Shown: one piece after another, positions 1 through 48,683 of the stretch
How positions within the stretch are numbered: position 1 is the stretch's first letter
How the letters are laid out: each line of letters starts with the position of its first letter
Source of the DNA: an uncultured Buttiauxella sp.
GTDB taxonomy: Bacteria; Pseudomonadota; Gammaproteobacteria; Enterobacterales; Enterobacteriaceae
NCBI GenBank assembly: GCA_946480445.1
Contig: CAMLJN010000026.1
Location: forward strand, 1-48,683
Length of the DNA: 48,683 nt
Direction of reading: 5' to 3'
Translations under genes and position numbers: made by a program
Notes under the pieces: generated by a model
Seen by the model: the letters and a program-made list of their open reading frames with translations, nothing else
What the model was told of the DNA's origin: nothing
Database searches by the model: none

Positions 1-2
1 CT

Positions 3-314
3 TTAACAGACAGTATTGATACCAGCACTGCCATGGGGCGTTTCTTTTTCCATGTGATGTCGGCACTGGCGGAGATGGAACGTGAGCTGATCGTCGAACG
101 CACACTTGCCGGATTGGCAGCCGCCAGAGCACAGGGACGCATAGGTGGAAGGCCCAACGCATTAAAGCCGCATGAGCGAGAACAGATTGCACGGCTATTG
201 GTTAAGGGGCATACCCGCCAGCAGTTGGCCATTATCTACGGAGTGGGGTTATCGACGTTGTACCGGTATTTTCCGGTAGATGGTCAGAGAAAGGATGACG
301 CGGTAGGATTGTAA
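3..314 (+). CDS. Gin/Pin-type serine DNA invertase, C-terminal part (5' end outside window)
   Basis: Site-specific recombinase of the serine resolvase/invertase family; relatives (Mu Gin, e14 Pin, Hin) flip DNA segments, often tail-fibre genes, between inverted 26-bp sites with Fis help. The reading frame is open from base 3, upstream of the first ATG at 33. The visible part reads like Gin from about residue 90: LTDSIDTSTAMGRFFFHVM, then the long E helix (EMERELIVERT), the GRIGGRP arm and a C-terminal helix-turn-helix (RQQLAIIYGVGLSTLYRYFP). The catalytic serine lies outside the window. It reads away from the missing part and ends 75 bp before the broken end of dadA, so it sits at the edge of a prophage or similar element. 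Family assignment is firm; which phage it came from is not visible. Confidence 0.9.
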   Translation, partial: LTDSIDTSTAMGRFFFHVMSALAEMERELIVERTLAGLAAARAQGRIGGRPNALKPHEREQIARLLVKGHTRQQLAIIYGVGLSTLYRYFPVDGQRKDDAVGL

Positions 315-392
315 TTCTTTTGCAAATATTGAAACGCCGCAGCGATGCCATTTATCTCACGGAAATGGGCGCATTTATCGCGCGGCGCATCA
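315..392. mobile_element. Probable end of an inserted prophage/element
   Basis: Non-dadA sequence between the invertase stop and the truncated dadA. The dadA match begins at about base 393. The foreign side ends in CA (391-392). Two imperfect direct repeats of CATTTATCNCNCGG lie 23 bp apart at 349-362 and 372-385, just inside the junction. Terminal CA and tandem ~22-bp repeats are features of Mu-like transposable phages, which also carry a Gin invertase near their right end. This is an inference; the other end is outside the window. Confidence 0.45.
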
Positions 393-1322
393 GACACGGA
401 TGCGGTTATCAAAACGGGTAATGGCGATTTTGTAGGTTTCATCGAGAACCGTGGAAACCGGCGCGCCCTGCTCATCGGCGATGGGAATGGTCAGGGAGTA
501 GCCTTTTAACGGATAGACGGGGATATCGACGATATTTTTCAGCAGCCCGGTGGAGTATGAGCCAAAGGCCACCACGTAGGCATCCCCTTTCACCACTTCT
601 TTGCCGCACTGCACACCGTAAATATTCTGCCCTTCATAAAGCAGGCGATCGACCGGCGTGTTGAAACGAAACTCAACGCCCGCCTCCGCAGCCATACGCG
701 CCAGGTTTTGAGTAAAAAGCTGGCAGTCGCCGGTTTCATCGTTGGGTAAGCGCAAACCACCGGTCAGCTTATGGGCTACGGCTGCCAGTGCAGGTTCAAC
801 CTGACCCAGTTGGCTGGCCTCAAGGAGCTGATACGGGACACCCGCCTCTTCCAGCACAGCGATATCTTTCGCCGCATTCTCAAACTGCTGGGCCGTGCGG
901 AACAGCTGTAGCGTACCGCCCTGGCGGCCTTCATACTCAATGCCCGTGCTGTGGCGTAACTCTTTCAGACAGTCACGGCTGTATTCGGCCAGGCGCACCA
1001 TGCGGCCTTTATTGCTCTGGTAGTGCCGCATATCGCAGTTGCGCAGCATTTGCAGCATCCATTTTAGCTGAAAGCGCGTGCCGTCGAGGCTGATGGCCAG
1101 CGGGGCGTGGCGCTGAAACATCCATTTAATGGCTTTAAGCGGCACGCCGGGTGCCGCCCAGGGCGCCGCGTAGCCCGGAGATATTTGCCCCGCATTGGCG
1201 GCGCTGGTTTCCAGCGCAGGCCCTGCCTCTCTGTCGATGACCGTCACCTCATGACCCGCCTGGCGTAAATACCACGCACTGGCAACACCGACAACGCCAC
1301 TTCCGAGCACCACAACACGCAT
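390..1322 (-). pseudogene. dadA: D-amino acid dehydrogenase DadA, truncated by an inserted element
   Basis: DadA is a membrane-associated FAD enzyme that oxidises D-amino acids, mainly D-alanine, to 2-oxo acids and feeds electrons to the respiratory chain. The N-terminal dinucleotide-binding motif is intact ([22 protein letters not shown]). The protein matches E. coli DadA up to FDNRIRV (residue 310 of about 432), then meets a TGA at the junction with foreign DNA. About 122 C-terminal residues, part of the substrate/FAD-binding domain, are missing, and dadX is not next to it. The remaining gene still has its upstream region with a CRP-like site. Loss of function is inferred from the size of the deletion. 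The remainder of dadA may lie on the far side of the element, outside the window. Confidence 0.92.
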
Positions 1323-1648
1323 AGCTGTCCCACCGTTTTGCTAAAAGAATAATCTTCTGATTACAAATTGATAACCCAGATGAAAATGTTATTCAACATA
1401 TGGCTTTATTATGGTGAGCATCCTCACACCTTCGCCCTTCATAGCGGCAGGCGTAGAATTAGTATCTCCTGCGACGGATAATATTTACTACAGAATAAAA
1501 ATCTGTTCATCTCGTGAAAAGCGGCGGATCAGAATAAATAAATCGCGCAGAAAATATTTTGCTGGCGGGCGCTAAGTTTGCGGAGTGTTCTATCCTTTGA
1601 AGTGAGGCTTTCCATTCAGAGAAAGCCGACAACAATGAGGGCGCGCTG
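1323..1648. other. Divergent dadA-ycgB intergenic region
   Basis: 326 bp between two divergently read genes. It is AT-rich and contains a good CRP-like site near the middle (1413-1428) and no ORF of note. The ycgB promoter must lie in the right half; in E. coli ycgB depends on RpoS. I could not assign a -10 element with confidence. Confidence 0.6.
1413..1428. promoter_or_regulatory. Candidate CRP site upstream of dadA
   Basis: GGTGA-N6-TCACA, one mismatch from TGTGA-N6-TCACA. It is centred about 100 bp upstream of the dadA start. The E. coli dad operon is known to be controlled by CRP and Lrp. With dadA broken, the site may now matter only for ycgB or be relict. Confidence 0.5.
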
Positions 1649-3184
1649 ATGGCTACTGTTACTGATTCCGCCACAAAGGATTCCCCACGGCTGAGTGATG
1701 GACCGGACTGGACGTTCGAGCTGCTTGATGTTTATCTTGCCGAGATAGACCGGGTCGCCAAACTCTATCGCCTGGACACCTATCCGCATCAAATCGAAGT
1801 GATCACCTCCGAGCAGATGATGGACGCCTACTCCAGCGTCGGTATGCCGATAAACTATCCGCACTGGTCGTTTGGCAAAAAATTTATTGAAACCGAGCGG
1901 CTCTATAAACACGGTCAGCAGGGGCTGGCCTATGAGATTGTAATTAACTCCAATCCCTGTATCGCCTATCTGATGGAGGAGAACACCATCACCATGCAGG
2001 CGCTGGTTATCGCCCATGCCTGCTACGGCCATAATTCATTTTTTAAAAACAACTATCTGTTCCGCAGCTGGACGGATGCCAGTTCGATAATCGACTACCT
2101 GATCTTCGCCCGTAAATACATCAGCGAGTGCGAAGAGCGCTATGGCGTGGACGAAGTTGAACGCCTGCTCGACTCCTGCCATGCCCTCATGAATTATGGC
2201 GTCGACCGCTATAAGCGCCCGCAAAAGATTTCGCTACAGGAAGAGAAGGCTCGACAGAAAAGCCGCGAAGAGTATCTGCAAAGCCAGGTGAATACGCTAT
2301 GGCGTACCCTGCCTCGCCGCGAAGAAGAAAAGACGATTGCCGAGGCGCGTCGCTACCCTTCCGAGCCGCAGGAGAACCTGCTCTATTTTATGGAGAAGAA
2401 TGCGCCGCTGCTGGAGCCGTGGCAGCGAGAGATCCTGCGTATCGTGCGTAAGGTAAGCCAGTATTTTTATCCGCAAAAACAAACTCAGGTAATGAATGAA
2501 GGCTGGGCGACATTCTGGCACTACACCATCCTCAACCACCTTTACGATGAGGGCAAAGTCACCGACCGTTTTATGCTGGAGTTTTTGCACAGCCACACCA
2601 ACGTGGTGTTCCAGCCGCCTTATAACAGCCCGTGGTACAACGGGATCAACCCGTATGCCCTGGGCTTTGCCATGTTCCAGGATATTAAACGTATCTGTCA
2701 GAACCCCACTGAGGAAGACAAATACTGGTTCCCGGATATTGCCGGTAAAGACTGGCTGGAAACGCTGCATTTCGCCATGCGCGACTTTAAGGATGAAAGC
2801 TTTATCAGCCAGTTTCTGTCGCCAAAACTGATGCGTGATTTCCGCTTGTTTACCGTGCTTGATGACGATCATAACAACTACCTGGAAATCTCAGCGATTC
2901 ACAACGAGGAAGGCTACCGGGAGATACGCGCGCAGCTTTCCGCGCAGTATAATCTGAGCAATCTGGAGCCAAATATTCAGGTGTGGAATGTTGATCTACG
3001 CGGTGACCGCTCGTTGACGCTGCGCTATATCCCGCACAACCGTACGCCGCTGGATAAGGGCCGTCGGGAAGTGCTTAAGCATGTCCATCGTCTGTGGGGC
3101 TTTGACGTTATGCTCGAGCAGCAAAATGAGGACGGCAGCGTTGAGCTGTTAGATAAATGCCCGCCCAGAATAAATGGCCTTTAG
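1649..3184 (+). CDS. ycgB: SpoVR family protein YcgB
   Basis: 511-residue cytoplasmic protein of the SpoVR family, nearly identical to E. coli YcgB (510 aa) along its whole length. The start MATVTDSATKDSPRLSDGPD aligns with the E. coli N terminus. SpoVR is named from Bacillus spore cortex formation. In enterics ycgB is a stationary-phase (RpoS) gene linked genetically to the kinase-like yeaG and to yeaH; the biochemical role is not settled. Seen here are the conserved HACYGHNSFFKNNY segment (about residue 127) and NEGWATFWHYTI (about 285), both histidine-rich conserved blocks. It stands alone, converges on fadR and shares a bidirectional terminator with it. Confidence 0.95.
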   Translation: MATVTDSATKDSPRLSDGPDWTFELLDVYLAEIDRVAKLYRLDTYPHQIEVITSEQMMDAYSSVGMPINYPHWSFGKKFIETERLYKHGQQGLAYEIVINSNPCIAYLMEENTITMQALVIAHACYGHNSFFKNNYLFRSWTDASSIIDYLIFARKYISECEERYGVDEVERLLDSCHALMNYGVDRYKRPQKISLQEEKARQKSREEYLQSQVNTLWRTLPRREEEKTIAEARRYPSEPQENLLYFMEKNAPLLEPWQREILRIVRKVSQYFYPQKQTQVMNEGWATFWHYTILNHLYDEGKVTDRFMLEFLHSHTNVVFQPPYNSPWYNGINPYALGFAMFQDIKRICQNPTEEDKYWFPDIAGKDWLETLHFAMRDFKDESFISQFLSPKLMRDFRLFTVLDDDHNNYLEISAIHNEEGYREIRAQLSAQYNLSNLEPNIQVWNVDLRGDRSLTLRYIPHNRTPLDKGRREVLKHVHRLWGFDVMLEQQNEDGSVELLDKCPPRINGL

Positions 3185-3189
3185 AAACC

Positions 3190-3221
3190 AAAGAGGCTTC
3201 CCCTGGGAAGCCTCTTTTTTT
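3190..3221. terminator. Bidirectional terminator between ycgB and fadR
   Basis: 13-bp perfect stem (AAAGAGGCTTCCC / GGGAAGCCTCTTT) with a CT loop, followed by T's on the plus strand and T's on the minus strand. It lies 6 bp after the ycgB stop and 8 bp beyond the fadR stop. Confidence 0.9.
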
Positions 3222-3228
3222 AGCGCTA

Positions 3229-3948
3229 TTAGCGACTGTGCATCGCTAAATCACCGGGCAAATTCTTCTGCATACGGTGCCAGATTTCCCCGCTCTCACG
3301 ACCATAGGTACGTATAGTGTCAAAGATCTGATCGTGCAGCCCCTCTTTGCAGAGGGTCCCCAGGCGATGGTAGAAGCCCAGGGCCAGACTGCGTGCTTCC
3401 GGGTTGGAGAAGTAGTGACGCCCGATACGGGTGTACAGCCCTTTCATGCCGTTGAGGATCAGACCATAGATCGGGTTGCCGGAGGCAAAAGCCAGGCCAC
3501 GGAAAATGTTGTAATCCAGATCGGCAAACGCATCCGCGTGGTCTTCGACGCAATCCGCCGTGGCCAGTACTTCCTGCGCTTTATCCGGATGCTGGCGAAT
3601 GGCCGTGCGGATAAAAATAGTGGCAATATTGGTGCGCACGGAGAGCAAATTATCAATCAGCTGCGGCACGCTGTCGTGATCCAGTCGCGCCAGGGTTTCA
3701 AGGATATTAAGCCCTGACGTCTCCCAGAAGTTATTCACTCTGGTAGGTTTACCGTGCTGGATCGTCAACCAGCCATCCCTCGCCAGACGCTGAAGCACCT
3801 CGCGCAGCGTGGTACGGGTGACGCCAATCAGTTCAGACAACTCGCGCTCAGCAGGCAAGATGGAACCCGGTGGAAAGCGGCTATTCCAGATGCTTTCAAT
3901 AATATACTCTTCCGCGAAACCCGCCGGGCTCTGCGCCTTAATGACCAT
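3229..3948 (-). CDS. fadR: Fatty acid metabolism regulator FadR
   Basis: GntR-family transcription factor that represses fad (beta-oxidation) genes and activates fabA/fabB. It releases DNA on binding long-chain acyl-CoA. The 239-residue form starting [15 protein letters not shown] matches the E. coli protein, so the internal ATG at 3948 is preferred to the in-frame ATG at 3963. The N-terminal winged helix includes [20 protein letters not shown] (residues about 31-50); the rest is the acyl-CoA-binding helical domain. It is divergent from nhaB, and the shared intergenic region holds a strong FadR-box-like sequence. The same window carries the classical FadR target fadD. Confidence 0.96.
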
Positions 3949-3983
3949 AGTATGAATTTCCATTACACAGGTTTAGCTAGTTG

Positions 3984-4000
3984 GACTCATCATACCAGAT
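3984..4000. promoter_or_regulatory. Candidate FadR operator between fadR and nhaB
   Basis: The minus strand reads ATCTGGTATGATGAGTC. It differs at 2 of 17 positions from the E. coli fadD upstream operator as I remember it (AGCTGGTATGATGAGTT). It lies 36 bp upstream of the fadR start and about 190 bp upstream of nhaB, so it is best placed to affect fadR. Confidence 0.55.
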
Positions 4001-4186
4001 GCGCCGCGCGCCAGATAGCTGACCAGCCCAGCATTTAGCGGATCGGTATTGAAATTTCGTGAAAAAGCGATGCAGGTAATATTTCCTGCGCCTTGATCGT
4101 CAGGCAGGGCGCGAGTAACCTGAAAGCCGCTCACTGAACCCTGCGCGAAACGTAACAATACACTTACTGAGGACGAAGAATTCACC

Positions 4187-5752
4187 ATGGAAATGTCTAC
4201 CGGCCGTGCGCTCTATCGCAATTTTTTGGGCCCGTCTCCTGACTGGTACAAACTCGCCATCCTTTGTTTTTTGGTCATCAACCCGCTTGTGTTCTGGTTT
4301 ATCAGCCCCTTTATTGCCGGCTGGATACTGGTGGCCGAATTCATTTTTACGCTCGCGATGGCTTTAAAATGCTACCCGCTGCTGCCAGGCGGCCTGCTCG
4401 CCATCGAAGCCGTGATGATCGGCATGACCAGTGCGCAGCACGTTCGCGACGAGGTCTCGGGTAACCTGGAAGTACTGCTGCTGCTGATCTTTATGGTCGC
4501 AGGCATCTACTTTATGAAGCAGCTTCTGCTGCTGGTCTTTACCAAACTGCTGCTGGGTATCCGCTCAAAAATCCTGCTGTCGCTGGCGTTTTGCTCTGCG
4601 GCGGCGTTCCTGTCAGCCTTCCTTGACGCGCTTACCGTGGTGGCGGTCGTGATAAGCGTCGCCGTAGGCTTCTATTCTATCTATCACCGCGTCGCTTCGG
4701 AAGGCGGCGACGGCAACGATATGCTGGACGACAGCCTGCTTGGCAGCGACAGCCGCACCACCCTTGAGCAGTTTCGAGCCTTCCTGCGCAGCCTGATGAT
4801 GCACGCGGGCGTGGGGACAGCGCTGGGTGGCGTAATGACGATGGTGGGCGAACCGCAAAACCTGATTATCGCCAGAAACGCCGGCTGGCACTTCGGTGAT
4901 TTTTTCCTGAGGATGGCCCCCGTTTCTGTCCCGGTTCTCTTCTGCGGCCTGCTGACCTGCGCGCTGCTTGAGTACGCTAAAGTCCTCGGTTACGGCGCGC
5001 CTTTACCGGAAAAAGTCCGCGGTATCCTGCAAGACTTCGACACCCGGAGTGCGGAAAAGCGCAGTAAGCAGGACAGCGTAAAGCTCGTTGTGCAGGCGAT
5101 TATCGGCGTCTGGTTAGTCGTGGCCCTTGCCCTGCACCTGGCGGAAGTGGGTCTGATTGGTCTGTCGGTGATTATCTTCGCCACCTCGTTATGCGGCGTA
5201 ACGGATGAACATGCTATCGGCAAAGCCTTTACCGAAGCGCTACCGTTTACGGCTCTGCTGACCGTTTTCTTCGCCATCGTGGCCGTGATTATCGATCAGC
5301 ATCTCTTTGCACCCGTTATTCATTTTGTCTTGCAGGCGGAGCCGCACGCGCAGCTTTCGCTGTTCTATCTCTTCAACGGCGTTTTGTCTTCCATTTCTGA
5401 TAACGTGTTCGTCGGCACCGTGTACATCAACGAAGCCAGAACCGCATTAACCAACGGCATTATCGACATTAAACAGTTTGAACTGCTGGCGGTCGCTATC
5501 AATACCGGTACGAATCTGCCTTCCGTTGCCACGCCAAACGGGCAGGCCGCCTTCCTGTTCCTGCTCACCTCGGCGCTGGCACCTTTGATTCGCCTTTCCT
5601 ACGGCCGCATGGTGCTGATGGCGCTTCCCTACACGCTGGTGTTAACTCTGGTGGGGCTGCTTTGCGTGGAGTTTACGCTGATGCCGGCAACGGACTGGAT
5701 GATGGCACACGGCTGGATTGCCGCACCGACGGCTGCGGATCTGCTGCACTAA
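4187..5752 (+). CDS. nhaB: Na+/H+ antiporter NhaB
   Basis: Electrogenic sodium/proton antiporter of the inner membrane, exporting Na+ in exchange for protons. It is 521 residues with about 12 hydrophobic segments; E. coli NhaB is 513 aa and very similar ([60 protein letters not shown]). The start [15 protein letters not shown] aligns with E. coli MEISWGRALWRNFLG and is preceded by GAGGACG. Gene order fadR-nhaB-dsbB is the same as in E. coli. The gene is followed by a short GC-rich inverted repeat at 5764-5779 without a T-tract. Confidence 0.96.
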
Positions 5753-5897
5753 CCTAATTTAACGGGCAGCTCGCTGCCCTCAGGCCTTATTCCGGAGTCG
5801 TTTATCTGAATAAGCAGATATTTTTCACCGTGCCACTGGCACAAAAAGCGAATTCGTTTACACTGCCGAATCACCGCAAATTGCAGGGAAATAGAGT

Positions 5898-6428
5898 ATG
5901 TTGCGATATTTAAACCAATGCTCCCGTGGGCGTGGTGCCTGGCTGCTGTTAGCCTTCACCGCTTTTGCTCTGGAAATGGTAGCGTTGTGGTTCCAGCACG
6001 TGATGCTGCTGAAGCCGTGTGTTATGTGTATTTACGAGCGTTGCGCTCTGTTCGGGGTCATGGGAGCCGGGCTGGTTGGTGCGATAGCGCCCAAATCACC
6101 GCTGCGTTATGGCGCGCTGGCCATCTGGCTGTACAGCGCAGGCAAAGGCCTTCAGCTGGCGTGGGATCATACAATGATGCAGCTGCACCCTTCCCCTTTT
6201 GTGACCTGTGATTTTGCCGCGCGCTTTCCGACGTGGCTGCCGCTGAACCAATGGCTGCCGTCGGTATTTGTCGCATCAGGTGACTGCGCCGTGCGCCAGT
6301 GGGTATTCCTGACCCTTGATATGGTGCAGTGGCTGGTCGGTATTTTCGCCATTTTCCTCGTGATTGCCGTGCTGGTTCTGATTGCTCAGCCTTTCAAACC
6401 AAAACGCCGTGACCTGTTTGGTCGCTAA
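5898..6428 (+). CDS. dsbB: Disulfide bond formation protein DsbB
   Basis: Inner-membrane quinone reductase that re-oxidises periplasmic DsbA, passing electrons to ubiquinone or menaquinone. It is 176 residues, as in E. coli. Four membrane helices are visible. Both redox pairs are present at the expected positions: C41-C44 (CVMC, where E. coli has CVLC) in the first periplasmic loop, and C104 (FVTCDF) with C130 (SGDC) in the second. R48, needed for quinone use, is kept (YERC). A start at ATG 5898 after GGGAAATAGAGT gives the full-length protein. A strong hairpin terminator follows. Confidence 0.97.
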
Positions 6429-6450
6429 GTTTCACGACAGCAGAAAGCAA

Positions 6451-6476
6451 AAACCCGCCGATGGCGGGTTTTTTTA
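6451..6476. terminator. Terminator after dsbB, shared with the convergent lipoprotein gene
   Basis: AAACCCGCC-GAT-GGCGGGTTT followed by T's on the plus strand; on the minus strand the same hairpin is followed by T5. It overlaps the stop codon of the minus-strand lipoprotein gene. Confidence 0.9.
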
Positions 6477-6716
6477 TAATGCGTGGTCGCGACGATAAAG
6501 CTTCCACTGGTCAATTCGTTCTCCGCCCGGCAAGATGCAGTCGCCACGCTCGCCCGGTTCGGTTTTCACCGTTCTCGGCTCACCGCCTTTCTCCAGGCAG
6601 TAAACCGATGCCGGGTTCGGCATGCCGATAACCTGGGGCGATTTTGGCGCCGTAGGTTCGGGTGATGAACAGCCGCTGAGTATTAGCGCACCCATCAGTA
6701 ATGTTATTTTCTTCAT
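6474..6716 (-). CDS. YoaF-like DUF333 lipoprotein
   Basis: 80-residue predicted lipoprotein. A signal peptide with lipobox LILSGC places the lipidated cysteine at residue 16. It is followed by a short Ser/Pro-rich tether and a DUF333 domain (NPASVYCLEKGGEPRTV ... GDCILPGGERIDQWKLYRRDH) with two conserved cysteines that could pair. The sequence resembles E. coli YoaF (MANPASVYCQQKGG ... LPGGETIDEW), whose function is unknown. In E. coli yoaF lies elsewhere, so here it is either a relocated orthologue or a paralogue. It sits alone, convergent with dsbB and sharing its terminator. A Shine-Dalgarno (GGAGG) precedes the ATG. Confidence 0.8.
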   Translation of the reverse strand: MKKITLLMGALILSGCSSPEPTAPKSPQVIGMPNPASVYCLEKGGEPRTVKTEPGERGDCILPGGERIDQWKLYRRDHAL

Positions 6717-7254
6717 GATTCCTCCCGTCAGGAGGCAGAATGTTAACAGTGCAGGCGTGGGGAAAGCAAAATCAGCGGAACAGGCTCTTAGCGAGCAGCT
6801 ACGTTATAGTGATGAATCGCACTCATCGGACGGTGTAGAGCATGCATCCCGGATTTACAGAAGATACAAACAGCGCCGTGGGGATTTGTTTCTCGGACAT
6901 CGTAGGGGGAGGTGCGATACTGTGAACCGCCACATGACGGACACTTAAATGTTAAGTACTGGATAAAAACCTTCTTTTACTTGTTATAGAAAGTACAACG
7001 TATCACAAAGATGCCGCCGTGTACGATTTATTTTTGTGTCACCTTCAGTTTTAGCGGCTGAGAGGTCAACCGGCAGGAAGGGACGCCTGTGCAGAAAGGA
7101 GAAAGGAGCGGATTGTTTTCCGGCTTAGGGAAAATAAATGAGAGAGTAACAATGGCTCTGGGATGGGCATACTGAACGCTGAGGGTAAGCAACATGTCCC
7201 ACCGCTGGGCGTGGCAATAGAGCAGCAGGACAAAATCTCAATTCAATCAACGCC
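6717..7254. other. 538-bp gene-free region where E. coli has umuDC and hlyE
   Basis: No convincing ORF on either strand: the longest frames lack homology I recognise and a good ribosome site. In E. coli this interval between dsbB and ycgN holds umuDC and hlyE. A degenerate LexA-like sequence (TACTGTGAACCGCCACATGA, 6918-6937) is present without an obvious dependent gene. I see no repeats or tRNA-like structures. Confidence 0.6.
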
Positions 7255-7716
7255 TCAATCCGCCCATTCGGGTTTGTTGAGGATATGATCCTGCCAGTCG
7301 CGTACTTCTGTTTCTTTCACCGCAATATGGCGGACAGAAATGCGTTCGCCATGCATAGCCGCTTTTGAGCCGGTAAGAAGAGGATGCCACTCCGGCAGCC
7401 CTTTCCCCTCCGCCAGCAGGCGGTAGGCGCAGCTGTGCGGCAGCCACTCGAACGTCGGCAGATTGTCGCGGGTAAGCTTGATGCAGTCCGGCTCGTATTC
7501 AAAGCGGCGGGCGTAGTTTCTGCACTGGCAGGTTTTGATATTCAGCTGTTTACAGGCGACGTTGGTGAAATAGATCTCATCCGTGTCCTCGTCCATCAGC
7601 TTATGCAGGCAGCACTGTCCACAGCCGTCGCAAAGTGATTCCCACTCCGCATCGCTCATTTCGTCGAGTGTTTTACTCTGCCAAAAAGGTGCCTGTGTCA
7701 TTGAGTGTGCCCGCAT
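7255..7716 (-). CDS. ycgN: YcgN family cysteine-cluster protein
   Basis: 153-residue protein of the YkgJ/YcgN (UPF0260) family, thought to bind metal through a cysteine cluster (CDGCGQCC near the N terminus, then [11 protein letters not shown]). Function unknown. The chosen start [17 protein letters not shown] aligns with E. coli [17 protein letters not shown] and gives the same 153-aa length; a farther upstream ATG adds 25 non-conserved residues. The sequence is about 90% like E. coli. It lies just downstream of ycgM on the same strand, about 100 bp away, as in E. coli, so the two are probably co-transcribed. Confidence 0.93.
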
Positions 7717-7812
7717 TTGAAAAATTAAGCTGCACCTTATAAACGCTAGGGGATAAAGATGCAAGTTTTGCCGCCAGCCGACGGCAAACAATTTCAGTAT
7801 AGCGGGTAGCGC

Positions 7813-8472
7813 TTACAATACGCGAGTCGTCAGGCTACGTCCGTCCAGGCTCACCTCCAGCGAATCGCCGCTGTTGAGCGGGCCGACGCCTTCCGGTGTA
7901 CCAGTCAGAATGACATCACCTGCGCGTAGGGTGAAGAAGCGGCTCATATAGGCGATCAGCGGCAGAATTTTATGCAACATGTCAGCGGTAGTGCCATGCT
8001 GGCGCGTCTCACCGTTCACTTTCAGGGCAATCAGGGTATTTTGCGGATCGCCGGCAAATTCAGCGGTCGGTATAAAGCCGGAAATGGGGCAGGCATTATC
8101 AAAGCCTTTTGCTTTCTCCCACGGCTGCCCGGCTTTCTTCAGCTTGCCCTGAAGATCGCGCAGCGTCAGATCCAACGCCACACCATAGCCTGCAATGGCT
8201 TTTGCGACATGCTCTTCCGTTGCCTGCCTGAGAGTTGAACCGATAAGCACGGCCAGTTCCACTTCGTGATGAACGCAGCCAAGCCCCTGCGGCAGTGCAA
8301 GCGGCTGGCGAATATCGCACAGCGCGCTTTCTGGTTTAATAAACAGCACCGGCTCTTGCGGGGTCGCGCTGCCCATTTCCTTGATATGTTTTGCGTAGTT
8401 GCTGCCTACGCACACTACTTTGCTGACCGGAAAATCCAGCAGCGCACCCTGCCAGTTATGATGTTGGTACAT
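7813..8472 (-). CDS. ycgM: Fumarylacetoacetate hydrolase family protein YcgM
   Basis: 219-residue FAH-fold enzyme, same length as E. coli YcgM. Metal-binding acids are seen in HHEVELAVLIG (about residues 68-78) and in LDLTLRDLQ. Substrate loop residues KGFDNACPISGF and the C-terminal LTGTPEGVGPL motif are typical of the FAHD1-like group. Members of that group act on small 2-oxo acids (acylpyruvase, oxaloacetate decarboxylase or enol-keto tautomerase activity, the last a metabolite-repair role). Which reaction applies here cannot be told from sequence. It is followed on the same strand by ycgN. Confidence 0.93.
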   Translation of the reverse strand: MYQHHNWQGALLDFPVSKVVCVGSNYAKHIKEMGSATPQEPVLFIKPESALCDIRQPLALPQGLGCVHHEVELAVLIGSTLRQATEEHVAKAIAGYGVALDLTLRDLQGKLKKAGQPWEKAKGFDNACPISGFIPTAEFAGDPQNTLIALKVNGETRQHGTTADMLHKILPLIAYMSRFFTLRAGDVILTGTPEGVGPLNSGDSLEVSLDGRSLTTRVL

Positions 8473-8517
8473 GCCTTTCCTCTGCGTCGTTGTGTTCTTC
8501 TGTCTCTGATACTAGAG

Positions 8518-8543
8518 AAAAAAATCCCCGGTGAATACCGGGG
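8518..8543 (-). terminator. Terminator downstream of the lytic transglycosylase gene
   Basis: The minus strand reads CCCCGGT-ATTC-ACCGGGG-A followed by T7. It lies about 40 bp past the transglycosylase stop and upstream of ycgM. Confidence 0.88.
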
Positions 8544-8581
8544 TGGAGAGCTTATTGCAGGATAGTTGAGCAGGTAGCGGG

Positions 8582-9658
8582 TTAACGCGCTATCGCATCC
8601 GCCATCGTGCCGATGCTGATGGCAAAGTAGTAAGAACGATTCCAGTGCATAATCGTTCTGAAGTTGTTATAGACCAGGAAAGAACGCCCCTGATTATCAT
8701 CCGGCGTAACAATCCAGGCTTTTTCGCCGGATGCCGGAAGCGGTAAGCCATCCGGCAATGTGACGCCCAGCTTTTGCCATTGTGACACTGTTTTGCCCTG
8801 GGCTGCTTTCGTACCCGCCAGTCCGGTATCAAACCCCGCTGGCAGTTTCACCTCGCTCCCCCAGGAGCCGCCAGCCTGCCAGCCTTCTGTCGCCAGATAG
8901 TTGGCCGTGGAGGCAAAGACATCGCGGGTGTTGTTCCAGATGTCGATTTTTCCGTCGCCATCACCATCTGCGCCATAGCGCAGGTAAGAGCCTGGCATAA
9001 ACTGGTTCTGCCCCATCGCCCCCGCCCAGGAGCCTTTCAGCTCTTCAACCGTGATATGCCCCTGGTCGAGTATCCGCAGCGAGGCCATCAGCTCTTTAGT
9101 AAAGAAGGCCTGGCGGCGTCCTTCAAAAGCGAGGGTGGACAGCGCAGAGACAATATCTTCTTTACCCTGAATCTTACCGAAGCGACTCTCCATCGCCCAC
9201 AGCGCGACAATATAGTTACTCTGTACGCCGCTGCGCTCGCTTATCGGGGCAAGCTGCGCCTGGTACTGCTGATAGAGCGTGCGTGCTTCTGCCACTTTTG
9301 CCGGCGTTATCACGCGGGCAAGGTAATCATCCAGGGTGATTTTTTTCTCCAGCTGGTTGCGATCGGATTTGATGACCCGGTCAACAAAATGGACGTTGGC
9401 GAATGCCGAATTCAGGGTGCTTTCGCCGATCCCCTGGCTGCGGGCCTGTTTCTTCAGACCTTCCACAAAGGCAGGGAACTCAGCCGGATTGCGCCCCTGC
9501 TCTGCCAGGGTGGTGGCTCCGCTGGCAGGCGCGGGCGCCGCTGTTTGTGCGGCAACGGCGGCTGCGGCAGGCGTGACGGCCCCCGCGCTGGGGGATTTTG
9601 CGGCACAGCTGGCCAGGAGCAAGGTGCTGACAGTCAAACAGAGTATTGAAGTTTTCAT
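8582..9658 (-). CDS. MltB-type lytic murein transglycosylase (lipoprotein)
   Basis: 358-residue outer-membrane lipoprotein predicted to cleave the MurNAc-GlcNAc bond of peptidoglycan, leaving 1,6-anhydro-MurNAc. The signal peptide has lipobox LLASC (C18), followed by a long Ala/Pro-rich linker to about residue 50. The SLT_2 catalytic domain follows: the acid/base Glu is in WAMESRFGKIQG, and KGSWAGAMGQNQFMPGSYLRYGADGDGDGKIDIW is the GxMG/EF-hand-like segment. MltB of E. coli has different flanks and is encoded elsewhere; this is a second family member, common in Enterobacter, Klebsiella and Salmonella but absent from E. coli K-12 at this locus. It lies between ycgM and ycgL on the same strand, with its own terminator. 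Confidence 0.9.
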   Translation of the reverse strand: MKTSILCLTVSTLLLASCAAKSPSAGAVTPAAAAVAAQTAAPAPASGATTLAEQGRNPAEFPAFVEGLKKQARSQGIGESTLNSAFANVHFVDRVIKSDRNQLEKKITLDDYLARVITPAKVAEARTLYQQYQAQLAPISERSGVQSNYIVALWAMESRFGKIQGKEDIVSALSTLAFEGRRQAFFTKELMASLRILDQGHITVEELKGSWAGAMGQNQFMPGSYLRYGADGDGDGKIDIWNNTRDVFASTANYLATEGWQAGGSWGSEVKLPAGFDTGLAGTKAAQGKTVSQWQKLGVTLPDGLPLPASGEKAWIVTPDDNQGRSFLVYNNFRTIMHWNRSYYFAISIGTMADAIAR

Positions 9659-9735
9659 CTACCCTCTCGCGGTTAAGTTGCAGCTGCTATCTTCCACCAT
9701 AATGTAGCCGGAAAGATTTACCGCTAGTCCGAAAC

Positions 9736-10011
9736 TTATTTTTTTGGGCTTTTTTCCAGGTGCATTTTTAACAAACTTTCTGGCGGCGGAGGCAGCTGTA
9801 AATAATAGCCTTCCTCTTTCAGTGCACTTTTCACTTTTTCAATCTCCGCATTCGCCAGTTTTTTACTGCCGTCGAGGGGTAATATCATCGCAAGCTTAGG
9901 CTCACCAAAACCTTTCAACAATTCTTCAGGGACACGAGAGAAATCGTCTTTTTTTTCGACATAAAGATAAGTCTGGTCACGTTTGCTACTTCTGTAGATC
10001 ACACAAAACAT
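9736..10011 (-). CDS. ycgL: YcgL domain protein
   Basis: 91-residue small cytoplasmic protein of the YcgL (UPF0745) family, found beside minC across gamma-proteobacteria. The N-terminal [32 protein letters not shown] block is almost invariant with E. coli. E. coli YcgL has a slightly longer C terminus. No enzyme motif is visible and the function is unknown. It is divergent from minC across about 125 bp. Confidence 0.93.
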
Positions 10012-10137
10012 TTTTTTTACTCTATTTTCACCGGATGGTGGCTTGCCTGAATATAACTGTGACTATACCATGCTTAATGTACTTCGGAATATCGTCCCAC
10101 AGCCGTGGGGATTGAAACTGAATTGAGTAAGGCCAGG

Positions 10138-10848
10138 ATGTCAAACACGCCAATCGAGTTAAAGGGCAGCAGTTTCACCTTATCAGTGGTTCATTTGCAT
10201 GATGCTCAACCCGAGGTCATTCGCCAGGCGCTTGAGGACAAAATTGCCCAGGCTCCTGCGTTTCTGAAGAATGCCCCGGTGGTTATCAACATTGCCAGCC
10301 TCGATGGTTCCGTAAACTGGAAAAAAGTCCAGCAAGCGGTAGCCGTAACCGGTCTGCGCGTGGTGGGAATCAGCGGCTGTAAAGATGAAGCGTTAAAAAT
10401 TGAAATTGAACGTGCAGGGCTACCGTTATTGTCCGAAGGCAAAGAGAAAGCCCCACGACCCGCCAGGGTTAGTCCTGTAGAACCGGTGGCCGTCGTTGAG
10501 CCAATTGTTAATCCGGTCACAAAAACGCGTTTGATTGACACCCCGGTTCGATCCGGGCAGCGCATTTATGCGCCACACTGTGATTTGATTGTCACTAATC
10601 ACGTCAGCGCCGGAGCGGAGCTGATTGCAGATGGTAACATTCATATTTACGGCATGATGCGCGGCCGAGCCCTGGCGGGTGCAGATGGCTCTCGTGATGC
10701 GCAAATATTTTGTACCAACCTGGTAGCTGAGCTGGTCTCAATAGCGGGTGAATACTGGCTGAGCGATCAAATCCCGGCCGATTATTATGGGAAAGCGGCG
10801 CGCCTGAGTCTCGCGGGCGGCGCGCTTTCCATTCAACCATTAAATTAA
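10138..10848 (+). CDS. minC: Septum site-determining protein MinC
   Basis: FtsZ-polymerisation inhibitor that prevents division near the cell poles; it works as a complex with MinD-ATP at the membrane. The N-terminal domain ([23 protein letters not shown]..., inhibits FtsZ) is joined by a variable Pro/Val-rich linker (residues ~108-126, longer than in E. coli) to the C-terminal beta-helix ([16 protein letters not shown] ... [27 protein letters not shown]), which dimerises and binds MinD. The internal ATG at 10138, after AGGCCAGG, matches the E. coli start; an upstream in-frame ATG at 10105 is not conserved. First gene of minCDE, 24 bp before minD. Confidence 0.96.
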
Positions 10849-10872
10849 GCCCTTTTAACAAGGAATTCCTTT

Positions 10873-11685
10873 ATGGCACGCATTATTGTTGTTACATCGG
10901 GTAAAGGGGGCGTCGGTAAGACCACGTCCAGCGCGGCCATCGCTACGGGGTTGGCCCAGAAGGGAAGAAAAACCGTCGTCATTGATTTCGATATTGGTTT
11001 GCGCAACCTGGATTTAATCATGGGCTGTGAACGCCGCGTGGTCTACGACTTTGTCAACGTAATCCAGGGAGATGCGACGCTCAATCAGGCGCTGATCCGC
11101 GACAAACGCACGGAACAACTTTACATTCTGCCGGCCTCGCAAACCCGTGATAAAGACGCTCTGACGCGCGAAGGCGTGGCCAAAGTGCTCGACGATCTGA
11201 AAAAAATGGATTTCGAGTTTATCGTTTGTGACTCGCCAGCGGGTATCGAGACCGGTGCGCTGATGGCGCTGTACTTCGCAGATGAAGCCATTATCACCAC
11301 TAACCCGGAAGTCTCTTCCGTACGCGACTCAGACCGTATCCTGGGTATTCTGTCTTCTAAATCCCGTCGCGCTGAAAACGGCGAAGACCCGATTAAAGAA
11401 CACCTGCTACTCACCCGCTACAACCCCGGTCGTGTTAACCGCGGCGATATGTTGAGCATGGAAGACGTACTGGAAATTTTGCGCATTCCTCTTGTGGGGG
11501 TTATCCCGGAAGATCAGTCCGTGCTGCGCGCTTCCAACCAGGGCGAACCTGTTATCCTGGATGCAGAAGCAGACGCGGGCCAGGCCTACGCAGATACCGT
11601 TGAACGCCTTCTCGGAGAAGAACGTCCTTTCCGCTTCATTGAAGAAGAGAAGAAAGGTTTCCTCAAACGCCTGTTCGGAGGATAA
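10873..11685 (+). CDS. minD: Septum site-determining ATPase MinD
   Basis: ParA/MinD-family ATPase that cycles on and off the inner membrane, recruiting MinC and oscillating pole to pole under MinE control. It is 270 residues, as in E. coli. The deviant Walker A (GKGGVGKTT, signature K11 and catalytic K16) is at the N terminus; switch residues IDFDIGLRNLDL and CDSPAGIE follow. The C-terminal amphipathic membrane-targeting helix (GFLKRLFGG) is intact. Its stop is 3 bp from the minE ATG, with the minE ribosome site (GGATAAGGA) inside the end of minD, so the two are translationally close. Confidence 0.98.
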   Translation: MARIIVVTSGKGGVGKTTSSAAIATGLAQKGRKTVVIDFDIGLRNLDLIMGCERRVVYDFVNVIQGDATLNQALIRDKRTEQLYILPASQTRDKDALTREGVAKVLDDLKKMDFEFIVCDSPAGIETGALMALYFADEAIITTNPEVSSVRDSDRILGILSSKSRRAENGEDPIKEHLLLTRYNPGRVNRGDMLSMEDVLEILRIPLVGVIPEDQSVLRASNQGEPVILDAEADAGQAYADTVERLLGEERPFRFIEEEKKGFLKRLFGG

Positions 11686-11688
11686 GGA

Positions 11689-11964
11689 ATGGCATTACTA
11701 GACTTTTTTCTCTCACGGAAAAAGAACACCGCGAATATCGCTAAAGAGCGCCTGCAGATTATCGTTGCCGAACGCCGTCGTGGCGACCGCGAGCCGCACT
11801 ATTTGCCGCAGCTAAAACGCGACATTCTGGAAGTGATTTGCAAATATGTGCAAATCGATCCTGATATGTTGACCGTTGTGCTCGATCAGAAAGGCGATGA
11901 TATTTCTGTTCTGGAACTTAACGTTACGTTACCAGAGACCCAGGAAGCACCGAAGTCCGCCTGA
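11689..11964 (+). CDS. minE: Cell division topological specificity factor MinE
   Basis: 91-residue activator of MinD ATPase that forms the E-ring and restricts MinCD to the poles. The N-terminal membrane-binding segment [22 protein letters not shown] and the MinD-binding helix ([14 protein letters not shown]) are identical in pattern to E. coli. The topological-specificity domain follows ([23 protein letters not shown]). Last gene of minCDE; a strong hairpin terminator begins 8 bp after the stop. Confidence 0.97.
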
Positions 11965-11971
11965 TAAAAAT

Positions 11972-12008
11972 AATAAACCCCCTGCTTTATGCAGGGGGTT
12001 TATTTTTA
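11972..12008. terminator. minCDE terminator, bidirectional
   Basis: Perfect 14-bp stem AATAAACCCCCTGC / GCAGGGGGTTTATT with loop TTTAT, followed by TTTT on the plus strand and ATTTTTAT on the minus strand. On the minus strand it directly follows the TAA of the putative micro-ORF at 12006-12068, and could also end rnd transcripts. Confidence 0.93.
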
Positions 12009-12068
12009 TCTGGCTTCACCAGGGGTATATAACTTAAACAAAGACAGGAATAATCCTAATATTACCAC
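12006..12068 (-). CDS. Putative 20-residue hydrophobic peptide downstream of a LexA-like box
   Basis: A GTG-initiated frame encodes MVILGLFLSLFKLYTPGEAR if GTG is read as Met: a hydrophobic first half, one Lys, then a polar tail. A GAGG Shine-Dalgarno-like sequence lies 4 bp upstream, and a strong LexA-like palindrome ends 7 bp upstream of the GTG. The TAA runs directly into the bidirectional minE/rnd terminator. The layout (SOS box, short leader, tiny hydrophobic ORF, terminator, all within about 125 bp) recalls SOS-induced membrane peptides such as TisB or DinQ, but I recognise no homologue. The interval may instead be plain 3' UTR of rnd. There is no direct proof of translation. Confidence 0.35.
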   Translation of the reverse strand: MVILGLFLSLFKLYTPGEAR

Positions 12069-12075
12069 CGCGCCT

Positions 12076-12095
12076 CACTGTATTTATTTACAGTA
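12076..12095. promoter_or_regulatory. LexA (SOS) box-like palindrome between rnd and minE
   Basis: The sequence is CACTGTATTTATTTACAGTA. It keeps CTGT-N8-ACAG exactly and matches the E. coli LexA consensus at 17 of 20 positions with an AT-rich centre. On the minus strand a TTAATA / TAAATA pair with a 17-bp spacer overlaps it, a weak but possible promoter reading toward the micro-ORF. Confidence 0.5.
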
Positions 12096-12109
12096 CCCCA
12101 GACTACTTA

Positions 12110-13237
12110 TTAATACTCCGCCAACAGCGTTTTCAACCTTTCGCCTAATAATTCCCCACGCCAGCCGCTGATTAATTCCGGGGGCGTCGTCAGGGTTTTT
12201 AATTGCCAGTGCGCATTTAGCAGCTGGTTAATCTGACGGCGTGATGCCAGCAGTTCCGCACTTAACCCACTGGTTTCACTGACTTCCTGAACTAAAGCTT
12301 TAATGGCTTTAAACACCTTACGGTAGCCCGGCATATCGACCAGGTTACTTAGCGCAGCCGGCCACTGCTCTTCCGGCAGGGCCTGAGCTTCTGCCACCAG
12401 CGCAATCAGTGTCTTGCCATGAAAGCGAATTTCGCTGCCGCTCAGGCCCAGCTTATCCAGCTCGCCCAAAGATCCTGGCATATAGCGGGCAACCTGCCAG
12501 AGATTCTCCTCACGCACCACAAAGTTAACCGCCATGTCGCGCTCCCGGGCCTTACGTAAGCGCCAGGAAGCCAGCTTCTTCAGGCAGGCCAGTTGACGAG
12601 TGCGCAGCTGCCAGGCGTTGCTGATTTCGCGCCAGGCCTCTTCCGGGTCGAGGACCTCCTGACGGCGATGCGCCATCAGATTGCATTCGTCGAGCGCGGC
12701 CTTCATCCAGCCCGCGGCTTCCGTTTCCGCCATCAGTTTATGAGCGATAGGCAGCAGGTAAAGCACATCCGCCGCCGCGTATTCGCACTGACGTTCGGTC
12801 AGCGGGCGCGCAAGCCAGTCGGTACGGGATTCACTTTTGTCGAGCGCGATACCGGTATAAGCCTCAACGATTGTGGCGAAGCCGCAGGAAAGCGCCCGCC
12901 CGCTGAACGCCGCGAGGATCTGAGTATCTATAAAGGGATCCGGCAACGCACCGAAAGTATTCAGGAACACTTCGAGATCTTCGCTGCCAGCGTGCAGGAA
13001 TTTAATGACGTTGCGATCGGCAAGCAGCGCCTTAAAAGGTGTCCAGTCGCTGATAGTCAGGGGGTCGATAAGGGAAACCTGGTTTGCATCATACAGCTGG
13101 ATCAGCCCCAGCTGCGGATAATAGGTGCGGGTGCGGACAAATTCAGTATCCAGCGCGATGGCTGAAACCTGACGGGCGGCCTGGCAAACCTCGGCCAGCG
13201 CCTCATCGGTAGTAATCATATGGTAGGTCAAATTCAT
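12110..13237 (-). CDS. rnd: Ribonuclease D
   Basis: 3'-5' exoribonuclease that trims tRNA 3' ends and other small RNAs. It is 375 residues, like E. coli RNase D. The DEDD-family exonuclease domain comes first (ALDTEFVRTRTYYPQLGLIQL with the first D/E pair, FLHAGSEDLEVF, and the tyrosine-type ExoIII motif ECRQCEYAAADV-like ERQCEYAAADVLYLLPIA). Two HRDC domains follow (residues ~210-290 and ~295-370). The start ATG at 13237 is preceded by AAGAGAA; the in-frame ATG 63 bp upstream lies inside the preceding hairpin and is rejected. E. coli rnd is reported to use UUG; here the codon is ATG. Confidence 0.95.
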   Translation of the reverse strand: MNLTYHMITTDEALAEVCQAARQVSAIALDTEFVRTRTYYPQLGLIQLYDANQVSLIDPLTISDWTPFKALLADRNVIKFLHAGSEDLEVFLNTFGALPDPFIDTQILAAFSGRALSCGFATIVEAYTGIALDKSESRTDWLARPLTERQCEYAAADVLYLLPIAHKLMAETEAAGWMKAALDECNLMAHRRQEVLDPEEAWREISNAWQLRTRQLACLKKLASWRLRKARERDMAVNFVVREENLWQVARYMPGSLGELDKLGLSGSEIRFHGKTLIALVAEAQALPEEQWPAALSNLVDMPGYRKVFKAIKALVQEVSETSGLSAELLASRRQINQLLNAHWQLKTLTTPPELISGWRGELLGERLKTLLAEY

Positions 13238-13254
13238 TTCTCTTGGTTTGCGCC

Positions 13255-13279
13255 AAAAAAACGCCGGTGAAACCGGCGT
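13255..13279 (-). terminator. Stem-loop plus U7 just upstream of rnd (fadD terminator / rnd leader)
   Basis: The minus strand reads ACGCCGGT-TTC-ACCGGCGT followed by T6-7. It is a classic intrinsic terminator located only 17 bp upstream of the rnd start. In E. coli a similar terminator-like stem and U-run in the rnd leader was reported to be required for rnd translation. Confidence 0.8.
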
Positions 13280-13459
13280 CAGACTGATGACAAACCTCAT
13301 CCATTTGCAAGACGAGCCTCTATCACCAAATAAAAATATGGAAAATCAATACGTTGATTTCCGGCTATCGCCATCCAGAAGGCAAGACCACGCTTTTTTC
13401 CTTCTTCCTTCGTCGGCACTCTCACTGCGGTGAAACCGACGCGAGAGCCACCATCAGGC

Positions 13460-15145
13460 TCAGGCTTTATTGTTGCCTGTCCGGGTCTCTTCGTCACGTA
13501 ATTCTCGTCTTAAAATTTTGCCCACGTTAGATTTTGGCAGCTCTTCGCGGAACTCCACCAGCTTCGGCACTTTATAACCGGTAAGATGGCGGCGACAGAA
13601 GGTCACCAGAGATTCTTCATTTAACGCCGGATCTTTCTTAACCACGAAAATTTTTACCGTTTCGCCGCTCGCCCCGCCCGGCACGCCGACGGCGGCAACT
13701 TCCAGCACGCCCGGATGTTGCATAACCACATCTTCAATTTCGTTCGGATAGACGTTAAAGCCGGACACCAGGATCATGTCTTTTTTACGATCGACGATGC
13801 GCATAAAGCCCTCTTCATCCATCGTCGCTATATCCCCGGTGTGCAGCCAGCCATCCTGGAGTATTTCATCGGTGGCATCCGGTCGCTGCCAGTAACCCAG
13901 CATGACCTGCGGGCCTTTGACACAGAGTTCACCGGGTTCTCCCGCCGGCACTTCATTGCCTTCCTCATCCACCATTTTGACTTCGGTGGAAGGCACAGGA
14001 AGCACGATGCTGCCGCTGTGGTAATCCATATCGTGCGGATTGGCACTCACCAGCGGCGCACACTCCGTCAGGCCATAGCCTTCCAGCAGGAAACGCCCCG
14101 TCAGCTTCTCCCAGCGTTCAGCCACGGCATGCTGCACCGGCATACCGCCACCGGCAGAGAGGTGCAGGCTTGAGAAATCGAGCTGCTGGAATTCTTTATT
14201 GTTCAGCAAGGCGTTGAACAAGGTGTTAACACCCGTCATCGCAGTGAAGGGATATTTCGCCAGTTCTTTTACCAGCCCCGGAATATCACGCGGGTTAGTG
14301 ATCAGCAGGTTTTGCCCGCCCAGCTCGATAAACAGCAGGCAGTTCATGGTCAGGGCGAAGATGTGATAGAGCGGCAGCGCGGTAACAACCAGCTCTTTGC
14401 GTTCGTAGAGCAGCGGGCTATAGGCCGCTCTTACCTGTTCAAGGTTGGCCAGCATATTACGGTGGGTCAGCATGGCACCTTTCGCCACGCCCGTCGTGCC
14501 ACCAGTATATTGCAGGAAGGCGAGATCGGTACTAATGACTTCCGGTTTGATGTACTGCATCCGATAGCCGTTTTGCAATGCCCGGCGAAAAGAGATGGCG
14601 TCCGGCAGATGGTATTTGGGCACCAGGCGCTTGACGTATTTCACCACAAAGTTAACCAGCGTCCCTTTGGCAGCGGAAAGCTGATCGCCCATACGCGTCA
14701 GGATAACGTGTTTAACCTGGGTTTTATCGACCACTTTTTCCAGCGTATGAGCAAAGTTCGACACGATCACAATCGCGCTGGCACCACTGTCATTGAGCTG
14801 ATGCTCCAGCTCGCGCGGGGTATAAAGCGGGTTAACATTCACCACGACCATACCGGCCCGCAGAATGCCAAACAGCGCGACAGGATATTGCAACAGGTTC
14901 GGCATCATCAGGGCGACGCGATCGCCTTTTTGCAGCCCCAACCCTTGTTGCAGATAAGCGGCAAAAGCACGGCTGCGCTCTTCGAGCTTGCGGAAGGTCA
15001 TGACCTCCCCCATATTCATGAACGCGGGCTGGTCGGCATAACGCGCCGTGGCCTGTTCAAACATATCAACCAGGGATTGATAACGATCGGGATTTATCTC
15101 AGCCGCAACGTCGGCCGGGTAGCGGTTAAGCCAAACCTTCTTCAA
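13460..15145 (-). CDS. fadD: Long-chain fatty acid-CoA ligase FadD (TTG start)
   Basis: Activates imported long-chain fatty acids to acyl-CoA at the inner face of the membrane (vectorial acylation with FadL), producing both beta-oxidation substrate and the FadR ligand. The AMP-binding motif [12 protein letters not shown], and the FACS motif around [25 protein letters not shown], are intact. I chose the TTG at 15145: it follows AGAGGTGA at 4-bp spacing and gives exactly 561 residues starting [13 protein letters not shown], as in E. coli. An ATG 66 bp upstream extends the frame without a ribosome site. A FadR box lies 73 bp upstream of the TTG. Confidence 0.96.
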
Positions 15146-15217
15146 GGATTCACCTCTGAATTTATTATTAGTCGTCATCACAACCCCAATAAAAATACAT
15201 GTCGTTAACATAATATT

Positions 15218-15234
15218 AACTCAGCGTACCAGTT
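15218..15234. promoter_or_regulatory. FadR operator upstream of fadD
   Basis: The minus strand reads AACTGGTACGCTGAGTT, matching the FadR consensus half AACTGGT and, at 14 of 17 positions, the E. coli fadD operator as remembered. The position is as expected for repression of fadD. Confidence 0.65.
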
Positions 15235-15303
15235 TAAGAGTTAAGCTGATTTAAGGTTGCGAAGCACATCACTCTTTTTTTTCATCCGTCCTGGATAAAA
15301 GCA

Positions 15304-15324
15304 AACAGCGGCAAAGCCGCTGTT
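15304..15324 (-). terminator. Hairpin between yeaY and fadD
   Basis: 9-bp perfect stem AACAGCGGC / GCCGCTGTT with a 3-base loop. The T-tract on the minus strand is weak (TGCTTTTA), so termination after yeaY may be partial and leave read-through into fadD. Confidence 0.6.
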
Positions 15325-15348
15325 AAAAATATTATTTAAAACAAAACG

Positions 15349-15954
15349 TTACTCAGTTACGATGCTTTGTACCTGTGCGGGCCCCGGTGCGTACCAGCCG
15401 CCCCATGCGCCGTATCCACCGTAGGGATAGTGCCCGTGACGCGCGTAAGGCCCGCCCCAGAACCACGGATCCATCGGCTGCGGCGGCATCACCACCTGCT
15501 GCACCACGTTCCAGCGTTTATAACCGTTGGCCTGCATCAGCATAAATTTATAGGGCGTTTCACCCACTTTTCCGGCAATCGCGCCTTTAATTGGCCCCAC
15601 GACCGTCACCAGTTGCCCACGGAAATCGACCGGGTCGAGAAACCCGTTTACATCCGCATAAATGCGCCCTTTGGAAGGTTCACCCAGCGCAGGACGTGCT
15701 CCTTCATCCAGGCTTACCGTGGCAATTTCAAGGCGCGTTTTACCGTCCCGGTTGTCGATATTGACCACCCGGCCACCGAAGCGAGCCTCCTGCCCCACAT
15801 ACAGCTCAGGGGCACTCATGACCTGACGGAGATTCTGCTGAGGCGTAGCACTGGTGCCTTTAATTGGGTCCGGCACCGTCACACAGCCGCTGAGCAACAG
15901 CGCGGCGACGACGGTGAGTAAACAGCCTGACTTCCTGACATGACCACTTGCCAT
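15349..15954 (-). CDS. yeaY: Slp family outer-membrane lipoprotein YeaY
   Basis: 201-residue lipoprotein; signal peptide with lipobox LLLSGC, then a Slp domain ([34 protein letters not shown]). A C-terminal Gly/Tyr/Trp-rich stretch ([25 protein letters not shown]) is typical of YeaY. The function is unknown; the paralogue Slp is a stationary-phase lipoprotein. In E. coli yeaY is a sigma-E target that can be co-transcribed with fadD. Here a GAAACTT element (16016-16022, minus strand) at the end of tsaB resembles a sigma-E -35, but I could not find a good -10. Same strand as tsaB and fadD. Confidence 0.92.
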
Positions 15955-16000
15955 ACCCTATCTCCTTATACCGCGCTACGCACCCTGGTAACGCTGAGTA

Positions 16001-16696
16001 TCACTCTTTGCCGGGAAGTTTCTTCCATGTCACTTCATTACGCAGGTAGACCGGCTCCGCCTGTTCAACAGCCACAGTGCGGTTTGCATTCAATGCCTGA
16101 ATGGCGATCGGCAGCATGTCTTGCGCCGCGGGCAGCGTCACTGCGCCGTCGCAAACAGTCAGGCCGCTTTCGCAAGCCATGTCAGGCCACGCCTGCCAGC
16201 CGGTACCTACGGTCGCCCAGTCTCCCTCAAGCTGCTGCAACCGTAAGGCAACAGCCTCAGGTTTCAGGACGGCTTCTGTTTCTTCGCCGTGCCATACCCC
16301 CTGCTCATCGCGCTGGTATTCAGCCCAGTAGACCTCACCCATTCGCGCGTCGATAGCGGCCAGCACGCGCGTGGCACCGGTTAAGCGCCACGCCCCCTGC
16401 GCCATCGTTGCAAGCGTTGACACGCCGATCATCGGCAGTTCAGCGCCCAGCGCCAGCCCCTGCGCAATACCAATACCAATACGCACGCCGGTAAAACTCC
16501 CCGGTCCTCGCCCGAAGGCGAGTGCATCTAACTCAGACAAGGAAAGATTGCCCTGGTTCAGGATATCCCTTACCAGAGGCAAAATACGTTGCGTGTGCTC
16601 GCGCGGGCAGAGTTCAAAATGGGCGCTGGTGGTGCCGTCATTATACAGGGCCACCGAACAGGCTTCTGTTGCGGTATCTATGGCTAAAATTCGCAT
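16001..16696 (-). CDS. tsaB: tRNA threonylcarbamoyladenosine biosynthesis protein TsaB
   Basis: Partner and activator of TsaD in the complex (TsaB-TsaD-TsaE) that transfers threonylcarbamoyl from TsaC-made TC-AMP to A37 of ANN-decoding tRNAs. It is essential in E. coli. The chosen start [21 protein letters not shown] gives 231 residues as in E. coli; the ATG 45 bp upstream is not conserved. It has an ASKHA fold with conserved [21 protein letters not shown] (about 68-88), but lacks the metal-binding histidines of TsaD, as usual for TsaB. It lies between yoaA and yeaY, all on the minus strand. Confidence 0.96.
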
Positions 16697-16766
16697 GGAC
16701 TTGCCAACCTCTGGCGGGAGTTTAAGGTCAAAAATCGGCACGCATCATACCATAGCCTGGCACAAA

Positions 16767-18677
16767 TTACTGCCTCGGCAGGCCGTTAAGGAAGTCGACT
16801 GCCCGATTTATGTCCCGCGTACGCGGCGTGGGCGGCAGACTATTCAGGAAGACGGAGCCGTAAGGACGCATGACCAGACGATTGTCGCAGATAACCAGTA
16901 CCCCCCTGTCATCCACGTCGCGGATTAAGCGTCCCACGCCCTGCTTGAGCGCGATCACCGCATCAGGAAGCTGGACGTCGTCGAACGGTTCTCCACCGCG
17001 AATGCGGCAGTCTTCCATGCGTGCTTTAAGCAGCGGATCGTCCGGGGAAGTAAACGGCAGCTTGTCGATAATCACCAGTGACAGGGCATCACCACGTACG
17101 TCCACCCCTTCCCAGAAGCTGCTGGTTGCCACCAGTAGCGCATTCCCGGCGCTGACAAACTGCTCCAGAAGCTGGCCTTTGCTGGTTTCACCCTGCAATA
17201 AAACCGGCAGCGTCATACTGGCCCGGAACTGTTCGGCCAGCTCACGCATCATGGCATGGGAGGTGCACAGCATAAAACAGCGGCCGTTGTTGGCCTCAAT
17301 CAACGGCTGGAGCATTTTTGCCAGATGGCGAGCGGCGTGGGGCTGGTTAGGCGCAGGTAACCCGCGCGGCACGCAGAGCAGCGCCTGAGTCGCATAGTCA
17401 AAGGGGCTGGCCAGCAACAGCGTGCGGGCATCGTCAATGCCGAGCCGATCGGTAAAGTGGCTTAGCTTATCGTTAACCGAAAGCGTGGCCGAGGTGAAAA
17501 TCCAGGTTCCTGCTTTCTGGGCGATCGCTTCTTTGAATTTGTCCGCCACCGACAGCGGCGTAAGCGCAAGGGTAAAATGCCGGGAATTACATTCGTACCA
17601 GTAGCTGTAACCCGGCTGATTGACATCTTTTAATCGTTTGATACGGCCGCGATAAATCACCGCCCTTTCGAAGGCGGCATCGAGCAGCGCCGAACGCCCG
17701 AGAGAAAGTTTTGCCACGTCGTAGCAAAGTTCCAGTGCATCGTCCAGCAGCACTAATGCGCGCTGGATAGCCGGCTGAGCAAGCAGCTCGCGCAGGTTCC
17801 CGCGATAGCCCGGATCGCCAAGCTGCAGACGGAAATCCTGGGTGCTTTGCGCCAGGCGATCGGCGCTTTTTTGCAGCTGCTGGGCATCGCGCACCTCGGT
17901 GCGGTAAGCGATGGAAATATCTTTGGCGAGATCCAGCAGCTGGCGGCTGGAGACGGACTGACCAAAATACTGGCTGGCAATATCCGGGATCTGGTGGGCC
18001 TCATCGAAGATCATCACTTCGGCCTCCGGGATAAGCTCCGCAAAACCGCTCTCTTTCACCACCATATCCGCAAGAAACAGGTGATGGTTTACCACCACCA
18101 CATCCGCGTCCATCGCTTTTTTACGGGCTTTGACCACGAAACAGTCCTTATAGAGCGGGCAATCCTGCCCCAGGCAGTTATCGTTGGTGCTGGTCACCAG
18201 CGGCCAGACCGTGGAATCTTCCGCGACGTTGGTGCAGGCGCTGATATCGCCATCCACCGCCTCGATAGCCCAGCTACGCAGCTGGATAACTTCGCTCAGG
18301 GTTTGCACCGGCAGATCGCCGCCCGCCAGCGCCTGCTGCTCAAGCCGCTCCAGACAGAGGTAGTTCGAACGCCCTTTCAGCAAAGCGAGACGGCCTTTGA
18401 AGCCAAGCGCCTTCGCCACGGTTGGCAGATCGCGGGCATAGAGCTGATCCTGAAGCGCCTTCGAGCCGGTAGAGATAATGACTTTTTTACCCGAACGCAG
18501 CGCAGGGGCAAGATAGGCATAGGTTTTCCCGGTCCCGGTACCGGCTTCCACCACCAGCTCTCGCCCGTCGGTAATGGCCTGGGTGACGGCCTGCGCCATT
18601 TCTCGCTGCGGTTCACGCGGTTTAAAGCCCGGTATCGCCAGCGCAAGCTGACCGTCTGCTGCAAAATCGTCCGTCAC
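16767..18677 (-). CDS. yoaA: DinG/XPD-family helicase YoaA
   Basis: 636-residue iron-sulfur superfamily 2 helicase, same length as E. coli YoaA. YoaA pairs with the chi subunit (HolC) of DNA polymerase III to help clear damaged replication forks. Walker A is EAGTGTGKTYAYLAPA (about 45-60), the DEAH box is IFDEAH, and the helicase C-terminal motifs include GVGRLIRDVDDRGVLVICDNR. Candidate FeS ligands are C108, C168, C173 and C179 (NCLGQDCPLYKDC), as in XPD/DinG. It is divergent from yoaB, and 70 bp separates its stop from the tsaB start. Confidence 0.95.
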   Translation of the reverse strand: MTDDFAADGQLALAIPGFKPREPQREMAQAVTQAITDGRELVVEAGTGTGKTYAYLAPALRSGKKVIISTGSKALQDQLYARDLPTVAKALGFKGRLALLKGRSNYLCLERLEQQALAGGDLPVQTLSEVIQLRSWAIEAVDGDISACTNVAEDSTVWPLVTSTNDNCLGQDCPLYKDCFVVKARKKAMDADVVVVNHHLFLADMVVKESGFAELIPEAEVMIFDEAHQIPDIASQYFGQSVSSRQLLDLAKDISIAYRTEVRDAQQLQKSADRLAQSTQDFRLQLGDPGYRGNLRELLAQPAIQRALVLLDDALELCYDVAKLSLGRSALLDAAFERAVIYRGRIKRLKDVNQPGYSYWYECNSRHFTLALTPLSVADKFKEAIAQKAGTWIFTSATLSVNDKLSHFTDRLGIDDARTLLLASPFDYATQALLCVPRGLPAPNQPHAARHLAKMLQPLIEANNGRCFMLCTSHAMMRELAEQFRASMTLPVLLQGETSKGQLLEQFVSAGNALLVATSSFWEGVDVRGDALSLVIIDKLPFTSPDDPLLKARMEDCRIRGGEPFDDVQLPDAVIALKQGVGRLIRDVDDRGVLVICDNRLVMRPYGSVFLNSLPPTPRTRDINRAVDFLNGLPRQ

Positions 18678-18806
18678 ATTACCCCCTGGATATATTGCCA
18701 GTGATTATGTCAGCCTCGGGAGTGTTAATCCAGCAAGCAGGTGGAAGCCAAATCGCGATTATGGCAGTCTGTTGGCAAAATTAAGCCCGTTGATAAGGAA
18801 AGAGTC

Positions 18807-19151
18807 ATGAGTATTGTGCGTGTAAAACCTGAAGCGCGTTGGTCCGATGCCGTCATTCATAACCAGACAGTTTATTACACCGGCGTACCGGAAAATCTGG
18901 ATGCGAACGCATACGAACAAACCGCTAATACCCTCGCGCAGATTGATGCCATGCTGAAAGAGCTGGACAGCGATAAGACGCGAATTCTGGATGTCACCAT
19001 CTTTTTACCCGACGGTGAGGACTTTGCGGCGATGAATAAAGCGTGGGACGAATGGGTTGTAGCGGGCCAGGCCCCTGTTCGCTGCACCGTACAGGCGAAA
19101 CTGATGAATCCGCGTTATAAGGTTGAAATCAAAATTATCGCCGCCGTGTAA
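18807..19151 (+). CDS. yoaB: RidA family protein YoaB
   Basis: 114-residue member of the RidA/YjgF/YER057c family. RidA proper hydrolyses reactive enamine/imine intermediates such as 2-aminoacrylate; the activity of YoaB itself is not established. The family-typical PVRCTVQAKLMNPRYKVEIKI (about residues 90-110) contains the conserved arginine that binds the substrate carboxylate. The ATG at 18807, after AAGGAAAGAG, aligns with E. coli MTIVRIDAEARWSD; the longer frame upstream is not conserved. Confidence 0.94.
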   Translation: MSIVRVKPEARWSDAVIHNQTVYYTGVPENLDANAYEQTANTLAQIDAMLKELDSDKTRILDVTIFLPDGEDFAAMNKAWDEWVVAGQAPVRCTVQAKLMNPRYKVEIKIIAAV

Positions 19152-19233
19152 AATGAACGTCGGGAGCACTGCGTTGCCCACCCCGGGGTGATTGTGCCGC
19201 AGGGGGGAAACGTAGTGCCTTCCAGCGCAGAGT

Positions 19234-19479
19234 TTAATCGTCTTCCTGATCGCTGTCCGGGCCGTGGCCGTAGTCCGGCTGCTCTTCCGGCGTCTGTTCT
19301 TCTTCGTCCTCGTCTTCAAAACGAGCAACGATCATCTCCCCGGTATGTGAAGCGCGGATCTCTGCCGCCACAACGGTGATGGCTTCTCCGCTACTCATCC
19401 CCTGCGCCATAAGCTCCTGAATACGCTCGACGGCCTGCTGTTGCTGCTCGTGGGACAGTGCTGGTAAACCTGAAATCAT
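19234..19479 (-). CDS. yoaH: YoaH family protein (UPF0181) with an acidic C-terminal extension
   Basis: 81-residue protein. Residues 1-59 match E. coli YoaH ([28 protein letters not shown]), a short alpha-helical protein of unknown function. E. coli YoaH ends at FEDEDE (59 aa), whereas this protein carries on for about 22 residues rich in Glu, Asp, Gln and Pro (tail ending GPDSDQEDD). It is divergent from pabB across about 110 bp. Confidence 0.9.
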
Positions 19480-19589
19480 CGTAGACTCCTGTTACATTGC
19501 TTTAAATAAATTATCTTTCACGTCGCCTGACGGGTGCCAGAAAATTCTTTTTATGGCAGGCTGGCGACTTTCGTTTTCAGGTTTGGGTA

Positions 19590-20951
19590 ATGACGTTGCA
19601 AACTCCCGCTTTACACCGGCTCCCCTGGCAGCCGGATGCTGTTCAACAAACTTTTTCCACCCTTGCCGACAAGCCCTGGGCCATGCTGCTTCACTCAGGC
19701 TTTGCCGATCATCCCCATAACCGTTTTGATATTCTGGTCGCCCAGCCCCGTGGCACGGTGGTGACTCGCGGCCTGCAAACCACCTGCACCCTCGACGGGG
19801 TAACTAAGGTACACCACGGCGATCCGTTGGCCGTGCTGCAACAGGCGCTGGACGGCTTTGGCTTTGCGCCGCACACCCGCGAAGACCTGCCGTTTGCTGG
19901 CGGTGCGCTGGGGCTGTTTGGCTACGACCTGGGCCGTCATTTTGAAAAAATCCCCCACCTTGCGCAAGCCTCTCTGCACACGCCCGATATGGCGGTAGGG
20001 ATATATGACTGGGCGTTAATTGCCGATCACCAGCAAAAGCGGCTGACGCTGCTGTGCTGGGGAGATATATCAGCGCGCCTGAGCTGGCTGGAGTCGCAAA
20101 GCAGGCCGCCTCGCGAGGCTTTCCGCCTGACCAGCAACTGGCGATCCAACATGACCCGCGAGCAGTATGGACGTAATTTCCGCCAGGTACAGGAATATCT
20201 TCTCAGTGGCGACTGCTACCAGGTCAACCTTGCCCAGCGTTTCAGCGCCTCTTATCTCGGCGATGAATGGCTGGCGTTCGAAAAACTGAACGCGGCCAAT
20301 CGGGCGCCCTTTAGCGCCTTTATCCGCCTTGAAGACAGCGTGATACTGAGTCTCTCGCCGGAACGCTTCATTTTACTGGAAGACAAAAAAATTCAGACGC
20401 GGCCAATTAAAGGTACCCTGCCGCGTCTGCAAGATGCCGGTGAGGATGCGAAACAGGCCGCAAAACTCGCAGCCTCCCCGAAAGACCGGGCCGAGAACCT
20501 GATGATTGTCGATCTGCTGCGTAATGATATTGGGCGGGTTGCCGTCCCCGGAAGCGTACGCGTCCCGGAGCTGTTCGTGGTTGAGCCTTTCCCGGCGGTG
20601 CATCATCTTGTCAGCACCATCACAGCAGATCTCCCTGAAAGGTTACAGGCAACCGATCTTTTGCGCGCCAGCTTCCCCGGCGGCTCTATCACCGGCGCGC
20701 CTAAGGTGCGGGCGATGGAAATTATTGAAGAGCTGGAGCCGCAGCGCCGCAATGCCTGGTGCGGCAGCATTGGCTATCTCAGTTTCTGCGGCAATATGGA
20801 TACCAGTATTACCATCCGAACGCTTATCGCGGAGGGCGGCAGGCTGTACTGCTCTGCCGGGGGCGGTATCGTCGCCGACAGCACGGAAGAGAGCGAATAT
20901 CAGGAAACATTTGATAAAGTTAACCGTATCCTGCCCACACTGGAGAACTGA
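19590..20951 (+). CDS. pabB: Aminodeoxychorismate synthase component I (PabB)
   Basis: With PabA (glutaminase), converts chorismate and ammonia to 4-amino-4-deoxychorismate, the first step to p-aminobenzoate and folate. It is 453 residues, the same as in E. coli. The chorismate-binding C-terminal domain is complete: TRPIKGTLPRLQDAGED with the catalytic lysine, DRAENLMIVDLLRNDIGRVA, FPGGSITGAPKVRAMEIIEELE and GGGIVADSTEESEYQETFDK. The N-terminal part belongs to the anthranilate synthase component I N domain. It is followed 3 bp later by nudL; the two are probably one operon. Confidence 0.96.
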   Translation: MTLQTPALHRLPWQPDAVQQTFSTLADKPWAMLLHSGFADHPHNRFDILVAQPRGTVVTRGLQTTCTLDGVTKVHHGDPLAVLQQALDGFGFAPHTREDLPFAGGALGLFGYDLGRHFEKIPHLAQASLHTPDMAVGIYDWALIADHQQKRLTLLCWGDISARLSWLESQSRPPREAFRLTSNWRSNMTREQYGRNFRQVQEYLLSGDCYQVNLAQRFSASYLGDEWLAFEKLNAANRAPFSAFIRLEDSVILSLSPERFILLEDKKIQTRPIKGTLPRLQDAGEDAKQAAKLAASPKDRAENLMIVDLLRNDIGRVAVPGSVRVPELFVVEPFPAVHHLVSTITADLPERLQATDLLRASFPGGSITGAPKVRAMEIIEELEPQRRNAWCGSIGYLSFCGNMDTSITIRTLIAEGGRLYCSAGGGIVADSTEESEYQETFDKVNRILPTLEN

Positions 20952-20954
20952 TGC

Positions 20955-21536
20955 ATGTCCGGCCCCTCCCTGACGCTCAATGATTTTCTGTCGCGCTTCC
21001 AGCTGTTGCAGCCGTCGCTTGCAAGCGTAAGCGCCAGCAATAAGCGCCAGGCCGCCGTACTGGTGCCTGTCGTGCGCCGCCCGCAGCCCGGCCTGCTGCT
21101 GACCCAGCGTTCCCCGCTGCTGCGCAAACACCCAGGCCAGGTCGCTTTCCCCGGCGGAGCGGTGGACAACACGGATGCATCGCTTATCGCCGCTGCCCTG
21201 CGCGAGGCCCACGAAGAAGTCGCCATCCCGCCTGACCGCGTGGAAATCATCGGTACCCTTCCCCCCGTTGACAGCGTGACGGGCTTCCAGGTCACGCCGG
21301 TCGTGGGCATCATCCCGCCTGATTTGCCTTATCGTGCCAGCGAAGACGAAGTAGCCGCCGTTTTTGAAATGCCGCTGATCGAGGCCCTGCGCCTCGGGCG
21401 TTATCATCCACTCGATATCCATCGCCGCGGTAACGCACACCGCGTCTGGCTTTCCTGGTATCAGCACTATTTTGTCTGGGGCATGACGGCAGGCATTATC
21501 CGCGAGCTGGCTTTGCAGATAGGTGTGGAACCTTGA
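20955..21536 (+). CDS. nudL: CoA pyrophosphatase NudL
   Basis: 193-residue Nudix hydrolase that probably hydrolyses CoA or its oxidised forms to phosphopantetheine and 3',5'-ADP. The CoA-class motif [23 protein letters not shown] (about 36-58) precedes the Nudix box (GGAVDN...[13 protein letters not shown], with the REXXEE metal ligands in REAHEE). It begins 3 bp after the pabB stop, without a clear Shine-Dalgarno of its own, suggesting translational coupling. Confidence 0.94.
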
Positions 21537-21736
21537 TCACCCTTTCATTGTGCCAAAGAGACTATATTACGTAGAGAGTCTTGCTGTGATTGCGCTGATA
21601 TTAGGTGTTTTATCGTTAACCATTAGTTTAATTCATGTGAATAGTTTACTCAGGTAAGCAATAAATTTTTAAACTAGCGACCAGCCAATTTATAGCATCA
21701 TATTTTACAAACGCGGTGCCTCAGAGGAGTTTTAGT

Positions 21737-23101
21737 GTGATTAGCATATTCGACATGTTCAAAGTCGGCATTGGGCCTTCCAGTTCCCATACCGTCGGGC
21801 CAATGAAGGCCGGTAAGCAGTTTGTCGATGATCTGGTCGAAAAAGGTCTGCTTGAGAGCATCACGCGCGTGGCGGTGGATGTCTACGGTTCCCTCTCTCT
21901 GACGGGGAAAGGCCACCACACCGATATCGCCATTATCATGGGTCTGGCAGGTAACCAGCCGGACAACGTTGATATTGACGCTATTCCCGGTTTTATTCGC
22001 GACGTTGAAGCGCGCGGTCGCCTGTGGCTGGCCCAGGGCCGCCATGAGGTCGATTTCCCGAAAGATAACGGCATGCGCTTTAGCAGCGACAACCTGCCGC
22101 TGCACGAAAACGGCATGACGATCCACGCTTACAGCGGCGATAAAGAGATCTACTGCAAGACCTACTACTCCATCGGCGGCGGCTTTATCGTTGATGAAGA
22201 GCATTTCGGCAAAGAAGCCGTCAATGAAATCGTCGTGCCCTATGCATTTAATTCCGCACACGAAATGCTTCAGCACTGCAAAGATACCGGTATGTCCCTT
22301 TCCGGTGTGATCATGCAAAACGAGCTGGCGCTGCACAGCCGCAAAGAGATTGAAGAGTACTTCGCCAACGTCTGGAGCACGATGCGTGCCTGTATCGATC
22401 GCGGCGTGAACACCGAAGGCGTGCTGCCAGGCCCGCTGCGCGTCCCGCGTCGTGCTTCTGCGCTGCGTCGTATGCTGGTCTCCAGCGACAAACTTTCCCA
22501 CGATCCGATGAATGTGGTGGACTGGGTCAATATGTTCGCGCTGGCGGTTAACGAAGAGAACGCTGCCGGTGGACGCGTAGTGACCGCCCCGACTAACGGT
22601 GCCTGCGGCATCGTCCCTGCTGTGCTTGCCTACTACGATCATTTTATCGAGCCGGTCAGCCCGGATACCTGGATCCGCTATTTCCTGGCTGCGGGGGCCA
22701 TCGGTGCGCTCTACAAAATGAACGCTTCTATTTCCGGCGCCGAAGTTGGCTGCCAGGGTGAAGTGGGCGTGGCCTGCTCGATGGCCGCTGCGGGTCTGGC
22801 AGAGATTTTAGGTGCCAGTCCGGAGCAGGTTTGCGTGGCGGCGGAAATCGGTATGGAGCATAACCTGGGGCTGACCTGCGATCCGGTAGCCGGTCAGGTA
22901 CAGGTGCCGTGCATCGAACGTAACGCGATTGCTTCCGTGAAAGCGATTAACGCTACCCGTATGGCTATGCGTCGTACCAGCGAGCCGCGCGTTTCCCTTG
23001 ATAAAGTTATTGAGACGATGTACGAGACGGGCAAAGATATGAATGCCAAATACCGCGAAACCTCTCGCGGAGGCCTGGCGATAAAAGTGCAGTGTGACTA
23101 A
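21737..23101 (+). CDS. sdaA: L-serine ammonia-lyase SdaA (GTG start)
   Basis: Iron-sulfur L-serine deaminase converting L-serine to pyruvate and ammonia. A GTG at 21737, preceded by GAGGAG at 7-bp spacing, gives 454 residues starting (M)ISIFDMFKVGIGPSSSHTVGP, equal in length to E. coli SdaA; the upstream ATG at 21716 has no such support. The cysteines expected to hold the [4Fe-4S] cluster are seen in GCQGEVGVACSMAAAG, LTCDPVAGQ and VQVPCIERNA near the C terminus. A leader of about 200 bp separates it from nudL. A perfect 10-bp hairpin follows the gene. Confidence 0.96.
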   Translation: MISIFDMFKVGIGPSSSHTVGPMKAGKQFVDDLVEKGLLESITRVAVDVYGSLSLTGKGHHTDIAIIMGLAGNQPDNVDIDAIPGFIRDVEARGRLWLAQGRHEVDFPKDNGMRFSSDNLPLHENGMTIHAYSGDKEIYCKTYYSIGGGFIVDEEHFGKEAVNEIVVPYAFNSAHEMLQHCKDTGMSLSGVIMQNELALHSRKEIEEYFANVWSTMRACIDRGVNTEGVLPGPLRVPRRASALRRMLVSSDKLSHDPMNVVDWVNMFALAVNEENAAGGRVVTAPTNGACGIVPAVLAYYDHFIEPVSPDTWIRYFLAAGAIGALYKMNASISGAEVGCQGEVGVACSMAAAGLAEILGASPEQVCVAAEIGMEHNLGLTCDPVAGQVQVPCIERNAIASVKAINATRMAMRRTSEPRVSLDKVIETMYETGKDMNAKYRETSRGGLAIKVQCD

Positions 23102-23113
23102 TTAACCGCCCCG

Positions 23114-23139
23114 GCAGGGCGCCTTGTCTGGCGCCCTGC
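23114..23139 (+). terminator. Hairpin after sdaA
   Basis: GCAGGGCGCC-TTGTCT-GGCGCCCTGC, a 10-bp perfect stem 12 bp past the sdaA stop. The downstream sequence is pyrimidine-rich (ACAATCCTTTCTTCTT) rather than a pure T-run. Confidence 0.7.
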
Positions 23140-23240
23140 ACAATCCTTTCTTCTTCCCTCGTCGTTAGCCCATTCCCCCACTACACTTTGAATGTTCTGC
23201 GCACAATGGTTGGTCGCAGGCCGAGCAAAGGTGACCAGGG

Positions 23241-24839
23241 ATGCAGACCGCGCAACGTATCATTAAGGGTTATCGTCGCAGGCGCTTTATTGTCTGTGCA
23301 GCTATGGCCGTGCTGGTCCTTTTTCTCACCTTAAGCCTGCGCTATGTCGCTGAACGCAATATGAATGAACACCGCATGCTCGCCTTCAACTCCCGGGCCA
23401 TCACTACGCTTGAGAACGTGCTTGCGCCCCTGCAAGACATCAGCGCGGATGTCCTGCAACTGGTCGGCATGTCCTGCGATACGGCGCAGCTCAGGCTACG
23501 CGAGTACGTGGCCAGAATGCAAACCCTGCGAGCCATCGCCCTGGTCAAAGACGGAGTGCTTTACTGCTCGAGTATTTTTGGCCCCCGAAATATCCCGCTT
23601 TCGCTGCTCCAGCCGCGCCTGCCTGCCCCCACGCCGCTCCTCCTGCTTTCCATCGACCGGTCTTTGCTTAAAGGCTCGCCGATCCTGATTTCCTGGCATC
23701 CGGCGCAAAACGCCAGCCACGATGGCATTATGGAGGTCGTGAATATCGAAATGCTAATCGAATTGATGCTCGAACCGGAGCGGCCCTGGGTGTCGCGCGC
23801 CGTGCTGAACGTGGCGGGTACACATCTGGAATATGGTAAGGGCTTGCTGGCACGCGTAAGCGCTGACAGCGGTGAGGTCCTCCATGAAATGGCTTCAGAA
23901 AAGTTTCCGTTCTCGATAACCACCGTTGGCCCTTCCGCCAGCGATCTGGCCCTGAAGAATCTCCCGACGCAGCTTCCGCTGGCGCTGATCCTTAGCATGC
24001 TGATCGGCTATATCACCTGGCTTGCCACCGCTAACCGCATGAGCTTTTCCTGGGAGATTAACCTCGGGCTTGCCTCGCGAGAGTTCGAGGTTTTCTGCCA
24101 GCCGCAGCTGAATTCCCGTAGCTTAGAGTGCGTCGGTGTAGAACTGCTGCTGCGCTGGAATAACCCGCGGCAGGGCTGGATTTCACCCGACGTGTTTATT
24201 CCCCTTGCCGAACAGCAAAATCTTATCGCACCGCTCACGCGTTTTGTGCTGGATGAAACCGTCCGTCAGCTGGCAATGTTCCCTGGCTCACCGGATTTTC
24301 ACATTGGGCTGAACGTGGCCGCCAGCCATTTCCACAATAGCGAGATTATCGACGATCTGCGGCGCTACTGGTTCCCGGCGAATGCCGTTCAGCGCCTTAC
24401 GCTTGAGCTAACCGAGCGTGACGCGCTGCCGGAAGTCGACCATCGGGTGGTGCGCGATTTACATCGGCTGGGCGTCGAATTAGCCATTGATGATTTCGGC
24501 ACCGGACAGAGTTCCCTTGCGTACCTTGAAACCTTAAATCCGGACGTGTTGAAAATAGATAAATCATTCACCGCCGCCATAGGCACCGACGCGGTTAACT
24601 CCACGGTGACGGACATTATTATCGCGCTGGCGCAAAGGCTGGGGATAGATTTGGTCGCGGAAGGCGTTGAAACACCGCAGCAGGCAGAGTATCTGCGCCG
24701 CCACGGTGTTGATGTCTTACAAGGTTATCTGTTCGCGCGGCCGATGCCGCTAAAAGAGTTTCCACGCTGGCTTGAGGGCCGCAGACCGCCGCCCTCTCAC
24801 CATAATGATCACGTTATTCCCGCGATCCCTTTACGCTGA
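23241..24839 (+). CDS. pdeD: c-di-GMP phosphodiesterase with CSS-motif sensor (PdeD/YoaD)
   Basis: 532-residue inner-membrane enzyme, same length as E. coli PdeD. TM1 is about residues 18-38; a periplasmic CSS-motif domain follows with its conserved cysteines (GMSCDTAQL and YCSSIFG); TM2 is about 235-255; a cytoplasmic EAL domain ends the protein. EAL-domain motifs are present: ELLLRWNNP (EXL), LTERD, DDFGTGQSS and AEGVETPQQ. CSS-type enzymes are controlled by the periplasmic disulfide state through DsbA/DsbB, and dsbB also lies in this window. The expected result is hydrolysis of c-di-GMP to pGpG, favouring motility over matrix production. It converges on yoaE, 1 bp apart. Confidence 0.94.
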   Translation: MQTAQRIIKGYRRRRFIVCAAMAVLVLFLTLSLRYVAERNMNEHRMLAFNSRAITTLENVLAPLQDISADVLQLVGMSCDTAQLRLREYVARMQTLRAIALVKDGVLYCSSIFGPRNIPLSLLQPRLPAPTPLLLLSIDRSLLKGSPILISWHPAQNASHDGIMEVVNIEMLIELMLEPERPWVSRAVLNVAGTHLEYGKGLLARVSADSGEVLHEMASEKFPFSITTVGPSASDLALKNLPTQLPLALILSMLIGYITWLATANRMSFSWEINLGLASREFEVFCQPQLNSRSLECVGVELLLRWNNPRQGWISPDVFIPLAEQQNLIAPLTRFVLDETVRQLAMFPGSPDFHIGLNVAASHFHNSEIIDDLRRYWFPANAVQRLTLELTERDALPEVDHRVVRDLHRLGVELAIDDFGTGQSSLAYLETLNPDVLKIDKSFTAAIGTDAVNSTVTDIIIALAQRLGIDLVAEGVETPQQAEYLRRHGVDVLQGYLFARPMPLKEFPRWLEGRRPPPSHHNDHVIPAIPLR

Positions 24840-24840
24840 A

Positions 24841-26400
24841 TTACTCTTCTTCTTCCTCGCGCGGGTCGCGTTCTTTCACGATACGGACCAGGTCAACGCG
24901 GTAATCGTTCGCCTCCACTATCTGAATACTCAGCGGCGCAAATTCAATGACCTCGCCCGGTTTAGGGATTTGCCCGTTAACCGAGATAACCAGCCCGGCG
25001 ATGGAGGCGATATCTTCTTCATCATTGACCAGGGTATTGATGTCCAGATGCTGCTGAATGGCGTGCAGATCGGTTGAGCCTTTCACCAGCCAGCCGTCAC
25101 CGTCGCGCACGATTTCTGGCGTTTCGTCGGCGTCCGGGAACTCGCCGGCAATAGCTTCCAGCACGTCCAGCGGTGTCACCAGCCCCTGTACCACGCCAAA
25201 TTCGTTATTCACGATAACGAAGCTGCCGCGAGCGCGACGCAGCACGCCCAGCAGGTTGATAGGGTCCAGCGTTTCCGGCACAACGATAGCAGGCGTCCGG
25301 GAGGCGATAGCCGTGACGTCTGCCCCTTTGTCCAGGGCCACCAGCAGCTCTTTAGCCCGTACGATACCGATGATTTCGTCCAGCTCGCCACGGCATACCG
25401 GGAACAGGCTATGCGGTGATTCAAGCAGCTGTTCACGTATCTCATCCACGGACTTGTCCGCATCCACCCAGGAGATTTCACCGCGCGGCGTCATAATGCT
25501 GCGCAGCGAGCGCGACGCCAGCGTCAGCACGCCGTTGATCATATAGCGTTCTTCAGCCGCAAAGGCTTCCGCCTCAATCGGCGTTATCGTTTTGCTTTCA
25601 TCGCGCTCAGCGCGTTCCTGACGCTTGCCGTTCATCAGACGCAGGATCGCATCCGCCGTACGGGCGCGCAGCGGAACACTCGACTGATGGCGAAGAAAGT
25701 TGCGACGCGCAATCTGGTTAAACAGCTCGATAACAATCGAGAAGCCAATGGCCGCGTAGAGATAGCCTTTCGGAATATGGAAGCCGAAGCCTTCCGCCAC
25801 CAGGCTCAGACCAATCATCAGCAGGAAGCTCAGGCAGAGCACCACAACCGTTGGATGCTGGTTGACGAAGTTCGTCAGCGGCTTTGACGCCAGCAGCATC
25901 ACCCCCATCGCAATGACAACCGCAGCCATCATCACCGGCAGGTGGTTGACCATGCCCACGGCGGTAATGACCGCATCGAGGGAGAACACCGCATCAAGTA
26001 CAACGATTTGCAGCACTACGACCCAGAAGCTGGCGTAGCCTTTTCCGTGTCCGTCATCATGCTGGCGGTTTTCCAGCCGTTCGTGCAATTCCGTCGTGGC
26101 TTTGAACAGCAGGAATATCCCCCCGAGCAGCATGATTAAATCACGCCCCGAGAAAGCTTTGTCCATCACGCTGAACAGCGGTTGGGTGAGCGTCACCAGC
26201 CATGAGATTAATGACAGCAAACCAAGGCGCATCACCAAAGCAAGAGATAAGCCGATAAGTCGGGCTTTATCACGCTGTTTTGGCGGCAGTTTATCCGCAA
26301 GAATGGCGATAAATACCAGGTTGTCGATACCCAGTACGATCTCCAGCACGACAAGTGTCAGCAAGCCCGCCCAGATTTGCGGGTCCATCAGGAATTCCAT
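24841..26400 (-). CDS. yoaE: TerC/CorC-type membrane protein YoaE
   Basis: 519-residue protein: an N-terminal TerC domain of about seven membrane helices (residues ~14-240, with [20 protein letters not shown] and [17 protein letters not shown], whose acidic residues are typical of the family), then two CBS domains (~300-420) and a CorC_HlyC C-terminal domain. TerC relatives (Alx, MntP-like exporters) are linked to metal ion, mainly manganese, handling at the membrane; the function of YoaE itself is not established. It is preceded by a long leader containing an ORF that overlaps its start codon (see 26388-26600). Confidence 0.92.
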
Positions 26401-26600
26401 GACGCCCTCCGCAGACTGACAAAGCCAGACAGCACGCCGCTATTTGCGGGCGCAACACTTTGAATTGGATATGAAAACGGACGGGAAACGTCGCGTTGCT
26501 GGACTGAGGCTACAGTCCTGAAAGTGATAAGACGTCGGTGACGGTCCATACGGTGGGCTACTGCCCCATACTCCTTAGAAATTAAACAAGAGCTCAACAT
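26388..26600 (-). CDS. Possible upstream ORF overlapping the yoaE start (YoaL-like)
   Basis: A 70-codon frame runs through the yoaE leader and ends 13 bp inside yoaE, out of frame, an arrangement typical of translational coupling. The product would be basic and Ser/Val-rich ([20 protein letters not shown] from residue 18). E. coli has an annotated small ORF, yoaL, just upstream of yoaE; I think this is its counterpart but cannot confirm the sequence. There is no good Shine-Dalgarno at the first ATG (26600). A strong AAGGAG at about 26571-26576 precedes an out-of-frame ATG, and an internal ATG at residue 18 is an alternative start. Confidence 0.4.
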
Positions 26601-26885
26601 TATCAGAGCAAATACGTCTTTTGCAAAGATTTACCTGTCTTTGCAATTTTTATGTCACCTGTTTCGACCCTGGTGTGCGCCACGCTCCGGCCATTAATTA
26701 GCGGAATAAGCAACAAAGTTAAATTACGGATCTTCATCACATAAATTATTTTTTCACTGTCTAAAATAATTCCGGTAAATGATTCAGCTTTTTATTATCA
26801 CTTCTCTGAATCTGTTCTGCTGAACGGCTCAGATCCCTGGCACCATTTGTCAAGATGTTGCCATGACCAACACAGGAGGTAGCAA
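26601..26885. other. manX promoter region
   Basis: 285 bp between the yoaE leader and manX, AT-rich. It holds a CRP-like half-site (GGATCTTCATCACA, about 26723-26744) and a perfect 9-bp inverted repeat (26744-26771) at the place expected for the Mlc operator. No ORF was seen. The manX ribosome site AGGAGGT lies at 26874-26880. Confidence 0.55.
26744..26771. promoter_or_regulatory. Candidate Mlc operator of manXYZ
   Basis: AATTATTTT, a 10-bp centre, then AAAATAATT: a perfect 9-bp inverted repeat. E. coli manXYZ is repressed by Mlc at AT-rich palindromes of this type. It is adjacent to a CRP-like half-site. Confidence 0.5.
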
Positions 26886-27848
26886 GTGACTATTGCTATT
26901 GTCATAGGCACGCACGGCTGGGCAGCGGAACAGCTGCTGAAAACGGCTGAAATGCTATTAGGCGAGCAAGAAAACGTTGGCTGGATAGATTTCGTTCCCG
27001 GCGAAAATGCCGAAACGCTTATCGAAAAGTACAACGCGCAGCTGGCGAAGCTGGACACCAGTAAAGGTGTGCTGTTTCTCGTCGATACCTGGGGCGGCAG
27101 CCCTTTCAATGCGGCGAGTCGCATTGTCGTCGATAAAGAGCACTACGAAGTCGTGGCCGGGGTCAATATCCCGATGCTGGTCGAGACGCTGATGGCCCGA
27201 GATGATAACCCTGCCTTTGACGAACTGATCTCGCTGGCCGTGGAAACAGGCCGTGAAGGGGTCAAAGCGCTGAAAGCGAAACCTGTAGAAAAAGCCGCGC
27301 CGGTGCAGGCAACGCCTAAAGCGGCAGCGCCTGCGAAACCTATGGGTCCAGATGACTATATGAATATCGGTCTGGCCCGTATCGACGACCGTTTAATTCA
27401 CGGCCAGGTTGCCACCCGCTGGACGAAAGAAACCAACGTGACCCGGATTATTGTCGTCAGCGACGAAGTTGCCGCCGACACCGTACGCAAAACGCTGTTG
27501 ACGCAGGTTGCCCCTCCAGGCGTCACCGCGCATGTGGTGGACGTGGCTAAAATGATCCGCGTTTACAACAACCCAAAATACGCAGGCGACCGCGTAATGC
27601 TTCTCTTTACTAACCCGACAGACGTTGAGCGTGTCGTGGAAGGCGGCGTGAAGATCACATCTGTCAACATCGGTGGCATGGCGTTCCGCCAGGGCAAAAC
27701 CCAGGTCAACAACGCGATTTCCGTTGATGAAAAAGATATTGCGGCCTTTAAGAAACTGAACGAGCGCGGCATTGAGCTGGAAGCCCGTAAAGTTTCCAGC
27801 GATCAAAAACTGAAAATGATGGATCTGATCGCGAAGGTGAAAAGCTAG
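26886..27848 (+). CDS. manX: PTS mannose transporter subunit IIAB ManX (GTG start)
   Basis: Cytoplasmic phosphotransfer subunit of the mannose/glucose/glucosamine PTS. The IIA domain (residues 1-~130) carries phospho-His at H10 (IVIGTHGWAAEQL). An Ala/Pro/Lys linker (about 131-155) leads to the IIB domain with H172 (RIDDRLIHGQVATRW), which phosphorylates the sugar. The GTG start at 26886 follows AGGAGGT. It is 320 residues versus 323 in E. coli, the difference being in the linker. First gene of manXYZ. In E. coli the mRNA is also a target of the sugar-stress sRNA SgrS. Confidence 0.97.
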   Translation: MTIAIVIGTHGWAAEQLLKTAEMLLGEQENVGWIDFVPGENAETLIEKYNAQLAKLDTSKGVLFLVDTWGGSPFNAASRIVVDKEHYEVVAGVNIPMLVETLMARDDNPAFDELISLAVETGREGVKALKAKPVEKAAPVQATPKAAAPAKPMGPDDYMNIGLARIDDRLIHGQVATRWTKETNVTRIIVVSDEVAADTVRKTLLTQVAPPGVTAHVVDVAKMIRVYNNPKYAGDRVMLLFTNPTDVERVVEGGVKITSVNIGGMAFRQGKTQVNNAISVDEKDIAAFKKLNERGIELEARKVSSDQKLKMMDLIAKVKS

Positions 27849-27922
27849 CGGCAGCTTTGCTTGTTTGCTTCCACGTTTTACTCAGTTTTTACACTTAAGT
27901 CTTACGTTTAAGGAGAAGTACA

Positions 27923-28723
27923 ATGGAGATTACCACTCTTCAGATTGTGCTGGTGTTCGTCGTCGCCTGTATTGCCGGTATGGAATCGGTCCTTGATGAA
28001 TTTCAGTTTCACCGTCCTCTGGTGGCCTGTACGTTAATTGGTCTGGTTCTGGGTGACATGAAAACCGGCATTATTATCGGCGGTACGCTCGAAATGATTG
28101 CCCTGGGCTGGATGAACATCGGTGCCGCGGTGGCGCCCGATGCCGCGCTGGCTTCCATTATCTCGACCATCCTGGTTATCGCCGGGCACCAGGGCATCGG
28201 CTCCGGTATCGCCCTCGCTATCCCACTGGCCGCAGCCGGTCAGGTTCTGACCATCATCGTGCGTACTATCACCGTCGGTTTCCAGCACGCGGCGGATAAA
28301 GCTGCCGAAAATGGCAACCTCTCTGCGCTTTCCTGGATCCACGTTTCTTCTCTGTTCCTGCAGGCGATGCGTATCGCTATCCCGGCGGTCATCGTTGCTA
28401 TCTCCGTGGGCACCAGCGAAGTTCAGAACATGCTTAACGCCATTCCAGAAGTGGTCACCAGCGGGCTGAATATCGCCGGCGGCATGATCGTCGTGGTGGG
28501 TTACGCCATGGTTATTAACATGATGCGCGCAGGCTACCTGATGCCGTTCTTCTACCTGGGCTTCGTTACCGCCGCGTTTACCGAGTTCAACCTGGTTGCC
28601 CTGGGTGTGATTGGTGCCGTGATGGCCATCCTGTACATCCAGCTGAGCCCGAAATATAACCGCTCCGCAGGCGCCCCGGCTCCCGCTGCCGGTACAAACG
28701 ATCTCGATAACGAATTAGATTAA
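27923..28723 (+). CDS. manY: PTS mannose transporter subunit IIC ManY
   Basis: Integral membrane channel subunit of the mannose PTS, 266 residues with about six to seven hydrophobic segments, nearly identical to E. coli ManY (MEITTLQIVLVFVVACIAGMESVLDEFQFHRPL). Together with ManZ it forms the translocation path, which is also the receptor for pediocin-like bacteriocins in other bacteria and the entry gate for lambda DNA in E. coli. It lies 74 bp after manX with its own AAGGAGAAG ribosome site. Confidence 0.97.
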   Translation: MEITTLQIVLVFVVACIAGMESVLDEFQFHRPLVACTLIGLVLGDMKTGIIIGGTLEMIALGWMNIGAAVAPDAALASIISTILVIAGHQGIGSGIALAIPLAAAGQVLTIIVRTITVGFQHAADKAAENGNLSALSWIHVSSLFLQAMRIAIPAVIVAISVGTSEVQNMLNAIPEVVTSGLNIAGGMIVVVGYAMVINMMRAGYLMPFFYLGFVTAAFTEFNLVALGVIGAVMAILYIQLSPKYNRSAGAPAPAAGTNDLDNELD

Positions 28724-28735
28724 TAGGTGAGCGAA

Positions 28736-29590
28736 ATGGTAGATACCACCAAAACAACAACTGGCGAGAAGAAACTCACTCCGGGTGATATTCGTGGCGT
28801 GTTCCTGCGTTCTAACCTCTTCCAGGGGTCCTGGAACTTCGAGCGTATGCAGGCGCTGGGCTTCTGCTTCTCCATGATCCCGGCCATTAAACGCCTGTAC
28901 CCTGAAAATAATGACGCCCGTAAACAGGCCATTAAACGTCACCTCGAGTTCTTTAACACCCATCCGTACGTTGCGGCCCCTGTGCTGGGCGTTACGCTTG
29001 CGATGGAAGAACAGCGCGCGAACGGCGCGGAGATCGACGACGGTGCCATAAACGGGATCAAAGTGGGCCTGATGGGACCGCTGGCAGGCGTGGGTGACCC
29101 CATATTCTGGGGAACCGTACGTCCGGTCTTTGCCGCTTTAGGGGCCGGGATTGCGATGAGCGGAAGCCTGCTCGGCCCGCTGCTGTTCTTTATCCTGTTT
29201 AACGCCGTGCGTTTGCTCACCCGCTACTACGGTGTGGCATACGGATACCGTAAAGGGATCGACATCGTTAAGGACATGGGCGGCGGCTTCCTGCAAAAAT
29301 TGACCGAGGGGGCGTCTATTCTCGGCCTCTTTGTCATGGGGGCACTGGTGAACAAGTGGACGCACGTTAACATCCCGCTGGTGGTGTCGAAAATCACCGA
29401 TCAGACGGGTGCCGTTAAAGTCACCACGGTGCAAACCATCCTTGACCAGCTGATGCCGGGCCTGGTGCCGTTGCTGCTGACCTTCGCCTGTATGTGGCTG
29501 CTGCGTAAGAAAGTGAACGCGCTGTGGATCATCATGGGCTTCTTCGTGATTGGGATAGTCGGCTATGCTATCGGCCTGCTGGGCCTGTAA
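28736..29590 (+). CDS. manZ: PTS mannose transporter subunit IID ManZ
   Basis: IID subunit of the mannose PTS membrane complex. From ATG 28736, preceded by TAGGTGAG, it is 284 residues, one more than E. coli. An in-frame GTG at 28727 has no ribosome site. It has a large cytosolic N-terminal part (RGVFLRSNLFQGSWNFERMQALGFCFSM) and C-terminal membrane segments (LVPLLLTFACMWLLRKKVNALWIIMGFFVIGIVGYAIGLLGL). Last gene of the operon, with two terminator-like hairpins after it. Confidence 0.96.
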   Translation: MVDTTKTTTGEKKLTPGDIRGVFLRSNLFQGSWNFERMQALGFCFSMIPAIKRLYPENNDARKQAIKRHLEFFNTHPYVAAPVLGVTLAMEEQRANGAEIDDGAINGIKVGLMGPLAGVGDPIFWGTVRPVFAALGAGIAMSGSLLGPLLFFILFNAVRLLTRYYGVAYGYRKGIDIVKDMGGGFLQKLTEGASILGLFVMGALVNKWTHVNIPLVVSKITDQTGAVKVTTVQTILDQLMPGLVPLLLTFACMWLLRKKVNALWIIMGFFVIGIVGYAIGLLGL

Positions 29591-29603
29591 GTAGCGAATG
29601 CGT

Positions 29604-29629
29604 ACAGCCGGGCCCTGCCCGGCTGTTTT
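29604..29629 (+). terminator. First terminator after manZ
   Basis: ACAGCCGGGC-CCT-GCCCGGCTGT followed by TTTG. The T-tract is short, so termination may be incomplete. Confidence 0.7.
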
Positions 29630-29746
29630 GCTAACAAAGAACGAAAAAACGTCGTTTTTCCTTCTTTGTGGTAAAGCAGCCGAAAATCAATTAATGGATT
29701 TTCCTGTTAATTTTTAGATGACCAGTTTTAAATGTTGCACCTGTGA

Positions 29747-29770
29747 GCCGGGGCCCTGCCCCGGTTTTTT
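29747..29770 (+). terminator. Second terminator after manZ
   Basis: CCGGGG-CCCTG-CCCCGG followed by T6, immediately before yobD. It shares the CCCTG loop and stem pattern with the first hairpin about 145 bp upstream. Confidence 0.8.
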
Positions 29771-29788
29771 ATTGATTTAGGGGATGTT

Positions 29789-30247
29789 ATGACGTTAACA
29801 GATGGCGTTCTGCTGGTGTTTATCGTGCTGCTGCTGGGCTGGGCGATCTATGAGGAATTCGTGCTGGTAAAACGCAGGGGTAAAACGAGGCTGACCATTC
29901 CCCTGCTACGCCGCAACCGCATCGACGGCACCATTTTTGTCGGCCTGGTGGTTATTCTTATCTATAACAATATCACCACCCATGGCACCGCAATCACCAC
30001 ATGGTTGTTATTTGCTCTGGCGCTGGTGGCTATTTATCTCTTCTGGATCCGGCAGCCAAAACTGCTGTTCAAAAACGAAGGCTTTTTCTTTTCTGGCGTC
30101 TGGATCCAGTATTCCAGAATAAAAGAGATGAATTTATCCGAGGACGGCGTGCTGGTAATGCAATTAGAACAAAGACGCCTGCTTATACGAGTAAAGAATA
30201 TAGACGACCTGGAAAGAATTTATAAACTTCTCGTTGCCAGTCAATAG
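29789..30247 (+). CDS. yobD: DUF986 membrane protein YobD
   Basis: 152-residue inner-membrane protein, same length as E. coli YobD. Three hydrophobic segments ([20 protein letters not shown] at the N terminus, [13 protein letters not shown], and [16 protein letters not shown]) are followed by a soluble C-terminal domain ([23 protein letters not shown]). Function unknown. It sits between manXYZ and mntP as in E. coli, but the terminator before it suggests its own promoter. Confidence 0.93.
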
Positions 30248-30251
30248 GTTA

Positions 30252-30319
30252 AAAAGATAGCAACGACTATGTTTTTTAACTATTTTGTAGCATTTAAAAC
30301 ATAGCAAAAGCTATTTCTG
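30252..30319. promoter_or_regulatory. Two MntR-box-like palindromes upstream of mntP
   Basis: Box 1 (30252-30275) has AAAAGATAGCAACGACTATG followed by TTTT. Box 2 (30296-30319) has AAAACATAGCAAAAGCTATT followed by TCTG. Both resemble the MntR consensus AAACATAGC-N-GCTATGTTT. In E. coli MntR activates mntP in high manganese. Confidence 0.7.
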
Positions 30320-30364
30320 GCGAATGTTCGTACTTATTGGTTAACAATTTTATGACTTATTTAC

Positions 30365-30383
30365 TGAAATGAAAATCGTTATC
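30365..30383. promoter_or_regulatory. Fur-box-like sequence upstream of mntP
   Basis: TGAAATGAAAATCGTTATC matches the 19-bp Fur consensus at 14 positions. E. coli mntP is reported to be Fur-affected. It lies between the MntR boxes and the riboswitch. Confidence 0.55.
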
Positions 30384-30440
30384 ATTTAGAGGAACTAATA
30401 GTCAATATCTATTATTGTTTTACCTTGAAAAAATATGATA

Positions 30441-30626
30441 AGGTTGCGCCCGTCGTTGGGGAGTAGCCGATTTTCACTACCGTGAAAATGTACATGTCAA
30501 CATACTCGTTCGCAGAACGTGGCATGTACGACTCAAAATCTTGAGTAGGCGAGACCATAGGCACGTAACCATCGTGCGTTGGGGATGGGTGACGTGTATA
30601 TGGAGATCCCCAACTGAGGCACGGTA
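30441..30626 (+). ncRNA. Manganese riboswitch leader of mntP (yybP-ykoY family)
   Basis: The leader holds the family-typical GGGGAGTAGCC (about 30458-30468). Long hairpins follow (GTACATG...CATGTAC, GGCACG...CGTGC). At the end, ATCCCCAAC (30606-30614), just upstream of the mntP ribosome site, can pair with either of two copies of GTTGGGGA: 30455-30462 in the aptamer or 30579-30586 downstream. That offers two exclusive foldings, a plausible switch. In E. coli mntP is one of two genes (with alx) under this riboswitch, which binds Mn2+ and raises expression. Confidence 0.85.
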
Positions 30627-31196
30627 ATGAATCTTTCCGCAACACTTCTTCTCGCTTTTGGCATGTCAATGGATGCTTTCGCCGCTTCAATCGGTAAAGG
30701 TGCCTCGCTCCACAAACCTAAATTCTCTGAAGCACTGCGTACCGGCCTGATTTTTGGCGCCATTGAAACGCTTACCCCGCTGATCGGCTGGTGTCTTGGC
30801 CTGCTGGCAAGCCAGGTTGTGCTGGAATGGAACCACTGGGTCGCCTTCATTCTGCTGGTGTTTCTCGGTAGCCGAATGCTGATCGAAGGTTTTCGCGGCG
30901 GGAACAGTGACGAAGAAGCGCCTAAGCTACAGCGTCATGGCTTCTGGCTGCTGGTGACAACGGCTATCGCCACCAGTCTTGACGCGATGGCGGTGGGCGT
31001 AGGGCTGGCCTTCCTGCAGGTGGACATCATCCAGACCGCGCTGGCCATCGGCTGCGCCACGCTTATCATGTCCACGCTGGGGATGATGGTTGGTCGTTTC
31101 ATTGGCCCGCTGCTGGGCAAGCGCGCCGAAATTCTTGGCGGTCTGGTGCTGATTGGGATTGGCTGCCAGATAATGTACAGCCACTTTTATCCTTAA
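30627..31196 (+). CDS. mntP: Manganese efflux pump MntP
   Basis: Inner-membrane Mn2+ exporter with six membrane helices, 189 residues (E. coli 188). The conserved acidic residues used for transport are visible in the duplicated motifs [12 protein letters not shown] (helix 1) and [12 protein letters not shown] (about residue 115-125). It is controlled by MntR, probably Fur, and the leader riboswitch upstream. The stop lies 9 bp from the convergent rlmA stop. Confidence 0.97.
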
Positions 31197-31205
31197 TTCG
31201 CGCCC

Positions 31206-32012
31206 TTAGCCTTCGCGCCGCCAGACGCGAACAACAAAATCTGTCTCGCAGGCAAACGCCGTTTCCGCCGCCAGCGCTTCCCACACTTCCGGGCGAGCTC
31301 GCCAGGCAAACGGCGTCATTTGCAGCAGCGCCACCGCCTCTTGCCCCCGCAAAGTCATCGGCCAGCCCGTTTTCTTTGTCTCTTCCTCAACAAAGCCCGG
31401 CAAAGATTCTGCCGCTTCAGAATGCAACATCACATCCTGATAGATAAGCCCCTTAAGCTGCATCAAATGCCGTGGGCCAGGGGTAGCCGTAATAACAATG
31501 CCGCCAGGCTTAACGACTCTCGCCAGCTCTTCGGCCTTACAGGGCGCAAATATTCTCACCACGGCATCCAGACTTTCGCTGTCAAACGGCAGACGGTGGC
31601 TTGAAGCCACGCAAAACTGCACCTGAGGATAACGTTTTGCCGCATAGCGTATCGCTACTTTCGCGACATCCAGCCCCCAGATATCCTGTGTCAGCTCAGC
31701 CAGCGAGTCGGCAAACCCTGCGGTGTAGTATCCCTCCCCGCAGCCAATATCCAACAAGGATTCTGGCGCAGCCTGCTTCAGGAACTGACAAATCGTATCG
31801 CGTAAGGGCTGATAGTGCCCCGCATCCAGAAAAGCGCGACGCGCCTGCATCATTTCACTGCTGTCACCCGGATCCCGGGAACGCTTATGCTGCACCGGCA
31901 GCAGGTTAACGTATCCCTCTTTCGCTTTGTCAAACTGGTGCCCCTGCGGACAAACAAAACTCTTCTCATCTAAGCTCAAGGGGGAATGACAAAGGGGGCA
32001 GAGATAGGACAT
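31206..32012 (-). CDS. rlmA: 23S rRNA (guanine-745-N1)-methyltransferase RlmA
   Basis: Methylates G745 of 23S rRNA (helix 35) using SAM. The chosen start [12 protein letters not shown] gives 268 residues, preceded by TGGAGT; an upstream ATG 30 bp earlier is not conserved. The N-terminal zinc ribbon uses C5, C8, C21 and H25 (CPLC ... CPQGH). The SAM-binding core includes [17 protein letters not shown] (about 85-100), and [24 protein letters not shown] follows. It lies head-on with mntP and downstream of the PBP gene. Confidence 0.95.
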
Positions 32013-32093
32013 GGTGACTCCAGTAAGCGATTGAGGGCGCAAGTGTAACGCTTACGCCCCGCGACGAAAAGTCTCCAGGGGCCAGAGGAAGCC

Positions 32094-33833
32094 TCAGCGG
32101 AGGGGTTTCGCGGACCGCCTCAGCAGTACCAGATTATCCTCTCCCGGAGCCAGACCGTCAGGTTCAATATTTTCCAGCCGCAGAACGTTACCCATAATCT
32201 GGCTAAAGACCGGCGCCGACACCGCCCCGCCGTAGTATGAACCATTGGAGGGATTGTTAATGACCACTGCTAACGCAAAACGTGGATCGCTGGCAGGCGC
32301 CACACCCGCCGTATAGGCAATGTACTTGTCGACATATTTGCCGTCGTCGCCAATTTTTTTTGCCGTGCCCGTTTTCACCGCCACACGGTAGCCATGAACG
32401 GCCGCCTTAATCCCCCCTCCCCCTGGTAACGCTACGCTCTCCATCATGTGCTCAACCTGGCGGGTAATCTCTTCTGGCATCACTCGCAGCCCTTCAACCG
32501 GCGGATCAACGCGCGTTATAGAAAGCGGCTTTGCGATGCCAAAGCTGCCGATCGTCGCGTAAACATGCGCCAGCTGAAGCGGCGTCACCATCAGTCCATA
32601 GCCAAAGGAAAATGTTGCCCTGTCCAGCTCGCCCCAGCGCTGACGGTGCGCCAGCTTCCCGCTGCTTTCGCCGGTCAGCCCTAAACCGGTCGGCGCCCCA
32701 AAGCCAAAGCCTTTATAAGTGTCCAGCAGGGCCTGGATGGGCATGGCTAAGGAAAGGCGTGATACACCGGTGTCGCTCGATTTTTGCAAAATACCGGTCA
32801 GCGTCAGCTGCGGGTAGAAACCCACATCCCGAATACGATGCCCGTCGAGGGTGTAAGGGTGAGTATCGACTACGCTGTCCGGCTGAACGATTCCTTTTTG
32901 CAGAGCGGTCATGATCACCATCGGCTTAACCGTTGAACCCGGCTCGAAGGTATCGCTGATGGCACGATTGCGAAAATCATCCAGCGTTGCGCCGTCACGG
33001 TTGTTGGGATTAAAGGTGGGATAGCTTGCCATCGCCAGCACTTCACCCGTGTTGACATCAATGATAACCGCAGCGCCGGACTCCGCCTTGTTCCAGGTGA
33101 CGGCGTTGGCGAGCGCGTCTTCCGTCACAGTCTGAAGTCGTTCATCAATGCTTAGCATAATGTTGTGTGCCGGAATGGCGGGCGTTTCCGTAATATTTTC
33201 AATCACGTGACCATAGCGATCTTTGCGCACCAGGCGTGCGCCAGCAACGCCCGTGAGCTGGCGATTAAAGCTTTTCTCAATACCCTCGATGCCCCGATCG
33301 TCGATATTGGTAAATCCCAATAAATTGGCAGCAACGTGACCTGCCGGATAAAAACGGCGGGACTCTTCGCGCAGAGCGATGCCCGGAATATTAAGTTTAT
33401 CCACCCACGCCGCCTGCTGGGGATCTAACTGACGAGCAAGATAGAGAAAGCGACTGCGATCGTTGCGATGGATCCGCGCGGCAATTTCGCTGAGGGGAAT
33501 GTTGAGTGTAGCAGCCAGCGCCTGCCAGCGCCGGTCAAACTGGACGCCGCCTTTTTCCATGATGGTTTTTGGGTCAGCCCAGATAGCCTGCACCGGCACA
33601 CTTACCGCCAGCGGTCGACCATTCCGGTCCTCTATCATGCCCCGCGGGACGACGATGGTTTTTTCTCGCAGGGAGCGCCTGTCTTCCTGTTTAACAAGAT
33701 TGTCTGGAGAGATGATTTGCAGCCAGGCCACCCTGCCCAATAAAAAGGCCAGGCTCAGCAGGATAGCCAGGCAAAGCAGCCCAAAACGCCACCGGATAAA
33801 ATTGCCCACCAACGCGGGGGTCATTTTCCTCAC
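32094..33833 (-). CDS. FtsI-like class B penicillin-binding protein (PBP3SAL type)
   Basis: 579-residue monofunctional DD-transpeptidase paralogous to FtsI (PBP3). It has an N-terminal membrane anchor (about 14-38), a non-penicillin-binding module (VPRGMIEDRNGRPLAVSVPV, residues ~62-82), and a C-terminal transpeptidase domain with S300xxK (EPGSTVKPM), SxD at 352-354 (KSSDTGVS) and K487TG (VAVKTGTA). E. coli lacks this second copy. Salmonella encodes PBP3SAL, which supports division at acidic pH in phagosomes, in this same chromosomal neighbourhood. The true ftsI of the dcw cluster is not in this window. The motif has Asp where E. coli PBP3 has Asn (SSN). Function here is inferred from Salmonella. 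Confidence 0.85.
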   Translation of the reverse strand: MRKMTPALVGNFIRWRFGLLCLAILLSLAFLLGRVAWLQIISPDNLVKQEDRRSLREKTIVVPRGMIEDRNGRPLAVSVPVQAIWADPKTIMEKGGVQFDRRWQALAATLNIPLSEIAARIHRNDRSRFLYLARQLDPQQAAWVDKLNIPGIALREESRRFYPAGHVAANLLGFTNIDDRGIEGIEKSFNRQLTGVAGARLVRKDRYGHVIENITETPAIPAHNIMLSIDERLQTVTEDALANAVTWNKAESGAAVIIDVNTGEVLAMASYPTFNPNNRDGATLDDFRNRAISDTFEPGSTVKPMVIMTALQKGIVQPDSVVDTHPYTLDGHRIRDVGFYPQLTLTGILQKSSDTGVSRLSLAMPIQALLDTYKGFGFGAPTGLGLTGESSGKLAHRQRWGELDRATFSFGYGLMVTPLQLAHVYATIGSFGIAKPLSITRVDPPVEGLRVMPEEITRQVEHMMESVALPGGGGIKAAVHGYRVAVKTGTAKKIGDDGKYVDKYIAYTAGVAPASDPRFALAVVINNPSNGSYYGGAVSAPVFSQIMGNVLRLENIEPDGLAPGEDNLVLLRRSAKPLR

Positions 33834-33991
33834 AATCCATCCTCAGTAAACTTAAATGACTGAAAATTTAAACAGATTTGCAGTGTGGAACCTGCGGGAA
33901 CAGTGCTACTAACGTCGAAGGATTGCAACAAGAGGCAACAAGCGGAGGGTTTTGGTCATACTTTGAAAGAGAGTGATTTTGTTTCGCGCAT

Positions 33992-34022
33992 TAAAAAGCC
34001 CCGCGACAAAGGCGAGGCTTTT
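33992..34022 (-). terminator. cspC terminator
   Basis: The minus strand reads AAAAGCCTCGC-CTTTGTC-GCGGGGCTTTTT, an 11-bp stem with one G-T pair and a T5 tail. It lies 44 bp past the cspC stop. Confidence 0.88.
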
Positions 34023-34065
34023 AACTCGATTAGGCGTGTTGACGCCTGAGTCTAATTCAGTTGAA

Positions 34066-34275
34066 TCAGATGGCAGTCACGTTAACTGCAGCAGGGCCTT
34101 TCTGGCCGTCCTGAATTTCGAACTCAACGTTCTGGCCTTCGGCCAGCGTTTTGAAACCATTACCCTGGATTGCAGAGAAGTGTACGAACACGTCTTTGCT
34201 GCCGTCAGCAGGAGTAATGAAACCAAAACCTTTAGACTCGTTGAACCACTTAACTTGACCTTTAATCTTTGCCAT
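34066..34275 (-). CDS. cspC: Cold-shock-like protein CspC
   Basis: 69-residue OB-fold nucleic-acid chaperone, identical as far as I can tell to E. coli CspC ([20 protein letters not shown]..., ending AAVNVTAI), which tells it apart from CspE (MSKIKGNVKW). RNP1 (KGFGFI) and RNP2 (VFVHFSAI) motifs are present. CspC acts as a transcription antiterminator and stabilises rpoS and other mRNAs; it is constitutive rather than cold-induced. It lies 12 bp downstream of yobF, with which it is co-transcribed in E. coli. Confidence 0.97.
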
Positions 34276-34287
34276 TTTGCAAATTCC

Positions 34288-34431
34288 TTAGAGTGTTTTC
34301 TTCGCCCGCAGGCATAACTTAGATAAAACTGAGACGTTACTGCTTGAGGCACTAATATAAGGCTCGGCAGAGAAGCGGTATTCAACGACAACGTGTTTAC
34401 TCAGGACTTCTTTACTGAAAATGCCACACAT
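34288..34431 (-). CDS. yobF: Small protein YobF
   Basis: 47-residue basic protein, [20 protein letters not shown] at the N terminus and LCLRAKKTL at the end, clearly the E. coli YobF sequence with few changes. Function unknown; in E. coli it is a stress-induced small protein translated from the yobF-cspC transcript. A longer in-frame ORF reaches upstream, but the conserved start is the ATG at 34431. Short spacing to cspC supports one operon. Confidence 0.9.
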
Positions 34432-34942
34432 AAACAGAACTGTACCTCGTTTAACCCAAAGTGTTATCACATACAACGTAAACAATGGCAAGCCATTTTT
34501 AAGCACGTATCGATCTGCCGCACAAATTCCATAGCCCCGCATTTGTTGAACCAACAAGACGGGGTAATGAATAAAGCGCTTAGCAAAGCGTCCCTCTTCA
34601 CAGCGCCTGTGACAGCAGGACGCAGACACCTTTTCTACCTTAGCTTACAGGGGGCATTTCGTCCAGGCGAAGTCTAAAAAAGTCTGCTTCCCGCCCACTT
34701 TTCTTAGGATTATTTATGCATATCTATGCAAAAATTGCGCAATACCGCGAAGGTGGTTACCAGCAAAAGTTAAATAGAATAAAGCTTGAGCAATCATCCG
34801 CTAATATTGCACCAAAATAATGAAAGTTTAATGACAGCATGCCTCAGAATGAGGCAATAAAAACGTTTCGCTATAATATATTCTGCAGAAGTATTAGACA
34901 ATTTTTCAGAAAGAATGGAACGAGGAGAACCTCTATTTGTCA
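34432..34942. other. 511-bp region between yobF and the metallo-hydrolase gene
   Basis: AT-rich and without a supported gene. It must contain the yobF-cspC promoter and long leader. A perfect 7-bp hairpin (TGCCTCA-GAA-TGAGGCA, 34840-34856) stands downstream of the metallo-hydrolase gene without a T-tract. Nothing else recognisable was seen. Confidence 0.5.
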
Positions 34943-35944
34943 TTATTCGTTATTTTTATATAAGGGCAAACTTTGACCAATGCCAGTCGGGATAAATCCC
35001 TGTCCCTTTTCGCCCGCTGCCGATAACGCTCTCAGCAGCTCTTCAGGAGGCTCATCAAGCGATTCATCGGCAAGTTCAAAAACGCCCCAGTGAATCGGGA
35101 GCGTTTTCGGGCGCCCCATCTGCTGCCAGAGCCTGACCGCCTGCTGCGGATCCATATGATGACTCGCCATAAACCAGCGAGGTGCGTAGGCGCCAATAGG
35201 GATGGCGGCAGCATCCAGAGAGCCTAACCGCCGCGGAATTTCCAGCAAATCCTCGCTGTAACCGGTGTCGCCGCTAAACCAGAACCGCAGCCTCGGGGAT
35301 TCAATAACCCAGCCGCACCAGAGGCTGCGATTACGATCCCACGGCGAACGCATGCTCCAGTGCTGTGCCGGTACCGCGGTGACAGCTATGCCTTTCCAGC
35401 TAAAACTCTGCCACCAGTCCAGCTCGGTCACGCGTCGGATACCACGTTTTGTAAACCAGGATTTTAAGCCCAGGGGCACAAAATAATGGACATCAGGAAA
35501 ACGTCTGGAAATTTGACGCACCGTAGCGTTATCCAGATGGTCATAATGATTGTGGGAAATAAGCACGGCATCGAGCTGGGGTAGCTCGCTGAGGTTAAGT
35601 GGAACGGGCGTTTTGCGCACGGGCCCGATAAATGGCAGCGGAGAAGCCCGACGAGAAAAAACGGGGTCGGTAAGCAGATAAAGCCCCTGCAACCGCAATA
35701 GCAGGCTGGCATGCCCCAGCCACCAGATACGATCGTCGTTACCCGTGATATTGGCTTTTTGCCACCAACGCTCGATAAATGCCGGGTATCCGCCTTCAGG
35801 CGGGTGCGGAAGCCCCCGCGCCTTTCTTTCTTCACGCCAGCGTTTCACATCCCCCGGCTGGCGTGGCAAAGAATGTAAATTGCTAAAACCGCCGGGGCGA
35901 TGGTGCGGCTGCTCGGGGTCGTACCAGGGATTTTTCCACGGCAT
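34943..35944 (-). CDS. RomA-like MBL-fold metallo-hydrolase
   Basis: 333-residue protein of the metallo-beta-lactamase superfamily, NAPE-PLD/UlaG/RomA branch. The metal motif HNHYDH is at residues 131-136 (LDAVLISHNHYDHLDN). WWLGHASLLLRLQGLYLLTDPVFSRRASP precedes it, and RFWFSGDTGYSED, AYAPRWFMASHHMDPQQAV and LPIHWGVFEL supply the later metal ligands. There is no signal peptide. Its relative RomA is known from the ramA locus of Enterobacter and Klebsiella. The substrate is unknown, and despite the fold it is not a beta-lactamase of the class B type. E. coli K-12 has nothing between yobF and yebO here, so this is an accessory gene of this lineage. Confidence 0.85.
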   Translation of the reverse strand: MPWKNPWYDPEQPHHRPGGFSNLHSLPRQPGDVKRWREERKARGLPHPPEGGYPAFIERWWQKANITGNDDRIWWLGHASLLLRLQGLYLLTDPVFSRRASPLPFIGPVRKTPVPLNLSELPQLDAVLISHNHYDHLDNATVRQISRRFPDVHYFVPLGLKSWFTKRGIRRVTELDWWQSFSWKGIAVTAVPAQHWSMRSPWDRNRSLWCGWVIESPRLRFWFSGDTGYSEDLLEIPRRLGSLDAAAIPIGAYAPRWFMASHHMDPQQAVRLWQQMGRPKTLPIHWGVFELADESLDEPPEELLRALSAAGEKGQGFIPTGIGQSLPLYKNNE

Positions 35945-35983
35945 AAAGGCTCCTGAAGAAAACCGTTGACCACGCCCGGCGCA

Positions 35984-36268
35984 TTACCGCTCGGCGACCA
36001 GACGGACGAAATCGTCCTCTTCGTCATCCTCAGCCACGGCCATCGTTTTTTTCTCAACTTCAGGCTCGTTCGCCTCGCACAAACGGCGAAGCAGCGCGTT
36101 CTGGCGTTTTTGTTGATCGAGCAACGCCTCAAGCAACGCGACTTGCTCGTTGGCACGGCTGCTGGCGCGATTGACGAAAAACCACAAAACCAGACCAACG
36201 ATCAGCACAACCAGGGAAACTGCCAGGGACGCAATGTTTAAAATACCTACGTTTAGTTCGTTCATCAT
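35984..36268 (-). CDS. yebO: Membrane protein YebO
   Basis: 94-residue single-span inner-membrane protein. The hydrophobic helix (SLAVSLVVLIVGLVLWFFV) is followed by a basic then coiled-coil region (NEQVALLEALLDQQKRQNALLRRLCEANE) and an acidic tail ending in DFVRLVAER, as in E. coli YebO (95 aa). Function unknown. In E. coli it is PhoP-associated through its upstream neighbour mgrB, from which it is separated by 71 bp on the same strand. Confidence 0.92.
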   Translation of the reverse strand: MMNELNVGILNIASLAVSLVVLIVGLVLWFFVNRASSRANEQVALLEALLDQQKRQNALLRRLCEANEPEVEKKTMAVAEDDEEDDFVRLVAER

Positions 36269-36339
36269 ACCACCTCAACAAAACGCGTATTCTACACCTG
36301 CCCGGTCACAAGGAAATCACCCTCATCGTTAAAAATATC

Positions 36340-36483
36340 CTACCAGGGAATAAATTTATTGATGGTGCAGATCCCGCTGAAAAACTGAACATCCTGGTCG
36401 CACATCACATTCACCATTTGGGTCCATAGCAGGAGGCAGGCTACGATAATCACCGCCAGAATACCCCATCGGTACTTTTTCAC
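36340..36483 (-). CDS. mgrB: PhoQ inhibitor MgrB
   Basis: 47-residue inner-membrane peptide that binds and inhibits the sensor kinase PhoQ, giving negative feedback on PhoP/PhoQ. It has a GTG start, (M)[19 protein letters not shown] forming the N-terminal anchor, then a periplasmic part with C28 and C39, which form the essential disulfide in E. coli ([22 protein letters not shown]). C16 in the membrane helix is also kept. The gene is intact. It lies between yebO (same strand) and the divergent yobH. A PhoP box lies upstream. Confidence 0.95.
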
Positions 36484-36516
36484 TCATTAACTCCACTTCT
36501 GCACTTATCTTGCTCA

Positions 36517-36551
36517 AGCCTAGCACTGATAAAGTAAACCTAAGTTAACCA
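36517..36551 (-). promoter_or_regulatory. PhoP-dependent promoter of mgrB
   Basis: The minus strand reads TGGTTA-ACTTA-GGTTTA (36535-36551), a direct repeat with 11-bp period like the PhoP box (T/G)GTTTA-N5-(T/G)GTTTA. It is followed 12 bp later by TAGGCT (36517-36522) as a plausible -10. Confidence 0.65.
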
Positions 36552-36650
36552 TCATGGCTATCGGGCTGACATTTAAGAATTTTGATATTGTTTGCGCAGC
36601 ACAATCCACTACGCTTACCCGCAGAATACACAGCAAAAAATGAGGTTTAT

Positions 36651-36893
36651 ATGCGTTTGATGATCCGCGCCATTATCGTTATTGCGCTTTTGTGGATCGC
36701 GTCACTTTTCTCGGGCTACGGCGTCTTAATTGGCAGTCAGGAAAACGCTGCCGGTCTGGGATTAAAGTGTCAATACCTGACCGCCCGCAATGTCGTTAGC
36801 GCTCAGTTCATTCACACCAGCAGCGGCATCATCGGGCTTACAGATTGCCCCGTGCTGCACAAGAGCGCTGCCGTCATCGACAGCAACGAGTAA
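36651..36893 (+). CDS. yobH: YobH family protein
   Basis: 80-residue small protein with an N-terminal hydrophobic segment (MIRAIIVIALLWIASLFSGYGVLIG) that could be a signal or anchor. A conserved region with two cysteines follows (LGLKCQYLTARN and GLTDCPVLHKS). It matches E. coli YobH (79 aa), function unknown. The ATG at 36651 follows ATGAGGTT, and the longer upstream frame is not conserved. A bidirectional hairpin terminator separates it from kdgR. Confidence 0.92.
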   Translation: MRLMIRAIIVIALLWIASLFSGYGVLIGSQENAAGLGLKCQYLTARNVVSAQFIHTSSGIIGLTDCPVLHKSAAVIDSNE

Positions 36894-36895
36894 AA

Positions 36896-36917
36896 AAACG
36901 CCGCTAACGCGGCGTTT
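36896..36917. terminator. Terminator between yobH and kdgR
   Basis: AAACGCCGC-TAAC-GCGGCGTTT. On the minus strand (kdgR side) it is followed by T7, a strong terminator; on the plus strand the T-tract is interrupted (TTTGTCTTTTCT). Confidence 0.9.
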
Positions 36918-36931
36918 GTCTTTTCTCTTTA

Positions 36932-37723
36932 TCAGAACGGGTAATCGTGATAGCCCATTTGCTCAGAAATGGTGCGGGCGGCGTTATGAAGCATCGCAAC
37001 ATATTCGTGCAGGCGCTCTTCAGAGCAGCGTAGCGTCGGTAAGGAAATACTCAGTCCGACAATGACCACACCAAAGCGGTCAAAGACAGGGACGCCAATA
37101 CAGCGCAGCCCTTCTTCCTGTTCCTCATTGTCTTCTCCATAGCCCTGCTGGCGAACCTGATCCAGCTGCGGCAGCAGCGCTTCGGTGCAGGTGATAGTGC
37201 GATCGGTACTGCGCGTATACTCCACGCCAGAGAGGATCTCTTTCACTTCTTCCCGATCACGCCACGCCAACAAAACTTTACCAATTGCGGTGCTGTATAA
37301 CGGATTACGGCGGCCTACACGGGAATACATGCGCAGGTTATACATCGAGTCGATTTTGTGGATGTAAACAATGCTGTCCTCATCCAGAGCCCCGAGATGA
37401 ATCGTCTCTTTTGTCAGACGAGACAGCTCGCGCATCTGGATGTCAGCGCTACGAATAAGATCGACGTTTTGCAGCGCGCGGGCGCCAAGTTCAAAGAGCT
37501 TGAGCGTCAGAGAATACTTCTCGGACTCCCCTTCCTGAGCAACATAGCCCAGCGACTTCATGGTTTGCAAAAAGCGATAGACGGTGCTTTTGGACATCAT
37601 GACACGCTGTGAAAGTTCGGTGATACCAATTTCACGTTCTTCGCCAAGGGCCTGTAAGATGCCAAAAACTTTCAGGACAGAAGAGACAGAATCGGGTTGC
37701 TTATCCAGATCCGCGAGTGCCAT
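36932..37723 (-). CDS. kdgR: Transcriptional regulator KdgR (IclR family)
   Basis: 263-residue repressor of hexuronate and pectin-degradation genes (in E. coli kdgT, kdgK, eda and others), released by 2-keto-3-deoxygluconate. The N-terminal winged helix includes ELSQRVMMSKSTVYRFLQTM (about 38-57); the C-terminal effector domain contains CIGVPVFDRFGVVIVGLSIS. Length and sequence are as in E. coli. In E. coli the transporter gene yebQ lies next to it; here it is absent. Confidence 0.95.
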   Translation of the reverse strand: MALADLDKQPDSVSSVLKVFGILQALGEEREIGITELSQRVMMSKSTVYRFLQTMKSLGYVAQEGESEKYSLTLKLFELGARALQNVDLIRSADIQMRELSRLTKETIHLGALDEDSIVYIHKIDSMYNLRMYSRVGRRNPLYSTAIGKVLLAWRDREEVKEILSGVEYTRSTDRTITCTEALLPQLDQVRQQGYGEDNEEQEEGLRCIGVPVFDRFGVVIVGLSISLPTLRCSEERLHEYVAMLHNAARTISEQMGYHDYPF

Positions 37724-38055
37724 TAATTACCTCGATCGCATGTGTTTTATAAAAATCAGAACAGTTTTTTAGTATAAGTTGACGACCTGTCTACCGCAAC
37801 GCATGTCTGCAATTTCATTACAAATCTGCGACATATCCCGGCTGGCCTGATGCTAATAGAGAACGACAATAACACCTGCAAAGTCACATTCTGCGCATGG
37901 ATGATGTGGCTTCACCTTTCTCCGTCATCAGAGCTTCAGCCGGGGCTAACTTCACCGCTGCGGCTACCGTTTCAGCCAGGGGAAGCTGCTTTGTCCGTCA
38001 TTCGGGCGAAAAAAAAGCGCGCCATCTCTGGCACGCTTTTTACTCTTTTACTCGC
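37724..38055. other. kdgR-htpX intergenic region (yebQ absent)
   Basis: 332 bp. It holds the kdgR promoter on the right of kdgR, no supported ORF, and the htpX terminator at 38009-38041. E. coli has the MFS gene yebQ in this interval, and I see no remnant of it. Confidence 0.6.
38009..38041 (-). terminator. htpX terminator
   Basis: The minus strand reads AGCGTGCC-AGAGAT-GGCGCGCT followed by T7-8, with one G-T pair in the stem. It lies 19 bp past the htpX stop. Confidence 0.85.
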
Positions 38056-38937
38056 TTACTTCAGGTATTCACCGTTACGCAGCGCTTCGATACGTTTGTC
38101 CAACGGCGGGTGAGTCATAAACAGTTCGCTCATGGACTTCGCTTTGCCGTTAATACAGAACGCCATCATGCTGCTGGCCTCCTGCGGTTCATAGCTGGTT
38201 TTCAGACGCTGGAGCGCGGCGATCATTTTCTCGCGGCCGACCAGTTTCGCCGAACCCGCATCGGCGTGGAATTCGCGATGGCGTGAGAACCACATGGTGA
38301 TAATGCTGGCAAGAATACCAAACACCAGCTCCAGTACCGTCGCCACGGCAAAGTACACCAGCGGATTGCCGTTACTGCTCTCACCTTCGTCGCGGTTGCC
38401 TGACAGGAAACCAGAGGCGACCTGGGCGATGATACGGGAGATAAAGATCACAAAGGTGTTTACCACCCCCTGAATCAGCGTCATGGTGACCATATCACCG
38501 TTTGCGATGTGGCTGATTTCGTGAGCGATCACCGCCTCAGCTTCATCGCGACTCATGTTCTGCAGCAGACCGGTGCTGACTGCAACCAGCGAAGCATCGC
38601 GGCGAGCGCCGGTAGCAAAGGCGTTAATGTCCGGTGCATGATAGACAGCAACCTGCGGCATAGCGATGCCAGCCTGCTGTGACTGACGCCCGACGGTCTC
38701 CATCAGCCAGCGCTCTGTTTCGTTGCGCGGCTGCTCAATCACTTCTCCGCCCACTGAACGCAATGCCATCCATTTTGACATCAGCAGCGAAACAATAGAG
38801 CCACCAAAGCCAAACAATACCGCCATGATCATCAGACCAGAAACGCTGCTTGACTGGATCCCTGTCAGACTTAGCACCAGTCCGAAGACGACCATAACCG
38901 CAAGGTTGGTCAGCAGGAAAAGTCCGATACGCATCAT
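38056..38937 (-). CDS. htpX: Membrane-bound zinc protease HtpX
   Basis: 293-residue inner-membrane M48 metalloprotease that, with FtsH, degrades misfolded membrane proteins. The start [19 protein letters not shown] at 38937 matches E. coli; the upstream in-frame ATG is rejected. There are four hydrophobic segments (two N-terminal, two in the middle). The zinc motif is HEISH ([16 protein letters not shown]) with a third ligand Glu in [16 protein letters not shown]. coli htpX is CpxR-controlled, and a CpxR-like box lies upstream here. Confidence 0.96.
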
Positions 38938-39039
38938 AATTTTCTTTTTACCTCGGTTAACAATACGCACTGTGCGTTACCCCACATCGTAGGGGCAAGC
39001 CTGCTATTTTCAAGCATCATTGCACCACAAGTGGTTAAT

Positions 39040-39054
39040 AATACATATCTTTAC
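39040..39054 (-). promoter_or_regulatory. CpxR-box-like sequence upstream of htpX
   Basis: The minus strand reads GTAAAGATATGTATT, matching GTAAA-N5-GTAAA at 8 of 10 fixed positions, about 100 bp upstream of the htpX start. It is consistent with the known Cpx control of E. coli htpX. Confidence 0.45.
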
Positions 39055-39094
39055 ATTCTACGGAGGGTGGATTGACACGACGTGATAACGCAAT

Positions 39095-39123
39095 AAAAAA
39101 GGGCACAATTTCTTGTGCCCTTT
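39095..39123 (-). terminator. Terminator after prc
   Basis: AAAGGGCACAA-TTTC-TTGTGCCCTTT, an 11-bp perfect stem with a T-run on the minus strand, 5 bp past the prc stop. It ends the proQ-prc unit before htpX. Confidence 0.9.
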
Positions 39124-39128
39124 GAGGT

Positions 39129-41177
39129 TTATTTCGCGGTTGCCGGCTGCTGCGCCGGTTGACCCTGCTGTGCACTGGCAAGGTCCAGAGCAATATGAAC
39201 CGTTTCATCAAGATACGGATCTGGCTCCTGGTAATCCTTCGGCAGGTCGTCGATTTTTTTCAGCGGCGCTTTGCCTTCGCGCTTAAAGCGATCGTTGATA
39301 CGCGCCAGACGGGTTGCATCGTCTTCCTGATTTTCTTTCTCGCGTTGGGCAAGATTCAGGGAGACAATACTGCGCTTTTCTTTCAGCGCGTTGAAACGTG
39401 CGATGTCTTTGATGATGTACTGGAACTCAGGATCGGCGGCGATGCGGTCCTGATGCAGCTTCAGCAACTGCGGCTCAAACGTCTTCAGATCGCCTGACTT
39501 GACGTAGGTTGCCGCGTTGATGCTGTCCCACGGTAAGGCGTTATCTTCAAACTTCTCACCCGTTTCCGTCTCTTCCGTCCCGGTTGGCATCATGATGTCT
39601 GGCGTCACACCTTTACGCTGAGTACTGCCGCCGTTGATGCGGTAGAACTTCTGGATGGTGTACTGCACGGAACCCAGTGCAGGCCATTCCGGGCGCAGCA
39701 TCTGATCGTAAATGCGGTTCAAAGAGCGATACTGCTGAACGGTGCCTTTACCAAAGGTAGGTTCACCGACGATCAGCGCGCGGCCGTAGTCCTGCATTGC
39801 TGCAGCAAAGATTTCAGATGCCGACGCGCTGAATCTGTCCACCATCACCACCAGCGGACCTTTGTAATACACCACGCCGTCGGTATCGCTGTCCTCACGG
39901 ACTTTACCGTTGTTATCGCGAACCTGAACCACAGGGCCGCCTGGAATAAACAGGCCGGACAGCGACACGGCTTCTGTCAGCGCGCCGCCACCATTAGAAC
40001 GCAGATCGATAATTACGCTCTTCACATTCTGTTTTTCCAGCTTCTGGAGCTGTACCTTGACGTCATCGGTCAGGCCAACGTAGAAACCGGGTATATCCAG
40101 TACGCCGACTTTCTCTTTACCCACGGACTTCACGGTGAGTTTCACCGCACGGTCTTCAAGACGGATACGCTCGCGCGTCAGCGTGACCGTTCGGGTTTTG
40201 GTGCCCTTCCCGGCAGGCAGCACTTCCAGACGCACTTTGCTGCCCTTCGGCCCTTTGATCAGCGCGACCACGTCATCTAAACGCCAGCCGATCACATCGA
40301 CCATTGGTTTACCCGTTTGTCCCACGCCAACAATGCGATCGCCCACGGTAATCGCCTTGCTTTTTGCCGCCGGACCGCCTGCTACCATGGAGTTGATCAC
40401 CGTGTAGTCATCGTCCATTTGCAGTACGGCACCGATACCCTCCAGCGACAGACTCATTTCCGTATTGAACTGTTCGGTATTGCGTGGAGAAAGGTAATTG
40501 GTATGCGGATCGATTTCATGCGCGAACGCGGTCATCGCCAGGGAAAAGACATCTTCACTGTTGCTCTGCGCCAGACGACGAATAGCAAACCGATAACGCT
40601 TGGTCAGCGTTTCACGAATTTCCTGCTCGGTTTTCCCGGTCAGCTTCAGGCTGAGTTCGTCATACTTAACCTTGCCGTCCCAGAGTTTATTTAGCTCGTC
40701 TACGCTGGTCGGCCAGGGCGACTTACTGCGGTCGAGGTTATAGGTATCGTTGCCGGTGAAATCCATCGGCTTTTCGAGCACCTTCAGCGCATATTGATAG
40801 CGTTCAAAGCGGCGCTTCTGACCCAGGTTGTACAAATCATAAAACACATCCAGCTTGCCTGAACGAAGCTCATCGCCAACCTGGTTTTTTCTCGCCGCAT
40901 ATTGCTCAACGTCACTGGCCAGCAGAACATTGTGGCTATAGTCGAGCAGATTCAGATAGCGGTCGAAAATTTTGGCGGAGAAGTTTTGATCGAGATCGAA
41001 CTGGCGGTAATGCGAGCGAGTAAAGCGCGAGGTGACGCGCTCACTCACCGTGGCATGCTGAGCTTCTTCCTTTAACAGCGGAATTTGGTCTGCACGCGTG
41101 ATGTTCTCAACGGCCATCGCACTGCCCGCCAGAAACAGCAGGCTCGCGGCAGCCGTAAGCTTATAGAGTTTGTTCAT
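39129..41177 (-). CDS. prc: Tail-specific carboxy-terminal protease Prc (Tsp)
   Basis: 682-residue periplasmic serine protease, same length as E. coli Prc. It processes the FtsI C terminus and, with NlpI, degrades the murein hydrolase MepS. It has a signal peptide (1-22, LTAAASLLFLAGSAMA), a PDZ domain (about 235-320, SLEGIGAVLQMDDDYTVINSMV), and a catalytic core with Ser in DRFSASASEIFAAAMQDYGRA and Lys in GEPTFGKGTVQQ, the Ser-Lys dyad. The last gene of the proQ-prc pair, only 20 bp after proQ. Confidence 0.97.
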   Translation of the reverse strand: MNKLYKLTAAASLLFLAGSAMAVENITRADQIPLLKEEAQHATVSERVTSRFTRSHYRQFDLDQNFSAKIFDRYLNLLDYSHNVLLASDVEQYAARKNQVGDELRSGKLDVFYDLYNLGQKRRFERYQYALKVLEKPMDFTGNDTYNLDRSKSPWPTSVDELNKLWDGKVKYDELSLKLTGKTEQEIRETLTKRYRFAIRRLAQSNSEDVFSLAMTAFAHEIDPHTNYLSPRNTEQFNTEMSLSLEGIGAVLQMDDDYTVINSMVAGGPAAKSKAITVGDRIVGVGQTGKPMVDVIGWRLDDVVALIKGPKGSKVRLEVLPAGKGTKTRTVTLTRERIRLEDRAVKLTVKSVGKEKVGVLDIPGFYVGLTDDVKVQLQKLEKQNVKSVIIDLRSNGGGALTEAVSLSGLFIPGGPVVQVRDNNGKVREDSDTDGVVYYKGPLVVMVDRFSASASEIFAAAMQDYGRALIVGEPTFGKGTVQQYRSLNRIYDQMLRPEWPALGSVQYTIQKFYRINGGSTQRKGVTPDIMMPTGTEETETGEKFEDNALPWDSINAATYVKSGDLKTFEPQLLKLHQDRIAADPEFQYIIKDIARFNALKEKRSIVSLNLAQREKENQEDDATRLARINDRFKREGKAPLKKIDDLPKDYQEPDPYLDETVHIALDLASAQQGQPAQQPATAK

Positions 41178-41197
41178 GCCCGGGTCTGGCCTCCGTT

Positions 41198-41884
41198 TCA
41201 GAACTGCAAGTGTTCTGCGCGTACAATCATAGCCATACCAGAAGTCAGCTGTACACGGACGCCATCTTTGGTAATTTCCAGTACGGTGGCATCCATCGCG
41301 TTGTTACCCGCTTTGACTTTAATTGCCTGCCCTACCTGCAGAGCCGAAATATCCGTGACTGGCGTACGTTTTTCTTCGCGCGGAGCCTGGGCTGCCGGCT
41401 TATCAGCACGCGGTTTACGTTCTGCTGATTCTTTACGACGTGGTGCCTGAGCCGGGCGTGGCTTGCGTTCGCGGCGAGGTTTGTCTTCGACAGTCTCTCC
41501 GTTTGCGATAGCAGCTTCACGCTTTTTCGCCTGCTGTTCAGCGCGCTGGGCCTGAACGCGTGCTTTTGCTTCTTCAAGCTGTTTGCGAGCGTGTTCAACG
41601 TGTTGCTCATCCAGCTCACCGCATGGGTTGCCATCAAGATCGACACGAATCGCACCGACTTTGATACCGTGCAGGTAACGCCAGCTCGAAGTATAAAGGC
41701 GTAACGCGGAGCGAAGCTGAGTCTTACTGAGGCTCATTTCACCTTCAACACGCGCGACTAAATCCTGGAAGATGCCAATCTTCAGGGGGCGAGCTTCACC
41801 TTCCGCGCTGAAACACTGCGGGAAACGCTCTGCCAAAAAGGCGATAACTTCTTTGCTACTATTCAACTTGGGTTGATTTTCCAT
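41198..41884 (-). CDS. proQ: RNA chaperone ProQ
   Basis: 228-residue global RNA-binding protein that stabilises small RNAs and mRNA 3' ends, and also affects ProP. The N-terminal FinO domain (residues 1-~120, [19 protein letters not shown] ... [15 protein letters not shown]) is followed by a Lys/Arg/Ala/Pro-rich disordered linker (about 125-175) and a C-terminal Tudor-like domain ([34 protein letters not shown]). E. coli ProQ is 232 aa, the difference being in the linker. First gene of the proQ-prc pair. Confidence 0.96.
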
Positions 41885-41987
41885 GAAATTTCCTGATTAC
41901 AACGGAGTTGCCAACAAACCGCGGCATGAACAGGCGACATTATAATGACGCTATCAGCAAATGCCACGTTATCCGTTGCTTATCATG

Positions 41988-42476
41988 CTATCGAGTGAAG
42001 AATTTTTTATAATCCGTAGCGGTTAGCAGCGTTGCAAGCTGCGTAACCAGTTGGGATAAGCCCTGTTGGTCATCCGGCGTGAAGCGCCCGTATTCGGTGC
42101 TATCAATATCCAGGACGCCGATGATCTCGTCGTTCACCACCAGCGGGAAGACAATTTCGGCATTACTTGAAGCGTCGCAGGCAATATGACCATCGAAGGC
42201 ATGTACGTCTGCAACCCGCTGAACTTCACCGCTGGAAACGGCGGTTCCGCACACGCCTTTACCTACAGGGATACGCACGCAGGCAATTTTCCCCTGGAAA
42301 GGTCCCAGAACCAGCGTTTCGGCTTCCAGCAGATAAAAGCCCGCCCAGTTCACGCCCTCCAGACGCTCAAAGAGCAGCGCGCTGGTGTTCGCCAGCGTGG
42401 CCAGAAAACTTGTTTCGCCTGCCATTAATGCACTGAAATCGCGATTTAAATCCGCGTAAAATTGTTCTTTGTTCAT
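41988..42476 (-). CDS. msrC: Free methionine-(R)-sulfoxide reductase MsrC
   Basis: 162-residue GAF-domain enzyme that reduces free Met-R-sulfoxide (not peptide-bound), in concert with thioredoxin. The three conserved cysteines are at 66 (GKIACVRIP), 76 (GKGVCGTAV) and 100 (GHIACDASSNAEIVFPLV). The substrate-pocket GVLDIDS motif follows (about 123-129). It resembles E. coli MsrC (formerly YebR, 165 aa). It is divergent from letA. Confidence 0.94.
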   Translation of the reverse strand: MNKEQFYADLNRDFSALMAGETSFLATLANTSALLFERLEGVNWAGFYLLEAETLVLGPFQGKIACVRIPVGKGVCGTAVSSGEVQRVADVHAFDGHIACDASSNAEIVFPLVVNDEIIGVLDIDSTEYGRFTPDDQQGLSQLVTQLATLLTATDYKKFFTR

Positions 42477-42643
42477 TGAGTAACCATTTTGTTATCTGAC
42501 TCTACTGCAAGCATACTAAAATAAGCACTAAATGCGCCGAGCCACAAGGTGTATCATTTTATGAATTACTATAGGCTTAGCGAATAATTCATTGCAAAGT
42601 GAGCTCACCATGCCGCACCGGTTCTCCTGTCCTAAGACGAAAA

Positions 42644-43888
42644 ATGAAAATACACGCCATTAGTCAGGTTCTGCCGCAGGCACGTTATCAGCGTTGTCCT
42701 CAATGCGATACACTTTTCTCTTTGCCTGAGGTGAAATCCTCCCAGAGCGCTTACTGCCCACGCTGCGATGCAAAAGTCCATCACGGCCGTGACTGGTCGT
42801 TAACGCGTCTGGCGGCGATGGCCATTGCTATGCTGCTCCTGATGCCGGTTGCCTTCTCGGAACCCTTGCTTCGCATCTGGCTGCTGGGAACCCGCATTGA
42901 TGCCAATGTCTTTCAGGGGATCTGGCAGATGACCCGCCAAGGGGATCCTATTACCGCAGCCATGGTGCTCTTTTGCGCCGTCGGCGCACCGGCAACCCTG
43001 GTTGCCGCCATCGCCTATCTCTACTTCGGGAATATACTGGGCATGAATTTACGCCCGGTCCTTTTGCTGCTGGAGAAGCTTAAAGAGTGGGTGATGCTCG
43101 ATATTTATCTGGTGGGGATTGGCGTTGCCTCAATCAAGGTGAAAGAGTACGCCTTTATGCAGCCGGGCGTCGGCCTGGTTGCCTTTGTGGCGCTGGTTAT
43201 CCTGAGCCTGATGACCATGATCCACCTGAATATTGAACAGCTCTGGGAGCGCTTTTACCCTCAACGCCCTCCCCGCGCCTTCAACGCTCAGCTCCGCGTT
43301 TGCCTTGGCTGCCACTTCACCGGTATACCCGATGCACGCGGCCGTTGCCCGCGCTGTCATGTGCCGCTGCGACATCGCCGTCGGCAAAGCCTGCAAAAAT
43401 CCTGGGCCGCGCTTATCGCCTCGCTGATGTTTCTGATCCCGGCAAACCTGCTGCCAATATCGGTTATTTACGTGAACGGCTCGCGTCAGGAAGATACCAT
43501 CATGTCAGGCATTATTTCCCTGGCCAGCAGCAATATTCCGGTCGCGATCGTCGTATTTATCGCGAGTATTCTCGTGCCCTTTACTAAAGTGATTGTACTG
43601 ATCACTCTTTTGCTCAGCATTCACTTTAAATGTGAGAAAGGGCTGCGCACCCGCATCCTGTTGCTAAGATTTGTGACCTGGATTGGCCGCTGGTCCATGC
43701 TCGACCTCTTTGTGATTGCACTCACCATGTCGCTGGTCAACCGCGATCAGCTGCTGGCATTTACTATGGGACCGGCCGCGTTTTACTTTGGCGCGGCGGT
43801 TATTTTAACTATTCTTGCTGTCGAATGGCTGGATAGCCGACTACTTTGGGACGCACATGAGTCAGGAAACGCCCGCTTCACCGACTGA
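42644..43888 (+). CDS. yebS: Lipid transport protein LetA (YebS)
   Basis: PqiA-family inner-membrane protein that works with LetB to move phospholipids across the envelope. Cysteine pairs of the zinc ribbons are in CPQCDTLF ... YCPRCDAKV near the N terminus and CLGCHFTG ... CPRCHVPL midway; about eight membrane segments follow in two bundles. The start is uncertain: ATG 42644 (414 aa) is used here; an in-frame GTG at 42599 gives 429 aa (E. coli 427) but has no ribosome site. An out-of-frame ATG at 42610 with a better site opens only a 17-codon ORF. The last 32 bp overlap letB. Confidence 0.9.
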
Positions 43889-46490
43889 GGCGCGAATTAA
43901 AACGAAACGCCGGATCTCCCCTTTCTGGTTACTGCCGATTATCGCCCTGCTGATTGCCAGCTGGCTTATCTGGACAACCTACGAAGAGCGAGGCACCACG
44001 GCTACGATTGATTTTGTTTCGGCAGACGGCATCGTTGCCGGACGCACGCCCGTGCGTTTTCAGGGGGTAGAAGTGGGCACGGTGCAAAGCATCAGCCTTG
44101 GCAAAAACCTTAATAAAATTGAAGTGAAAGTCAGCATCAAAAGCGACATGAAGGATGCGCTGCGCGACGAGACCCAGTTCTGGCTGGTGACGCCAAAAGC
44201 GTCCCTGGCGGGTGTCTCCGGGCTGGATGCGCTGGTCGGCGGTAACTACATCGGCATGATGCCAGGCAAAGGTGAACCGAAAGAGCATTTCACCGCGCTG
44301 GACACCCAGCCTAAATATCGCCTGAACAACGGCGAACTGATGATTCATCTGCACGCCCCGGACCTGGGATCGCTTAACAGTGGTTCGCTGGTCTACTACC
44401 GTAAAATCCCCGTCGGCCGCGTTTACGATTACGCCATTAACGCCAGCAAACAAGGCGTGACCATTGATGTGCTTATCGAGCGTCGTTTCACCAATCTGGT
44501 GAAAAAAGGCAGCCGCTTCTGGAATGTCTCCGGGGTGAAGACCGACATCAGCCTGAGCGGCGCGCAGGTCCAGTTAGAGAGCCTTGCGGCCCTGGTCAAC
44601 GGCGCCATCGCCTTTGATTCACCGGAAGGTTCCGCCCCGGCGAAAGCCGACGATGAGTTTGGGCTGTATGAAGATCTGGCCCACAGCCAGCGCGGTGTGC
44701 TGGTCAAGCTGGATCTCCCGGGCGGTGAAGGACTGAAAGCTGGATCCACGCCGCTGATGTATCAGGGGCTGGAGGTTGGCACCCTGACAAAGCTTAATCT
44801 TGTGCAAGGCGGCTCGGTCACCGGCGAGATGACCGTCGATCCGGGCGTCGTGAACCTGTTACGCAGCGGCACCCGTATTGAACTGCGCAATCCCAAAATT
44901 TCGCTCAATAACCCGAGCGTCAGCAGTTTGCTCACCGGCAGCACATTTGAACTGGTGCCGGGCGAAGGCGATCCACAGGACCACTTTGTGGTTCTGCCAG
45001 GCAATAAAACGCCGCTGCAACAGCCTGATGTCCTGACCCTCAACCTCACCGCCCCGGAAAGCTACGGCATTGATGCAGGCCAGCCCGTGATCCTGCACGG
45101 CATTCAGATAGGCCAGGTGCTGGAGCGTTCGCTCAGCAAAAAAGGCGTCAGCTTTGCCGTAGCAATCGAGCCGCAGTATCGTCATTTATTGCAGGGTGAC
45201 AGCAAGTTCGTGGTCAACAGCCGGGTCGACGTTAAACTCGGCATGGACGGCGTTGAGTTCCTCGGCGCCAGCGCAAGCGAATGGCTTAGCGGCGGCATTC
45301 GCGTGCTGCCCGGCACTAAAGGCGAGATGAAAGACAGCTATCCGCTGTATGCCAACCTTGAAAAAGCCGTGGAGAACAGCCTTAGCGACCTGCCAACCAC
45401 CACGCTCACCTTAACGGCGGACAGCCTGCCCGATATTCAGACCGGTTCGGTTGTGCTGTACCGTAAATTCCAGGTCGGTGAGATCATTACGGTTCGTCCG
45501 AAGGCCAACAGTTTTGACATTGATGTGCACATTAAACCCGAGTATCGCAATCTGCTGACCTCAAGCAGCGTGTTCTGGGCCGAAGGTGGTGCGCGCGTAC
45601 AGCTGAACGGCAGCGGGCTAACCGTGCAAGCCTCGCCTCTGTCACGAGCGCTGAAAGGGGCTATCAGCTTTGATAACCTCAGCGGTGCCGGGGCGGGCTA
45701 TACCAAAGGGGATAAGCGCATCCTCTACGCCTCTGAAACGGCGGCCAAAGCGGTTGGCAGCCAGATCACGCTTCACACCTTTGATGCAGGTAAGCTCTCT
45801 GCGGGCATGCCGATTCGTTACCTGGGTATCGACATCGGGCAGCTTGAGTCGCTAAACCTCACGCAGTCGCGCAGCGAGGTCGAGGCTAAAGCCGTCCTCT
45901 ATCCCGAGTATGTCTCAACCTTTGCCCGCGGCGGTACACGCTTCTCCGTGGTAACACCGCAAATTTCAGCGGCGGGCGTCGATCATCTGGATACCCTTCT
46001 CCAGCCGTATATCAACGTTGAACCGGGTCGGGGTTCGCCGCGTCGGGACTTCGAACTCCAGGAAACTTCCATTACCGACTCTCGCTATTCCGACGGCCTG
46101 AGCATCGTGCTTGAAGTCCCGGAGGCCGGCGCGTTAAGTATCGGCACGCCGGTACTGTTCCGCGGTGTTGAAGTCGGCACGGTTACAGGGCTGACGCTGG
46201 GCAACCTCTCTGACCGTGTGATGGTGGGCCTGCGGATCAGCAAACGCTTCCAGCACCTGGTTCGCGACAGCTCCGTGTTCTGGCTTGCCTCCGGCTACAG
46301 CCTCGACTTCGGGCTGACGGGCGGGGTTGTGAAAACCGGCACCTTCAACCAGTTCATCCGCGGCGGCATCGCCTTTGCCACCCCGCCGGGCACTCCGCTC
46401 CCGCCGAAGGCTGAGCCGGGTAAACATTTCCTGCTGCTGGAAAGTGAACCTAAAGAATGGCGTCAGTGGGGCACCGCCCTGCCTCGCTAA
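43857..46490 (+). CDS. yebT: Lipophilic envelope-spanning tunnel protein LetB (YebT)
   Basis: 877-residue MCE-family protein, the same length as E. coli LetB/YebT. An N-terminal membrane anchor ([17 protein letters not shown], about 24-40) is followed by seven MCE repeats, seen as repeating motifs such as [86 protein letters not shown] and [13 protein letters not shown]. Hexamers stack into a tunnel across the periplasm. The ATG at 43857 lies within the end of letA, so translation is coupled. Confidence 0.96.
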
Positions 46491-46563
46491 CCTCTTCCGC
46501 CCCGGTGTCTCGCCGGGGCGGTTATGCTACACTGCGGCCCTTATTTTTCTGTGGAACTCCCCA

Positions 46564-48006
46564 GTGGCTCAAACTCACTCCGCTTATCTCCCGCAAGCCT
46601 TTCTTGATGTTATGCGTGAAGCCCTGCCCGCCGGGCAAACGTTAGAAAGCTTTATCGACTACTGTCAGCGCCCCCTGCGACGCAGCCTGCGCGTTAACAC
46701 GCTGAAAATTTCGGTTGCCGATTTCCTGACGCTGGTCGCACCTTACCACTGGCAGCTGACGCCGATCCCCTGGTGTGCAGAAGGTTTCTGGATTGAACGG
46801 GAAGACGAAGAGAGCCTGCCGCTGGGCAGCACCGCTGAGCACCTGAGCGGCATGTTTTACATTCAGGAAGCCAGCTCGATGCTGCCTGTGACCGCGCTGT
46901 TCGCCGACGGCCGCGAGCCGCAACTGGTTATGGATGTAGCCGCAGCACCAGGTTCCAAAACCACGCAAATCGCTGCCCGCATGGGCAACCGCGGCGCTAT
47001 TCTTGCCAACGAATACTCCGCCAGCCGGGTAAAAGTTCTTCACGCCAATATCAGCCGCTGCGGCATCAGCAACGTTGCGCTCACCCATTTTGACGGCCGT
47101 GTGTTTGGTGCCGCGCTGCCGGAATGCTTCGACGCGATCCTGCTCGACGCTCCCTGCTCCGGCGAAGGCGTAGTGCGTAAAGATCCCGATGCCCTACGCA
47201 ACTGGACGCCGGAAAGCACCGCCAGCATAGCCACCACCCAGCGCGAGCTGATTGCCAGCGCGTTTCATGCCCTGCGCCCCGGCGGCACGCTGGTTTATTC
47301 CACCTGTACGCTGAACCGTGAAGAAAACCAACAGATCTGCCAGTGGCTGCTCGATGAGTGGCCCGACGCGGTGGAAATTGATCCATTGAACGATCTTTTC
47401 CCGACAGCAGATAAAGCGATTACCGCGGAAGGTTTCCTGCATGTTTTCCCGCAGCTCTACGATTGCGAAGGCTTTTTCGTGGCACGCCTGCGCAAGACCG
47501 CCTCTGTTAAACCGCTTCCCGCGCCAGGCTACAAAGTCGGGAAATTTCCGTTTGCCCCCTTACAGGGTCGCCAGGCGGCGGATGTGGTCTCCTCGGCGTC
47601 AAAAGCGGGCATTGCCTGGGGTGAACATCTCAGGCTGTGGCAGCGCGATAAAGAAATCTGGCTGTTCCCAGCCGACATCGTGCCGCTGATTGGCAAAGTT
47701 CGTTTTTCTCGCATTGGTCTGCGTCTGGCGGAGCAGTACAACAAGGGTTATCGCTGGCAGCACGAAGCGATTATCGCCTTAGTCGACGGTAAAACGCCGC
47801 TGGGCTTTGCGCTGACAGAACATGAAGCGGAAGAGTGGTATCACGGACGGGATATATATCCTGAGGCTACGCCACCCGGTGATGATGCGATCGTCACCTA
47901 TCAGGGGCAGCCGCTTGGGCTGGCGAGGAAAATTGGCTCACGCCTGAAAAACAGCTACCCGCGAGAGCTGGTTCGTGACGGCAAACTCTTCGCCGGCAGT
48001 CGTTAA
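46564..48006 (+). CDS. rsmF: 16S rRNA (cytosine-1407-C5)-methyltransferase RsmF
   Basis: m5C methyltransferase acting on C1407 of 16S rRNA in the assembled 30S subunit. The GTG at 46564 gives 480 residues starting (M)[20 protein letters not shown], close to E. coli (479 aa, MAQHTVYFPDAFL). The SAM motif is [19 protein letters not shown], the DAPCSGEG motif includes one catalytic-site cysteine, and [10 protein letters not shown] carries the nucleophile. A C-terminal PUA-like domain follows (about 390-470). The open frame extends upstream into letB, but that extension is not conserved. Confidence 0.94.
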
Positions 48007-48079
48007 TTCGCCGCAAAAATAATCGTTTTTACTTGACACTTTTTGCGTCATTGACCAGGCTCAAGTTTGGGTGACCTAC

Positions 48080-48090
48080 TGGTCATACCA
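48080..48090. promoter_or_regulatory. TGGT-N3-ACCA palindrome upstream of yebV
   Basis: TGGTCATACCA is an exact inverted repeat with a 3-bp centre, 27 bp before the yebV ATG. The left arm is also part of TGACC-TACT-GGTCA (48072-48085). This core is typical of FadR/PdhR-type GntR regulators, but the flanks only partly match either consensus. Confidence 0.3.
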
Positions 48091-48116
48091 CATCAGGTGA
48101 ACCAAAGGAGAGCGAG

Positions 48117-48356
48117 ATGACGAAAACTAACGTACGAATAGGCATCTTCGAAATTGACGATGCCGAACTGACCGGCGGGCAACAGGGCGATCGCACGCTG
48201 CATATTCCCTGTAAGTCTGATCCTGACCTGTGCATGCAGCTCGATGCCTGGGACGACGAAACAAGTATTCCCGCCGTGCTTAACGGTGAACACTCCGTGC
48301 TTTATCGCCAACATTACGATCGACAATCTGATGCCTGGGTCATGCGCCTTGCCTGA
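48117..48356 (+). CDS. yebV: YebV family protein
   Basis: 79-residue acidic protein matching E. coli YebV (78 aa): VRIGIFEIDDAELTGG, GDRTLHIPCKSDPDLCMQLDAWDDETSIPAVLNGEHSVLY. Function unknown, no membrane segment or known catalytic motif. Ribosome site GGAGAGCG is followed by the ATG. A hairpin terminator follows and yebW comes next. Confidence 0.9.
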   Translation: MTKTNVRIGIFEIDDAELTGGQQGDRTLHIPCKSDPDLCMQLDAWDDETSIPAVLNGEHSVLYRQHYDRQSDAWVMRLA

Positions 48357-48365
48357 CCCAAGATG

Positions 48366-48392
48366 AACCCGTCCGTCAGACGGGTTATTTTC
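48366..48392 (+). terminator. Terminator after yebV
   Basis: AACCCGTC-CGTCA-GACGGGTT followed by ATTTTCC, 10 bp past the yebV stop. The T-tract is short but clear. Confidence 0.75.
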
Positions 48393-48458
48393 CCTCGCGA
48401 TTTCCCCTTCCCGTCAAATCCCCACAATTAAGCCAACCGGAGCGGTTCTGAGGCGTTA

Positions 48459-48659
48459 ATGTTTGCGTTGGTTTTATTCATTTGTTACCTGGACGGCGGA
48501 TGCGACGACATAGTTGTTGAAGTGTTTGATACCGAACAGCAATGCCTGTTTGCCATGGACGAACAGCGGATACGCCGCGGCGGCTGTTATCCGGTGGAAG
48601 AATTTATTGATGGCTTCTGGCATCCCGCGCGCGGCTCTCAAGGCGGTCTATTCCACTAG
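48459..48659 (+). CDS. yebW: YebW family protein
   Basis: 66-residue small protein, matching E. coli YebW (63 aa): MFALVLFICYLDGGCDDIVV, CLFAMDEQRIRRGGCYPVEEFIDGFWHPA. Four cysteines are conserved in pattern (C9, C15, C29, C43 by approximate count). Function unknown; the hydrophobic N terminus may act as a membrane or export signal. It is followed immediately by an inverted repeat (AGGCC-TTT-GGCCT) that reaches the window end and is probably its terminator. Confidence 0.88.
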   Translation: MFALVLFICYLDGGCDDIVVEVFDTEQQCLFAMDEQRIRRGGCYPVEEFIDGFWHPARGSQGGLFH

Positions 48660-48683
48660 CTCAGGCCTTTGGCCTGTCCCTGC

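Follow-up and report, generated by a model that had tools for sequence, protein, structure and literature searches.

The palindrome at 12076-12095 of the window (the whole stretch of 48,683 nucleotides that was analysed) is very likely a real operator, predicted from its letters to bind LexA, and it lies in the gap on which minCDE and rnd converge. We tentatively favour the explanation, to which we give somewhat less than an even chance, that it represses a short non-coding stress transcript, probably antisense to rnd. As the likeliest mechanism, LexA would govern the synthesis of a short non-coding RNA, probably one running towards rnd. LexA would bind 12076-12095 in the minCDE/rnd gap and would repress a short stress transcript without a conserved peptide; DNA damage would remove LexA and the transcript would be made, most likely on the plus (minE) strand from a putative promoter and into the 3' end of rnd, where it may act in cis on rnd, either as an antisense RNA or through transcriptional interference. 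The features involved are, in window coordinates:

11689-11964, plus strand: minE (Pfam MinE, PF03776).
11972-12004, both strands: bidirectional intrinsic terminator common to minE and rnd, seen in the sequence.
12006-12068, minus strand: GTG-started 20-codon ORF with GAGG upstream, peptide VVILGLFLSLFKLYTPGEAR, judged very likely not a gene.
12045-12058, minus-strand reading TAGGATTATTCCTG: weak RcsB-box-like palindrome inside that ORF, without the 23-nt promoter geometry.
12076-12095, strand not applicable: LexA-operator-like palindrome (SOS box) CACTGTATTTATTTACAGTA, core CTGT-N8-ACAG at 12078-12093.
12087-12114, plus strand: candidate promoter, with a -35-like TTTACA inside the box and, after 16 nt, ATTAAT at the rnd stop, which would give RNA antisense to rnd.
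12110-13219, minus strand: rnd (RNase D; Pfam DNA_pol_A_exo1, HRDC, RNAseD_HRDC_C), converging on the box.
16767-18677, minus strand: DinG/YoaA-like (yoaA-like) helicase gene with a LexA-like box ahead of it.

The palindrome CACTGTATTTATTTACAGTA lies 14 bp beyond the rnd stop codon and agrees with the ideal LexA box at 17 of 20 positions (three mismatches), being the sole match of such quality in the window and one that none of 100 window shuffles reaches. It scores 23.6 with a PWM of E. coli sites and 26.5 with a native PWM made from 12 boxes of the window's genome, for not all of which an SOS gene was recognised and which themselves span 11.1-29.1. The LexA-like palindrome of the original prediction is thus present and scores inside the range of the native boxes. 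The same prediction had warned that CTGT-N8-ACAG arises by chance, and rightly: the core occurs once in the window at a chance expectation of 0.43, and since 34 of 100 window shuffles hold at least one, it is by itself no proof. Those shuffles are what speaks for a chance palindrome without function, which conservation and the fit to LexA leave as the least credible of the explanations considered here.

A lexA gene was found in the window's genome, and the W-rich motif CTGK-N-W6-N-MCAG occurs there 17 times, versus once for a reversed control. Near LexA-type boxes of this genome lie genes that we take, from their protein starts, to be recA, sulA, umuDC, dinI-like, yebG and uvrD; among the 20 stretches inspected, several other motif sites are in or near genes without a known SOS role. 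Three dinI-like genes have a strong LexA box nearby (L171, L174 and L179, at C1:342025, C5:148519 and C15:59476 of the window's genome), the box of L171 being about 250 bp from its gene. A LexA-like sequence in the window, CTGGATATATTGCCAG at 18686-18701, stands 8 bp ahead of the listed GTG of the DinG/YoaA-like helicase gene; yoaA of E. coli is a LexA target.

Turning to relatives, CTGT-N8-ACAG is kept in the minE-rnd gap of all five other same-genus genomes scanned (L031, L032, L033, L074 and L005) and also in G007. We gathered 142 loci (the window, 80 named loci, 60 further loci and L005), of which 118 are distinct after dropping identical 140-nt stretches; the sample is non-random, with the named loci being the best 80 matches and the further ones, near and distant, coming from 120 places taken mostly from the top down out of 199 genomes with a match. 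CTG-N10-CAG is present near the rnd stop, at -16 to +61, in 43 of the 118 distinct loci (shuffles: mean 1.5, maximum 6). Aligning relatives therefore bears out the palindrome, and the proposal that something at this site is under SOS/LexA control, with binding predicted from sequence, is well supported by its conservation. Control windows contain the motif in 3/82, 2/82, 0/112 and 3/118 loci, and those in or near the minE coding sequence in 29/118 at +160 and 8/118 at +240, the last two counts being high probably because of palindromes of the ATCTGnACATAnTTACAGAT class, a second class located within the minE coding sequence that was dropped.

The box is found in 28 of the 80 named loci, belonging to Dryocola, Cedecea, Buttiauxella (four of five), Entomohabitans, Franconibacter, Siccibacter, Kosakonia and Phytobacter, alongside three from Atlantibacter and five from strains carrying the Enterobacter label. 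The named loci of E. coli, Salmonella, Citrobacter, Klebsiella, Raoultella, Kluyvera and Lelliottia gave no box, and neither did nine loci labelled Enterobacter; in two E. coli records minE and rnd are not adjacent, and neither 3' flank holds the box. A quick tree of 82 Rnd protein rows places Dryocola boscaweniae, Enterobacter sp. R1(2018) and Cedecea colo nearest to the window among named relatives; on it the box trait changes five times with Atlantibacter uncounted, or six times with Atlantibacter as a third state, compared with a shuffled mean above 22. On this tree, rooted at the midpoint only, the pattern would fit an old element that was lost more than once, and Buttiauxella sp. A111 shows one apparent loss. 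In three loci of one genus (L120, L121 and L129), the stretch from the rnd stop to the terminator contains two LexA-like boxes, spaced by 31 bp.

Across the near-set loci the distance from the rnd stop to the first box is -3 to +34 nt, a position that would also suit a hairpin in the 3'-terminal part of the rnd mRNA in place of a LexA site, and some copies do fold well, at -8 to -12.4 kcal/mol. We consider such a hairpin improbable, with 9 of 46 box copies folding with less than 2 kcal/mol, LexA-type letters being kept, and no covariation across the palindrome beyond that of shuffles (pairs formed in 27, 32, 22 and 8 of 42 boxes versus shuffled means of 28.1, 33.4, 23.7 and 11.7). The box set comprises 46 boxes in 43 loci, and the LexA-score and pairing statistics use 42 of them, four of Atlantibacter type being left out; CTG and CAG are fixed by the search design, so their invariance is no evidence. 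Mean LexA scores are 17.8 with both PWMs and fall to 10.7 and 8.2 after shuffling of the inner and outer letters, with none of 2000 shuffles scoring as high, and the central TA is identical in 46/46 boxes, from loci that are related to one another. A T-run follows the palindrome, making it a terminator, solely in 4/43 loci (three Atlantibacter and G089), and an RNA hairpin or intrinsic terminator class for the box was disfavoured on this ground and on the lack of covariation. With LexA-type letters and no covariation of its halves, the box looks like a DNA operator and not an RNA hairpin.

Downstream of the box, on the minus strand, the original prediction had placed an SOS-controlled micro-gene of the TisB/DinQ layout, ending at a strong bidirectional terminator. 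The terminator was found at 11972-12004, and the letters of the ORF are all present: a GTG start 7 bp from the box, 20 aa at 12068-12006, GAGG upstream, and a peptide, VVILGLFLSLFKLYTPGEAR, that is hydrophobic and compact. Shuffling the segment yields an SD core plus an ORF of 18 aa or more in 1.5% of cases (27% when no SD is required), by a criterion that was picked after the ORF had been seen. We compared by eye ORFs of at least 10 aa and up to 60 aa that start at most 60 nt from each box, at most six per locus. In the box-bearing loci other than the window, among them those of the five further same-genus genomes, nothing resembled VVILGLFLSLFKLYTPGEAR and no common ORF emerged. Conservation of the reading frame therefore fails in relatives, and the frame is refuted by that test. 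Space is short as well: in 31 of 43 loci a crude scan finds the box followed at 11-98 nt by a terminator-like hairpin, in the other 12 it finds none (some larger distances may skip a nearer hairpin), and the distance from box to terminator is at most 20 nt in 13 of the 31 measured loci.

The claim of a micro-gene does not survive these comparisons, nor does the TisB/DinQ-type layout, for which no conserved small hydrophobic ORF was found, and judging from the sequences compared the peptide gene at 12068-12006 is very likely not real. A LexA-controlled 20-residue membrane peptide similar to TisB or DinQ could exist here only as a species-specific novelty, which we regard as highly improbable: the low chance of such an ORF with an SD core and its hydrophobic, compact product speak for it, and the GTG start, the missing relatives and the scant room between box and terminator in many relatives speak against it. 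As the ORF is not conserved, a short non-coding transcript made between minE and rnd is the more likely target of the site.

With respect to the direction of this transcript, the candidate plus-strand promoter at 12087-12114 scores 6.6, second on the plus strand of the window after 6.8 elsewhere, and in L031, L032 and L074 the TTTACA inside the box is followed at 17-18 nt by AATAAT, with scores of 9.9, 10.9 and 10.9. Sigma-70 promoters around near-clade boxes show no excess over shuffles (mean p 0.48 and 0.53 on the two strands; p <0.1 in 5 and 3 of 46). A positional promoter test gives z 4.9 on the rnd strand and z 4.5 on the minE strand (95% lines 3.2 and 3.4), and with peaks on both strands the direction is not fixed; promoter scans of both strands likewise give no consistent direction.

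The operator might instead repress a short non-coding RNA on the minus strand, about 45-140 nt long, that would start at the box, stop at the terminator shared by the two genes and be antisense to the minE 3' UTR. The positional peak on the rnd strand argues for this arrangement, as do a TATAAT- or AATAAT-like hexamer that most boxes contain in the rnd-strand reading, a TTGACA-17-AATAAA match on the rnd strand of Cedecea colo (p 0.005), and the terminator-like hairpin found 11-98 nt past the box on the rnd strand in 31/43 loci by the crude scan. We nevertheless hold a minus-strand RNA to be somewhat unlikely, since no conserved -35 was found on the rnd strand of near-clade boxes, little but the terminator would be transcribed in the 13/31 loci with 11-20 nt between box and hairpin, and the conserved RcsB-type promoter of distant genera (below) has the opposite direction. 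That no clear promoter was seen on either strand in the near clade is also consistent with a LexA-bound site without a promoter of its own, which could act as a roadblock where the two genes converge or be a relic, the operator of an SOS unit that has since disappeared. A stop-signal role fits the 4/43 loci in which the palindrome is a T-run terminator, and several distant boxes directly abut a minE hairpin without a clear T-run; a relic is expected to decay, yet the box outlives most of its surroundings across many genera, and we rate a promoterless site as unlikely.

A second kind of evidence for transcription into rnd comes from distant genera, for which we gathered 68 loci (L163-L170 and L194-L253), with minE recognised in the fetched stretch in 47. 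A LexA box scoring at least 12 is present in the minE-rnd gap of 24 of these 47 (shuffles: mean 0.07, maximum 1). Its distance from the minE stop is 40-69 nt in 20 loci and 110-210 nt in the rest. It lies 113-266 nt from the rnd stop, versus -3 to +34 in the near set, and homology of the two arrangements is not implied. On the minE strand, T[AG][AG]GA-N4-TC[TC]CA followed after exactly 23 nt by TAnnnT occurs in 17 of the 24 loci that have a LexA box and in none of the 23 that lack one; the pattern was found on the rnd strand of no distant locus, and in no shuffle. The 17 loci represent nine genera (e.g., L204, L201, L207 and L252), and gaps with both LexA and RcsB-type sites measure 235-381 bp. 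Scanning the spacing behind the 17 palindromes gives a mean -10 score of 4.25 at 23 nt versus 0.56 at the next best. The strict palindrome was read by eye in the same loci where it was later counted, so the shuffle comparison is optimistic, and the 23-nt spacing emerged from a scan of spacings, its independent support being the same spacing at rprA.

RprA is described as an RcsB-activated small RNA (PMC5651002). The same palindrome type and 23-nt spacing, in a slightly looser pattern, stand ahead of RprA in 11/12 genomes tested, the window's own included, with RprA above the Rfam cut-off in 8/12. From this likeness we read the distant pattern as an RcsB-type promoter pointing into rnd, with the LexA box 38-75 nt upstream of the RcsB box and not over the promoter. 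That the gap RNA is RprA itself was rejected, RprA being located elsewhere in the 12 genomes searched, and an Rfam search of 20 distant loci gave six matches, all below gathering scores. Alifold found no common structure on either strand of the 17 distant loci, with only weak or terminator-like stems in subgroups; from the lack of a common fold downstream we infer that antisense action or interference suits better than a trans-acting RNA. At L204, L224, L227 and similar loci, the LexA box sits right against a minE hairpin that has no clear T-run, and LexA might there help to stop minE transcription.

In the window, the weak palindrome TAGGATTATTCCTG resembles rprA boxes such as TAGGATAATTCTTA. 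The strict RcsB pattern (palindrome-23-TAnnnT) was found in 0/112 near-set loci, the window among them, and RcsB-like palindromes of Cedecea, Entomohabitans and Atlantibacter were set aside with the strict 23-nt pattern not found. A relaxed pattern with 22-nt spacing gives a hint in the near set, where it occurs in 7/112 loci. In six of these (four from Buttiauxella, two from genomes of a single genus) the LexA box comes shortly after it, and the seventh, from a Citrobacter, has no box. An Rfam search of window positions 10000-14000 returned only two matches, both to sroD on the minus strand and both sub-threshold (13255-13330 and 13418-13501; 32.2 and 24.1 bits against a gathering score of 50), near or upstream of the rnd start and possibly a tandem pair.

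Several results count against LexA control of a short transcript antisense to rnd: the null promoter scan, the positional peaks on two strands and the missing strict RcsB promoter in the near set, as well as a distant LexA box that lies off the RcsB promoter, a fold that is not conserved, and model genera without the box. A wider reading, which we regard as doubtful, is that the minE-rnd gap has since ancient times integrated stress signals in the Enterobacteriaceae (in the GTDB sense). A LexA operator, joined in many genera by an RcsB-activated promoter, would govern antisense transcription across rnd, and through it both DNA damage and envelope stress would adjust the tRNA-maturing nuclease RNase D from the 3' end of its gene. 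If that reading is true, the locus would have been overlooked because the model genera are without it, and a literature search of titles and abstract openings returned no paper evidently about the minE-rnd locus. The SOS regulon would gain a conserved target without an evident protein, one that the E. coli and Salmonella loci analysed here lack; in distant genera, LexA and RcsB-type sites in one gap would join the DNA-damage and envelope-stress responses, and two stress responses would meet beside division-site genes and an RNase.

Compared with the LexA operators of recA, sulA, umuDC, dinI, yebG, uvrD and yoaA, the window box has the same palindrome, spacing and score range; it differs from the operators of SOS genes in its place at a gene 3' end between convergent genes, with no conserved protein gene after it. 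TisB/IstR and DinQ are SOS peptide systems, small LexA-controlled units in an intergenic gap, and the minE-rnd gap is alike in holding a small LexA-type unit, but without a conserved peptide. The distant-genus gaps share with the rprA promoter, in 11/12 rprA loci, a -10-like hexamer that follows an RcsB-type palindrome at 23 nt, whereas the strict form is absent from the window and the near set, and the gap unit is not RprA. Regulatory antisense RNAs at convergent gene ends form a general class, and a plus-strand transcript over the rnd 3' end, here predicted from sequence, would resemble its members.
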